The notes under the pieces are model-generated. The model searched no databases. It saw nothing but the letters and a program-made list of their open reading frames with translations, and was not told the origin of the DNA. From NCBI GenBank assembly GCA_002787235.1, contig PCWG01000017.1:1-43815 (forward strand): a stretch of 43,815 bases of DNA, written 5' to 3'. Of this stretch, positions 1 to 43,815 are shown piece after piece. Origin of the DNA: Nitrospinae bacterium CG11_big_fil_rev_8_21_14_0_20_45_15. GTDB lineage: Bacteria; Nitrospinota; Nitrospinia; Nitrospinales; VA-1. A program made the translations under genes and the position numbers. Every line of letters starts with the position of its first letter. Position 1 is the first letter of the stretch.

Positions 1-87
1 CTGCGCTCCCACTTTCTTACTCGTCAACGCCATAGCTGTCGCTACACCAGCGCTCACCTGCAAGAATTTCCTCCTGTTTAATCTCAT
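1..87 (-). CDS. Partial Tat-exported protein, N-terminus only
   Basis: Only the first 29 codons lie in the window; the gene runs off the left edge. The start ATG (complement of 85-87) follows a good ribosome site, AAGGAGAAATTGC. The N-terminus has a twin-arginine signal: Arg-Arg-Lys-Phe-Leu-Gln at residues 5-10, then a weakly hydrophobic Ala/Val/Thr stretch (residues 11-22). Proteins with this signal are exported folded by the Tat system, often after cofactor insertion. The mature part is outside the window, so the enzyme class cannot be named. Confidence 0.65.
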   Translation of the reverse strand, partial: MRLNRRKFLQVSAGVATAMALTSKKVGAQ

Positions 88-759
88 GCAATTTCTCCTT
101 TGATGAATAAACGTTGGATCAAAACAAGACTAATTTAACTACTTAACCTTAACTACTTCTACGATAATGCCGCGACGCCTAGGCGTCAAGAATATCACTT
201 CACTATTTTTCACTCTACTGCACCCAGAGTGTCTACATCTAACTTCATTTTCCGCTGAATCAAATCTCAATGGCTTCAATCAAGGCCAAAAACCTTGGAA
301 ATGCCAATAAAACACTGGGTATGTCAGCAAAAGACCTCCCTCAGCGATAGGTACTTTACATCCTTCTACTAAGAGAATCTGGAATATTAGAAAAAAACAA
401 GCCAAGAGTCAAGTCTGAAATGCTTTTTTTTACTCAAAATGGGGGTTAGCGAAAGAAACTCCTTATGATAAAAGGGTTTTATTCCTCTGTTGATTTTAAT
501 TATTTGGGGAATTTTGGGAGCTTTTTTTTGCAGAATGTAAAACCAGATACTTTCTATTGATAAATCGATGTTTAACATAGGATTCATTTAAAATAGAGCT
601 CTGCAAATTGAAGGTTGTTCTGTCTCTAAATCTGTTTTCATTTTACAACAACAACTCTATTTATTTCAATGCACTTTTGGTTAATTTTTTATTCTGCTTT
701 AATTTTTGCCGATTATTTCTTAAACGACTTTTGAATATCAGAATTTTTCCTGTTTTTCG
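88..759. other. Gene-poor AT-rich intergenic region
   Basis: About 670 bases lie between the Tat protein start and the coaD promoter with no convincing gene. Two open frames (387-587 minus, 608-799 plus) are rich in Phe, Asn and Ile, lack ribosome sites and look random. A perfect 14-bp palindrome, GACGCCTAGGCGTC, sits at 174-187 about 87 bp upstream of the Tat gene start. It could be an operator for that gene, but this is inference. A short direct repeat (aactactt) lies at about 137-157. Confidence 0.5.
174..187. promoter_or_regulatory. Perfect 14-bp palindrome, possible operator
   Basis: GACGCCTAGGCGTC is its own reverse complement and stands alone in AT-rich DNA upstream of the minus-strand Tat protein gene. 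A symmetric site without a loop is more like a dimeric repressor or activator site than a terminator. No regulator gene lies nearby to match it. Confidence 0.25.
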
Positions 760-787
760 TTGCCCTTTTCTTCTTTCAGGCTATAAT
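760..787 (+). promoter_or_regulatory. Sigma70-type promoter for coaD
   Basis: TTGCCC (760-765) is followed after 16 bases by a perfect TATAAT (782-787). Transcription would start near 794, leaving a leader of about 33 bases before the coaD ATG at 827. It is the only gene-proximal promoter seen upstream and should drive coaD and the overlapping aminotransferase. Confidence 0.6.
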
Positions 788-826
788 TCTTCCTTTTGAT
801 CTTCTAACTGATGGTGATTTGAGATT

Positions 827-1315
827 ATGAGTGAATTGAGAGTAGCCCTCTACCCTGGCACGTTCGATCCTTTAACGAATGGGCATTTGAGTATTATCCG
901 ACGCGCTTTGAAACTTTTTGACCGTCTTGTGGTCGGGGTGGCGTTGAATCCGGGCAAGAATCCTCTTTTTTCTATTGATAGGCGGGTTAATTTTATCGAG
1001 GAAGCTACTTCTGGCTTGAAGCGTGTCCAGATTCTTCCCTTTGATAATCTGTTGATTGATTTTGCGCGTGCGCACCAGGCCAATGTCATTATAAAGGGAC
1101 TTCGGGCTGTGAGTGATTTTGAGCGTGAGTTGCAAATGGGTTTGATGAACCGGCGCCTGGATGAACGTTTGGAAACTTTATTTATGATTCCCAGCCAGGA
1201 ATATTCCTTCCTCAGCTCTAGTTTTGTTAAGGAAATTGCAAGACATCATGGGGATGTTGAAAAGTTGGTGCCGGAATGTGTTCGACGGGGTCTTAATAAC
1301 TTGGAGCTGAAATGA
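827..1315 (+). CDS. coaD: Phosphopantetheine adenylyltransferase
   Basis: Transfers AMP from ATP to 4'-phosphopantetheine, giving dephospho-CoA, the penultimate step of coenzyme A synthesis in the cytoplasm. The 162-residue length is normal for the family. The nucleotidyltransferase signature is clear: YPGTFDPLTNGH at residues 9-20, where TNGH is the HxGH-type ATP motif. The C-terminal YSFLSSSFVKE segment around residues 126-136 matches the conserved ISSTxVRE region. A promoter lies about 40 bases upstream. Its last four bases (ATGA) overlap the start of the next gene, so the two are probably translationally coupled. Confidence 0.95.
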   Translation: MSELRVALYPGTFDPLTNGHLSIIRRALKLFDRLVVGVALNPGKNPLFSIDRRVNFIEEATSGLKRVQILPFDNLLIDFARAHQANVIIKGLRAVSDFERELQMGLMNRRLDERLETLFMIPSQEYSFLSSSFVKEIARHHGDVEKLVPECVRRGLNNLELK

Positions 1316-2508
1316 AATTTGCACAACGTATTCTGGCAGTCAATCCTTCTATGACGCTTGCTATTGATGCTACGGCCCGCGAACTGAAGGCCCGCGGTGA
1401 GGATGTCATTGGTTTTGGCGCAGGGGAACCGGATTTTGACACTCCAGACCATATCAAACAGGCCGCTATTGAGGCTCTCAATAAAAACGACACACATTAC
1501 ACTCCGGTGGGCGGCACGCCTGCATTAAAAAATGCGATCATTCACAAGCTGAAGTCGGAGCAGGGCCTGGAATACAGTCAGGATCAAATTCTGGTTTCGT
1601 GTGGGGCCAAGCACACGTTTTACAATCTGGCTCAGGTCTTATGGGAACCGGGTGATGAGGTCATTATTCCGGCTCCGTATTGGGTTTCTTTTCCTGAGAT
1701 GGTGGGGCTTTCGGGTGCGAAGGCGGTTATTGTTCCGGGATTGGAGCCAAATGATTTCAAGATGACTCCCGATCAGTTGCGTTCTGCGATCACTCCCAAA
1801 ACGCGCGCGGTCTTGATCAACAGTCCTTCCAATCCCACGGGCTCGGCTTATACCCGGTCGGAGTTGGAAGCTCTGGCAGAGTGCGCCCTCAAGCATCGCC
1901 TGCTGATTCTGTCGGATGAGATTTACGATAAAATTGTCTTTGATGGTTTCGAACATGTCAGTATCGCTTCCATAAGTAAAGAAGTGCAGGACAATTGCGT
2001 GGTGATCAACGGAGCCTCCAAAGGTTACGCGATGACGGGCTGGCGCATTGGTTACATGGCGGGCAATGCGGACATCATCAAACAGGCGACTAAATTTCAG
2101 GGTCAGAGCACATCCAATCCCTGTTCGATTTCTCAGGCGGCAACGATCGCGGCTCTGATGGGTCCTCAAGAACCAGTCCGCAGAATGGTAGAGGAATTTC
2201 AGCGTAGACGGGATTTTATTGTGCAGGGATTGTCGAATATTCCTGGAGTGACCTGCTACAAGCCTGTGGGTGCTTTCTATGCGTTCCCTAATTTTTCTGC
2301 GCTTTATGGGAAATCCTGGAGCGGGGGGAAGATACAGGGCTCTCTGGATTTTGCGGATTTCTTGCTGAAGGAGGCAAAGATCGCATTGGTGCCGGGCATT
2401 GCTTTTGGTGCGGACGAAAACGCGCGGATGTCATTTGCGGCAAGTGTAGAAACGATTCAGAAGGGTGTGGATCGAATTGCCAAGGCTGTCCATTCTCTAA
2501 CGGACTGA
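1312..2508 (+). CDS. Class I/II PLP aminotransferase (aspartate aminotransferase type)
   Basis: A 398-residue fold-type I PLP enzyme of the AspC/Ib aspartate aminotransferase group, expected to move an amino group between aspartate (or related substrates) and 2-oxoglutarate. The N-terminus carries the typical RILAVNPSMTLAID-like opening and GAGEPDFDTP at about residues 36-45. NSPSNPTGSAY is the PLP-site Asn region, and SKGYAMTGWR contains the Schiff-base lysine (K237) and the phosphate-binding Arg. It overlaps coaD by four bases and likely shares its promoter. Substrate specificity cannot be fixed from sequence alone; prephenate or other substrates are possible. Confidence 0.9.
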   Translation: MKFAQRILAVNPSMTLAIDATARELKARGEDVIGFGAGEPDFDTPDHIKQAAIEALNKNDTHYTPVGGTPALKNAIIHKLKSEQGLEYSQDQILVSCGAKHTFYNLAQVLWEPGDEVIIPAPYWVSFPEMVGLSGAKAVIVPGLEPNDFKMTPDQLRSAITPKTRAVLINSPSNPTGSAYTRSELEALAECALKHRLLILSDEIYDKIVFDGFEHVSIASISKEVQDNCVVINGASKGYAMTGWRIGYMAGNADIIKQATKFQGQSTSNPCSISQAATIAALMGPQEPVRRMVEEFQRRRDFIVQGLSNIPGVTCYKPVGAFYAFPNFSALYGKSWSGGKIQGSLDFADFLLKEAKIALVPGIAFGADENARMSFAASVETIQKGVDRIAKAVHSLTD

Positions 2509-2523
2509 GCGCGAACTGCGCTC
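2507..2523 (+). terminator. Short hairpin at the end of the aminotransferase gene
   Basis: GAGCGC-GAACT-GCGCTC forms a 6-bp GC-rich stem with a 5-base loop, overlapping the stop codon. No T-run follows, so it is at best a weak terminator between convergent genes. Confidence 0.3.
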
Positions 2524-2561
2524 TTGCGGTTCAACGCTGATCGATATACCTGATTGTCGGG

Positions 2562-2786
2562 TCAGACACCGGTGCGTAAACTTTCCTGATAGTCTTTGAC
2601 CATCTTCTCAATTTTTTCGCGACAACGCTTGGCCTTGCAGTTGCCGGTACCTGTCCCAAGCTGTCTCCTCAAGGCTTCAAAAGACAGACAACCTTCGGAC
2701 ATGGCCTTATTGATTGTACGTACCGTGATTCCCCGGCAGATACAGATCTTCTTTATGTTATTGATCAATTCCTGCTGTGTGCTCAA
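2562..2786 (-). CDS. BFD-like [2Fe-2S]-binding protein
   Basis: A 74-residue protein with the four-cysteine pattern of the BFD (bacterioferritin-associated ferredoxin) domain: CxC in ICICRG near residue 15, and CxxxxC in GNCKAKRC near residue 50, separated by about 31 residues. This domain binds a [2Fe-2S] cluster; in Bfd it delivers electrons to bacterioferritin, and elsewhere it is part of NirB, NasB or GlpA-type proteins. Here it stands alone, convergent to the aminotransferase and divergent from lnt. The only possible common start is TTG at 2786, with GAGG about 9 bases before it; the frame is closed by TAA a little further upstream. No bacterioferritin gene is nearby, so its partner is unknown. 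Confidence 0.8.
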   Translation of the reverse strand: MSTQQELINNIKKICICRGITVRTINKAMSEGCLSFEALRRQLGTGTGNCKAKRCREKIEKMVKDYQESLRTGV

Positions 2787-2905
2787 AATATATGCCTCAA
2801 CAAGTGCCTCTCGCGAGTCTTGTTAAATTCTTTTTCGTTTTTCATTTATAGATGCTGATACACCTCTATGTATTCTAAACCATAATCCTTAATTCTCCTA
2901 ACCAA

Positions 2906-4447
2906 TTGATCTCTCAACGCTATTCTACGTTCCTTTCTATTGTTAGCGGATTGATTCTGGTGACGCTTTTCCCGCGTCTTGACTGGAGCATTTTGGCCTG
3001 GGGTGCGTTGGTTCCCTTCTTTTTCGCAATTCAGGAAAAATCTTTAACAAATGTTTTTTGGCAGGGGATGGCTTTGGGGGTCGCTTTTTATTTCTTTGGC
3101 CTGCAATGGGTGACGAACACTCTCATCAATTTCGGTCATCTCCCGGTCGCTTTGAGTTATGGGGTGCTGGCTCTGCTGGCGGCTTACCTGAGCTTTTATC
3201 TGGCCTTGTTTGCCTGTGTCACCATTCGCCTGAGTCGAGGCAACGACTATTTATTTTTCCTGCTGGCTCCTTTTGTCTGGACAGCCCTTGAATACTTTCG
3301 TTCCACTTTCACCCCATTGAGTTTCTCCTGGCTCGGTCTGGGCTACTCGCAATACGACATGTCAGCGGTGATCCAGATTGCAGAATTTACCGGCGTTTAC
3401 GGGGTGAGCTGGTTGATTGTTTACGTCAACGCGGCGATTTTTTACATCTTGCGCGAAAAACAAAAGAGTCACTCTGTCGTTAAATTTTCATGCACGGCGG
3501 CATTGATTCCTGCCGTGTGCCTCGTCTATGGATTCTTTGCATTGAATGCCCTGCACGATGAGGAAGCGGGGCAGGGGACGGAGCTTCGCATCGCCTTGGC
3601 GCAGGGAAACATTTCTCAGGATCGAAAATGGAATCCGACCTTCCGCCGGGAAATCATCAACACTTATCAAGACCTGACCCTTGAAATTGCTGAAAGCCAA
3701 CCCGATCTGGTGGTTTGGCCCGAAGCGGCGACACCTTTTTATTTCGGATTCGATGAGGTAGAAACTCTCCGCATGCAAAAACTCGCGCGCAAAGCCAACG
3801 TAGCACTGGTTTTTGGCAGTCCCTACGGCGAAACAATCGACGGCAAATCGACCCTTTTCAACAGTGCCTATTTCATGTCAAGAGAAGGGGAAATTCTCGG
3901 TCGTTACGACAAGATGCATCTCGTCCCTTTTGGGGAATATGTACCGTTTCGAACTGTCCTGTTTTTTGTTGAGAAAATGGTGGAAACCATCGGTCACTTT
4001 GGGGAAGGCAAAGAAGCCAAAGTTTTTCATTTGAACAACCAGGGCTTTGGCATTTCGATTTGTTATGAAATCATTTTCCCGGATCTGATTCGTCAATTCG
4101 CAAACAACGGCGCGCATTTCTTGGTCAACATCACCAACGACGCCTGGTTCGGAAAAAGTTCAGCCCCCTTTCAGCACATGAGCATGGCTGTCCTGCGCGC
4201 GGTTGAAAATCGCATTCCCATCGTACGCTCTGCCAACACAGGAATTTCAGGTGCCATCGACCGCGATGGAAGAATTTTAAAAACGACCGCAATATTTGAA
4301 AAAAATATAATACTGACCACCATCCGTACCCATCAAAGACCCCCCACCTACTATACTTCCTACGGCGATGTTTTTAGCTGGATGTGCATCGCAATCGTTT
4401 TCGCATTGGGCTTTATGACACGAAATAAATATAAAACCGAGATTTGA
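2906..4447 (+). CDS. lnt: Apolipoprotein N-acyltransferase
   Basis: Adds the third acyl chain to the N-terminal cysteine of lipoproteins in the inner membrane, the last step of lipoprotein maturation in diderm bacteria. The 513 residues match E. coli Lnt in length. Several membrane helices fill about residues 8-210, followed by a nitrilase-like domain. The catalytic triad is visible: E273 in VVWPEAATPF, K336 in RYDKMHLVPFGEYVPF and C386 in ISICYEIIFPD. A final helix lies near residues 490-505. The chosen start is TTG at 2906 because no ATG or GTG precedes the first helix; the ribosome site is weak. Confidence 0.93.
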   Translation: MISQRYSTFLSIVSGLILVTLFPRLDWSILAWGALVPFFFAIQEKSLTNVFWQGMALGVAFYFFGLQWVTNTLINFGHLPVALSYGVLALLAAYLSFYLALFACVTIRLSRGNDYLFFLLAPFVWTALEYFRSTFTPLSFSWLGLGYSQYDMSAVIQIAEFTGVYGVSWLIVYVNAAIFYILREKQKSHSVVKFSCTAALIPAVCLVYGFFALNALHDEEAGQGTELRIALAQGNISQDRKWNPTFRREIINTYQDLTLEIAESQPDLVVWPEAATPFYFGFDEVETLRMQKLARKANVALVFGSPYGETIDGKSTLFNSAYFMSREGEILGRYDKMHLVPFGEYVPFRTVLFFVEKMVETIGHFGEGKEAKVFHLNNQGFGISICYEIIFPDLIRQFANNGAHFLVNITNDAWFGKSSAPFQHMSMAVLRAVENRIPIVRSANTGISGAIDRDGRILKTTAIFEKNIILTTIRTHQRPPTYYTSYGDVFSWMCIAIVFALGFMTRNKYKTEI

Positions 4448-4512
4448 CCCCCAATATAATAAAGAATCATTCCAGCAGGGGAGGGATCATCTTCCGATGA
4501 TTCAGGCTTTCT

Positions 4513-4641
4513 CTAATGGAGGCTAATGCCTTGCGTAGTTTCTTGAGGTGGCTTGGGATCTGTTTTGTAACCACAGGCATTCAACCCAAAACTCAGGATC
4601 GCAAGGACAGAGATCATCACTGTGATATTTCGAATACGCAT
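4513..4641 (-). CDS. Small lipoprotein, LptM (YifL)-like
   Basis: A 42-residue frame on the minus strand. It has Arg residues at 2 and 4, a hydrophobic core (residues 6-20) and a lipobox ending L-N-A-C with the acylated Cys at position 23. The following sequence is CGYKTDPKPP, close to the CGxKGP...P signature of LptM/YifL-type lipoproteins. In E. coli, LptM assists maturation of the LPS translocon LptD/LptE. Small lipoproteins of this type commonly sit beside argH, lysA or dapF; this one lies 117 bases downstream of argH on the same strand. Asn at the -2 position of the lipobox is unusual. A GAGAG ribosome site lies about 9 bases before the ATG. The family assignment rests on a short motif plus context. 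Confidence 0.65.
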   Translation of the reverse strand: MRIRNITVMISVLAILSFGLNACGYKTDPKPPQETTQGISLH

Positions 4642-4758
4642 TTTCAACTCTCGTGATTGAAATTCATTTTAAAAAATCAATAAACTATTTTCGCTAGCGC
4701 AAGAAATGCACTCATTTGCAATCTGCTCAATCCTCCGGTGCGATCACAACTGCATTCA

Positions 4759-6150
4759 TTATTTGATTTTTGGATACGTTTTTAATTTCTTTTCCAGTCG
4801 TTTTATTTGCTTTTCGATCTGATTTTTTGCGGTCCCGCCGTAAACGTTTTTCCTGTCTGCAGAACCTTCCATTGAAATATGCGCGAACACATCTTTTTGA
4901 ATTTTCGGGGAGAGGGCTTGCAGTTCTTCGAGTGTCACCGTCTCTAAGGTTTTATTGTTTTTTAAACAATAAGCCACCGTTTTACCAGTGATCTCATGCG
5001 CCTCACGGAAGGGTGTGCCATTCTGCGCCAGGTAGTCGGCCAAATCTGTCGCGGTGAGGAATCCGCGTGCGCTCAATTTTTCCTGTGGTATTTTTTTCCA
5101 GCGTGCGGTTTTCAACATTTCATTCATCAGCGCAACCGACTGAAACACCGTATCCACTGTATCGAACAGGGGTTCTTTATCTTCCTGCAAGTCACGATTG
5201 TACGCGAGCGGCAAAGACTTCATCATCGAAAGCAGGGATACCAGGTTGCCGTAAACGCGCCCGGTTTTACCCCGAATGAGTTCTGCTGAATCCGGATTTT
5301 TCTTCTGCGGCATGATACTGCTTCCCGTCGAGTAGGCGTCGGAAAGTTCCATGAAATCGAATTCGCTCGTGGACCACAGGATGATCTCTTCACAGAATCG
5401 GCTCAGGTGCATCATAATAATGGCACTCGTCGAACAAAATTCGATGAGAAAATCGCGGTCGCTCACCGCATCCATGCTGTTGTGGGTGATCTCGGGAAAC
5501 TTTAAAAGTTTTGCCGTGTAGTTCCGGTCGATGGGAAAGTTGGTCCCCGCCAATGCCGCTGAGCCAAGGGGCATGATGTTGATGCGTTTGTACATGTCGC
5601 GCATTCTTTCGCGATCGCGCAAAATCATTTCCATGTACGCGAGCAGATGATGCGAAAACCGGATCGGCTGTGCACGTTGCATATGGGTGTAGCCGGGAAC
5701 GATCCAGTCGATGTGCTTGCGCGCCAGTTTCAACAAGGTCTGGCAGAGGTTTCCCATTGCGCTTTCAATATCGCGGGTTTCTTCGCGCAAATAAAGACGA
5801 ACATCCAGACAGACTTGATCGTTTCGACTTCTTGCTGTGTGCAGTTTTCCTGCGACCGGGCCGATCATTTGAGTCAAGCGCGACTCAATGTTCATGTGAA
5901 TGTCTTCGAGCTTTTCGTCGCACTTGAATTCGCCACGTTCAAATTCTTTCAGTATTTTCTGTAATCCGGCTATGATTTTTTTGGATTCTGTAGATTTTAT
6001 TATTTTGCATTTTTCGAGCATTTTACAATGCGCGATACTCCCCTCGATGTCATAGGGATACAAACGCTGATCGTATGAAATGGAGGCGGAAAATTGCTCC
6101 ATCAAATGGTCGGTAGATTTGGTGAATCGTCCACCCCAGAGTTTTTTCAT
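4759..6150 (-). CDS. argH: Argininosuccinate lyase
   Basis: Cleaves argininosuccinate to arginine and fumarate, the last step of arginine synthesis, as a cytoplasmic homotetramer. The 463-residue length is typical. The fumarase/aspartase superfamily signature GSSIMPQKKNPD includes the catalytic Ser near residues 277-278, and HTARSRNDQ near residue 105 and the TxHMQRAQP-type segment are also present. The N-terminus begins KKLWGGRF, as in most ArgH. An AGAGAAG ribosome site precedes the ATG. It follows the bactofilin gene after about 120 bases and may be partly independent of the par operon. Confidence 0.97.
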   Translation of the reverse strand: MKKLWGGRFTKSTDHLMEQFSASISYDQRLYPYDIEGSIAHCKMLEKCKIIKSTESKKIIAGLQKILKEFERGEFKCDEKLEDIHMNIESRLTQMIGPVAGKLHTARSRNDQVCLDVRLYLREETRDIESAMGNLCQTLLKLARKHIDWIVPGYTHMQRAQPIRFSHHLLAYMEMILRDRERMRDMYKRINIMPLGSAALAGTNFPIDRNYTAKLLKFPEITHNSMDAVSDRDFLIEFCSTSAIIMMHLSRFCEEIILWSTSEFDFMELSDAYSTGSSIMPQKKNPDSAELIRGKTGRVYGNLVSLLSMMKSLPLAYNRDLQEDKEPLFDTVDTVFQSVALMNEMLKTARWKKIPQEKLSARGFLTATDLADYLAQNGTPFREAHEITGKTVAYCLKNNKTLETVTLEELQALSPKIQKDVFAHISMEGSADRKNVYGGTAKNQIEKQIKRLEKKLKTYPKIK

Positions 6151-6271
6151 ATTTCTTCTCTAAAAATTTAAATGTTTTTATAGGACATGAAAGAGGTAAT
6201 TTAAAACTTCAGGACGATTACTAATTTTACGCACCCTCTTATCACTAATGATTTGTTCTGTTGCCGATCTG

Positions 6272-6805
6272 CTAATTTTTCCAGGAAAACAGACTGTTTT
6301 TCTTGTCGCTCAAAATTTTGCATATCCCATCAAATTTTGCACCTTCCTGAATGATGATGCTCGGTGCCGAAATTTTCCCTAACATTTGCGAACCTGTGTT
6401 CAGCAACACTTTTCCACTGGCCAGAATATTTCCCTCAATGGTTCCAGTGCAAATGAGGGAGGGTGCGCATAAATCTCCGATTGCCAAACCCGATTGCGCG
6501 ACGATGATTTCATCGCGCGAACGCAAGTCACCGCGAAAAATTCCTTCAATTTTTACTTTTCCCTGGCGATCCCAGGGACCCTCCACTTCTTCCCCGGATG
6601 GAATCACGATCGAAAAAGTGGAATTCTTCCAGCGCTCAAAAATCTTTCGCTCGGGCTTGCTACCCGCGCGCGGGTTCTCACCCAATTTCCTGACGATTTC
6701 CTCCAGTTTCCAGCAATCGGAAGGACTGTGAAAACCACTCGGACTTGCATTGGAAATCAGTTGATATTCAGTTGCATTCAAAAGGGACAAATTCAACTCC
6801 GACAT
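6272..6805 (-). CDS. Bactofilin-domain protein with N-terminal extension
   Basis: A 177-residue protein whose C-terminal part (about residues 80-170) is a bactofilin domain: repeated short strands such as VKIEGIFRGDL, GLAIGDLCAP, TIEGNILASG and GKISAPSIIIQEGA, which build a right-handed beta-helix. Bactofilins polymerise without nucleotide into cytoplasmic or membrane-linked filaments. The first 80 residues are not recognised and may regulate assembly or bind a partner. A strong purine ribosome site (AAGGGGGA) precedes the ATG, 27 bases after rsmI. It is the second bactofilin in this operon; the other is compact and lacks the extension. Confidence 0.82.
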   Translation of the reverse strand: MSELNLSLLNATEYQLISNASPSGFHSPSDCWKLEEIVRKLGENPRAGSKPERKIFERWKNSTFSIVIPSGEEVEGPWDRQGKVKIEGIFRGDLRSRDEIIVAQSGLAIGDLCAPSLICTGTIEGNILASGKVLLNTGSQMLGKISAPSIIIQEGAKFDGICKILSDKKNSLFSWKN

Positions 6806-6832
6806 CCCATTCCCCCTTGGAACAAGGTTCAG

Positions 6833-7513
6833 CTATTTTGATTTTCGAGCGATCACCAAAGTGATTTCACCCTTCCAGTTCTTTTCGATCACAGCCAACT
6901 CCGAAAGCGGACCTCGAATTGTTTCCTCATGCATCTTTGTCAATTCTCGCGATATCGCCGCTTTCCTGTCCCCCATGTGCTCCGCCAGATCCTTCAATGT
7001 CTTTTGAATGCGGTGCGGGGATTCAAAAATAACGATGGCGCGAGGTTCCTCAGACAGTTCTTTCAATAATTTTTGACGACCTTTTTTTCTCGGCAAAAAT
7101 CCTTCAAAAATGAAACGATCGACCGGCAGTGCCGAAACCACCAATGCCGCCAGAATGGAAGAGGCCCCAGGAATCGCCTGCACAACAATCGATTCATCCA
7201 CCGCTGAACGCGCCAGATAAAATAACGGATCCGAAACTCCCGGTGTCCCCGCATCGGAAACCAGAGCCAGAGATTGACCCGATTGTATTTTCTTAATCAG
7301 TTCTGAAGTTTTCTTTTCTTGATTGAAGCTGTTGTAACTGGTCAGCGGGGTTGTAATTTCAAAATGGTTTAATAATTGCTTGGTCCGGCGGGTATCTTCT
7401 GCGGCGATCAAATTGACCTGCTTTAATATTTCCAACGCACGAAAACTCATGTCACCCAGATTGCCAATGGGCGTTGCAACAATATATAAAATGCCCGGCG
7501 TCGGGTTCTCCAT
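6833..7513 (-). CDS. rsmI: 16S rRNA C1402 ribose 2'-O-methyltransferase
   Basis: Methylates the ribose of C1402 in the decoding centre of 16S rRNA, using S-adenosylmethionine. It is a member of the tetrapyrrole methylase fold family. Visible signatures are IVATPIGNLGDMSFRA (residues 11-26), AAEDTRRTKQLL, SDAGTPGVSDP and FESPHRIQKTL. At 226 residues it is shorter than the usual 275-290: the catalytic domain is complete but the small C-terminal domain is missing. The gene lies 35 bases after the first bactofilin and 27 bases before the second. Confidence 0.93.
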   Translation of the reverse strand: MENPTPGILYIVATPIGNLGDMSFRALEILKQVNLIAAEDTRRTKQLLNHFEITTPLTSYNSFNQEKKTSELIKKIQSGQSLALVSDAGTPGVSDPLFYLARSAVDESIVVQAIPGASSILAALVVSALPVDRFIFEGFLPRKKGRQKLLKELSEEPRAIVIFESPHRIQKTLKDLAEHMGDRKAAISRELTKMHEETIRGPLSELAVIEKNWKGEITLVIARKSK

Positions 7514-7548
7514 ATTTTAAATGCAACTGGAGGAGAAACAAAAATGCT

Positions 7549-7956
7549 TCAACCCGTCGCTTCCTCACTTTCAGTATTTTCAAATGAATTCATTGGAATG
7601 ACCTTGGTCGACTCCACCCCCCCGGTCATATTGCAATTGCCGTCGAGCAAAGCCCCTTGCTCAATGGTCAAAGAGGGCGTCACAATATTGCCACTCACGC
7701 GACTGCTGGCCATTAGATGCACCTTTTCTTTCGCTCTAACCGTCCCTTCCACTTTTCCCATACAGATAAATGATCCCACCTCGACATCGGCTTTTATCTC
7801 ACCCATCTCCCCAATAATGAGAGTATCGTCCGTTTCTACTCTTCCCTCAAATTTGCCATCGATCCGAACCGTACCCACAAAGCTCAAAGTACCCTTAAAC
7901 ACCGTCTCGTTGCTCATGTACGCTTTGATGCTTTTGTCGCCCATTTTTGGAATCAT
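7549..7956 (-). CDS. Bactofilin (polymer-forming cytoskeletal protein)
   Basis: A compact 135-residue bactofilin. The beta-helix repeats run from about residue 20 to 112, for example FKGTLSFVGTVRIDGKFEG, MGEIKADVEVG and ASSRVSGNIVTPSLTIEQGA. Short polar tails flank the core, as in bactofilins of Caulobacter and Myxococcus. The ribosome site AGGAG stands 6 bases before the ATG. It follows parB by about 96 bases on the same strand. In Myxococcus, bactofilins scaffold the ParABS partition system, so placement after parAB suggests a link with chromosome positioning; that link is inference here. Confidence 0.88.
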   Translation of the reverse strand: MIPKMGDKSIKAYMSNETVFKGTLSFVGTVRIDGKFEGRVETDDTLIIGEMGEIKADVEVGSFICMGKVEGTVRAKEKVHLMASSRVSGNIVTPSLTIEQGALLDGNCNMTGGVESTKVIPMNSFENTESEEATG

Positions 7957-8052
7957 ATTTTTCTCCTCGCTTGTAACAAAAGACCCGTAACTATTTGTAT
8001 TTTCTCAATAAAACTTATCAATTTCAAGGCGAACATTGTAAGAGCCATGAGA

Positions 8053-8922
8053 TCAATCCGTTATTTTCGGAATTTCAAGATCGCGCAATCGTTCCAAATC
8101 TTCCAGTGAGTAATAACTTATTATTAATTTCCCACCATTCTTCCCAGGCTTCAACTCCACTTTCGATCCCAGCTTGCCCGACATCTCGCGCTCAAATTCT
8201 TTCACGAAAATGTCCTTCTGCGCTACTTTCTTCACTTTCCCCTTGGCAGATCGGGCCGAATGATTGTTCACCCGTTCTTCAATCTGGCGAACGGTCAAAC
8301 CCTCAACAAGGATTTGCTCCATCAATTTTTCCATTTCCTTCGCAGACTCCAGTCCCAGCAAAGCCCTGGCATGCCCCATGGAAATACTTCCTGCAATCAT
8401 ATTTTCCTTAATTCTGCGTGGCAGTTTCAGCAAGCGCAGGGTATTGGCAACCGCCGCCCGGCTTTTGCCCATCGCCTGAGCGATTTTATCCTGCGTGAGA
8501 CCGTACTCCTCGGCCAGCCTGGAAAATGCCTCCGCTTCTTCTATGGGATTCAAATCCTGCCGATTCACGTTTTCGACAAGAGCCCATTTCAGAGATTCCG
8601 TATTCGTTGCATTGCGGACAATTGCGGGAATTTTTTTGAGTCCCGCTTTTTTACTTGCACGCCAGCGACGCTCACCCATTATCAGCTCGTAGCCGGTCTC
8701 CGTCTTCTGCACAATAACCGGTTGCAGAACCCCATTCTCCTGAATGGATCGCGTCAACTCCTCCAGTTTCTCATCATCAAAGTATTTTCTGGGTTGCAAT
8801 GGATTGGGCGAGATTTCGTCAATCAGCAACTCCCCGCCCTCCGGCCTGCTTTGTTCTTCAGCCTCCAAATCAAAGTCAGGAATGAGGGCTCCGATTCCTT
8901 TTCCGAGTGCTTTTCTATTCAT
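8053..8922 (-). CDS. parB: Chromosome-partitioning protein ParB (CTPase)
   Basis: Binds parS, loads onto DNA as a CTP-gated clamp and spreads to form the partition complex. The 289 residues show the family layout: N-terminal LGKGIGALI, the ISPNPLQPRKYF box, the CTP/clamp motif GERRWRASK near residue 90, and the helix-turn-helix around GLTQDKIAQAMGKSRAAVAN. A C-terminal dimerisation part contains the Lys-rich linker. It starts 15 bases after parA, so the pair is one operon. Two perfect parS sites lie just upstream of parA. Confidence 0.97.
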   Translation of the reverse strand: MNRKALGKGIGALIPDFDLEAEEQSRPEGGELLIDEISPNPLQPRKYFDDEKLEELTRSIQENGVLQPVIVQKTETGYELIMGERRWRASKKAGLKKIPAIVRNATNTESLKWALVENVNRQDLNPIEEAEAFSRLAEEYGLTQDKIAQAMGKSRAAVANTLRLLKLPRRIKENMIAGSISMGHARALLGLESAKEMEKLMEQILVEGLTVRQIEERVNNHSARSAKGKVKKVAQKDIFVKEFEREMSGKLGSKVELKPGKNGGKLIISYYSLEDLERLRDLEIPKITD

Positions 8923-8937
8923 TATATATAGTCGCCA

Positions 8938-9717
8938 TTATAAGGTTGGAGATAATTTGGATCGCGCGATGATTTCTCTTGCCAGCTCCACATAAGCATC
9001 GGCACCTTTGCTTCTGCCCGCATATAGAACGATGGGCTTGCCGTGACTGGGAGCTTCACTCAAACGAACATTTCGAGGGATAACCGTTTTCAACAGAAAA
9101 TCTCCAAAATAAGTTGTGACCTGCTCCTTGACCTGCCCGGTCAGCAGGGTACGCGGATCGTACATGGTCAACAAAATACCTTCCACTTTCAAATTCGGAT
9201 TCAACGCTCGCTTCACACCTTTCAAGGTTTTGAGTAAATGCGACAAACCCTGCAAGGAATAATATTCACACTGCATGGGAACAAGAACAGAATGCGCCAA
9301 TGACAAAGCATTCAAAGTGAGCAATCCCAAAGAAGGCGGGCAGTCGATGATGATAAAATCAAACAAGGAATCCGATCTCTCCACAGCCTGCTTCAAACGA
9401 GTTTCTCTTTCAGGATAAGGAACCAGCTCAATTTCAGCACCCGCCAGACCCACCGTAGCCGGAACAACCTTGAGCGTTTCGATTTCGGTGGGATAAATAA
9501 CCTCTTCCAAAGTAGCCTCGCCCAGCAATAACTCGTAGACTCCCTTTTGTCCCGCACCCACCGAGACACCCAGACCCGAAGAAGCATTCGATTGAGGATC
9601 CAGATCAATGAGGAGGACTTTTCTTCCCGACACAGCAATACACGCCGCCAGATTGATCGCCGTCGTCGTTTTTGCCACTCCACCTTTTTGATTAGCGATG
9701 CAAATTATTTTTTTCAT
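8938..9717 (-). CDS. parA: Chromosome-partitioning ATPase ParA (Soj)
   Basis: A deviant Walker-A ATPase that forms an ATP-dependent gradient on the nucleoid and moves ParB-parS complexes. The 259 residues contain QKGGVAKTTTAINLA (deviant Walker A, residues 10-24, signature Lys 11 and K16), DLDPQSNASSGLG and the Walker B-like FIIIDCPPSLGLLTLNAL. There is no N-terminal DNA-binding extension, as in chromosomal Soj-type ParA. A GGAG ribosome site lies 5 bases before the ATG. A promoter is at 9821-9849 and a parS site just beyond it, so ParB could influence transcription. Confidence 0.96.
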   Translation of the reverse strand: MKKIICIANQKGGVAKTTTAINLAACIAVSGRKVLLIDLDPQSNASSGLGVSVGAGQKGVYELLLGEATLEEVIYPTEIETLKVVPATVGLAGAEIELVPYPERETRLKQAVERSDSLFDFIIIDCPPSLGLLTLNALSLAHSVLVPMQCEYYSLQGLSHLLKTLKGVKRALNPNLKVEGILLTMYDPRTLLTGQVKEQVTTYFGDFLLKTVIPRNVRLSEAPSHGKPIVLYAGRSKGADAYVELAREIIARSKLSPTL

Positions 9718-9820
9718 TCACTCCGCTCTTAACTACATATGAAAACAAACTGTTACGTTGCAGAGAAATAAACCTCTCCTCTTGCGCAACTCCGTCACTC
9801 AAATTCTGCAAATCGGATTC

Positions 9821-9849
9821 ATTATATAGCCACGAATGACTTTGGGCAA
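9821..9849 (-). promoter_or_regulatory. Sigma70-type promoter for parAB operon
   Basis: On the minus strand TTGCCC (complement of 9844-9849) is followed after 17 bases by a perfect TATAAT (complement of 9821-9826). Transcription would start near 9814, about 97 bases before parA. The upstream parS site ends 21 bases from the -35 box. Confidence 0.65.
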
Positions 9850-9869
9850 TCAATTGTTTGCTTTTTATA

Positions 9870-9885
9870 TGTTTCACGTGAAACA
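9870..9885. promoter_or_regulatory. parS centromere site 1
   Basis: TGTTTCACGTGAAACA, a perfect copy of the 16-bp parS consensus bound by chromosomal ParB. The symmetry extends to 22 bp (9867-9888). It lies upstream of the parAB promoter in non-coding DNA. Read on the minus strand it would encode Met-Phe-His-Val-Lys-His, a common false gene start at parS sites. Confidence 0.95.
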
Positions 9886-9970
9886 TATCAGCTTATCGGC
9901 GGGATATTTGCGAAACCTTAACCAGCAAAAAGAGCTGAATGCCTGATTTTAATAGGAATGGTGTATAGAG

Positions 9971-10639
9971 TCATTGTTTCACGTGAAACAATGCTAAATC
10001 CTGTTTTTTAAAAGACAGGATGCAGGATTCTTTGGAATCAATGCCTGTAAAGGGGATGTCTTTATCAGCAATCCAACCGGAAGGGAGCGGGGTGACACCG
10101 GGCACGAATTCACCGCGGTCCTTTTGAACCACAACGATGCCGCCGGACTTGAGGTGGCGCTCACCGACAGATAAATTGGTGGCAAGTTCTGAGAATCCAC
10201 GGAAAACAACCTGATCGCAACCGCTGGGGAAGGGCAAGGCGACTTCTTCGCCACGACCTTCAAGCACGGCGGTTTGTTCAAATTTCAACACGCGGGTGAT
10301 GTGGCGTAAAAAATTTGCCCGCTTGCGTCGGCTCTCAATCAGCACCACTTGCAAGTCTGGATATAGAATTTTCAGAGGAATGCCAGGAAAGCCGCCGCCA
10401 CTGCCGATATCTGTCAAAGAACCGGTAGGGTGGATCAATCGTCCAAACTGAAGGGAATCAAATAAATGAACATGAATCAGTCGTTCGGGGGCGGGATCGG
10501 CGGTCAAGCGAACTTTGTCGTTCCAATTCTGCAATTCTGTCAGGTAACGTAAAAAAAGAAGTTTCTGACTGGCTGTGATCCGGGGAAGGGGCTCAACGCC
10601 CTGTAATTGACTGGCAAGAGCATCTATCAGGTTATCCAT
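9971..10639 (-). CDS. rsmG: 16S rRNA G527 N7-methyltransferase
   Basis: Methylates N7 of G527 in 16S rRNA using S-adenosylmethionine (formerly gidB). The 222-residue length is typical. The SAM-binding motif DIGSGGGFPGIPL sits at residues 77-89, and ESRRKRANFLR follows the next strand. The frame is open far upstream, but ATG at 10639 is chosen: it gives the family length and overlaps the etfA stop (ATGGATAA), implying coupling with etfA. Its last codons (Phe-His-Val-Lys-Gln) are written in a parS site that ends at the stop codon. rsmG beside parA-parB is a common origin-proximal arrangement. Confidence 0.93.
   Translation of the reverse strand: MDNLIDALASQLQGVEPLPRITASQKLLFLRYLTELQNWNDKVRLTADPAPERLIHVHLFDSLQFGRLIHPTGSLTDIGSGGGFPGIPLKILYPDLQVVLIESRRKRANFLRHITRVLKFEQTAVLEGRGEEVALPFPSGCDQVVFRGFSELATNLSVGERHLKSGGIVVVQKDRGEFVPGVTPLPSGWIADKDIPFTGIDSKESCILSFKKQDLALFHVKQ
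9975..9990. promoter_or_regulatory. parS centromere site 2, inside the rsmG 3' end
   Basis: A second perfect TGTTTCACGTGAAACA, with symmetry reaching 22 bp (9972-9993). It begins one base from the rsmG stop codon and therefore also encodes the last residues of RsmG. The centre-to-centre distance to site 1 is 105 bases, about ten helical turns, so both would face the same side of the DNA. Confidence 0.94.
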
Positions 10640-11627
10640 GGAGGATTTTTTTGAACTCTGTGGTAAGAAGGGGAATGATTTCCAAAACATCGCCGACAAT
10701 TCCATACTGAGCGATTGAAAATATCGGCGCGTGGGGGTCTTTGTTGATCGCAACAATGCATTTGGAACCGGACATGCCGGCAATGTGCTGTACAGCACCG
10801 GAAATTCCACAGGCAATATACAAATCCGGAGAAACAGTGCGTCCGGTTTGCCCGACTTGATTGGAATAGTCGCGCCAGCCATTGTCCACGACAGGGCGGC
10901 TCGCACCCACGGTGCCGCCCAGAACCTCAGCCAGTTCTTCCAAAAGGGGGAAATTTTCCGGACCCTGCATGCCCATGCCACCTGAAACCACAACGCGTGC
11001 CTCGGTCACATCTAATTTGCCTGTTCCTTTGACCACTTCACGTACTATCAGGGAAAGGGCTTTGGCATCGGGATTGGATACAACAAGCTCTGCATCGGGT
11101 AAAGTGCCTTTGGAACTGCGTTTACCGCGGAAAACATTGGCGCGCAGGGTGATGATATGCAGTCCCTTGCCTTCAAGGGCCAGACTCACGAAGGCTTTGC
11201 CGGAATAAATGGGACGTTTGACTTCAAAATCAATCGCATTCAAACATTCGACTTCGACACAATCACTCGCCAAGGGGGCATGTGTCAAACCGGAGAGGAT
11301 GGCTCCAAGTTCCTTGCCGTGATTGCTGGCGGGCAGAAGAACCAGGCGAGGAGACGCCTCCTGCATCCAATGGAAGAAAGCATTGGAAACTGCTTCGCTG
11401 TTATAATTTTCCCATTGCGGACCGCTAAAAATCTTTATGGAATGAGGTGGAAAGTCGGAAAGAGGGGTCAAATCAGGCTTTTGTTCCCCACAGAACAAAA
11501 CGGCGCAGACCTGTAGACCGTTCGTTTTCGACAATTGAAGCCCGCAATTCAGGGCCTCCAGAGAAACCGCTTTGATGCGGTTGCCCTTGCATTCAATCCA
11601 TACAAAAATACTGCGATGATCGGTCAT
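10632..11627 (-). CDS. etfA: Electron transfer flavoprotein, alpha subunit
   Basis: Carries FAD and, with EtfB, passes electrons from acyl-CoA or similar dehydrogenases to the quinone pool or to another partner. The 331 residues show the N-terminal alpha/beta domain and the C-terminal FAD domain with GASRPVVDNGWRDYSNQVGQ, GRTVSPDLYIACGISGA and INKDPHAPIFSIAQYGIVGD. The gene follows etfB in the same direction but is separated by a small membrane-protein gene, a non-standard order. The ATG is preceded by GTGAG. The 3' end overlaps rsmG by eight bases. Confidence 0.95.
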   Translation of the reverse strand: MTDHRSIFVWIECKGNRIKAVSLEALNCGLQLSKTNGLQVCAVLFCGEQKPDLTPLSDFPPHSIKIFSGPQWENYNSEAVSNAFFHWMQEASPRLVLLPASNHGKELGAILSGLTHAPLASDCVEVECLNAIDFEVKRPIYSGKAFVSLALEGKGLHIITLRANVFRGKRSSKGTLPDAELVVSNPDAKALSLIVREVVKGTGKLDVTEARVVVSGGMGMQGPENFPLLEELAEVLGGTVGASRPVVDNGWRDYSNQVGQTGRTVSPDLYIACGISGAVQHIAGMSGSKCIVAINKDPHAPIFSIAQYGIVGDVLEIIPLLTTEFKKILHG

Positions 11628-11630
11628 AAC

Positions 11631-11744
11631 TCACTTTCGAAGCTCAAACCCATTATGAATAGAGCTTGTAAAAATATTCTTATTAAAATTAATAAACATG
11701 AGGGGGTCCAGATCCGGCGGGCATATTTCAAGAGCCGTTTTCAT
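11631..11744 (-). CDS. Possible 37-residue leader ORF before etfA
   Basis: An uninterrupted frame starts at ATG (complement of 11742-11744), 5 bases after AGGTGG, and stops three bases before the etfA start. It encodes 37 residues beginning MKTALEICPPDLDPL. The spacing would allow ribosomes to pass directly to etfA. No family is recognised and the composition is unremarkable; it could be a chance frame in a 141-base gap. Confidence 0.25.
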   Translation of the reverse strand: MKTALEICPPDLDPLMFINFNKNIFTSSIHNGFELRK

Positions 11745-11768
11745 TCACACCACCTGTTGAGCAGAAAA

Positions 11769-11978
11769 TCAGTATTTACCTGGAGATCGGAACAGTGGAA
11801 GATCTAAAATCCATTCAACATCCCAGATTTCTCCCACGGTGCCCAGTGCGAGTAAAAAAAGGTAAATACCCAGAGCCGCAATACCCAATTCGCCACGATT
11901 TTTATAAGCGAAATCTTTCAAAATTTGAAAACCACCCTTATCCGTTGGAGTGGGTGATTTTGTAGATGCTTCATCCAT
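11769..11978 (-). CDS. Small single-span membrane protein in the etf operon
   Basis: A 69-residue protein between etfB and etfA on the same strand. A polar N-terminus rich in Ser, Thr and Lys (residues 1-29) precedes one hydrophobic helix at about residues 31-48 and a short tail with Trp52 and Trp56. It has a very good ribosome site, AGGAG six bases before the ATG, which argues that it is real. No family is recognised. Its position suggests it anchors the EtfAB pair at the membrane or links it to a quinone-reducing partner; this is inference only. The gene lies 40 bases from etfB and 141 from etfA. Confidence 0.72.
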   Translation of the reverse strand: MDEASTKSPTPTDKGGFQILKDFAYKNRGELGIAALGIYLFLLALGTVGEIWDVEWILDLPLFRSPGKY

Positions 11979-12018
11979 GCCGGGCTCCTGTTTGTTGATG
12001 AAAACGATTCCTGCGAAA

Positions 12019-12804
12019 CTAAATGACTTTTTCTACTTCTCTAAGAACCTTGGCCAACTCACTCGCCATTGCGGGAGCTGAACCCTCCAGCATGATAGCG
12101 GATTTTCTTTTCGGGGGAAGGCTCAGTTCTATGATTCTCAACGTTGCTGAATTGTTTGAATCGGAAGCAACAGTGGTAAGCTCGGAACCAGCGATTTCCA
12201 CCACTTCTTTTTTTCTAGCCGCCATGATGCCCTTGAGTGAGGGCAGGCGAGGGCTGTTGAGTCCCTTTTGACACGTCACCAGCAAGGGAAGCGGCGATTC
12301 GATTCGCTCCGATCCGCCTTCGATCTGACGGGTCGCGACGACTCGCTGGAAATCATCGGAGAAATCCAGTTGTGTCGCCACACTGATAACAGGGATACCC
12401 AGAAATACGGACAACGCGGGACCGACTTGAGCGCGGTCCTGATCGACCGCCTGCCTTCCGCATAGAATCAGATCAAATTCCGAGCGTTTGATGACCTCGG
12501 CAAGCTTGGAAGCGATGGCCAAACCGTCAGAATCATCGAGTTTGTTCTCATTTATATATATAGCTCTATCCGCACCCATCGCGAGACCTGTTTTCAGGAT
12601 GTCTCGTGCGTTCTCTCCACCCAGCGTGATGAGGGTTATTTCAGTATCAGGTTTCCTTTCCTTGATACGCACCGCTTCCTCAACCGCAAACTCATCGTAA
12701 GGATTCATGATACGAGCCGCATTGGGAGCATGGATTGCCCCCTGCTTGATCTCGATCGTTGCATTTGTATCAAGGGTTTGTTTCACACAAACAATGATTT
12801 TCAT
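12019..12804 (-). CDS. etfB: Electron transfer flavoprotein, beta subunit
   Basis: Partner of EtfA; binds AMP and completes the FAD site of the heterodimer. The 261 residues begin MKIIVCVKQTLDTNA, then NPYDEFAVEEAVRIKE, ADRAIYI, LCGRQAVDQDRAQVGPALS and the ETF-beta signature region VATRQIEGGSERIESPLPLLV. It is the first gene of the minus-strand block and has an extended -10 promoter about 70 bases upstream. Whether this EtfAB is bifurcating cannot be decided here; no acyl-CoA dehydrogenase or FixCX-like gene is in the window. Confidence 0.95.
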   Translation of the reverse strand: MKIIVCVKQTLDTNATIEIKQGAIHAPNAARIMNPYDEFAVEEAVRIKERKPDTEITLITLGGENARDILKTGLAMGADRAIYINENKLDDSDGLAIASKLAEVIKRSEFDLILCGRQAVDQDRAQVGPALSVFLGIPVISVATQLDFSDDFQRVVATRQIEGGSERIESPLPLLVTCQKGLNSPRLPSLKGIMAARKKEVVEIAGSELTTVASDSNNSATLRIIELSLPPKRKSAIMLEGSAPAMASELAKVLREVEKVI

Positions 12805-12878
12805 TGATACTCAACGTTGAAAGGATTAAAAATACAGAGCCACCGGGTCTTCTCGCTGTTTTGCAGAGAAAACGTTTT

Positions 12879-12887
12879 ATTATACCA
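12879..12887 (-). promoter_or_regulatory. Extended -10 promoter for the etf operon
   Basis: On the minus strand TGGTATAAT combines a perfect -10 with the TGn extension, which can replace a good -35 box. No convincing -35 hexamer stands 16-18 bases upstream. Transcription would start near 12872, about 68 bases before etfB. Confidence 0.5.
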
Positions 12888-12951
12888 GTGGCTGATAACG
12901 CACCGTAGCATATTTTTTGAGCAAAGTGCCATCACATGTATCGGTATTGCA

Positions 12952-14556
12952 ATGAAACCATTCATTGAGACAGACGCAAGGCAAAAAGTCGGGTCGCTCT
13001 TTTCAAGCCGCGCCCTGTTCCTGCTCGTCCTTCTGCTCAGTGCCTTCAACCAATTTTCACTGGTGACTGCCGATCCCGATCTTTGGGGTCACGTCAAATT
13101 TGGTCAAGCCGCCTGGCAACAAGGCGCACTGCCCGCAACCGATTCCTATTCCTACACCGCAGAAGGCGCGCGCTGGATCAACCACGAATGGCTGACAGAA
13201 ATTCTGTTCTACCAATTATACGATACTTTCGGCTCAAGAGGTATCCTGCTCTTCAAAATGATTGTCGGATGGAGCCTGATTCTGTTATTGGCCCACAAGG
13301 TTTTTAAAAGCGGACCCGATCCTCATTTCAGCAACCTCGGTCCTTTCTTGATCCTGCTTGTTTTGATTCCCATACTCGCACCGGGATTCATGCCGCGCCC
13401 GCAATTGATGACCTATCTGCTATGGACCTTGCTCCTGCTGGCCCTGCACAGCTATTTTGATAACAAATCGGAAGAAAAAACGAATGCGTTTGCAAGCAAC
13501 GAACCGAACAGGAATCAGCACATCGCACTCGCATCGATCCCGCTGATCTTTCTGGTGTGGATCAATAGCCACGGCGGCGTACTTGCAGGGCTGGCAATTT
13601 TGGGAACCGCCACCTTGTACGAGCTCATCCAGTCCCGCAATTTCCGCTCACCACTTCTTCTCAGTGCCATCCTTTCAGGGCTGACAACCCTCATCAATCC
13701 TTACGGCTACGAGATGGGAAGTTTTTTCATCCACAGCCTGTCGCAGTCGCGCAATATCACCGAATGGAACGGCATCCCCCTGTGGCACCCGCACCTGTGG
13801 CCGTTCAAACTGTACACGTTGCTTTATGTGGTGATGTGGCTGAGCGCAAAAAAGAAATGGGATTGGCAGACCTTCATCATCCTGCCCTCCATTTACTTTG
13901 CCTACAAACACCAGCGTCACGTGCCGCTGGCGGCCATCGCCATGACCCCGTTCATGATGCAACAGGCCAGAAAATGGAACCTGCATTGGAGCGTAAGCAA
14001 GCGCATTCAAAGCCAATTGAACAGCATCTGCCGGCCCGCAATGGCCTGTCTGCTCGTGTTTGCAACATCCCAATTGGGAATCGGATATTTAAAGAACGCC
14101 GACAATCAGTTCAATCTATTGGTCGATCCGGGAGTCTACCCCATTTATGCCGCGCGTTTTATGGACGAGAACGAACTGGCAGGGAATATCTGGAATCCCT
14201 TCGACTGGGGCGAGTACCTCATCTGGAAATTACCAGAAAGCAATATATCCGTTGACGGAAGATTTCGCACGGTGTATCCAGAATCTGTATTGAGGGACAG
14301 TGCCAATTTCGCCGCCGGAAACCAGGGTTGGGCGGAGTTGCTGAAAAAATATCCAGCAACAGATTATGTGTTGACCCGAAAATCCGATGGAACCCATCTG
14401 CGGATGAACTCATTGCCAGGCTGGACCGCCATTTACGAAGACCTCATCTCCGTACTCTACATCAAATCCGACGATCCCGAAAATCCGAAATGGAAACAAC
14501 TCAACAGCCGCAAACTCAAACAAAACCTGCAAACCCCCTCTTATTATTTCCCATGA
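12952..14556 (+). CDS. GT-C-type integral membrane glycosyltransferase-like protein
   Basis: About 534 residues with a short cytoplasmic start, roughly ten hydrophobic segments and a soluble C-terminal part. Just after the first helix comes ADPDLWGHVKFGQ, an acidic loop motif typical of GT-C glycosyltransferases that use lipid-linked sugars, then WINHEWLTE. The C-terminal region contains NPFDWGEYLIWKL and ISVDGRFRTVYPE, seen in this membrane family of unknown specificity. The frame opens earlier at TTG 12817, but ATG 12952 places the first helix near the N-terminus and leaves the divergent etf promoter outside the gene. It is the first gene of the plus-strand module. Function is inferred from fold; the acceptor is unknown. 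Confidence 0.72.
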   Translation: MKPFIETDARQKVGSLFSSRALFLLVLLLSAFNQFSLVTADPDLWGHVKFGQAAWQQGALPATDSYSYTAEGARWINHEWLTEILFYQLYDTFGSRGILLFKMIVGWSLILLLAHKVFKSGPDPHFSNLGPFLILLVLIPILAPGFMPRPQLMTYLLWTLLLLALHSYFDNKSEEKTNAFASNEPNRNQHIALASIPLIFLVWINSHGGVLAGLAILGTATLYELIQSRNFRSPLLLSAILSGLTTLINPYGYEMGSFFIHSLSQSRNITEWNGIPLWHPHLWPFKLYTLLYVVMWLSAKKKWDWQTFIILPSIYFAYKHQRHVPLAAIAMTPFMMQQARKWNLHWSVSKRIQSQLNSICRPAMACLLVFATSQLGIGYLKNADNQFNLLVDPGVYPIYAARFMDENELAGNIWNPFDWGEYLIWKLPESNISVDGRFRTVYPESVLRDSANFAAGNQGWAELLKKYPATDYVLTRKSDGTHLRMNSLPGWTAIYEDLISVLYIKSDDPENPKWKQLNSRKLKQNLQTPSYYFP

Positions 14557-14655
14557 CCGATCACGCAACTATCTAAAAGTTTAAATTCCATTGATTTACG
14601 TGCGCGTGATTAAAATGCTAAAATAAGGCCGGGTAATGCTTCATCCCGCCCGCTG

Positions 14656-14690
14656 AAATGGCTGTGAACTCAAGACAAGCCGTTTTATTC
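14656..14690 (+). terminator. Possible terminator after the GT-C gene
   Basis: AAATGGCT and AGCCGTTT can pair over 8 bp with one G-T wobble and a 14-base loop, running into GTTTTATT. The stem is modest and the loop large, so this is a weak call. If active, it would separate the GT-C gene from the sulfatase-like genes. Confidence 0.3.
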
Positions 14691-14734
14691 CGATAAGTTC
14701 ATGTGACCCCTAATAAACACACCGCGCACTCAAT

Positions 14735-16027
14735 ATGAAATCAAAACAACCGAACGTTCTTCTCATCACCCTCGATACGCTCAGAGCCGATGCGTTGGGC
14801 TGTTACGGATACTCTCAACCTACCAGCCCGTTCATAGATGGGATTGCCGGCGAAGGGGTTCGCTTTGAGAATGCAGTGGCGCAGGCTTCCTGGACCTTGC
14901 CTTCTCTGGCGTCGCTCATGACTTCGCAGTATCCACAAGAAATTGGGATGACGAATTTCAATTCCAAATTCACGGACAATGCCTTGCGAGCGGCTGAAAT
15001 TTATCGCAATAATGGTTATCAAACGGCGGGATTCATCACTTGCGACTTTTTGGCTCAGAATCGCGGTTTTGCGGAGGGATTCGATGTTTACGAGGAACAT
15101 TTGAACAATGCTTTGGCGGAGGACCTCAATCGAAGTGTCTTCAAATGGCTTGCTTCTCATGATCCTGAAATACCGTATTTTTTGTGGATTCATTATTTCG
15201 ATATTCACGCGGATTATGATCCGCCCGCGCCCTTTGACAAATCTTTCGGGCGATCCTTCGACAAGAAAGAATTGGGCACCGCGTCCCATCTCCAGAATTT
15301 ATTGAAAAACAGTCAGCAGATGTCTGAAGAGGATGCCAACGGCGTGCGCCTGCTGTACGATCAGGAAATCCATTATCTGGATTCGCAATTACAGGACTTA
15401 TGGAATCATTTTAAAAAAGAAAATGCTTTACACGATACAGTGACGGTCATCGCTTCAGACCACGGTGAGGAATTTCGCGAGCATGGCGGAATGTTGCACA
15501 CAACCTCTCTGTATGAAGAACTGGTCCATGTTCCGCTCATCATGCATTACCCCGGGCAAATCCCGTCTGGCAAAACGGTGCAGACTCCGGTGCAGAATAT
15601 GGATGTGTTGCCGACTCTTTTAGAACTCTGCCAACTCACCCCGGACTGCAATCTGAAAGGCAAAAGTTTGCTTCCAAGTTTCGAGGCAGAACCGAAGGAT
15701 TCGTTTTGCTTTTCTCATCTGCAAGTGTCTCAGGACGGGGGCAGTTACCTCGACTGGAAGCCTTCACTTTTCAGAACACTTTATATGGCACGCAAAGGTG
15801 CCGATAAGATGATTTACGATGCAAAAAACGATAGCTATGAGTTCTATGACTTGAAGCGGGACCCAGGTGAAACCTGCAATCGTTATGAGGTCAGCCATCC
15901 AAAGTGCATCGAACTGAAAGAAGCCTTGTCGCAATGGATCGAGTCTCAAAAAAAAGAAGATGCGGAATCCGTTGAAATGGAGCGCGAAGTTCTCGAACGA
16001 CTCGAAGCTCTGGGCTACATAGAATAA
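14735..16027 (+). CDS. Sulfatase-fold hydrolase/transferase with Thr nucleophile (copy 1)
   Basis: A 430-residue member of the alkaline phosphatase superfamily (sulfatase family). Metal-site motifs are present: TLDTLRAD (D14), SDHGEEFREHGG and LHTTS. At the position of the formylglycine Cys/Ser of true sulfatases (CxPSR) it has TLPSL, with Thr54. Thr at this place is used by phospho-transferring relatives such as phosphoethanolamine transferases, so sulfate-ester cleavage is doubtful. No signal peptide or membrane helix is seen, so the protein should be cytoplasmic. It ends ERLEALGYIE, a tail shared with the next gene. Likely role: handling a phosphoryl or related ester in the neighbouring glycan or modification pathway; this is inference. 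Confidence 0.82.
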   Translation: MKSKQPNVLLITLDTLRADALGCYGYSQPTSPFIDGIAGEGVRFENAVAQASWTLPSLASLMTSQYPQEIGMTNFNSKFTDNALRAAEIYRNNGYQTAGFITCDFLAQNRGFAEGFDVYEEHLNNALAEDLNRSVFKWLASHDPEIPYFLWIHYFDIHADYDPPAPFDKSFGRSFDKKELGTASHLQNLLKNSQQMSEEDANGVRLLYDQEIHYLDSQLQDLWNHFKKENALHDTVTVIASDHGEEFREHGGMLHTTSLYEELVHVPLIMHYPGQIPSGKTVQTPVQNMDVLPTLLELCQLTPDCNLKGKSLLPSFEAEPKDSFCFSHLQVSQDGGSYLDWKPSLFRTLYMARKGADKMIYDAKNDSYEFYDLKRDPGETCNRYEVSHPKCIELKEALSQWIESQKKEDAESVEMEREVLERLEALGYIE

Positions 16028-16133
16028 AGGAACTTCCATTCTCAATAAACGAAACGAACGATCTGTTAACGAGAGATTGTAACGATTCATGCACAATCCA
16101 CTCTCATTATTCCCAGTCCGTATAGATAAATTT

Positions 16134-17435
16134 ATGAAACCCAACGTCGTATTGATAACCATAGACACTTTGCGAGCCGATCATCTGGGCTGTTATGGCT
16201 ACAACCGCGCGACCAGCCCGAATATAGATGAATTAGCTAAAAATGGAACGGTGTTTGAAAACGCGATTGCGCAGGCTCCGTGGACCATTCCGTCACTCGC
16301 ATCCATGCTCACTTCAAAATTTCCTCCCGAACTGGGGATGATCGAAAAATATTCTACCTTCGACGGACAACACAAGCTCATCTCTTCCTATCTTCAAGAA
16401 AACGGATACGAAACGGCGGGCTTTGTCTCTTGCGTGCTGGATTTTCTGACTCCCAAGCGCGGCTTCGCAGAGGGCTTCGATCATTACATCGGGCTGGAGA
16501 TGATTCGTGCGGATGAGATCAATCAACATGCCTTTGAATGGCTGGACCAGCGAAGCGGGGATCGTCCGCATTTCATGTGGGTGCATTATTGTGATGTGCA
16601 TTCAGACTATGACGCGCCCAAACCCTTCGAGAAATCCTTCACAGATAAAAAAATCGATACGCATCTGGGAAAGACTCGAACGCTGAAAGGCGTATTGAAG
16701 GGACAAACCGTTTTAAGTGCAAGGGAACTGGGAGAAGTCATCACCCTTTACGATCAGGAAATCCATTACACGGATCATCACATCGGACAGCTTCTAGCAA
16801 AATTAAAAGAGACCGGGCAATTTGACGATACTCTCATCATCATAGGGGCCGATCATGGTGAAGAATTTCTTGAGCATGGAGGCGTTTTGCATCAAACTTC
16901 ACTCTACGATGAATTGCTTCGCGCGCCGTTGATATTTCACTATCCCAAACAATTTGCAAAAGACAAAAGGATTGAAACACAGGTGCAGAATATGGACATC
17001 GTGCCAACGCTGATGGAGTTCTGCGGTCTGCCCCTGCCGGAGGATTTCCGGGGAAAGAGTTTGTTGTCTGCCATTTTGGGAGAGCCCAAAAAAGAGGAAG
17101 ATTACAGTTTCGCCCATCTCGATATTTCCAGTTTCAATCTGGGATGCGAAGAATGGAAGGAGTCCATCCTGAGAACGGTTTACATGGCTCGAACCAATGC
17201 AGAAAAATTGATCTACGAACCTCTCAAAGAATCGTTTGAGTATTACAATCTGCTCGAAGATCCCAAAGAACAAAAGAACCTGTTCACGCACGATGCTTTG
17301 AAAAATCGCGCCATCAAAAATGCCTTGTTGAACTGGTACGCACAAATGGAACGACGACCCGATGATTCCCAGAAAATGGATTTGGAACAGGAAACCCTCG
17401 ACCGCCTCGAAGCCCTCGGTTACATCGATGGATAA
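16134..17435 (+). CDS. Sulfatase-fold hydrolase/transferase with Thr nucleophile (copy 2)
   Basis: Paralogue of the preceding gene, 433 residues from ATG 16134. The frame is open from ATG 16089, but 16134 aligns with the start of copy 1 (PNVVLITIDTLRAD against PNVLLITLDTLRAD). Motifs: D11 in TIDTLRAD, Thr51 in WTIPSLAS at the nucleophile position, GADHGEEFLEHGG and a C-terminal DRLEALGYIDG. Like copy 1 it lacks the Cys needed for formylglycine and lacks a signal peptide. The two copies probably arose by tandem duplication and may act on related substrates or as a heterodimer. The next gene starts six bases after its stop, so they are co-transcribed. Confidence 0.82.
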   Translation: MKPNVVLITIDTLRADHLGCYGYNRATSPNIDELAKNGTVFENAIAQAPWTIPSLASMLTSKFPPELGMIEKYSTFDGQHKLISSYLQENGYETAGFVSCVLDFLTPKRGFAEGFDHYIGLEMIRADEINQHAFEWLDQRSGDRPHFMWVHYCDVHSDYDAPKPFEKSFTDKKIDTHLGKTRTLKGVLKGQTVLSARELGEVITLYDQEIHYTDHHIGQLLAKLKETGQFDDTLIIIGADHGEEFLEHGGVLHQTSLYDELLRAPLIFHYPKQFAKDKRIETQVQNMDIVPTLMEFCGLPLPEDFRGKSLLSAILGEPKKEEDYSFAHLDISSFNLGCEEWKESILRTVYMARTNAEKLIYEPLKESFEYYNLLEDPKEQKNLFTHDALKNRAIKNALLNWYAQMERRPDDSQKMDLEQETLDRLEALGYIDG

Positions 17436-17441
17436 TCAATC

Positions 17442-18836
17442 ATGACAATGCGACCTAAAAAACTGATGGTGATCGGACTCGATTGCGCCGCTCCCGAACT
17501 GGTGTTCGACCGCTGGCGCGACCGATTGCCCAATCTAAATCGGCTCATGAGCCAGGGCATTTACGGTCCGCTTGAAAGCTCCATGCCACCCATCACAGTC
17601 CCCGCATGGGCCTGCATGATGAGCGGGAAAGATCCCGGTTATCTCGGAGTGTATGGTTTTCGCAATCGAAAGGACCGCAGTTACGACAATCTCGGCATGG
17701 CCACATCACTGGCATTCAAGGAAGACATGGTTTGGGATCACCTCGGTCGCCGCGGGAAAAAATCAGTCGTTCTGAGTTTTCCACCCAGTTATCCCGTGAA
17801 ACCCATTGTCGGCTGGTCGACCGCCTGCTTCCTCACTCCCAATTCGCAAAGTGCCTACACGCATCCACCCGAACTGAAAGAAGAGCTGGAGAAGGCAACC
17901 GGACCTTACATCCCCGATGTGATGAACTTTCGCACCGAAGACAAGGACAATCTCTTAGAGCAAATCCACGCCATGGCAAAGAACCATTTCGATCAGGCCG
18001 AATACATGGCGAAGGAGAAGGACTGGGATTTTTTCATGATGGTGGAAATGGGAGTCGATCGCATTCATCACGGACTCTGGAAATATTGCAGTCCCAGCCA
18101 TCCTCGATTCGTACCCGGCAATCCTTACGAAAACAGCATTCGTGATTTCTATATCTACTCCGACCAACGCATCGGCAAACTGTTGGAACTCGCTGGACCC
18201 GAAACCGCCGTCCTCGTCGTCTCCGACCACGGTGCGCGCGATATGATCGGGGGAATCTGCATCAATGAATGGCTCATTCAGGAAGGCTACCTCAAACTGA
18301 ACGGACCCGTCGAAGGTTTGCAAAATCCCAGCAAGGTTGGAATCGATTGGGAAAACACAAAAGTCTGGGCCGAAGGCGGCTATTACTCACGCATCTTTTT
18401 AAACGTTCGTGGACGCGAACCGCAAGGCTGTGTCGCGCCGGAAGACTATGAAAATTTACGCACCGAGCTGACGGAGAAACTGACCGCGCTCGGAGACGAA
18501 ACGGGAAATCCGATCGGTACAATCATTTACAAGCCCGAAGACATTTACAAACAGATCAATGGAATCGCGCCCGATCTGCTCGCCCTGTTTGGCGATTTGA
18601 GTTGGCGCGCCGTTGGAACCGTCGGACATGGCTCGGTCCACACACGCGAAAATGATACCGGACCCGATGACGCCAATCACGCACGGGACGGACTCTATAT
18701 CTATAGTTCCCCGCAAGGCGAAGTGCCTGCATCACCGCATCGTGCCGCGCTCTACGACATCGCACCCAGCATCTTGAAATTATACGGCATTGCTTCCCCG
18801 GAAAATGGGGCGGGTAAGACACTCGATTTTTTCTAG
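17442..18836 (+). CDS. Type I phosphodiesterase/nucleotide pyrophosphatase-like protein
   Basis: 464 residues, a third member of the alkaline phosphatase superfamily, closer to the phosphodiesterase/nucleotide pyrophosphatase branch. Signatures: KLMVIGLDCAAPEL (metal Asp14), PPITVPAWACMMSGKDPG with Thr52 as likely nucleophile, VEMGVDRIHHGLWKY and VVSDHGARDM, then NHARDGLYIYS near the C-terminus. No signal peptide. Proteins of this branch are often found with polysaccharide genes and annotated as alkaline phosphatase family or AP endonuclease-like nucleotide hydrolases; true substrates are mostly unknown. The start at 17442 follows the previous stop by six bases; a second Met at codon 3 is an alternative. 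Confidence 0.8.
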   Translation: MTMRPKKLMVIGLDCAAPELVFDRWRDRLPNLNRLMSQGIYGPLESSMPPITVPAWACMMSGKDPGYLGVYGFRNRKDRSYDNLGMATSLAFKEDMVWDHLGRRGKKSVVLSFPPSYPVKPIVGWSTACFLTPNSQSAYTHPPELKEELEKATGPYIPDVMNFRTEDKDNLLEQIHAMAKNHFDQAEYMAKEKDWDFFMMVEMGVDRIHHGLWKYCSPSHPRFVPGNPYENSIRDFYIYSDQRIGKLLELAGPETAVLVVSDHGARDMIGGICINEWLIQEGYLKLNGPVEGLQNPSKVGIDWENTKVWAEGGYYSRIFLNVRGREPQGCVAPEDYENLRTELTEKLTALGDETGNPIGTIIYKPEDIYKQINGIAPDLLALFGDLSWRAVGTVGHGSVHTRENDTGPDDANHARDGLYIYSSPQGEVPASPHRAALYDIAPSILKLYGIASPENGAGKTLDFF

Positions 18837-18858
18837 CCCAATATAAGGACACCCCGGT

Positions 18859-20349
18859 TTGAAAGAAACAATTCTACAGGCCATTCTTACCGACGATCTG
18901 AGCCGGGCCCGCGCACTGCTGGCAGACGATGCAAACGGACTCGAAACCGTGAGGCTCTTGCTCGATCAAGTCAAAGACAAGTCATCCAAACCCCTAGGTA
19001 ACGTTCAAACCCCTTTGCCGCGTGTTGTCAGCACCTCAGTGTCCTATACCTGCGGAGTGGGTTGTAAAATGTGCAACGCGGGATTTGCAGAGAAGACCTA
19101 TCTTTTCGAAGATTACAAATACCTCTCACCCGAGCAATTCGACGCTCTGGAACCCTGGCTGGAAAAATCCAGCCATGTTGTTTTTGTCGGACTCGGAGAA
19201 ACCCTCGATTGCCCACACATCGAAACCTACCTGAACAAAGTACGGGACAAAATCAGCTTCCTCACAACCAGCGGCGTTCCACTCAACCGTGAGAAAGCTG
19301 AAATGCTGATTCGGTCGGGACTGAAATACATCAATTATTCTTTCGACGGCAATTCCACCATGGGGCATGGCGGAGGCTCTACTGCTTACGCAAAGAAATT
19401 TTGGAATAAAATTTCAATGATGGAGCAAATCAAACAAGAGTCCGGCTCATCATTGCCTGAGCAAATGCTCACCATAGCCCTCAACATCGAAAATCTGCAT
19501 GAACTTCACAACATCATCGCAACAGGCGTTCAACACGGGATGAGTAAATTCATGTTGAGTCCGATGACACCGCCCGCAAAAGAATCCATTCCAGACACAC
19601 TTCACGCCGACTACGATCGCTACAAAGAAAAAATCAATCGCGTCATGCAGTACTGGAATGCAAAAGAAAAGTTCGTGCGGTTTTTCGAGTTACCTCAAGC
19701 ATACGACGAAAGCAATCTCTGTCATTTTCTCGATAAGCAGATCGTGTTTGAACTGAACAGGGACCGCCCAAAAGTGTGTTGTGGTCCTCTCGACGCGCCC
19801 TTGCGATTGACTGAGACTCTGCCAGCGGATTACTGGAATGCGTTTCCATTTCGATATTTGCGATATCATGAATTTTACAAACCGACCGCAACTCTCCCAG
19901 CCGCTTGCGAAGCCTGTTGGTTCAAAGCACCCAAGAAATTTGGCGAGTCCCTCCAAACCCGATTTTCAATGCCACCTCAGCAGGAAGAATTTCATCAGCT
20001 TTATCAAGCCACATCCAAGCTAAAGAAACTGGGGCGATATGAAGAAGCACAAACCATCTTCAGACACATTGCAAACAATGCGACCGAATTGTCTCTGAAA
20101 GGCAAGGCCTGGTTCCATATTGGCGAGATGCAATTGTTCGGTAAAAATTATGTCTCGGCACAAACCAGTTTCGAAAATTCCGTACATTACTGTTTCGATC
20201 ACCAACTGGCGTTTGCTTATTTGTACCTGCTCTATGCCATCAACGAAGTGCCTTGCACTGAAAAACCATTGCGTCTCCCGAATCAGGAATTTTTAGATTA
20301 TTTCAAAGAACTACCAAAAGATCGTTCCCTTAAAACGGATGCTTTCTAA
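18859..20349 (+). CDS. Radical SAM protein with C-terminal TPR-like region
   Basis: 496 residues. The radical SAM cluster motif CGVGCKMC (CxxxCxxC, near residue 67) is followed by the SAM-binding VGLGETLDCP region and LTTSGVPLNREKAEML, a typical TIM-barrel strand. Later cysteines (SNLCHF, KVCCGPL, CEACWF) could hold an auxiliary cluster of SPASM type. From about residue 380 helical repeats LGRYEEAQTIFRHI and NYVSAQTSFENSV look like TPRs, a protein-binding part. The start is TTG at 18859 with AAGGA about 8 bases before it; no ATG precedes the first motif. It follows the phosphodiesterase gene by 22 bases. It may modify a peptide, lipid or sugar in this module; the substrate is not known. Confidence 0.85.
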   Translation: MKETILQAILTDDLSRARALLADDANGLETVRLLLDQVKDKSSKPLGNVQTPLPRVVSTSVSYTCGVGCKMCNAGFAEKTYLFEDYKYLSPEQFDALEPWLEKSSHVVFVGLGETLDCPHIETYLNKVRDKISFLTTSGVPLNREKAEMLIRSGLKYINYSFDGNSTMGHGGGSTAYAKKFWNKISMMEQIKQESGSSLPEQMLTIALNIENLHELHNIIATGVQHGMSKFMLSPMTPPAKESIPDTLHADYDRYKEKINRVMQYWNAKEKFVRFFELPQAYDESNLCHFLDKQIVFELNRDRPKVCCGPLDAPLRLTETLPADYWNAFPFRYLRYHEFYKPTATLPAACEACWFKAPKKFGESLQTRFSMPPQQEEFHQLYQATSKLKKLGRYEEAQTIFRHIANNATELSLKGKAWFHIGEMQLFGKNYVSAQTSFENSVHYCFDHQLAFAYLYLLYAINEVPCTEKPLRLPNQEFLDYFKELPKDRSLKTDAF

Positions 20350-20400
20350 GTGGACCCCGCTCCGATAGGCGAGTGCAGAAAAACAAAACTCTACACATTC

Positions 20401-20493
20401 GTCATTGCGGGGAGGCGTCAGCCGACGCGGCAATCCATTTTAAATGAATGGTTATAATGGATCGCCACGTCGCTTTCAGCGACTCGCAATGAC
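20401..20493. repeat. 93-bp inverted-repeat (MITE/REP-like) element
   Basis: The stretch begins GTCATTGCG and ends CGCAATGAC, its exact inverse. Inside, CGACGCGGCAATCCATT pairs with AATGGATCGCCACGTCG at 15 of 17 positions. It can therefore fold into one long imperfect hairpin. Palindromic elements with GTCATTGCG ends are scattered through many bacterial genomes. It sits in the 284-base gap between the radical SAM and NHL genes, and no transposase is present. A further short hairpin (CGGCG-GCT-CGCCG) lies at 20523-20535. Confidence 0.75.
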
Positions 20494-20633
20494 TGCTTAC
20501 CTCTTGATAGTTCAATTGCCACCGGCGGCTCGCCGCTAGCTTGTATTTTTATTTTAACTATGGTCAAATGCGGTGAGACAAAACTGGCACAGAGAACCCA
20601 TAAAACGAAACCCACATCAACCCACAAATCGCC

Positions 20634-23600
20634 TTGAATACCCCGTCTTCCCTGCAATTCGAGCGTAGCCTCCGCGGACAAGACACGTCTTGCCCCCCAT
20701 CCGGACTGGCCTTTACGAGCGACGGAAAAATCATCGTCGCCGACGATTTCAATCACCGCATCCAGATTTATAATCAGGACGGAACACTCTTGCAAAGCTT
20801 TGGAGAAAAAGGTTCCGCGCCCGGTCAGTTTTGTTACCCAAAGGGAATCGCTCTGGATGACGAAGGACAAATCTACGTCGCCGACTGCTGGAATCATCGA
20901 ATTCAGGTTTTTAATGGCGAAGGAAAATTCATTCGCGCCTTTGGTTCCTGCGGCGATGAGCTGGGGGAAATGAATGAGCCTTATCATTTGTTGCTCGATT
21001 CAACGGGCAAATTGGTCGTCGTCGAGCGTTGCAATCACCGCCTGCAGTTTTTCACAAAAGAGGGAGTCTCACTGGGGCGCATGGGAAGCCGGGGAACCGA
21101 GTTGGAGGAGAAACTGGGGAAATTATTTCAAACCCCACCGCATCTTTTGCCACCCCCTTTGTTTGAATTCCCAACCTCGATCGCCGTGGACAGTGTCGGG
21201 AATCATTACATCTCAGACAGCGGCAACCATCGCATCGTAAAATTTGATTCAAAGTGGAACCGACTGGCGAGCTTTGGAGAGTATGGTTCCGGTCCCAGTC
21301 AATTCGAGTATGCCATGTGGCTGAGTATCGGCCCAAACGATCTTTTGTATGTCGCCGATCTGAACAACAACCGAATTCAGATATTATCATCCAGTGGAGT
21401 TTTTCTAGGCGAACAGACCACTTCAGGGAAGTCGAACTCACTCGAAGCACCCTGTTTGACAGGACTCGACACGAACGGACGTTTGTATATCGGGCTCAGT
21501 CTCGACCCCGCAGTCCATTGCTACACACTCTACCCTTCGACAGAAATACAAAGAGCCGAAGCGGCCTTGCAGAAAGAACCAGAGAACCTGCAAATCCTCG
21601 ACTGGAATGCACAGATTTTAGAGAAACAAAACCAGCGTGAGCAGGCACTGAAGCATTATTACAAAATAGCTCAGACCCTGTGGTTGCAGGATGCAGAGAC
21701 AGACATTCAGCAAGCTTCGCTGGACAGTCTGATACGAATGGCAGGTTTGATCCATGACGGAACAGCTCTACCTTCTGCCCGACCCGCGTTGATCAAAGGA
21801 CTTGAAGTCATCATCAAAGCATTGCAGAAATCGCGTCAGAAATTGATGGATCACTTCATAGAATGGGACGAGGTATTCCCAAAGTTCATCCATCAACAAG
21901 TTGCAGAACATCATCTTATTTTGCAGGAACAGGAGGATGAGCAGACCTTCAATCAAAGCTTGTACGATTTGGAAAGTAGGGAACGCAATCTGTTCAGGCA
22001 ATCCCGGATTTTGGCGTACAATTACCGTATCCACGCCATTCAGTGCGCAAATTATCTGTATCGCGCCATCCCCTTATTGGAAGACAGCGAACGAGATGGA
22101 TGCTATCAATCCGTAAAAGAAAACATCCAGACCCTGTGTCAACAAATCAACAGCTACATGGATGCTAAAGAAAAGAATGAAGAAACGCTCTTGCAGGAAT
22201 TCAGCAGTGCCGCCGAGAGTCAGGAAAAATGGGCATCCTTCCTCGAAAAATTAAATTACAGTCGAAGAACATTGATCGTCTCCGCCTACCTGTGCTGGGA
22301 TCTTCAAGCGCAGATCAAGACAATCAAGGCAATCTACCTTCAGCAAAAGCAAGACGAACCCCTGGGAAAATTGATCGACACAATATTTTTGGAATCCCCG
22401 GGCGCAAACCAGATACCGCAATTGCTCATGGGATTTCAAGAAGACTGGAGCCTCGTTGCACAGTTGGGAATAGACCTGAATGATTTGATCGACTGCCGCT
22501 CCCATGAAAAAGTCTCCAGACTCGAACCGGCACCCCTTGAAGTACCGCCCGATTATTTTTGCCCTGTGCCTTACGACACAGAGAATATGAATATCGCAGA
22601 CATTGCCAAATTCCAGATCGACGAATCTTTCCCTTTCAGCATGACAACAAATGGCATTGCCGTGGGCGCGGATCTCTATCCCTTCAGTCTCATTAACGAT
22701 CCCAAAGCCTTTGCACAACGCCTGCAAGAGATGGTCGAGTTACTGCCGCTCTACGAAGAAAAGGACAAGGAATTACAACTTCAGCTGGAAGAACTGATCC
22801 GACAGGAAATTGACCTCAACGATCAACTGGCCCAGGTCAATGCGCTCGATAAAAAGTCACCCATCAGTTTGAGCAATAATATTGAAGTCGTGGCTTTTCA
22901 GGCCAGCCTGTTGCGACGGATGATTTTGACTCTGGAGATAAACCAGTTGAGCAATCTCTACCGGCTGACATTGGGAACCGCCTTGCTCGGTAAGAGCCAG
23001 AACTCAGAACTCGCAGAACCCATCCGTCAAATCCTGAAAACAAAATCGGATCAATTGAAGGAAGAACAGAGCCAACTTTTTGCGGAAAGAAAAGCACTCG
23101 CCAATCAGGAAAGTCAAGCCAACACACGATTAGAAAGTCAAACTTCCGTCGCAAGAGAAGGCCAGGCCCAGGAAATATTGAGCAATCAGAAACAGCGCGC
23201 CTATTTTCTAGCAAGCAAACCCCTGGTAGAGTTGCGTGTCTTTCAGGCTTGCAGAAAACAGAATCTTTACAGAAAACTAGAGACCCTGTTTTCCAAACCG
23301 AAGCCCAAAGTAGAGTTGCAAATTCACTGGAAACGATCCATCGGGCAGGCGGGAGACAACATCGATTGTGTCATGACACCGTTTTCATCCGCTATGTCAA
23401 CCGATGGCAATCTATGGGTACCCGATCAGGAGAATCATTCCGTGGTGAAATTTTCCAGAACCGGAAAATATTTATCGCACTTTGGTGTGTGGGGAGAAAG
23501 TCCCGGGTGCCTGAAAAAACCGACCGATATTCAAATCGATGCAGAGGGTAACCTCATCGTCACCGATGTGAAAATGTGTCGAATTACAAAATTCTCATCC

Positions 23601-24152
23601 GACGGAACATTCCTGAAAATTTACGGACACGAAGAGCCAACAGAAAACCGCCCGGGTCAGGTGAATTCCATTTCACTCGACACCAACGGCAACCTTTGGG
23701 CCGCAGATCGACAAAACAACCGCCTGCTGGTCTATCATCCCGACGGAAGTTTGAAAGATGTGATTCATGCGCAAGGGAAATTGAATTTCCCGGTAGCGGT
23801 TCAATGCATGGAAAATGGAGATTGTATCGTCGGCGATAAATCCAGCCAACGTTTGAAACGATTCAACGCAAAAGGCGAGATGACGCACCATTTTTCCACT
23901 GAGGATTTTTCGTGCGAAGAAATTTACGTGATCGCCTACAGTCCAAAGCACGGCATCTTTGCATCCGACGTATGGAATCATCAGATACTGCATCTGACTG
24001 CCGAGTTGAAATTAATTTCGCGCATCAACCCTGCGGGCAGAAGGGCGGGGAATCTGGGACGAATCGCCGGGATGCTTGTGGATGGAGATGAACTTTTTGT
24101 GTCCGATATTGACAATCAAACGATTCAGGTCTTTGATCTCACGGTGTCCTGA
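20634..24152 (+). CDS. Giant double NHL-propeller protein with helical middle
   Basis: 1172 residues without signal peptide or membrane helix. Residues about 15-300 hold some six NHL repeats, e.g. GKIIVADDFNHRIQIYNQDG and GQIYVADCWNHRIQVFNGEG. A TPR-like helix pair follows (305-350). Residues about 350-900 are helical and rich in Glu, Gln and Leu, with coiled-coil stretches. A second set of about six NHL repeats fills 905-1172, e.g. GNLIVTDVKMCRITKFSSDG and GNLWAADRQNNRLLVYHPDG. NHL propellers usually bind proteins, RNA or peptides. The start is TTG 20634 (frame closed by TAA at 20601-20603), with no clear ribosome site, so the true start is uncertain. The gene ends 28 bases inside the convergent YfhO-type gene. 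Confidence 0.85.
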   Translation: MNTPSSLQFERSLRGQDTSCPPSGLAFTSDGKIIVADDFNHRIQIYNQDGTLLQSFGEKGSAPGQFCYPKGIALDDEGQIYVADCWNHRIQVFNGEGKFIRAFGSCGDELGEMNEPYHLLLDSTGKLVVVERCNHRLQFFTKEGVSLGRMGSRGTELEEKLGKLFQTPPHLLPPPLFEFPTSIAVDSVGNHYISDSGNHRIVKFDSKWNRLASFGEYGSGPSQFEYAMWLSIGPNDLLYVADLNNNRIQILSSSGVFLGEQTTSGKSNSLEAPCLTGLDTNGRLYIGLSLDPAVHCYTLYPSTEIQRAEAALQKEPENLQILDWNAQILEKQNQREQALKHYYKIAQTLWLQDAETDIQQASLDSLIRMAGLIHDGTALPSARPALIKGLEVIIKALQKSRQKLMDHFIEWDEVFPKFIHQQVAEHHLILQEQEDEQTFNQSLYDLESRERNLFRQSRILAYNYRIHAIQCANYLYRAIPLLEDSERDGCYQSVKENIQTLCQQINSYMDAKEKNEETLLQEFSSAAESQEKWASFLEKLNYSRRTLIVSAYLCWDLQAQIKTIKAIYLQQKQDEPLGKLIDTIFLESPGANQIPQLLMGFQEDWSLVAQLGIDLNDLIDCRSHEKVSRLEPAPLEVPPDYFCPVPYDTENMNIADIAKFQIDESFPFSMTTNGIAVGADLYPFSLINDPKAFAQRLQEMVELLPLYEEKDKELQLQLEELIRQEIDLNDQLAQVNALDKKSPISLSNNIEVVAFQASLLRRMILTLEINQLSNLYRLTLGTALLGKSQNSELAEPIRQILKTKSDQLKEEQSQLFAERKALANQESQANTRLESQTSVAREGQAQEILSNQKQRAYFLASKPLVELRVFQACRKQNLYRKLETLFSKPKPKVELQIHWKRSIGQAGDNIDCVMTPFSSAMSTDGNLWVPDQENHSVVKFSRTGKYLSHFGVWGESPGCLKKPTDIQIDAEGNLIVTDVKMCRITKFSSDGTFLKIYGHEEPTENRPGQVNSISLDTNGNLWAADRQNNRLLVYHPDGSLKDVIHAQGKLNFPVAVQCMENGDCIVGDKSSQRLKRFNAKGEMTHHFSTEDFSCEEIYVIAYSPKHGIFASDVWNHQILHLTAELKLISRINPAGRRAGNLGRIAGMLVDGDELFVSDIDNQTIQVFDLTVS

Positions 24153-27133
24153 GAGAACGATTCACCGCGCTCACAATTTTTTTTTATAAAATTAGTATAG
24201 AACGCCCAAGCAGGGATGAGCAAACCCGGAATTGAGATCCAGATAAAAGCCTTCATAAAAAATATAAATAGAACGGGCTCAAATCGAAATTCTACAATAT
24301 GCTCTCCGCTGTTCACATGCACAGCCTTGAAATTGAAGTTCCCACGCATGACCTGGGCCGGTTCGCCATCGATCCAGGCCTTCCAGTGTTTTGAATACGA
24401 ATCCGCGTAATAGAACAATCCCGCCTTGTTGTTATCCATTTTAAAACGAATGTGATTGGGGCCAAAATCCAGCACCTTGGTCGCTTCGTCGCGTCCATAG
24501 GGCGAATGATCGGGAGTCACTTTGTCATTCGAAAGCGTGGAAAAGTTAAAAGCTGAACGTGTGAGTGACGGATCTTCACCCAAACTCAACTCCCTTTCCA
24601 TTTCATCTCGCCAATGTTTTTTGGAAATTACTAAGTTTCCGTCACGCACATAAAGGTGACAGAGTGATTTGCGCGAGTCTGAATCATTGACACGGTCTTT
24701 GCCGTAGAGAATTTCAGCACGCAGGTATTTGTTCGAATAACAAAAAGTTTGCTTCTCATCAATACCCATGATGACCGAATAAATTTTGTTGTGAAAATAA
24801 ACCCGGTTGAGGTTAGAAATAACCAGATAATTATTTGTGATATGAAAAAAACCCAGATGATCCAAATCCCAGGGCCAGTCAGACTTGAAATATTTAGCGA
24901 ATGAGGGCAAAACCAACTCATCCTGATTTTGAGTCTTCTGAAAATTAGACAAACCAAAATTAATTTGGAAGTCATAAAGTTCAGCAATTTTTTTGCCCAA
25001 AAAACCTTCAGGCTTAAAGTCACTCGTGATTTCCGGTCGAACAGGCAACGGAACAATTCCTCTGTCCTCCAGGATCAAAACACGTTGCAAGGTCTTTGCA
25101 GGAATGCTCTTCGCAAGTCGCAAAGCATCCATGGAATCCGTCGCCACAAGGTACTCATCAAAAAATCCGTAACGCTTGCTTGCAACGCCAGCCATCAAAC
25201 CATAATTTTCAGCAGGGACATTACGAATCAAATCAAAAACACGTCGCCCCGTAATGAAATAATCGGTCGCAAATAAAGGTCCCGCAGTCGGTACGCGGTA
25301 CATTGGGGCAAGATATGACCAGAAAGGACCTAGCCGGGGTACTCCGGGAACGCGAACTTCCTGATACTTGAAACTTCGCCGGTGATGAATCTCTGGAGCC
25401 TTGGCATAAACACTCGGTTGAACAATCAAAGGTTCAAAATGCATCACGAAGTCCGTGACCTGGAAGAATGTGAGTCCCCCCAAAAAACCAGCACAAATAA
25501 TTCTTACGCTTCGAAATCTCACTAATAGGAATATAGCGATTGCTAAATAAGTGCTCCACAGGAACCACATGGATTGAAATAAATTTGCCTCAAACCATTC
25601 GATTTTGAGATCTACAGACTTATGACTCGCAGGAGCAATAAAATGCGTCAGGTAATAATAAAGAATTTCAGCATGCACAAAAGCCAATCCCAGAAGCCAC
25701 AAAATAGACGGCGCATATTTTTTCTGATTTGCTTTTAGAAACTGTCCCATCCCGACCATGCAAATAGAAAGCAATCCTGCCCACACGGCATAAAAGAACC
25801 CAGAAAAGGCCAGCAATACCCGTGTGCTCGGATAGCCCGGCAGATATTTAAAGAACGTGTCAAACCAACCTTGCGGACAAACCATTAAAAAAAACAAAGC
25901 CGAAGTTAAGAACAGGAACAGTCTTTTATGAGGAGACCGAGAGCCTTTATAAAATAATAAACAAACAAGCAGAGGAGGAATACCAACGATGAAGTTTATT
26001 TCCCAGAGATCGGCCAGACCCATAAAATAACGAAGATCTGTAAAGGGCACCAATAATCGAATGAGGTAATGCGGAGAGGCATTGAAATGTTCCTTGGGAA
26101 GAAAAAGAGAATCATTTGCAATGTGCACCAGTTGATTGGAAACACCCAATGGTTCTACGCGAAGGTATCCAAAATTTTCTGATTGTTGCGGTAACATTTC
26201 AAAAAGGGAACAAAAAAATGGTGCCGCCAAAACACTCAATAACAGCAAACCAGACAAGCCGTGTTTCCAACCTATAAACTTTAAGATACGGAGGACATAC
26301 GCTTGTTTAAAAAACCAGCCCAACATGAGCAGGATCAATAGGGGAATGATGAATAATTTTATTGATCCAGAAATTTCAAGTGAAACATAGCCGATAATGA
26401 ATAGAAGCAGGATAAAGACCGCGGATTGAACCACTTTCTTTGCAACAAGTATCGGCTGTTCTATTAGAGTGAATTTTCGTAGCGGGCGGAATTGCAGTTG
26501 AACAAAAAAATAAATGGCCAGCAAACAGGTAAAAATAAATAGATAACTTGGAATGAAAAAATTGAAAGACAAGCCCGTCAAATAACAGACTGCAATGAAA
26601 CAAAGCCGACGGTTTGTTTTAGAGATAGAGGGAGAAAATAATTGGAGTAAAAATAAAATAATCCACGGAATATAAAACAACAACAAACTGCCATTCTGGC
26701 GCAGAGAATTGGTTCCGGTAATAATGAAAACCAGACCCGCACTGCATAATGAAGGGATCGGTTTTTTGGAAAGATACAGACAAAGAAAATAAACTCCCCA
26801 ATAATAAACAAGCAGTTTTATAAGATGATAGGTGTGATAGAGATCGAGAGCCGAAAAATCTCCAGAAACCGCAAAGGGGACCATCAACAATACCGTGGGG
26901 TCGAGCAGACCCATTGAATTGAAACTGGTGAAAAAAGTGGTTCCTGAAAAACTGAAAGGGTCCCACAACGGCAAATATCCTTCAGCAAGCGTCAGCAAAA
27001 AATAATTAAAAACGCCATACCACATGATGCTGTCATGAGTCATGACCGCTTCGCCTGTGATAAAGACATCCCCGAAGTAAAAAATGAAGAAAAAAGGAGG
27101 AAGTAATGTAGCCAGATGTGGAAAAATTTTCAT
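24125..27133 (-). CDS. YfhO-type large membrane protein (copy 1)
   Basis: 1002 residues with about a dozen membrane helices in the first 560 residues and a large soluble C-terminal region, then a final helix. The N-terminal loop MTHDSIMWYG and LPLWDPFSFSG resembles GT-C transferases. The C-terminal segment DFGPNHIRFK, then GLFYYADSYSKHWKAWIDGE and GEHIVEFRFEP, matches the YfhO family, membrane glycosyltransferases thought to modify surface polymers such as teichoic acids in Firmicutes. The start ATG overlaps the stop of the upstream paralogue (ATGA, 27130-27133). It is AT-rich relative to its neighbours. The last gene of the sugar operon; a role in transferring or trimming a lipid-linked sugar is inferred. 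Confidence 0.82.
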   Translation of the reverse strand: MKIFPHLATLLPPFFFIFYFGDVFITGEAVMTHDSIMWYGVFNYFLLTLAEGYLPLWDPFSFSGTTFFTSFNSMGLLDPTVLLMVPFAVSGDFSALDLYHTYHLIKLLVYYWGVYFLCLYLSKKPIPSLCSAGLVFIITGTNSLRQNGSLLLFYIPWIILFLLQLFSPSISKTNRRLCFIAVCYLTGLSFNFFIPSYLFIFTCLLAIYFFVQLQFRPLRKFTLIEQPILVAKKVVQSAVFILLLFIIGYVSLEISGSIKLFIIPLLILLMLGWFFKQAYVLRILKFIGWKHGLSGLLLLSVLAAPFFCSLFEMLPQQSENFGYLRVEPLGVSNQLVHIANDSLFLPKEHFNASPHYLIRLLVPFTDLRYFMGLADLWEINFIVGIPPLLVCLLFYKGSRSPHKRLFLFLTSALFFLMVCPQGWFDTFFKYLPGYPSTRVLLAFSGFFYAVWAGLLSICMVGMGQFLKANQKKYAPSILWLLGLAFVHAEILYYYLTHFIAPASHKSVDLKIEWFEANLFQSMWFLWSTYLAIAIFLLVRFRSVRIICAGFLGGLTFFQVTDFVMHFEPLIVQPSVYAKAPEIHHRRSFKYQEVRVPGVPRLGPFWSYLAPMYRVPTAGPLFATDYFITGRRVFDLIRNVPAENYGLMAGVASKRYGFFDEYLVATDSMDALRLAKSIPAKTLQRVLILEDRGIVPLPVRPEITSDFKPEGFLGKKIAELYDFQINFGLSNFQKTQNQDELVLPSFAKYFKSDWPWDLDHLGFFHITNNYLVISNLNRVYFHNKIYSVIMGIDEKQTFCYSNKYLRAEILYGKDRVNDSDSRKSLCHLYVRDGNLVISKKHWRDEMERELSLGEDPSLTRSAFNFSTLSNDKVTPDHSPYGRDEATKVLDFGPNHIRFKMDNNKAGLFYYADSYSKHWKAWIDGEPAQVMRGNFNFKAVHVNSGEHIVEFRFEPVLFIFFMKAFIWISIPGLLIPAWAFYTNFIKKNCERGESFSQDTVRSKT

Positions 27134-30100
27134 GGCTGGTTTCTGTTTGTGGTCAGTGCCGCCCGTACTGGAAAAACCATTCCAGGAATAGAAACGAAAA
27201 TAAATGCTATGAAAAATATTATAAAAAGACTGGGCTCAAAGCGAAATTCAACGATGTGCTCACCCTTATCAACATAGACGGCTTTGAAGTTGAAGTTGGC
27301 CCGCAGAATGGGAGCGTGTTCTCCATCCACCTGTGCCGTCCAGTGTTTGGAATATGTATCTGCGTAATAGAACAATCCCGCCTTGCTGTTATCAATTTTG
27401 AAACGAATATGATTGGGGCCAAAGTCCAGCACCTCGGTCGGTTCGTCACGAACATATGGGGAATGGTCGGGAGTAACTTTCACAGGGTCTAATGCCCATA
27501 GAGTCACTCCAGGATAGGCCGGTGCCAGAGCACTCCTGTTAAAGGTTCCCTTGTTCGTGACATTGGCCCAGTACGTTTCATTGATGACCAATGCGCCGTC
27601 ACGAATCTTCATTGCGCAGTAATAGGGATATTGCTCAGCAAGCGAACGCCGGGGATCCCTGTCCTCAAACAATCCATTTTGCTGAAAAAGTGAAAAGCAA
27701 ATCGAGCCTTTCCCATCCGCATTCAAACTGACAGGCATGAAGGTAGAAGTTCCCAGCACGCGATAATGAGGTGTTAAGTTCAAATGTCGAGTCATGACCA
27801 GAAAATAACCGAGATGAGCTTCATCCCATGGCCAGTTCAACAAAGGATGCTTTTCTGGTATCGCGATGTTTCTGTAAAGTTCATTGCCGTTGGGCGGATG
27901 CATGTTAAGGAAATCGATGTTCGTAAAATCGGTGTACAGAGTGACTAACGAACCTTCCGGGTTTGTTCCAGGCAAATTCACAGGTGGCAATTCCGACAAT
28001 CTCACCGATCTCAGGCCATTAGAGGAATGAACAAACTCTCGTTCCTCCAAAACCAGTGTGTTTTTTAAGATTTCTTTCGGCAGTCCATTCACAAGCATCA
28101 AAGCCGAAACACTGCTTCGCGCCACAAAATATTGGTCAAAGAAACCATAACGTTGCGCACCGACAGCACTCACCAAAGCCAGATTTGACGGCAAAGTGAA
28201 CCGCAAATAATCGTAATTGCGACGGCCTAGAATAAGAGAATCTGCTGTATACAATGGACCCGCGACAGGCAATCTGTACAAAGCCGGCAGATAAGAATAA
28301 AAGGTTCCCATTCGGGGGGCAACAGGAACCCGAATCGGTTTGTATGCAAATTTCTGGTTGTAATGAACGTCACCCTTATCGGAATACAATGCCGGTTGAA
28401 TGGTGAAAAGCTTTAAGGCAACACAAAGTTCTACCACTTGAAAAACTGAAAGAGCGGCCAGAGAACAGGCGCATACAACACGAACACTTCGGAATCGACT
28501 TAAAACTAAAACCAACACCAATCCATAAATACCTGCAAACAACCAGGAATGCGAAAGCAAGTTCTCTTCCAGCCATTGAACATGCTTCAGATACGGCTTG
28601 TCGATCTGGGCGGGAGAAAATGTCGTCAGATAAAAATAGATCGCTTCTATATGAAAAAATCCGATGATGCCCAAACCAAGTGAAAGACGAACCGATCCTT
28701 TTTTAAATGTATCATCATCGAATAGACTCGCAAAACACATCGAGAAAAGTGAAACCCAAATCACATAAAAGAATCCCAGAAAATCAAAAACCACTCGTAT
28801 CGTTCTTAGTGCCGGAAAATATATCAATAGCGAATCGTATAAACTATCGGGACCTGCCACGATCAGTCCCAATGCAACAACTAAAAATAAACAAAGCCCT
28901 TTATAGGGTGAAACAGCGCGGCGGAAGAACAATAGAATGATCAACAAAGGAACCAGACCCAATACCGGGTCCACCTCCTGCATGGCACGTCCCCCCATGA
29001 AATACCGGACATCTGGAAAAGGAAATAAAACTCCCATCAATGAATCCGGCCCAATCCGAAATGCATCATCGGGACGCAAGAGGGCATTGTTTTCCAGATG
29101 CGCCAATTCATTGAAACTCGCATCCGGATTAGCTCGCGCGTAACCAAAATTTTCAGCATCACCCGGAATGACCTGACTGAGGGAATAGAAAAAGGGGGCT
29201 GTCAAAATGGTAAATAAAGCAAAACCCGCCAGAACACTTTTCAATCCAATATCAGAAAATATTTTTCTCACAAGCGGGAGTTTCGCCGTTAGAAAAACAA
29301 TGATGCCCAGCAACATAGGAACCGCAATCAATTTCACCAGAGACGAACCCTGCAAAACAGCGATCCCAATCAGGAAAAACGATCCAACAAAAATAAATGC
29401 CGAAGCCGCCCAGAACCAGGCCGAATTAAAATCATTGCGCGAAAAAAAACGACGACTCTTCCTCACCTGATAAGAAAGGCACAAATATAAAAAAGCCAAA
29501 CTAAGAAATATAAAAATGTAACTCGGAATATAAATATTGAGGGACAAACCTATCAGATAACAGGAAGCGAGAAAGAAAACTTTCCTGTTTGCAGGAGAAG
29601 TACGCGGCGCAACCAATTGCAATAAAAAAAGCAGAATCCACGGACTGTAAACAGCCGAGCTCCAGATGCCATGCTGGCGAAATCCGTTGCCCCCAATCAC
29701 AAACAATAATAAAGTCGCACCCAGCAAAGCCGCCCATTTATTCTTCGCCAGATGCAAGGCCAGTGTGTAGGCTCCCGCATAATAGATGAATAGCAGGGCA
29801 CCATAGTGCCAGTGAAACAGATCGAGCGTAGAAAAATTTCCCAGCCAGATCAGAGGAACACACAGCAGAACCGTAGGGTCAAGCAGGGCTTGCCCGTTGT
29901 ATTCCAGAAAAAAGGGCGTGCCGGAAAAACTGTAGGGGTCCCAAAGTGGCAGTTCCCATTGTGCGAGACAGCGAAGAAAATAATTGAAACTGCCGTACCA
30001 GAAAATGGAATCGTGAGTCATTATTGAAGAACGTGTGATGAACACATCCCAATAAAAACTCAAAAAAAACAGTGCGGGGAAAATTGGTAGAATTGCAGGA

Positions 30101-30216
30101 TGGCAAAACACCCCCGGCCTGAGAAGCCAGGGGGTTACTGAGGTACTAAAACGGGATTGAGAATCCATGGCGCAAATGTATGCATTTGAAAGAGTCGGTC
30201 TTCGCCCATGGAACAT
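27130..30216 (-). CDS. YfhO-type large membrane protein (copy 2)
   Basis: 1028 residues, a tandem paralogue of the downstream gene with the same layout: an N-terminal helix, MTHDSIFWYGSFNYFL and LPLWDPYSFSG, many membrane helices to about residue 590, a soluble region, and the YfhO tail GLFYYADTYSKHWTAQVDGE with GEHIVEFRFEPSLF. The frame starts at ATG 30216, 21 bases after the aminotransferase stop, but no ribosome site is evident and a hairpin covers this ATG; Met17 (30168) is a plausible alternative that leaves a shorter tail before the first helix. A stretch of the C-terminal domain is about 85% identical at DNA level to the other copy, while other parts differ more. Confidence 0.82.
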   Translation of the reverse strand: MFHGRRPTLSNAYICAMDSQSRFSTSVTPWLLRPGVFCHPAILPIFPALFFLSFYWDVFITRSSIMTHDSIFWYGSFNYFLRCLAQWELPLWDPYSFSGTPFFLEYNGQALLDPTVLLCVPLIWLGNFSTLDLFHWHYGALLFIYYAGAYTLALHLAKNKWAALLGATLLLFVIGGNGFRQHGIWSSAVYSPWILLFLLQLVAPRTSPANRKVFFLASCYLIGLSLNIYIPSYIFIFLSLAFLYLCLSYQVRKSRRFFSRNDFNSAWFWAASAFIFVGSFFLIGIAVLQGSSLVKLIAVPMLLGIIVFLTAKLPLVRKIFSDIGLKSVLAGFALFTILTAPFFYSLSQVIPGDAENFGYARANPDASFNELAHLENNALLRPDDAFRIGPDSLMGVLFPFPDVRYFMGGRAMQEVDPVLGLVPLLIILLFFRRAVSPYKGLCLFLVVALGLIVAGPDSLYDSLLIYFPALRTIRVVFDFLGFFYVIWVSLFSMCFASLFDDDTFKKGSVRLSLGLGIIGFFHIEAIYFYLTTFSPAQIDKPYLKHVQWLEENLLSHSWLFAGIYGLVLVLVLSRFRSVRVVCACSLAALSVFQVVELCVALKLFTIQPALYSDKGDVHYNQKFAYKPIRVPVAPRMGTFYSYLPALYRLPVAGPLYTADSLILGRRNYDYLRFTLPSNLALVSAVGAQRYGFFDQYFVARSSVSALMLVNGLPKEILKNTLVLEEREFVHSSNGLRSVRLSELPPVNLPGTNPEGSLVTLYTDFTNIDFLNMHPPNGNELYRNIAIPEKHPLLNWPWDEAHLGYFLVMTRHLNLTPHYRVLGTSTFMPVSLNADGKGSICFSLFQQNGLFEDRDPRRSLAEQYPYYCAMKIRDGALVINETYWANVTNKGTFNRSALAPAYPGVTLWALDPVKVTPDHSPYVRDEPTEVLDFGPNHIRFKIDNSKAGLFYYADTYSKHWTAQVDGEHAPILRANFNFKAVYVDKGEHIVEFRFEPSLFIIFFIAFIFVSIPGMVFPVRAALTTNRNQP

Positions 30217-30220
30217 GGGC
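30204..30220. promoter_or_regulatory. Hairpin covering the first ATG of YfhO-type copy 2
   Basis: GCCCATG-GAA-CATGGGC is a perfect 7-bp stem with a 3-base loop. The ATG at 30216 would be paired in the mRNA. No T-run follows, so it is not a standard terminator. It could damp translation of the membrane protein or simply mean that translation starts at 30168. Confidence 0.35.
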
Positions 30221-30237
30221 GCGCCTGTTCGAATCGT

Positions 30238-31749
30238 CTATCTGCGGAAAAATGATCGGATGCTTTCAACAACAAATTCCTGCTGGTGCGGGCTGATTTC
30301 CTGAGAAATGGGAAGGGCCAGAACTTCCTTTGCCGCCTGCTCGGAATGGGGGAAGTCGCCTTCTTTGTAACCCAGATCCAGAAAACATTTCTGAAGATGC
30401 AAGGGAACGGGATAATAAATCTCCGAAGCAATTTTTCGCTCGCCAAGATATGTTCTCAATGCGTCTCGTTTCCCTGGAACGCGCACAACGTACTGGTTGT
30501 AACTGTGACCTTCTACAATTTCTTTCGGTGGAATGAAAACATCTTGCAGATCGGCTGATTGAAAAAGCCGATTGTAAAGAGCCGCATTGGCGCGCCTTTT
30601 TTCCAACCATCCATTCAAATGATTCATACGAGCGCTCACAATGCCCGCCTGCAAAGCGTCGATGCGGAAATTGCCGCCCACACAGCGATGGTAATACTTC
30701 GGTGCCGCACCGTGCATTCTGAGAATTTTTAATTTCTCAGCCAAAGCCTCTTCCTTCACCGTCACGAGTCCGCCATCACCAAAACCACCCAGATTTTTGG
30801 TTGGGAAAAATGAAAAACATCCATAATCCCCAAGCGAACCGGCCTGATGTCCTTTATACATAGAACCAATCGCCTGTGCCGCATCTTCCATCACAAATAA
30901 ATTATTTTTTTGAGCGATCTCAAGAATAGGGTCCATGTCCGCGCATTGGCCGTAGAGGTGAACCGGCATAATCGCGCGAGTTTTTTCGGTAAGCACCTCG
31001 GCAATCTTTTTCGGATCAATGTTGAAACTCTCCGGCTCAATGTCTACAAATACCGGTCGCGCACCCAAACGTGAAATGGTTCCCACCGTTGCAAAAAACG
31101 TGAACGGTGTGGTGATGACTTCATCACCGGCTTTGATACCAGCCGCCATGAGGGCGATGAGCAAAGCATCGGTGCCTGAAGAAACGCCGACGGAATAGGG
31201 GACACCACAATATTTCGCAACCTTGTCTTCCAAACCTTCTACCTTGTCGCCAAGAATAAAACGTCCGGAACGAACCACTTCCGCGATTTCCTTTTCGACT
31301 TCTTCCAAAGTATCAGGATAAGACGCTTGCAAATGGAGCAGGGGAACGGCAGGCGCAGATTCCCTGGAATCAAAACATCCCGCCAGAATATCTTCAGGAG
31401 TAAAAACGGTGATGCCCTGTGCTGAAAAAGATTTGCCTTCGAGAGCGATCAAGCCATCGAGATTGAAGGCACGAACGGCAGAGACAGAAAGAGCGGTTTC
31501 AACATCAGATTCTTTCATCGCGTCACGCAATTCTTGCGCCGTATGATTGAGGATCGAAACATCACGAAGCAGTAAATCCACTTGCCCAGACGAAGAAACA
31601 TTGCCTTCTTGCGGGCAAAGACGGTAAGTGTGCAAAGCCGAGGCCCAGACACGAATGTTTTGAGACTGCAGAGTTTTTAACAGGTTCTGAAAGAAGGGTA
31701 AATCCTTTACAGCGCGTGACAATAAGTCGGCATGAAGCAGAAATTGCAT
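30238..31749 (-). CDS. DegT/DnrJ aminotransferase (WbpE-like) with N-terminal PIN-like domain
   Basis: 503 residues, about 130 more than usual. Residues about 132-503 are a complete DegT/DnrJ/EryC1/StrS sugar aminotransferase: GRFILGDKVEGLEDKVA, SSGTDALLIALMAAGI, TTPFTFFATVGTI, MPVHLYGQCADMD, EDAAQAIGS and FFPTKNLGGFGDGG with PLP lysine K318. Next to WbpA and WbpB/D genes it should aminate the 3-keto sugar nucleotide to UDP-GlcNAc(3NH2)A using glutamate. Residues 1-130 resemble a degenerate PIN domain: the end SDVETALSVSAV...LDGLIALEGKSF...ITVFTPEDIL follows the PIN pattern, but the first catalytic Asp appears to be His6. The role of this extension is unknown. The gene lies 46 bases after wbpA. 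Confidence 0.88.
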   Translation of the reverse strand: MQFLLHADLLSRAVKDLPFFQNLLKTLQSQNIRVWASALHTYRLCPQEGNVSSSGQVDLLLRDVSILNHTAQELRDAMKESDVETALSVSAVRAFNLDGLIALEGKSFSAQGITVFTPEDILAGCFDSRESAPAVPLLHLQASYPDTLEEVEKEIAEVVRSGRFILGDKVEGLEDKVAKYCGVPYSVGVSSGTDALLIALMAAGIKAGDEVITTPFTFFATVGTISRLGARPVFVDIEPESFNIDPKKIAEVLTEKTRAIMPVHLYGQCADMDPILEIAQKNNLFVMEDAAQAIGSMYKGHQAGSLGDYGCFSFFPTKNLGGFGDGGLVTVKEEALAEKLKILRMHGAAPKYYHRCVGGNFRIDALQAGIVSARMNHLNGWLEKRRANAALYNRLFQSADLQDVFIPPKEIVEGHSYNQYVVRVPGKRDALRTYLGERKIASEIYYPVPLHLQKCFLDLGYKEGDFPHSEQAAKEVLALPISQEISPHQQEFVVESIRSFFRR

Positions 31750-31795
31750 GGGAATATATATATAAGAAAGTTAAGGGATTCGTTGATTTAAGGGT

Positions 31796-33100
31796 TCAAG
31801 CCTTGATAATTTTATCAGATAGAATAGTACCACAAGCGTTCCTGGTATCCACAACGATATTGGATTGCTCCACGATCATGGGATAATCATAAACCGAATG
31901 ATCGGTCAGAATAACCACCATATCAAAGTCATTCAAAAGATCCAGGGACACGCTTTTTTTGCCAAAAAATTGCGGATAATCGCGTTTTTGACCCACTGCA
32001 GGAATGAACGGATCGTTGAACTCCACCTGGGCCCCATCTTCCTGCAAAAGGTCCATGATACGGTAACTGACCGACTCGCGATCGTCATCCACATCCTTTT
32101 TGTAGGCCAGACCCAAAATAAAAATCTTGCTACCACGGATGCTTTTGCTGACACGGTTGAGCCCGGCCTGAATTTTTTGCATGACATAAGAGGGCATGCC
32201 CACATTGACTTCGCCCGCAAGTTCGATGAAGCGCGTGGCAATGCCATATTCCCTTGCCTTCCACGTGAGGTAGAATGGATCGATGGGGATACAATGACCG
32301 CCCAGACCCGGACCCGGACGGAAAGGCATGAAGCCAAACGGCTTGGTCGCCGCCGCATCCAAAGCGGACCAGACATCGATGCCCATTTTATCAAGAATGA
32401 TTTTCATTTCGTTGACCAAAGCGATATTCACCGATCGAAAAATATTTTCCATCAATTTGGTGGCCTCCGCCGTCGCTGAATCGGCAACAGGAACCGTTTT
32501 ATCGATCACCGTACCGTACAAGGTACAGGCCATGTGACGGGAAATTTGATCATCGGCCCCAACCACACGCGGGATGTTTTTGGCACTGAAATTTTTATTG
32601 GCAGGGTCTTCCCGTTCCGGCGAATAGGCGACAAAAAAATCTTGCCCCGCAGTCAAACCACATTGCCGTTCCAACTCCGGCGTAAGTACATCCCGCGTCA
32701 CACCGGGATAAACCGTCGATTCCAAAACAACCAGCTGACCTGACTGGAGGCTCGGCCCGATTTGACGGGCCGTAGACACGATGTAACTGAGATCTGGCTC
32801 ACGGTTTTTATTCAACGGAGTGGGGACGCAGATCAAAATACAATCCAGTTCGGCAACACGAGAAAAATCCGTCGTGACTTCCAACTGACCGCTGAGAATC
32901 AACGAATGTGGAAGTTCACCGGAAATATGCCGGATATAACTGATGCCCGCGGAAAGCTTGCGAATTTTTTCTGCATCAATATCCAGACCCATGATATGAA
33001 AACCGGCTTTGCCAAACTCAAGCAGAATGGGCAAGCCCACATATCCTAAACCGATCACCCCAATCCGTGCCGTCTTGTTTTCAATTTTTTTTATCGACAT
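31796..33100 (-). CDS. wbpA: UDP-N-acetylglucosamine 6-dehydrogenase (WbpA type)
   Basis: Oxidises UDP-GlcNAc twice at C6 to UDP-GlcNAc-uronic acid with NAD+. The 434 residues have the UDP-glucose/GDP-mannose dehydrogenase layout: GVIGLGYVGLPI (NAD-binding, near residue 14), CVPTPLNKNREPDLS, ESTVYPGVT, SPEREDPAN and the catalytic GLGGHCIPIDPFYL with Cys270. The SPEREDPxN form is typical of the WbpA/UDP-GlcNAc branch rather than UDP-glucose dehydrogenase. It lies between the WbpB-WbpD fusion and the WbpE-like gene, which supports the assignment. UDP-ManNAc or UDP-GalNAc as substrate cannot be excluded. Confidence 0.87.
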   Translation of the reverse strand: MSIKKIENKTARIGVIGLGYVGLPILLEFGKAGFHIMGLDIDAEKIRKLSAGISYIRHISGELPHSLILSGQLEVTTDFSRVAELDCILICVPTPLNKNREPDLSYIVSTARQIGPSLQSGQLVVLESTVYPGVTRDVLTPELERQCGLTAGQDFFVAYSPEREDPANKNFSAKNIPRVVGADDQISRHMACTLYGTVIDKTVPVADSATAEATKLMENIFRSVNIALVNEMKIILDKMGIDVWSALDAAATKPFGFMPFRPGPGLGGHCIPIDPFYLTWKAREYGIATRFIELAGEVNVGMPSYVMQKIQAGLNRVSKSIRGSKIFILGLAYKKDVDDDRESVSYRIMDLLQEDGAQVEFNDPFIPAVGQKRDYPQFFGKKSVSLDLLNDFDMVVILTDHSVYDYPMIVEQSNIVVDTRNACGTILSDKIIKA

Positions 33101-33153
33101 GATGGAAACCCGCGCATTGTGAATTAGAAAATGACAAAGAAAAAATAAGGTAT

Positions 33154-34743
33154 TTAAAGCTCAAATTTCCAATTCGAGTCATTTGGCTTTTGGCCTGAAT
33201 CACCCGCCTGCAAATGCAGGTAGGTTTCCCCGCAAGCGGGGCAATGAAAAGAAGCATCCAGTGTGACACCGCATTTACAGACCCATCCCTTAAGCTTTCC
33301 CGGATTGCCGCAAACCAGCGCATGATCTGGAACGTCCTTGAGAACCGTGGTACCCATACCGATGAACGCATATTGACCTATGGTTATGCCACAAAGAATA
33401 CTGGCATTCGCACCGATGCTGGCACCTTGCCGCACGCGAGTGGTTTTAAACTCACTGCGCCTGGGAATCGCACTGCGCGGATTGATCACATTGGTGAAAA
33501 CACAGGAAGGACCGCAAAAAACATTGTCCTCCAAAATAACACCTTCGTATAGAGAAACGTTATTTTGAATCTTGACGTTCGATCCGACATTCCCGTTGGG
33601 ACCGATCATGACATTTTGTCCGATATTGCAACGCTCACCCACAACGGTTCCCGGTAACACATGCGAATAATGCCATATTTTTGTCCCGGCACCGATCTGG
33701 CAATTTTCATCCACCCGACTGGTTTCGTGAACAAAATAGTTTTCTTTCTTAGGGGTCAGATCTTTATTTACGGCAGATAAACTTTTCTGGGCACGTTCAA
33801 GCACTCTTAAAACACGCAAACCTTCCTCCCCATCCGTCGCATACTCTGCGCCATCAAGAGCAGAAAGAAAGGCGCGACATTCCGAAAGCAAAGGTTCTTC
33901 CCATCCTTCTGAAAGATCAATGCAACGGCCCTCCTTTTTTTCGGAAACCGGTGTGCTTCCCTGCCAGCGTATCTGGTGGGGATATACAGTCAATTTACTC
34001 TCACGAGGCAAGGTATCGTCAAACACCACCATTTGCCGGTCGCCTGTGACCACCAGCTTTTGTTCTTTGAAAGGGTTCAGCCAGGAAACAAAAATATGTG
34101 CCGATACGCCTGACGGAAAACGCAGATGCGTCAATGTGGAGTCTGCAATGTTTGGATGCAGAACATTGGAGCCCATCGCCTGCACCCCTTCCGGTTCTTC
34201 TTCCATCAAAGAAAGGATGATTGAAATATCATGCGGCGCAAAAGACCAGAGAATATTTTCTTCCCGACGGATTTTTCCCAGATTGAGGCGATTCGAATAG
34301 ATGTATTGAATTTTTCCCAGTTCGCCACTGTGTATGAGATTTTTGAGCGCGCGGATGGCGGGATGATAATGCAGAATGTGTCCGACAAACAGAACCCGGT
34401 TTTTTTCGCGCGCGATGCGCACCAGCGTTTCACCTTCTTCGACCGATAATGCCAAAGGTTTCTCGACAAAAACGTGTTTGCCCGCAAGCAAGGCATCGCG
34501 TGCCATGGAAAAATGCATGACCGCAGGGGTTGCAATCGCTACGGCGGTGATTTCGGGCTGAGCCAGTAAATCGCTGAATGATTCGGTGACAACCAAATCG
34601 GCATTGCGTTTCCGTTGCTCGGCACGTACTTCTTCCGAAGGATCACAAACGCTATGCAGGACACCCAGTTCATCGAAATTACGCGCCAGATTTTTGCCCC
34701 AGTAACCGGCACCCACCAAAGCCAATTTAATAGAACGCTTCAT
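33154..34743 (-). CDS. WbpB-WbpD fusion: sugar-uronate 3-dehydrogenase plus N-acetyltransferase, zinc-ribbon tail
   Basis: 529 residues in three parts. Residues 1-315 are a Gfo/Idh/MocA oxidoreductase: GAGYWG (11-16) binds NAD, VEKPLA holds K95, and HILHYHPA follows; this half should oxidise UDP-GlcNAcA at C3. Residues 333-482 are a left-handed beta-helix acetyltransferase with hexapeptide repeats and IWHYSHVLPG, whose His is the expected catalytic base; it should acetylate the 3-amino group after the aminotransferase acts. Residues 489-504 carry CxC and CxxC (C489, C491, C501, C504), a small zinc ribbon. In Pseudomonas these activities are separate proteins, WbpB and WbpD. The gene overlaps rfbD by four bases. 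Confidence 0.88.
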   Translation of the reverse strand: MKRSIKLALVGAGYWGKNLARNFDELGVLHSVCDPSEEVRAEQRKRNADLVVTESFSDLLAQPEITAVAIATPAVMHFSMARDALLAGKHVFVEKPLALSVEEGETLVRIAREKNRVLFVGHILHYHPAIRALKNLIHSGELGKIQYIYSNRLNLGKIRREENILWSFAPHDISIILSLMEEEPEGVQAMGSNVLHPNIADSTLTHLRFPSGVSAHIFVSWLNPFKEQKLVVTGDRQMVVFDDTLPRESKLTVYPHQIRWQGSTPVSEKKEGRCIDLSEGWEEPLLSECRAFLSALDGAEYATDGEEGLRVLRVLERAQKSLSAVNKDLTPKKENYFVHETSRVDENCQIGAGTKIWHYSHVLPGTVVGERCNIGQNVMIGPNGNVGSNVKIQNNVSLYEGVILEDNVFCGPSCVFTNVINPRSAIPRRSEFKTTRVRQGASIGANASILCGITIGQYAFIGMGTTVLKDVPDHALVCGNPGKLKGWVCKCGVTLDASFHCPACGETYLHLQAGDSGQKPNDSNWKFEL

Positions 34744-35678
34744 AGGTTGGGTCTCGTGGGAAAAGGGGATTCGGAAATCAAAGGCAAATTTTCAATCTGT
34801 CGTTGCTCGTTCAGGCAAGCGGTCAAAGTGTCTTTCCAGTCAGCAAGTTTGACGGAAAACGTACGTTGAATTTTTTCATTGGAAAGTATCCAGTATTTGG
34901 GACGTTCGGCAGGGGTCGGGTACTCTGCACTGGGAATCGGACACCGCTCGGGATTCAATCCGGACAAACTAAAAATCGTATCCGCAAATTCAAACCAGTT
35001 GGTTTTACCCGCACAACTGAGATGATAGACACCGGACAACTTTTGCATGTTCGTCAGAAAATCATCCGGTGCATCCGCACTGAGTGTTCGGATGATGTCC
35101 GCAGTGGCATTTGCAATTTCACGACTCCAGGTCGGCGCACCCCATTGGTCGTTGACAATGCGCAGGGATTTTTTCTGGCGTGCAAGCTCCAGCATGGTCA
35201 GTAGAAAATTCTTCCCGCGTAATCCATAAACTCCGCACACTCGCAAAATCAAGTGACCCTCAGCATTGAGAGAAACGGCACGCTCCCCTTCCAGTTTGGA
35301 CAGGCCATAAGCATTGACAGGACAGGGCGTGTCTTTTTCTGTGTAAGGCTGATTTTTTTTACCGTCGAATACGTAATCGGTTGAATAGTGGATCAACCCG
35401 GCACCGCATTGAGTCGCCGCAGAAGCCAATTGGCCGGGGGCTGTCGCATTGACAGTGTGAGCCAGATCTTGTTCACTTTCCGCTTTGTCCACCGCAGTGT
35501 ACGCGGCGGCATTGACGATCAGATCGGGTCGCAGTGCGACCACCCGATCAACGATGCCAGCAGGCCGGCTCAAATCAAGCTCATTCCTTCCCCACACGGT
35601 GAGACGTCCGAGATTCTTGAGGGAACCTATCAACTCGTGACCGATTTGTCCTGATTTCCCAATCAGAAGGATATGCAT
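34740..35678 (-). CDS. rfbD: dTDP-4-dehydrorhamnose reductase
   Basis: Reduces dTDP-4-keto-L-rhamnose to dTDP-L-rhamnose with NAD(P)H, the last step of the pathway. 312 residues, slightly longer than usual. The start LLIGKSGQIGHEL is the nucleotide-binding motif, NAAAYTAVDKAE and HYSTDYVFDG are family signatures, and NAYGLSKLEGE contains the YxxxK catalytic pair. The ATG follows rfbA by 34 bases. It is in the same operon as rfbB and rfbA, but no 3,5-epimerase (rfbC), which normally makes its substrate, is in the window. Confidence 0.93.
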   Translation of the reverse strand: MHILLIGKSGQIGHELIGSLKNLGRLTVWGRNELDLSRPAGIVDRVVALRPDLIVNAAAYTAVDKAESEQDLAHTVNATAPGQLASAATQCGAGLIHYSTDYVFDGKKNQPYTEKDTPCPVNAYGLSKLEGERAVSLNAEGHLILRVCGVYGLRGKNFLLTMLELARQKKSLRIVNDQWGAPTWSREIANATADIIRTLSADAPDDFLTNMQKLSGVYHLSCAGKTNWFEFADTIFSLSGLNPERCPIPSAEYPTPAERPKYWILSNEKIQRTFSVKLADWKDTLTACLNEQRQIENLPLISESPFPTRPNL

Positions 35679-35712
35679 GGCAAGAATGATTTCTTTTAAC
35701 GGTAGATGGCTG

Positions 35713-36603
35713 TCATTGCCTGAAACCCGATTTCCGTTGCGTCAATTCCAAAAGGTATTCGCCGTAACGATTCTTCTTGAGCTCTTCTGCCAATTGCAAA
35801 AGTTTGGCCGTTGAAATCCAGCCTTTTTCAAACGCTATCTCTTCCGGACAGCATACCTTGAGGCCCTGCCGTTTTTCGATGGTCTCAACAAAATTCGCCG
35901 CGTCCAATAACGAATCATGCGAACCCGTGTCCAGCCAGGCATATCCTTGCCCCAGACATTGCACGCTCAATTCACCTCGCTCCAGATACACACGATTCAA
36001 ATCCGTGATTTCCAATTCGCCTCGGTCCGATGGTTTCAACTGCTCTGCAAATTCAACCACCTTATAATCGTAAAAATACAAACCCGTAATCGCGTAATTC
36101 GACTGCGGGTCTTTCGGCTTTTCACGAATGCGGATCACGTTGCCCTCATCGTCAAATTCTGCCACGCCATACAGTTCGGGGTCACGCACCCAATAGCCAA
36201 ATACCGTGGCTCCCGATTCCTGTCGCCGCGCTTTCTCTAAATTTTCAACCAGACCGGCTCCGTAAAACACGTTGTCGCCCAATATCAAGGCAACGCCCTC
36301 TCCGTCGATGAATTCTTTGCCGATGATGAACGCCTGCGCCAAGCCTTCGGGCTTGGGTTGCGGAGCATAGGAAATCTTGATTCCCCACTGGCTTCCATCG
36401 CCGAGCAGAAGCTCGAACTGACTCTGGGATTCGGGGGTGGTGATGACCAGAATATCTGCAATGCCCGCCTGCATCAGCACACTGAGCGGATAGTAGATCA
36501 TCGGCTTGTCGTAAAGCGGCATGAGCTGTTTGCTGACCGCGCGGGTGATGGGATAAAGCCGAGTACCACTGCCACCGGCGAGTATGATTCCTTTATTTAT
36601 CAT
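35713..36603 (-). CDS. rfbA: Glucose-1-phosphate thymidylyltransferase
   Basis: Joins dTTP and glucose-1-phosphate to dTDP-glucose, the first step to dTDP-rhamnose and related sugars. 296 residues, normal length. The nucleotidyltransferase motif [18 protein letters not shown] begins at residue 10; [16 protein letters not shown] and [15 protein letters not shown] are further signatures. The start overlaps the rfbB stop by four bases (ATGA), indicating translational coupling. Confidence 0.96.
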
Positions 36604-37673
36604 GAAGAACCCTCGTTCATTTTCGATTCAAGACCCAGTCGTTCACCGCGATAGGCACCGGATAAAGCGCGTTCCACCCATTCGGAATGGCTCAGATACC
36701 ACTGCACCGTTTTGCTCAAACCACTGGCAAAATTCTCTTGCGGCGTCCAACCGAGTTCGTTTTTGATTTTGCTGGCGTCAATGGCATAGCGGCGGTCGTG
36801 ACCGGGACGGTCTGCCACAAACTGAATCAACGACTCATGCGGTGCGTTGGCAGGAAACTCCTGGTCCATGATGGCGCACAAAGTCTTGACCGTATCCAGA
36901 TTGGTTTTTTCATTGTGACCTCCGATGTTATAAACCTGACCGGGACGGCCCCGCTCCAGAACCTGCAAAACAGCCCGGCAATGATCTTCCACATAAAGCC
37001 AGTCGCGCACCTGAAGTCCGTCACCATAAACCGGAAGCGGTTTGCCCTTGATGCAATTGTGAATCATGAGAGGAAGCAGTTTTTCCGGAAACTGACGCGG
37101 CCCGTAATTATTAGAGCAATTGGTCGTCAACACAGGGAGCTTGAATGTTTTGAAATAGGATCGCACCAGATGATCGGACGATGCCTTCGATGCGGCGTAG
37201 GGGGAGTTGGGTTTGTAGGGTGTCTCTTCCGTGAAAAATCCGGTCTCGCCCAAAGCTCCATAAACTTCATCCGTTGAAATATGCAAGAAACGAAAATTTT
37301 CACGCTCAACACCTTCAAGCGGTTGCCAGTAGGCACGGGCCGCTTCCAGCATCTCAAAAGTCCCCAATACATTCGTGTGAATGAATTCTCCGGGCGAGTC
37401 AATGGATCGATCGACATGGGATTCCGCCGCGAAATTGATGATCGCGTCCGGTCGATGCTCGTTGAGCAAGGCCTGCACCGTTGGGCGGTCACAGATATCC
37501 CCGTGATGAAAAAGATACCGTGAATCGTTTTCTATCGACTTGAGATTATCGAGATTCCCAGCGTAAGTGAGCTTGTCCAAATTGACAACTCGACAGTCGG
37601 CTTGTGCAAGTGCTTCTAAAATGAACGAGCTTCCAATAAAGCCGGCACCGCCGGTAACCAGATATGTTTTCAT
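36600..37673 (-). CDS. rfbB: dTDP-glucose 4,6-dehydratase
   Basis: Converts dTDP-glucose to dTDP-4-keto-6-deoxyglucose with bound NAD+. 357 residues from ATG 37673. The frame is open further upstream to 37775, but 37673 gives the usual N-terminus [17 protein letters not shown] and leaves the promoter outside. Signatures include the extended short-chain dehydrogenase motif TGGAGFIG (7-14), the catalytic [18 protein letters not shown] with the YxxxK pair, and [15 protein letters not shown]. It is the first gene of the eight-gene operon and has a strong promoter about 60 bases upstream. Confidence 0.96.
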
Positions 37674-37733
37674 GAAATTGATAGAAATGATTTTCTTTGG
37701 ACCCAAAGCGGGAACGCTATAAAATATTGAAAA

Positions 37734-37762
37734 ATTATAGGTCTTTGGTTGTATGATTGCAA
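37734..37762 (-). promoter_or_regulatory. Sigma70-type promoter for the sugar-nucleotide operon
   Basis: On the minus strand TTGCAA (37757-37762) is followed after exactly 17 bases by TATAAT (complement of 37734-37739). Transcription would begin near 37727, about 54 bases before rfbB. No other promoter this good was seen in the following eight minus-strand genes, whose gaps are short or absent. Confidence 0.7.
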
Positions 37763-37819
37763 GCTTGAGGACCAAACATCCAACTAATCAACGAACCTGT
37801 TCGGTCGGAGAGCGATTCC

Positions 37820-38809
37820 TTGGAAGAAGAAAAAACAGCCGTCATTGTTGTGAACTGGAACGCAGGCAAAAACCTTGTTCGCTGTCTGCACTCTCTGGCG
37901 AAACAAACCCACCCCCCACATCGCACGATTCTGGTGGATAACGCCAGCACCGACTCTTCTCTGGACGGCATTGCCGAGCTGTTCCCCACTGTAGAAATTC
38001 TGCTTCAAACTGAAAACAAGGGCTTTGCAGAAGGCAATAATATCGCCGTTCAGCATGCAAAAGACTGCGAGTGGATTGCGTTTTTGAATCCCGATGCCTT
38101 TGCCGAACCCGACTGGCTGGAACAATTGTTCGTCGCGGTCAAAAGCCAACCCGAATATTCATTTTTTGGCAGTCGTATGGAGAAGGACAGTCAGCCCGAA
38201 ATTCTTGACGGCACGGGCGATTGTTATCATGTCAGCGGGCTGGCCTGGCGTCGCGATCATGGCGAGGAAGCGATAAAAACACAGCGTGCAACGAGTGAAA
38301 TCTTCGCTCCCTGCGCCGCATCGGCGATGATTCGACGCAAAGATTTTCTCGATCTGGGCGGATTCGACCGCCGATTTTTCTGCTATTTTGAAGATGTCGA
38401 TCTGGCCTTTCGCCTGCGCCTGCGAGGCGGGCGTTGTCTCTTTGTAAACTCCGCAAAAGTACGGCATGTCGGTTCCGGTACGACTGAAGGCAACAGCTCG
38501 TTTTCGGTGTATCACGGCAACCGCAATCTGGTCTGGTGTTATATAAAAAACATGCCGGGCCATCTGTTCTGGATTTATCTGCCACAACACCTTCTGGCCA
38601 ATATCGCAGGCCTCGTCTGGTATTCCCTGCGCGGTCAATCTGCGGCAATTTTCAAGGCGAAATGGGATGCGTTCAAGGGCATTCCGAGAGCGTGGCGGGA
38701 GAGGAAAGACATTCAGGCTCATTCAAACATTCGGCCGTCGGACTTGCGACGCGTTCTGCTCAAGGGAATTTTTCTGCCTTATTCTAAAAACAAGCGGCGG
38801 GCGGGCTGA
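37820..38809 (+). CDS. Family 2 glycosyltransferase (rhamnosyltransferase-like)
   Basis: 329 residues. The N-terminal GT-A domain begins AVIVVNWNAGKNLVRCL, with VDNASTDSSLDGI near residue 40, ENKGFAEGNNIAV, and FLNPDAF in place of the DxD metal motif. GGFDRRFFCYFEDVDLAFRLR is the acceptor/catalytic region typical of rhamnosyl-type GT2 enzymes. An amphipathic-to-hydrophobic stretch near residues 240-275 could tether it to the membrane. The start is TTG with GGAG about 10 bases before it. It diverges from the dTDP-sugar operon, so dTDP-rhamnose or a related sugar is a reasonable donor, but this is inference. Confidence 0.86.
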   Translation: MEEEKTAVIVVNWNAGKNLVRCLHSLAKQTHPPHRTILVDNASTDSSLDGIAELFPTVEILLQTENKGFAEGNNIAVQHAKDCEWIAFLNPDAFAEPDWLEQLFVAVKSQPEYSFFGSRMEKDSQPEILDGTGDCYHVSGLAWRRDHGEEAIKTQRATSEIFAPCAASAMIRRKDFLDLGGFDRRFFCYFEDVDLAFRLRLRGGRCLFVNSAKVRHVGSGTTEGNSSFSVYHGNRNLVWCYIKNMPGHLFWIYLPQHLLANIAGLVWYSLRGQSAAIFKAKWDAFKGIPRAWRERKDIQAHSNIRPSDLRRVLLKGIFLPYSKNKRRAG

Positions 38810-38852
38810 ACCTTGCCTTGCTGGAGCTGGACGTGGTTTACATGGAAAATGT

Positions 38853-38878
38853 TTGCGGGAGCAGTCCTGCTCCCGCAA
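38853..38878. terminator. Strong hairpin between convergent genes
   Basis: TTGCGGGAGCAG and CTGCTCCCGCAA are perfect inverses separated by two bases, giving an 11-12 bp GC-rich stem. It lies between the GT2 gene and the peroxiredoxin gene, which converge. There is no good T-run on either side, so it may be a bidirectional barrier or a small repeat rather than a classical terminator. Confidence 0.5.
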
Positions 38879-38890
38879 CACACAACCATT

Positions 38891-39328
38891 TTAAAGATGC
38901 GAACAAATATCTGAAGCGTGGGTTTTCGTGTTCACTTCCGCAATCGCAGAAGTTATTTTTCCTGTCTCGTCTATCACGTAGGTGATCCGTTTGGCGTATT
39001 CGTCATGTGCCGATTCGACCGCATGGTAGGCCAATGAAAGTGTGCGTTTTTCATCGCACAGCAGGGGATAGGGAAATGAAAATTTTTCCGCGAATGCCTT
39101 ATTGTCTGCTTCGTTATCGACGCTGACACCAAGAACGGCTGTATTTTTCCCCTTGAATTTTTCGTAGTCATCGCGAAAACCTTTGCCTTCAATGGTGCAA
39201 CCGGGGGTATCGGCTTTCGGGTAAAACCATAAGGTCAATTTTTTTCCTTTGAAATCCTTCAAACTCACCAGATTTCCGTTGTGGTCATTGACGGAAAAAT
39301 CGGGGGCCTGTGTACCTACTTCTAACAT
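38891..39328 (-). CDS. bcp: Thiol peroxidase, BCP/PrxQ type
   Basis: Reduces hydrogen peroxide and organic hydroperoxides through a peroxidatic cysteine. 145 residues from the second Met. That ATG (39328) has AGGAG six bases away, whereas the first ATG (39334) directly abuts the ribosome site. FYPKADTPGCTIEG holds the peroxidatic Cys44; the preceding Thr and Pro are conserved. The resolving Cys of E. coli Bcp five residues later is missing (Lys here). Other cysteines are at 91 (PLLCDEKR) and near the C-terminus (DICSHL). It may work as a 1-Cys enzyme or use one of these. Confidence 0.93.
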   Translation of the reverse strand: MLEVGTQAPDFSVNDHNGNLVSLKDFKGKKLTLWFYPKADTPGCTIEGKGFRDDYEKFKGKNTAVLGVSVDNEADNKAFAEKFSFPYPLLCDEKRTLSLAYHAVESAHDEYAKRITYVIDETGKITSAIAEVNTKTHASDICSHL

Positions 39329-39448
39329 AATCATCTCCTGGTTGGACGGATTGAACTTTGCACTTATACATTAGATGCTGAAAATTCAAAAGAGAATCAA
39401 GATGCGATCCGATCTCGTTTTATTAAGGCTCTGGACATAGATCAAAAG

Positions 39449-39483
39449 ATAAAAAAAGAAACCCGTAACGAATTACGGGTTTC
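39449..39483 (-). terminator. Rho-independent terminator of the TonB receptor gene
   Basis: GAAACCCGTAA-CGAA-TTACGGGTTTC is a perfect 11-bp stem with a 4-base loop. On the minus strand it is followed by seven T residues (complement of 39451-39457). It lies about 60 bases beyond the receptor stop codon. Confidence 0.88.
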
Positions 39484-39540
39484 TCTGAAAACAAAAAGAT
39501 TGTACTCAATCGCCTTATGCAGATGCCAGGGCAACTCGTC

Positions 39541-41661
39541 TTACAATTTCAAACGCATGCCTGCAAAGAAGCGGCGTCCATCGCCAGCGTAAAAAAGGCT
39601 GGAAGCAGAGGTAGCCGTGACTGCAGTAGAAAAGTTTGCAACATACTCCTCATTCAACAGGTTTTTCCCAGTAAAGAACAAGCTCAGTTTGTCATTGACG
39701 TCGTAACCTGTCTCGAAACCGAAAATGGAGTAACCCGGAGCTGAAAAAGTGTTGTTATAATCGACCATTGCAGAACTGACCACATCCATTTTAAGTGCGA
39801 CATGCCAATCTTCACGGTGGTCGTATCGCACCTCTGTCCTGTAAAAATGGGGAGGCATACCGGCGATGGTATTGTTGCCAAATTGCGCGTCGCCTGCAAA
39901 ACGGAAATCGCTATAGGTGTAGGAGTTGTTCCAGGCGAAGCTGTCTCCTCCTGCAAATACATCATTGGCGAGTTGAACGTTCAATCCAAGCTCAAGGCCT
40001 TGATGAATCGTTTCATCGGCGTTGAAGGTGGTCGATGGGATACTGCCACCTGTAGTGAACTGTGCGAATTCATTATTCATCCAGGCACGATACACGCTCA
40101 CATCCCAGCCAAATCGACCGCTCTGCCCGCGTCCTCCAAGCTCCAATGTCCATGCTTCCTGTGCCTCCAGTCGAACAAATTTAGCGACTCCACCCTGCGT
40201 CAAGTTACTAAAATCTGGTGCCTCGTAACTTTTAGTCGCATTCGCAAAGAACTGAACATTTTTATCGTACTGGTACATCGCGCCCACTCGGGGGTTGAAG
40301 GACTCATAGGTATCGCTATCCGATTCCGTCGGAGTGATCCGGTCAAAAACATCACGCAGTGACCAGACATATTGCCCGCCCAAAATAAATGTCAGTTCAG
40401 GAGTCAGTTTTAAATGGTTTTCTCCATAAACGATGACGTTGGCGGCAAACTGGTCGCTGTCGCCGGTCAATGCACCGCGGTTACCGCCAATATTTTTGTA
40501 TACTTTGGCATCTGTATATCCCGCATAAGTGGTGATTCCTGCGCGATACTCATTCTTAAATCCACCCAAGGTATAAGAGCCATTGCCATTGGCAAATACG
40601 CCATAGTTGTTGCTGTCCTGATCTATGACGCCGACAAAAGAAGTGATGGGATGAAACAAGGATTTGTCAGTAACAAAGCCACCAAAATTCAAGAAACGTC
40701 CGTCGCCAAGATCCAAGGTCGTCTTGTTAGATAAGCGATACGAATTGATATCGCGTTGTTGATTGTCGGTGACTGCGGCAGTCTGAGCGGCTCTGGGAGT
40801 GCTCAAGGCTGTGCCCAGTGTTACTGTGCCGGGCAATTGAAGATTGATGTGATTGGCTGTGAAGTAAAAACGGGTCTCGGCAGAACCGGATAATTGTTTG
40901 CCATAGTTGGTGTTGAGTTTTATATTGTATTGATCTGCATGTCTTCGATAATCATCACTCATGGATCCCGTCAAACTGAAAAATGAATCGGAATCATCGT
41001 ACTTCATTCCCGATTGATAATTGGTTCGATACGTATCATCCGAACCGACGTCCAAACGAATCCGATGACCCGGATCACTTTGTCCCGTTTTGGAAATCAT
41101 ATCAATCGCACCCCCCAACATCGTGCCACCGTATTGCATGGCATTGCCACCTTTATAAACTTCCATGCGTTGCAAGGTGAGATTGTCAACTTCCTGAAAA
41201 TCACCGCTACCATCGCCCGCATTGAAGGGAACGCCATCCTGCAATGCCCACAATCCCTTCTGATGAAAGGAACGTTCCAGACCCGAACCGCGGATAGAGA
41301 TTCGAACTTCCTCACCGAATCGCTTGGTCGCAAAGACACCCGGAACAAGAGTCAAGGTGTCTTCAAAATTGATGGCAAACTTGTCTTCAAATGCTTTGGC
41401 ATCAACCACATTGACTCCACCGGGCGTGCGCTGAATGATTTCTGCGGCTTCCAGATTACTGGGTACGGTAAGCGTTCCCTTGGTGGCTTCAAATTTTCCA
41501 AGTGCGGTTTGAGTCTTTTGTATCAACTGAGCTTTCTCAGCCTCAACGAGAAGTTCAGGAACTTCAAATTTCCTGTCTTCTCCCTCGGCAAAAGCAGTTT
41601 GGGGACTGATGGGATTCATCAGAACACAAACAGCAACAAAAATACCAAATACGTAATGCAT
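39541..41661 (-). CDS. TonB-dependent outer-membrane receptor
   Basis: 706 residues with a signal peptide (cleavage likely after Ala25, TAFA/EG). A plug domain spans about residues 60-190: TPGGVNVVDAKAF, LTLVPGVFATKRFG, ISIRGSGLERSF, VEVYKGGNA-type sequence and GGTMLGGAIDMIS. The rest is a 22-strand beta-barrel ending FFAGMRLKL, whose last residue is Leu rather than the usual Phe or Trp. Such receptors import iron chelates, cobalamin, copper or other scarce ligands using TonB energy. FecA/FhuA-like plug features are seen but the ligand is unknown. A strong ribosome site (AGGAGG) precedes the ATG, a terminator follows, and a secreted Cys/His-rich protein gene lies upstream on the same strand. 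Confidence 0.92.
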   Translation of the reverse strand: MHYVFGIFVAVCVLMNPISPQTAFAEGEDRKFEVPELLVEAEKAQLIQKTQTALGKFEATKGTLTVPSNLEAAEIIQRTPGGVNVVDAKAFEDKFAINFEDTLTLVPGVFATKRFGEEVRISIRGSGLERSFHQKGLWALQDGVPFNAGDGSGDFQEVDNLTLQRMEVYKGGNAMQYGGTMLGGAIDMISKTGQSDPGHRIRLDVGSDDTYRTNYQSGMKYDDSDSFFSLTGSMSDDYRRHADQYNIKLNTNYGKQLSGSAETRFYFTANHINLQLPGTVTLGTALSTPRAAQTAAVTDNQQRDINSYRLSNKTTLDLGDGRFLNFGGFVTDKSLFHPITSFVGVIDQDSNNYGVFANGNGSYTLGGFKNEYRAGITTYAGYTDAKVYKNIGGNRGALTGDSDQFAANVIVYGENHLKLTPELTFILGGQYVWSLRDVFDRITPTESDSDTYESFNPRVGAMYQYDKNVQFFANATKSYEAPDFSNLTQGGVAKFVRLEAQEAWTLELGGRGQSGRFGWDVSVYRAWMNNEFAQFTTGGSIPSTTFNADETIHQGLELGLNVQLANDVFAGGDSFAWNNSYTYSDFRFAGDAQFGNNTIAGMPPHFYRTEVRYDHREDWHVALKMDVVSSAMVDYNNTFSAPGYSIFGFETGYDVNDKLSLFFTGKNLLNEEYVANFSTAVTATSASSLFYAGDGRRFFAGMRLKL

Positions 41662-41850
41662 CGAACCTCCTGTATGAATCGAAAATATATTGAGTGTTCT
41701 AAAAATCTGGTAGCAAACCCTGGAGCCGGGAAACAGCTCTTCTGCAAAACGAATGCGTATAGAAAGCGCACGTTTGACGAAAAGAAGGCGGAGCTCTGAC
41801 TTCAGAATCGGAAAACTACTGTATTTTTAGATTTGAGTTATTCGAGAAAA
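41662..41850. other. 189-base leader region upstream of the receptor gene
   Basis: Non-coding on inspection. It was checked for a cobalamin riboswitch core and for an obvious Fur-type repeat; neither was recognised. A weak -10-like TATATT lies about 25 bases before the ribosome site on the minus strand. Confidence 0.35.
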
Positions 41851-42252
41851 TCAAACAGACAACTTTGGAGGGGGGTCCAGATCGGAGGAACTGAAGGGCT
41901 CATAGAGCGAAACGTTCTGGGTTACTTTTTCTGTTTTATCTGCAATCATGACAAATTCAAGCTTGCCCAAAAACAGGTTTTTCAAATAATCAACGGATGA
42001 AGGCACTCCCGTTGTATGTCCCTTTGCGCAATGCGGCGCAATCAGACAGATTATCTTTTTATCCCGGCCTTGCTTGTGGGGACAGGGCAAACCATCCTCA
42101 TGAAGTTTCATCTTGCAAATAGGCAGGCTATCGCTTGAAGAAGCAATCATCGTCCCATGTTCGTGTGAATGAAATGGGGATGCCTCACTCTTTGTCACTC
42201 CAAGAAAGAGCAACAAAAAGCCGCATAGAAAACTTAGGGATCTTAATGACAT
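41851..42252 (-). CDS. Secreted Cys/His-rich small protein
   Basis: About 133 residues from ATG 42252; the frame is open to GTG 42300, but the later start gives a clean signal peptide (SLRSLSFLCGFLLLFLG, cleavage likely after SEA). The mature part opens with HSHEHG and contains CKMKLHEDGLPCPHKQG and CLIAPHCAKGH, four cysteines and several histidines arranged as if for metal binding. The C-terminus is Pro/Ser-rich without a membrane helix. No family is firmly recognised. It lies upstream of a TonB-dependent receptor on the same strand, so a link with uptake of a metal such as copper is possible, but this is inference. Confidence 0.62.
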   Translation of the reverse strand: MSLRSLSFLCGFLLLFLGVTKSEASPFHSHEHGTMIASSSDSLPICKMKLHEDGLPCPHKQGRDKKIICLIAPHCAKGHTTGVPSSVDYLKNLFLGKLEFVMIADKTEKVTQNVSLYEPFSSSDLDPPPKLSV

Positions 42253-42377
42253 GCGGCGAAGTGTATCGGAAAAGGAAAAAACAAACAAGAAATATTTCAC
42301 GGAAAATCACTTGATTCGCTTTAAACAGAATCACTTATAAAAAACTGCTCTGTGTCTTGTGGCTATCGGTGAGCGGT

Positions 42378-43073
42378 CTATTCGGTTTGATCAGCTGAAT
42401 GCTTCAGAATGGCTTGTCCTAAAATCAAATCTTCAGGATGAGTGATTTTGAGATTGAAGGCAGAGCCGGGAACGATGCTGATCTTTATTCCGAGTCGTTC
42501 GACAAGTGAGGCTTCATCGGTCCCATAAAAACCCTCTGCGATGGCTTTTTTGTAGGCTTCAACAAAAATTTCACGGCGAAAAGCTTGTGGGGTCTGCACG
42601 CGCCACAATTTGTCTCTTGGAATCGTCTCCGTTACCTTTCCTTCGGAATCTGCGCGTTTGAGTGTGTCGCTCAACGGGATGGCTACGATCGCCGCACCAT
42701 CGGTCTGTGCGGAGTGAACGACCGCTCGGATCATTGCAGAATCGACAAACGGACGAACGGCATCGTGGACGATCACCAGTTCGATTGTTGGATCGAGGGC
42801 AAGAAAGCCATTGTAGACAGAATCCTGACGCTCTCTGCCTCCTGCTGTCACGCGGTGTATTTTCGGGAAATCATTTTGATATTGTCCTTGAATATCGGCA
42901 ACATCATTTTCCGGGACCGCTAACACGATCGAATCGATAACGGAACAGTCCTGGAACACTTTCAGGGTATGATGCAAAATGGGGTGACCGTGGAGTTCCA
43001 GATACTGTTTGGGGCGGTCGTTTCCCATGCGCTTGCCCTGGCCGCCGGCGGGAATGATCAATCCGACTTTCAT
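42378..43073 (-). CDS. ispD: 2-C-methyl-D-erythritol 4-phosphate cytidylyltransferase
   Basis: Transfers CMP from CTP to methylerythritol phosphate, the third step of the non-mevalonate isoprenoid pathway. 231 residues, normal length. IPAGGQGKRMGNDRPKQYL (residues 7-25) is the nucleotide-binding loop; GGRERQDSVYNG, VHDAVRPFV and WRVQTPQAFRREI are family signatures, and TDEASLVERLG is also conserved. It starts 36 bases after the radA stop on the same strand, a common pairing. No ispF follows within the window; the next gene downstream is the Cys/His-rich protein. Confidence 0.96.
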   Translation of the reverse strand: MKVGLIIPAGGQGKRMGNDRPKQYLELHGHPILHHTLKVFQDCSVIDSIVLAVPENDVADIQGQYQNDFPKIHRVTAGGRERQDSVYNGFLALDPTIELVIVHDAVRPFVDSAMIRAVVHSAQTDGAAIVAIPLSDTLKRADSEGKVTETIPRDKLWRVQTPQAFRREIFVEAYKKAIAEGFYGTDEASLVERLGIKISIVPGSAFNLKITHPEDLILGQAILKHSADQTE

Positions 43074-43109
43074 TTCGCTGACCCTTCATTTGCAGTCATG
43101 TCGTTTGGC

Positions 43110-43815
43110 TTATGAATCGAACAAAACATCGAATGCGCCTTCCAGCGTTTTCACTTGAATGACTTCCAAATCTTTCAGACTTTTAGATTTTACAAATTTA
43201 GCAGAATAGGGAACCACACAACGTTTGAAGCCCAGCTTCAAAGCCTCGGTCAGACGGGTTTCGAGTTGATTCACAGAACGTACTTCTCCTGTGAGTCCGA
43301 CTTCTCCCATCACAGCGGTGTCTGAGGTGATCGGTCGATTTTTGAAACTGCCTGCCACTGCCGCACAAATACCGAGGTCGCCTGCAGGCTCGGACATACG
43401 GAATCCACCGACGACGTTCACAAAAATATCGTCCCCCTGCAAGGCCAGTCCCAACTTCTTTTCCATGATCGCTATGAGTAAAGCCAGGCGGTTTTGATCG
43501 AATCCGGTTGCCATTCGACGGGCCATACCGATTGAGTTTGAAGAAACCGCAAGGGCTTGCACTTCAACCAAAAGCGGACGACTGCCTTCCAGACTGGGAA
43601 CGATGACCGATCCGGTCGCATCACCTTCGTGCCGGGTCAAAAAAATCTCCGACGGATTTTCCACCGGAACCAGTCCGCCGTCTATCATTTCAAACACGCC
43701 CAATTCAGGGGTCGGACCGAAACGATTTTTCACCGCGCGAAGAACGCGATAACCCGCACCGGGATCGCCTTCAAAATAAATCACGGTGTCCACAATGTGT
43801 TCGAGGGATTTGGGA
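43110..43815 (-). CDS. radA: DNA repair protein RadA/Sms, 3' part
   Basis: The frame continues through the right edge; about 235 codons are present. The visible part begins PKSLEHIVDTVIYFEGD, inside the RecA-like ATPase domain, followed by the RadA-specific VKNRFGPTPE (KNRFG motif). From about GDATGSVIVPSLEG on it is the Lon-protease-like domain with the GMARRMATGFDQNRLALL region and VNVVGGFRMSEPAGDL. RadA is a branch-migration helicase acting in recombination and repair. The zinc finger and Walker A lie outside the window. Confidence 0.95.
   Translation of the reverse strand, partial: PKSLEHIVDTVIYFEGDPGAGYRVLRAVKNRFGPTPELGVFEMIDGGLVPVENPSEIFLTRHEGDATGSVIVPSLEGSRPLLVEVQALAVSSNSIGMARRMATGFDQNRLALLIAIMEKKLGLALQGDDIFVNVVGGFRMSEPAGDLGICAAVAGSFKNRPITSDTAVMGEVGLTGEVRSVNQLETRLTEALKLGFKRCVVPYSAKFVKSKSLKDLEVIQVKTLEGAFDVLFDS

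Follow-up and report, generated by a model that had tools for sequence, protein, structure and literature searches.

Results

Gene and domain architecture

The window, by which we mean the whole 43,815-nucleotide stretch that was analysed, has a GC content of 47% and is one contig (C22) of a 3.37 Mb Nitrospinota genome. It carries a gene for a large protein with an NHL propeller at each end, preceded by a gene for a radical-SAM protein. The relevant features, all on the forward strand, are as follows.

18859..20349, +, upstream radical-SAM protein, ending 284 bases before the NHL gene (Pfam, locus comparison)
20634..24152, +, gene for the NHL - helical - NHL protein (open reading frame with TTG start, 1172 aa)
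20652..21530, +, N-terminal NHL propeller, residues 7-299 (Pfam, AlphaFold2 model, structural overlay, conservation)
21543..21755, +, first helices, residues 304-374, partly TPR-like (profile comparison, AlphaFold2 model)
21771..23291, +, long-helix middle, residues 380-886, without known family (Pfam, NCBIfam, profile, model, structure searches)
22848..22967, +, best-conserved stretch of the middle, residues 739-778 (family alignment, conservation)
23325..24137, +, C-terminal NHL propeller, residues 898-1168, less conserved than the first (Pfam, AlphaFold2 model, structural overlay, conservation)

An AlphaFold2 model of the whole protein, built from an eight-sequence alignment (pLDDT 84.7, pTM 0.79), places the first propeller at residues ca. 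7-299 and the second at ca. 898-1168, with helices between them at 304-886. This layout bears out the initial annotation, which had placed NHL propellers of about six repeats each at residues 15-300 and 905-1172, on either side of a long helical middle. Pfam assigns the protein to the NHL repeat family (PF01436) with an E-value of 1.1e-49 and 164.5 bits, the cut-off being 20, and solved six-bladed propellers overlay both ends, identifying each as a six-bladed NHL-type propeller. The N-terminal end superposes on the six-bladed NHL-type propeller of Thin (6xg7; Z 37.3, 2.1 A, 276 residues), and the best overlay of the C-terminal end is with Pizza6 (6f0t; Z 29.7, 2.3 A, 250 residues). The N propeller contains the motifs DDFNHR, ADCWNHR, VERCNHR, DSGNHR and DLNNNR, as well as a short helical insert at residues 155-164. 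Pfam also matches other propeller families in the protein, with SMP-30/gluconolactonase (PF08450, 44.9 bits, cut-off 26.3) and a phytase-like family (31.6 bits, cut-off 27.6) scoring above their cut-offs, and virginiamycin B lyase below (PF24684, 36 versus 50 bits; NF000096, 22.4 versus 600 bits). Because the NHL score is far higher, we did not file the protein under SMP-30/gluconolactonase. No NCBIfam model matched the 1172-aa protein above its cut-off.

The protein is probably cytoplasmic

By eye, no clear Shine-Dalgarno sequence precedes the TTG start. Upstream of it, the stop-to-stop frame extends by just 10 codons (NETHINPQIA), none of which is ATG, GTG or TTG; thus, a signal peptide cannot be gained through an alternative start of this reading frame. 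The highest 19-residue Kyte-Doolittle mean of the protein is 1.05, which does not indicate a transmembrane segment, and none of the 36 family members examined has an N-terminal hydrophobic stretch (maximum 15-residue mean 1.03). The start and hydrophobicity analyses therefore agree with the signal-peptide-free protein originally described, and the protein is probably cytoplasmic. Five of the 36 members have internal 19-residue means above 1.6 (maximum 2.03), in or near the helical middle, which in those proteins could conceivably contact a membrane.

The helical middle

The ca. 580 residues between the propellers are helical, mostly in helices of 40-50 residues that follow a TPR-like start, with one small beta piece at residues 668-683 of the AlphaFold2 model. 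When the middle was folded separately, nearly identical elements were obtained (pLDDT 85.4, pTM 0.83). Its best-conserved stretch, residues 739-778, has the signature DK..PI ... FQ..L.RRM...L.IN...NL.RL.

The middle had been described as TPR-like, which holds for its start and not for the remainder. The family profile resembles designed TPR proteins (CTPR) with an E-value of 2e-4 over profile positions 2-38 (ca. residues 319-356), a likeness that covers ca. 37 of 591 profile positions. TPR_2 is matched by the middles of 2 of 32 members, at best with an E-value of 0.033, and the middle of the window protein matches no Pfam family at an E-value of 0.1. Across the 32 middles we obtained weak matches to 33 Pfam families, which we take as noise, the best 25 of the 33 having E-values of at least 0.0018 and at most four members each. 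Neither Pfam nor NCBIfam finds an enzyme domain in the middle; such a domain had been named at the outset as contradicting the proposed design. Structure searches gave generic helical-array matches: Foldseek returned 586 matches at E <= 10 and none at E <= 0.001, and the best VIA-align superposition (Z 12.5, 6.0 A, 274 of 604 residues) reaches a level described by the tool as common among helical arrays. Beyond the short TPR-like start, no clear structural match to the middle was found in these searches.

A protein family of the Nitrospinota

Nitrospinota include main nitrite oxidisers of the sea. Used as a single-sequence query, the middle alone matches 41 of 77 Nitrospinota genomes, with one copy in each, and so answers the question raised at the outset of whether it marks a family. 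The open reading frames of these members encode 1064-1273 aa, except in G034, where the gene is split across two frames, and in G053 and G061. A profile of 32 sequences adds weaker matches in four Nitrospinota genomes, namely a fragment in G043 and matches in G003, G071 and G076, three genomes from other taxonomic families of the class. Both ends of the G071 protein, whose gene shares a contig with locus L006, give matches of the N-propeller type, and the protein also matches the middle weakly; a 1220-aa relative of this protein is encoded in G003. The homologs used in the alignment are collinear almost end to end, with L006 and L007 as exceptions. By sequence, then, the middle defines its own family, and the whole is a new family assembled from known parts.

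The two ends differ in conservation. Among 32 members, mean pairwise identity drops from 61% in the N propeller to 43% in the C propeller and 30% in the middle. Of the 111 positions with an invariance of at least 97% in 34 members, 73 lie within residues 1-300. Judged from the alignment, constraint is strongest on the N propeller and far weaker on the C propeller. This inequality means that the ends are not equal clamps, contrary to the symmetrical design first suggested. All three parts are acidic on average, with mean net charges in the 32 members of -12.4 for the N propeller (range -20 to -3), -17.7 for the middle and -7.8 for the C propeller (range -12 to +2).

When the profile was searched against 387 genomes from 305 genera (24 of them from the phylum), it recovered Nitrospinota members, and its sole match outside the phylum (G085, E 5e-4) was confined to the first 60 profile positions, which are the TPR-like part. 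No match was found in 391 further genomes at an E-value of 1e-5, in 72,556 plasmids, or in 50,697 phage records. A scan of contigs with patterns suited to close relatives only gave eight loci, all from Nitrospinota, one of which (L008) matches just part of the N propeller. Provisionally, therefore, the family is restricted to the phylum Nitrospinota, the samples outside it being thin.

Gene neighbourhood

In many Nitrospinales the NHL gene closes a variable segment. Downstream of it lies a spermidine-synthase-like gene in the opposite orientation (25 of 36 loci) and, beyond that, a pckA-like gene; at its other end the segment is often bounded by a prfB-like gene. We named these three genes by inspecting their sequences. 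Pfam identifies the upstream neighbours in the window as the radical-SAM protein, a phosphodiesterase-like protein and two sulfatase-like proteins, an order that G046 keeps up to its contig limit, with two additional small open reading frames before the sulfatases. At 10 of 36 loci, the closest gene upstream encodes a relative of the window's radical-SAM protein, on the same strand in eight cases and on the opposite one in two.

At 29 of the 36 loci, the nearest upstream gene is on the same strand and belongs to a cluster of glycosyltransferases, radical-SAM proteins or methyltransferases, the cluster names resting on Pfam matches of one or a few members each. The types are radical-SAM with TPR (8), GT2 or GT-C-like/TPR (8), methyltransferase (6), B12 radical-SAM (4), FtsJ-like methyltransferase (2) and radical-SAM/SPASM (1). 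Three other loci have a same-strand upstream gene without a cluster, which in one of them (L067) is a methyltransferase by Pfam, and at four the upstream gene lies on the opposite strand. The gaps to same-strand upstream genes measure 55 to 1087 bases and so give no clear sign of an operon.

Taken singly, the tailoring genes are no better associated with the NHL family than is a TonB receptor control, in searches whose thresholds (1e-30, 1e-60 and 1e-100) differed between gene families and were chosen by us. The radical-SAM proteins of cluster 11, which includes the protein encoded beside the NHL gene in the window, were thereby rejected as obligate partners: the NHL family is present in 14 of the 15 genomes that encode them, but the TonB control also gives 14 of 15. 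The B12 radical-SAM proteins (11 of 12 genomes) are likewise unspecific. YfhO-like genes, found downstream, show no sign of a link, being present in 3 of 77 genomes that all belong to one genus.

Co-inheritance with a predicted membrane protein

A better partner candidate is a predicted membrane protein of ca. 800 residues with a DDD motif near its N-terminus and a TPR region, which in some lineages is fused to a GT2 domain. We call it GT-C-like and a membrane protein because of the DDD motif, which is conserved, and of two stretches in L046 that exceed a hydrophobicity threshold; its N-terminal part gave no family match. A search with its first 820 residues at a threshold of 1e-30 gave matches in 44 of 77 genomes. 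Five weak matches (G002, G003, G071, G072 and G076), all outside the order and with 23-29% identity over ca. 650 residues, were set aside as distant.

With these five set aside, 38 of the 77 genomes encode both proteins, 35 encode neither and four are discordant. The NHL protein occurs alone in G006, G054 and G061, each at most 83% complete, and the membrane protein alone in G045, which is 82% complete and whose contig stops 333 bases past the B12 radical-SAM gene, with no NHL start visible in those bases. Among the 32 genomes that are at least 90% complete, 18 have both and 14 neither. Counting the five gives 38 both, 3 NHL only, 6 membrane only and 30 neither in all 77, and 18, 0, 2 and 12, respectively, in the 32; when the distant NHL relatives are counted as well, there are 41 with both, 4 and 3 discordant, and 29 with neither. 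The Jaccard index of the pair is thus 0.90 in the 77 genomes and 1.00 in the 32 (0.81 and 0.90 with the five counted), compared with 0.33 and 0.58 for the window's TonB receptor and 0.07 and 0.11 for the YfhO-like genes. Because the genomes are related, Fisher p-values overstate this evidence.

Both genes can lie far apart and still be kept: in the window's genome they occupy separate contigs, with a distance of at least 74 kb, while the distance is ca. 53 kb in G009 and ca. 11-14 kb in G010, G011 and G012. The spermidine-synthase-like flanking gene is kept in 5 of 11 family-less genomes that were checked and missing in 6. In G016 and G018 it directly adjoins the prfB-like gene, giving an empty site, and in G008 it stands beside unrelated genes. 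G026 retains a C-terminal remnant of the NHL gene of 182 codons, and alignment with G024 shows that one deletion of ca. 6.6 kb took the membrane gene, a GT2 gene and most of the NHL gene. At least one joint loss can therefore be traced to linkage, which accounts for part of the co-occurrence of the two proteins.

Discussion

The lack of an export signal, the two propellers with a helical spacer between them, the single copy, the co-inheritance and the changing tailoring neighbours lead us to favour a cytoplasmic scaffold or accessory protein of a cell-surface glycan assembly system of the Nitrospinota, at a probability of about 45%. From the computed domain structure, absence of an export signal and co-inheritance, we infer contact, polarity and product. 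The conserved N propeller would dock on the co-inherited membrane protein, or on a glycosyltransferase, on the inner side of the membrane. Partners would be held or spaced by the helical middle, and the more variable C propeller would recruit the tailoring enzymes of the same cluster, which vary between genomes (radical SAM, methyltransferase, further GT2). A more specific form of the proposal is doubtful: a Nitrospinota hub in which this cytoplasmic clamp sets its conserved N propeller on the previously undescribed GT-C-like/TPR membrane protein and takes genome-specific radical-SAM, methyltransferase and glycosyltransferase enzymes with its faster-evolving C propeller, so that one scaffold would serve an exchangeable set of surface-glycan tailoring enzymes. 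The bridge initially envisaged, keeping two partners at a fixed distance, is possible.

That the two genes are merely neighbours, inherited and lost together without a shared function, would fit the G026 deletion and the many genomes in which both lie in the same segment between the prfB-like and pckA-like genes. Their retention at the long distances seen in five genomes speaks against this explanation, which we regard as unlikely. Much the same standing is given to the idea that the double-propeller protein is the substrate, carrying glycans or other modifications added by the enzymes encoded nearby and perhaps being exported without a signal peptide. Its gene does close a modification cluster and is co-inherited with the predicted membrane component of that cluster, but the N-termini of all 36 members lack a hydrophobic stretch, and in the N propeller, which holds most of the invariant residues, these largely occupy usual blade positions by our reading.

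Two further explanations start from the propellers themselves, and both seem rather remote. The nearest solved propellers by sequence and fold are those of Thin, TRIM71, TRIM2 and Brat, some of them with RNA, which would suit a post-transcriptional regulator whose N propeller binds RNA in the manner of TRIM71/Lin41 and Brat. The RNA-binding NHL face is basic, though, and the average acidity of all three parts speaks against binding of the TRIM-NHL type; moreover, Pfam finds no RING or B-box, and NHL sequences are generically alike. A propeller enzyme with a glycan precursor as its substrate, either a lactonase or a lyase, is hinted at by the SMP-30/gluconolactonase and phytase-like scores above cut-off, by the weaker virginiamycin B lyase matches, and by a lactonase propeller among the fold matches (8djf, Z 27.6). 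Here the virginiamycin-lyase models score below cut-off, and cross-matches of this kind are common among propellers, so that such an activity is about as improbable as RNA regulation.

If the scaffold reading is true, NHL propellers would here serve a cytoplasmic role that is uncommon among bacteria. A large, single-copy protein of no known family, conserved over its full length and co-inherited with one predicted membrane protein, opens an unnoticed system to testing. In the literature as far as it was accessible, we found no paper linking Nitrospina or Nitrospinota with NHL proteins and none joining Nitrospinae with radical-SAM proteins and a glycosyltransferase. One study names both Nitrospinota and NHL proteins without connecting them in its accessible part, which states that NHL proteins were rarely detected among the bacterial genomes studied there (PMC12426252).

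Comparison with known NHL proteins brings out the unusual build. TRIM71, Thin and Brat share the NHL propeller, which is found here at both ends of one acidic chain around a helical middle; the RING/B-box/coiled-coil module that precedes the propeller in TRIM-NHL proteins is absent by Pfam at an E-value of 0.1, and a propeller stands at the very N-terminus. Among bacterial NHL proteins, ScyF (NF035926) is the best NCBIfam match, at 248 bits against a cut-off of 350. Its model of 376 positions corresponds to about one propeller, whereas the present protein has two, and ScyF is by family name a PEP-CTERM protein, in contrast to the lack of an export signal here. The sensor propeller of PknD (1rwl), extracellular according to its entry title, overlays the C propeller with Z 28.9 and 2.4 A over 249 residues; unlike PknD, the double-propeller protein has no kinase match in Pfam.

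Surroundings of the NHL gene

Three features flank the gene for the 1172-aa NHL protein in the window:

12817-18836, genes for a 579-aa protein, a pair of sulfatase-like proteins, and also a phosphodiesterase (Pfam)
20401-20493, intergenic palindrome shortly 5' of the NHL gene
24125-30216, two tandem genes for proteins of ~1000 aa each, with similarity to YfhO

The gene order of the upstream segment is shared with a relative genome, G046 (locus L114). Its 579-aa product, for which no clear Pfam family was found, was taken for a putative membrane protein. By eye, the sulfatase motif C-x-P-x-R was not obvious in the first 140 residues of the sulfatase-like proteins. The palindrome starts with GTCATTGCG and ends with CGCAATGAC; the RNA fold of the segment spanning it (20396-20510) has an energy of ~-46 kcal/mol, and no second copy was found in the window or the compared loci. 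Downstream, the YfhO similarity of both proteins lies slightly under the Pfam cut-off, and the first has matches (E <= 1e-30) in three of the 77 genomes, all of the window's own genus.

Family variants and a stand-alone propeller

Among the loci outside the window are these two:

L080, 7361-11112 (Nitrospinota genome G034), family gene in two overlapping frames
L113, 476-8977 (G000:C17, another contig of the window's genome), array of genes for short proteins, several mutually related

The frame split in G034 reflects either a sequencing error or decay. Seven members (L049, L052, L053, L058, L060, L063 and L073) carry an extra N-terminal stretch ahead of the first propeller; the extended members come from the order's other families (f2-f4), with L054 as the exception. 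Six of the seven have PPSG at position 82-108, as against 20 in the window's protein; this range leaves out L053, where the motif search matched another place.

The mutually related proteins of the L113 array are probably DUF1566-like. Adjoining them is a stand-alone NHL propeller of 334 aa, in which a signal peptide was not evident, and ~15 kb separates the array and this propeller from the GT-C-like/TPR gene, the predicted membrane protein gene co-inherited with the NHL family.
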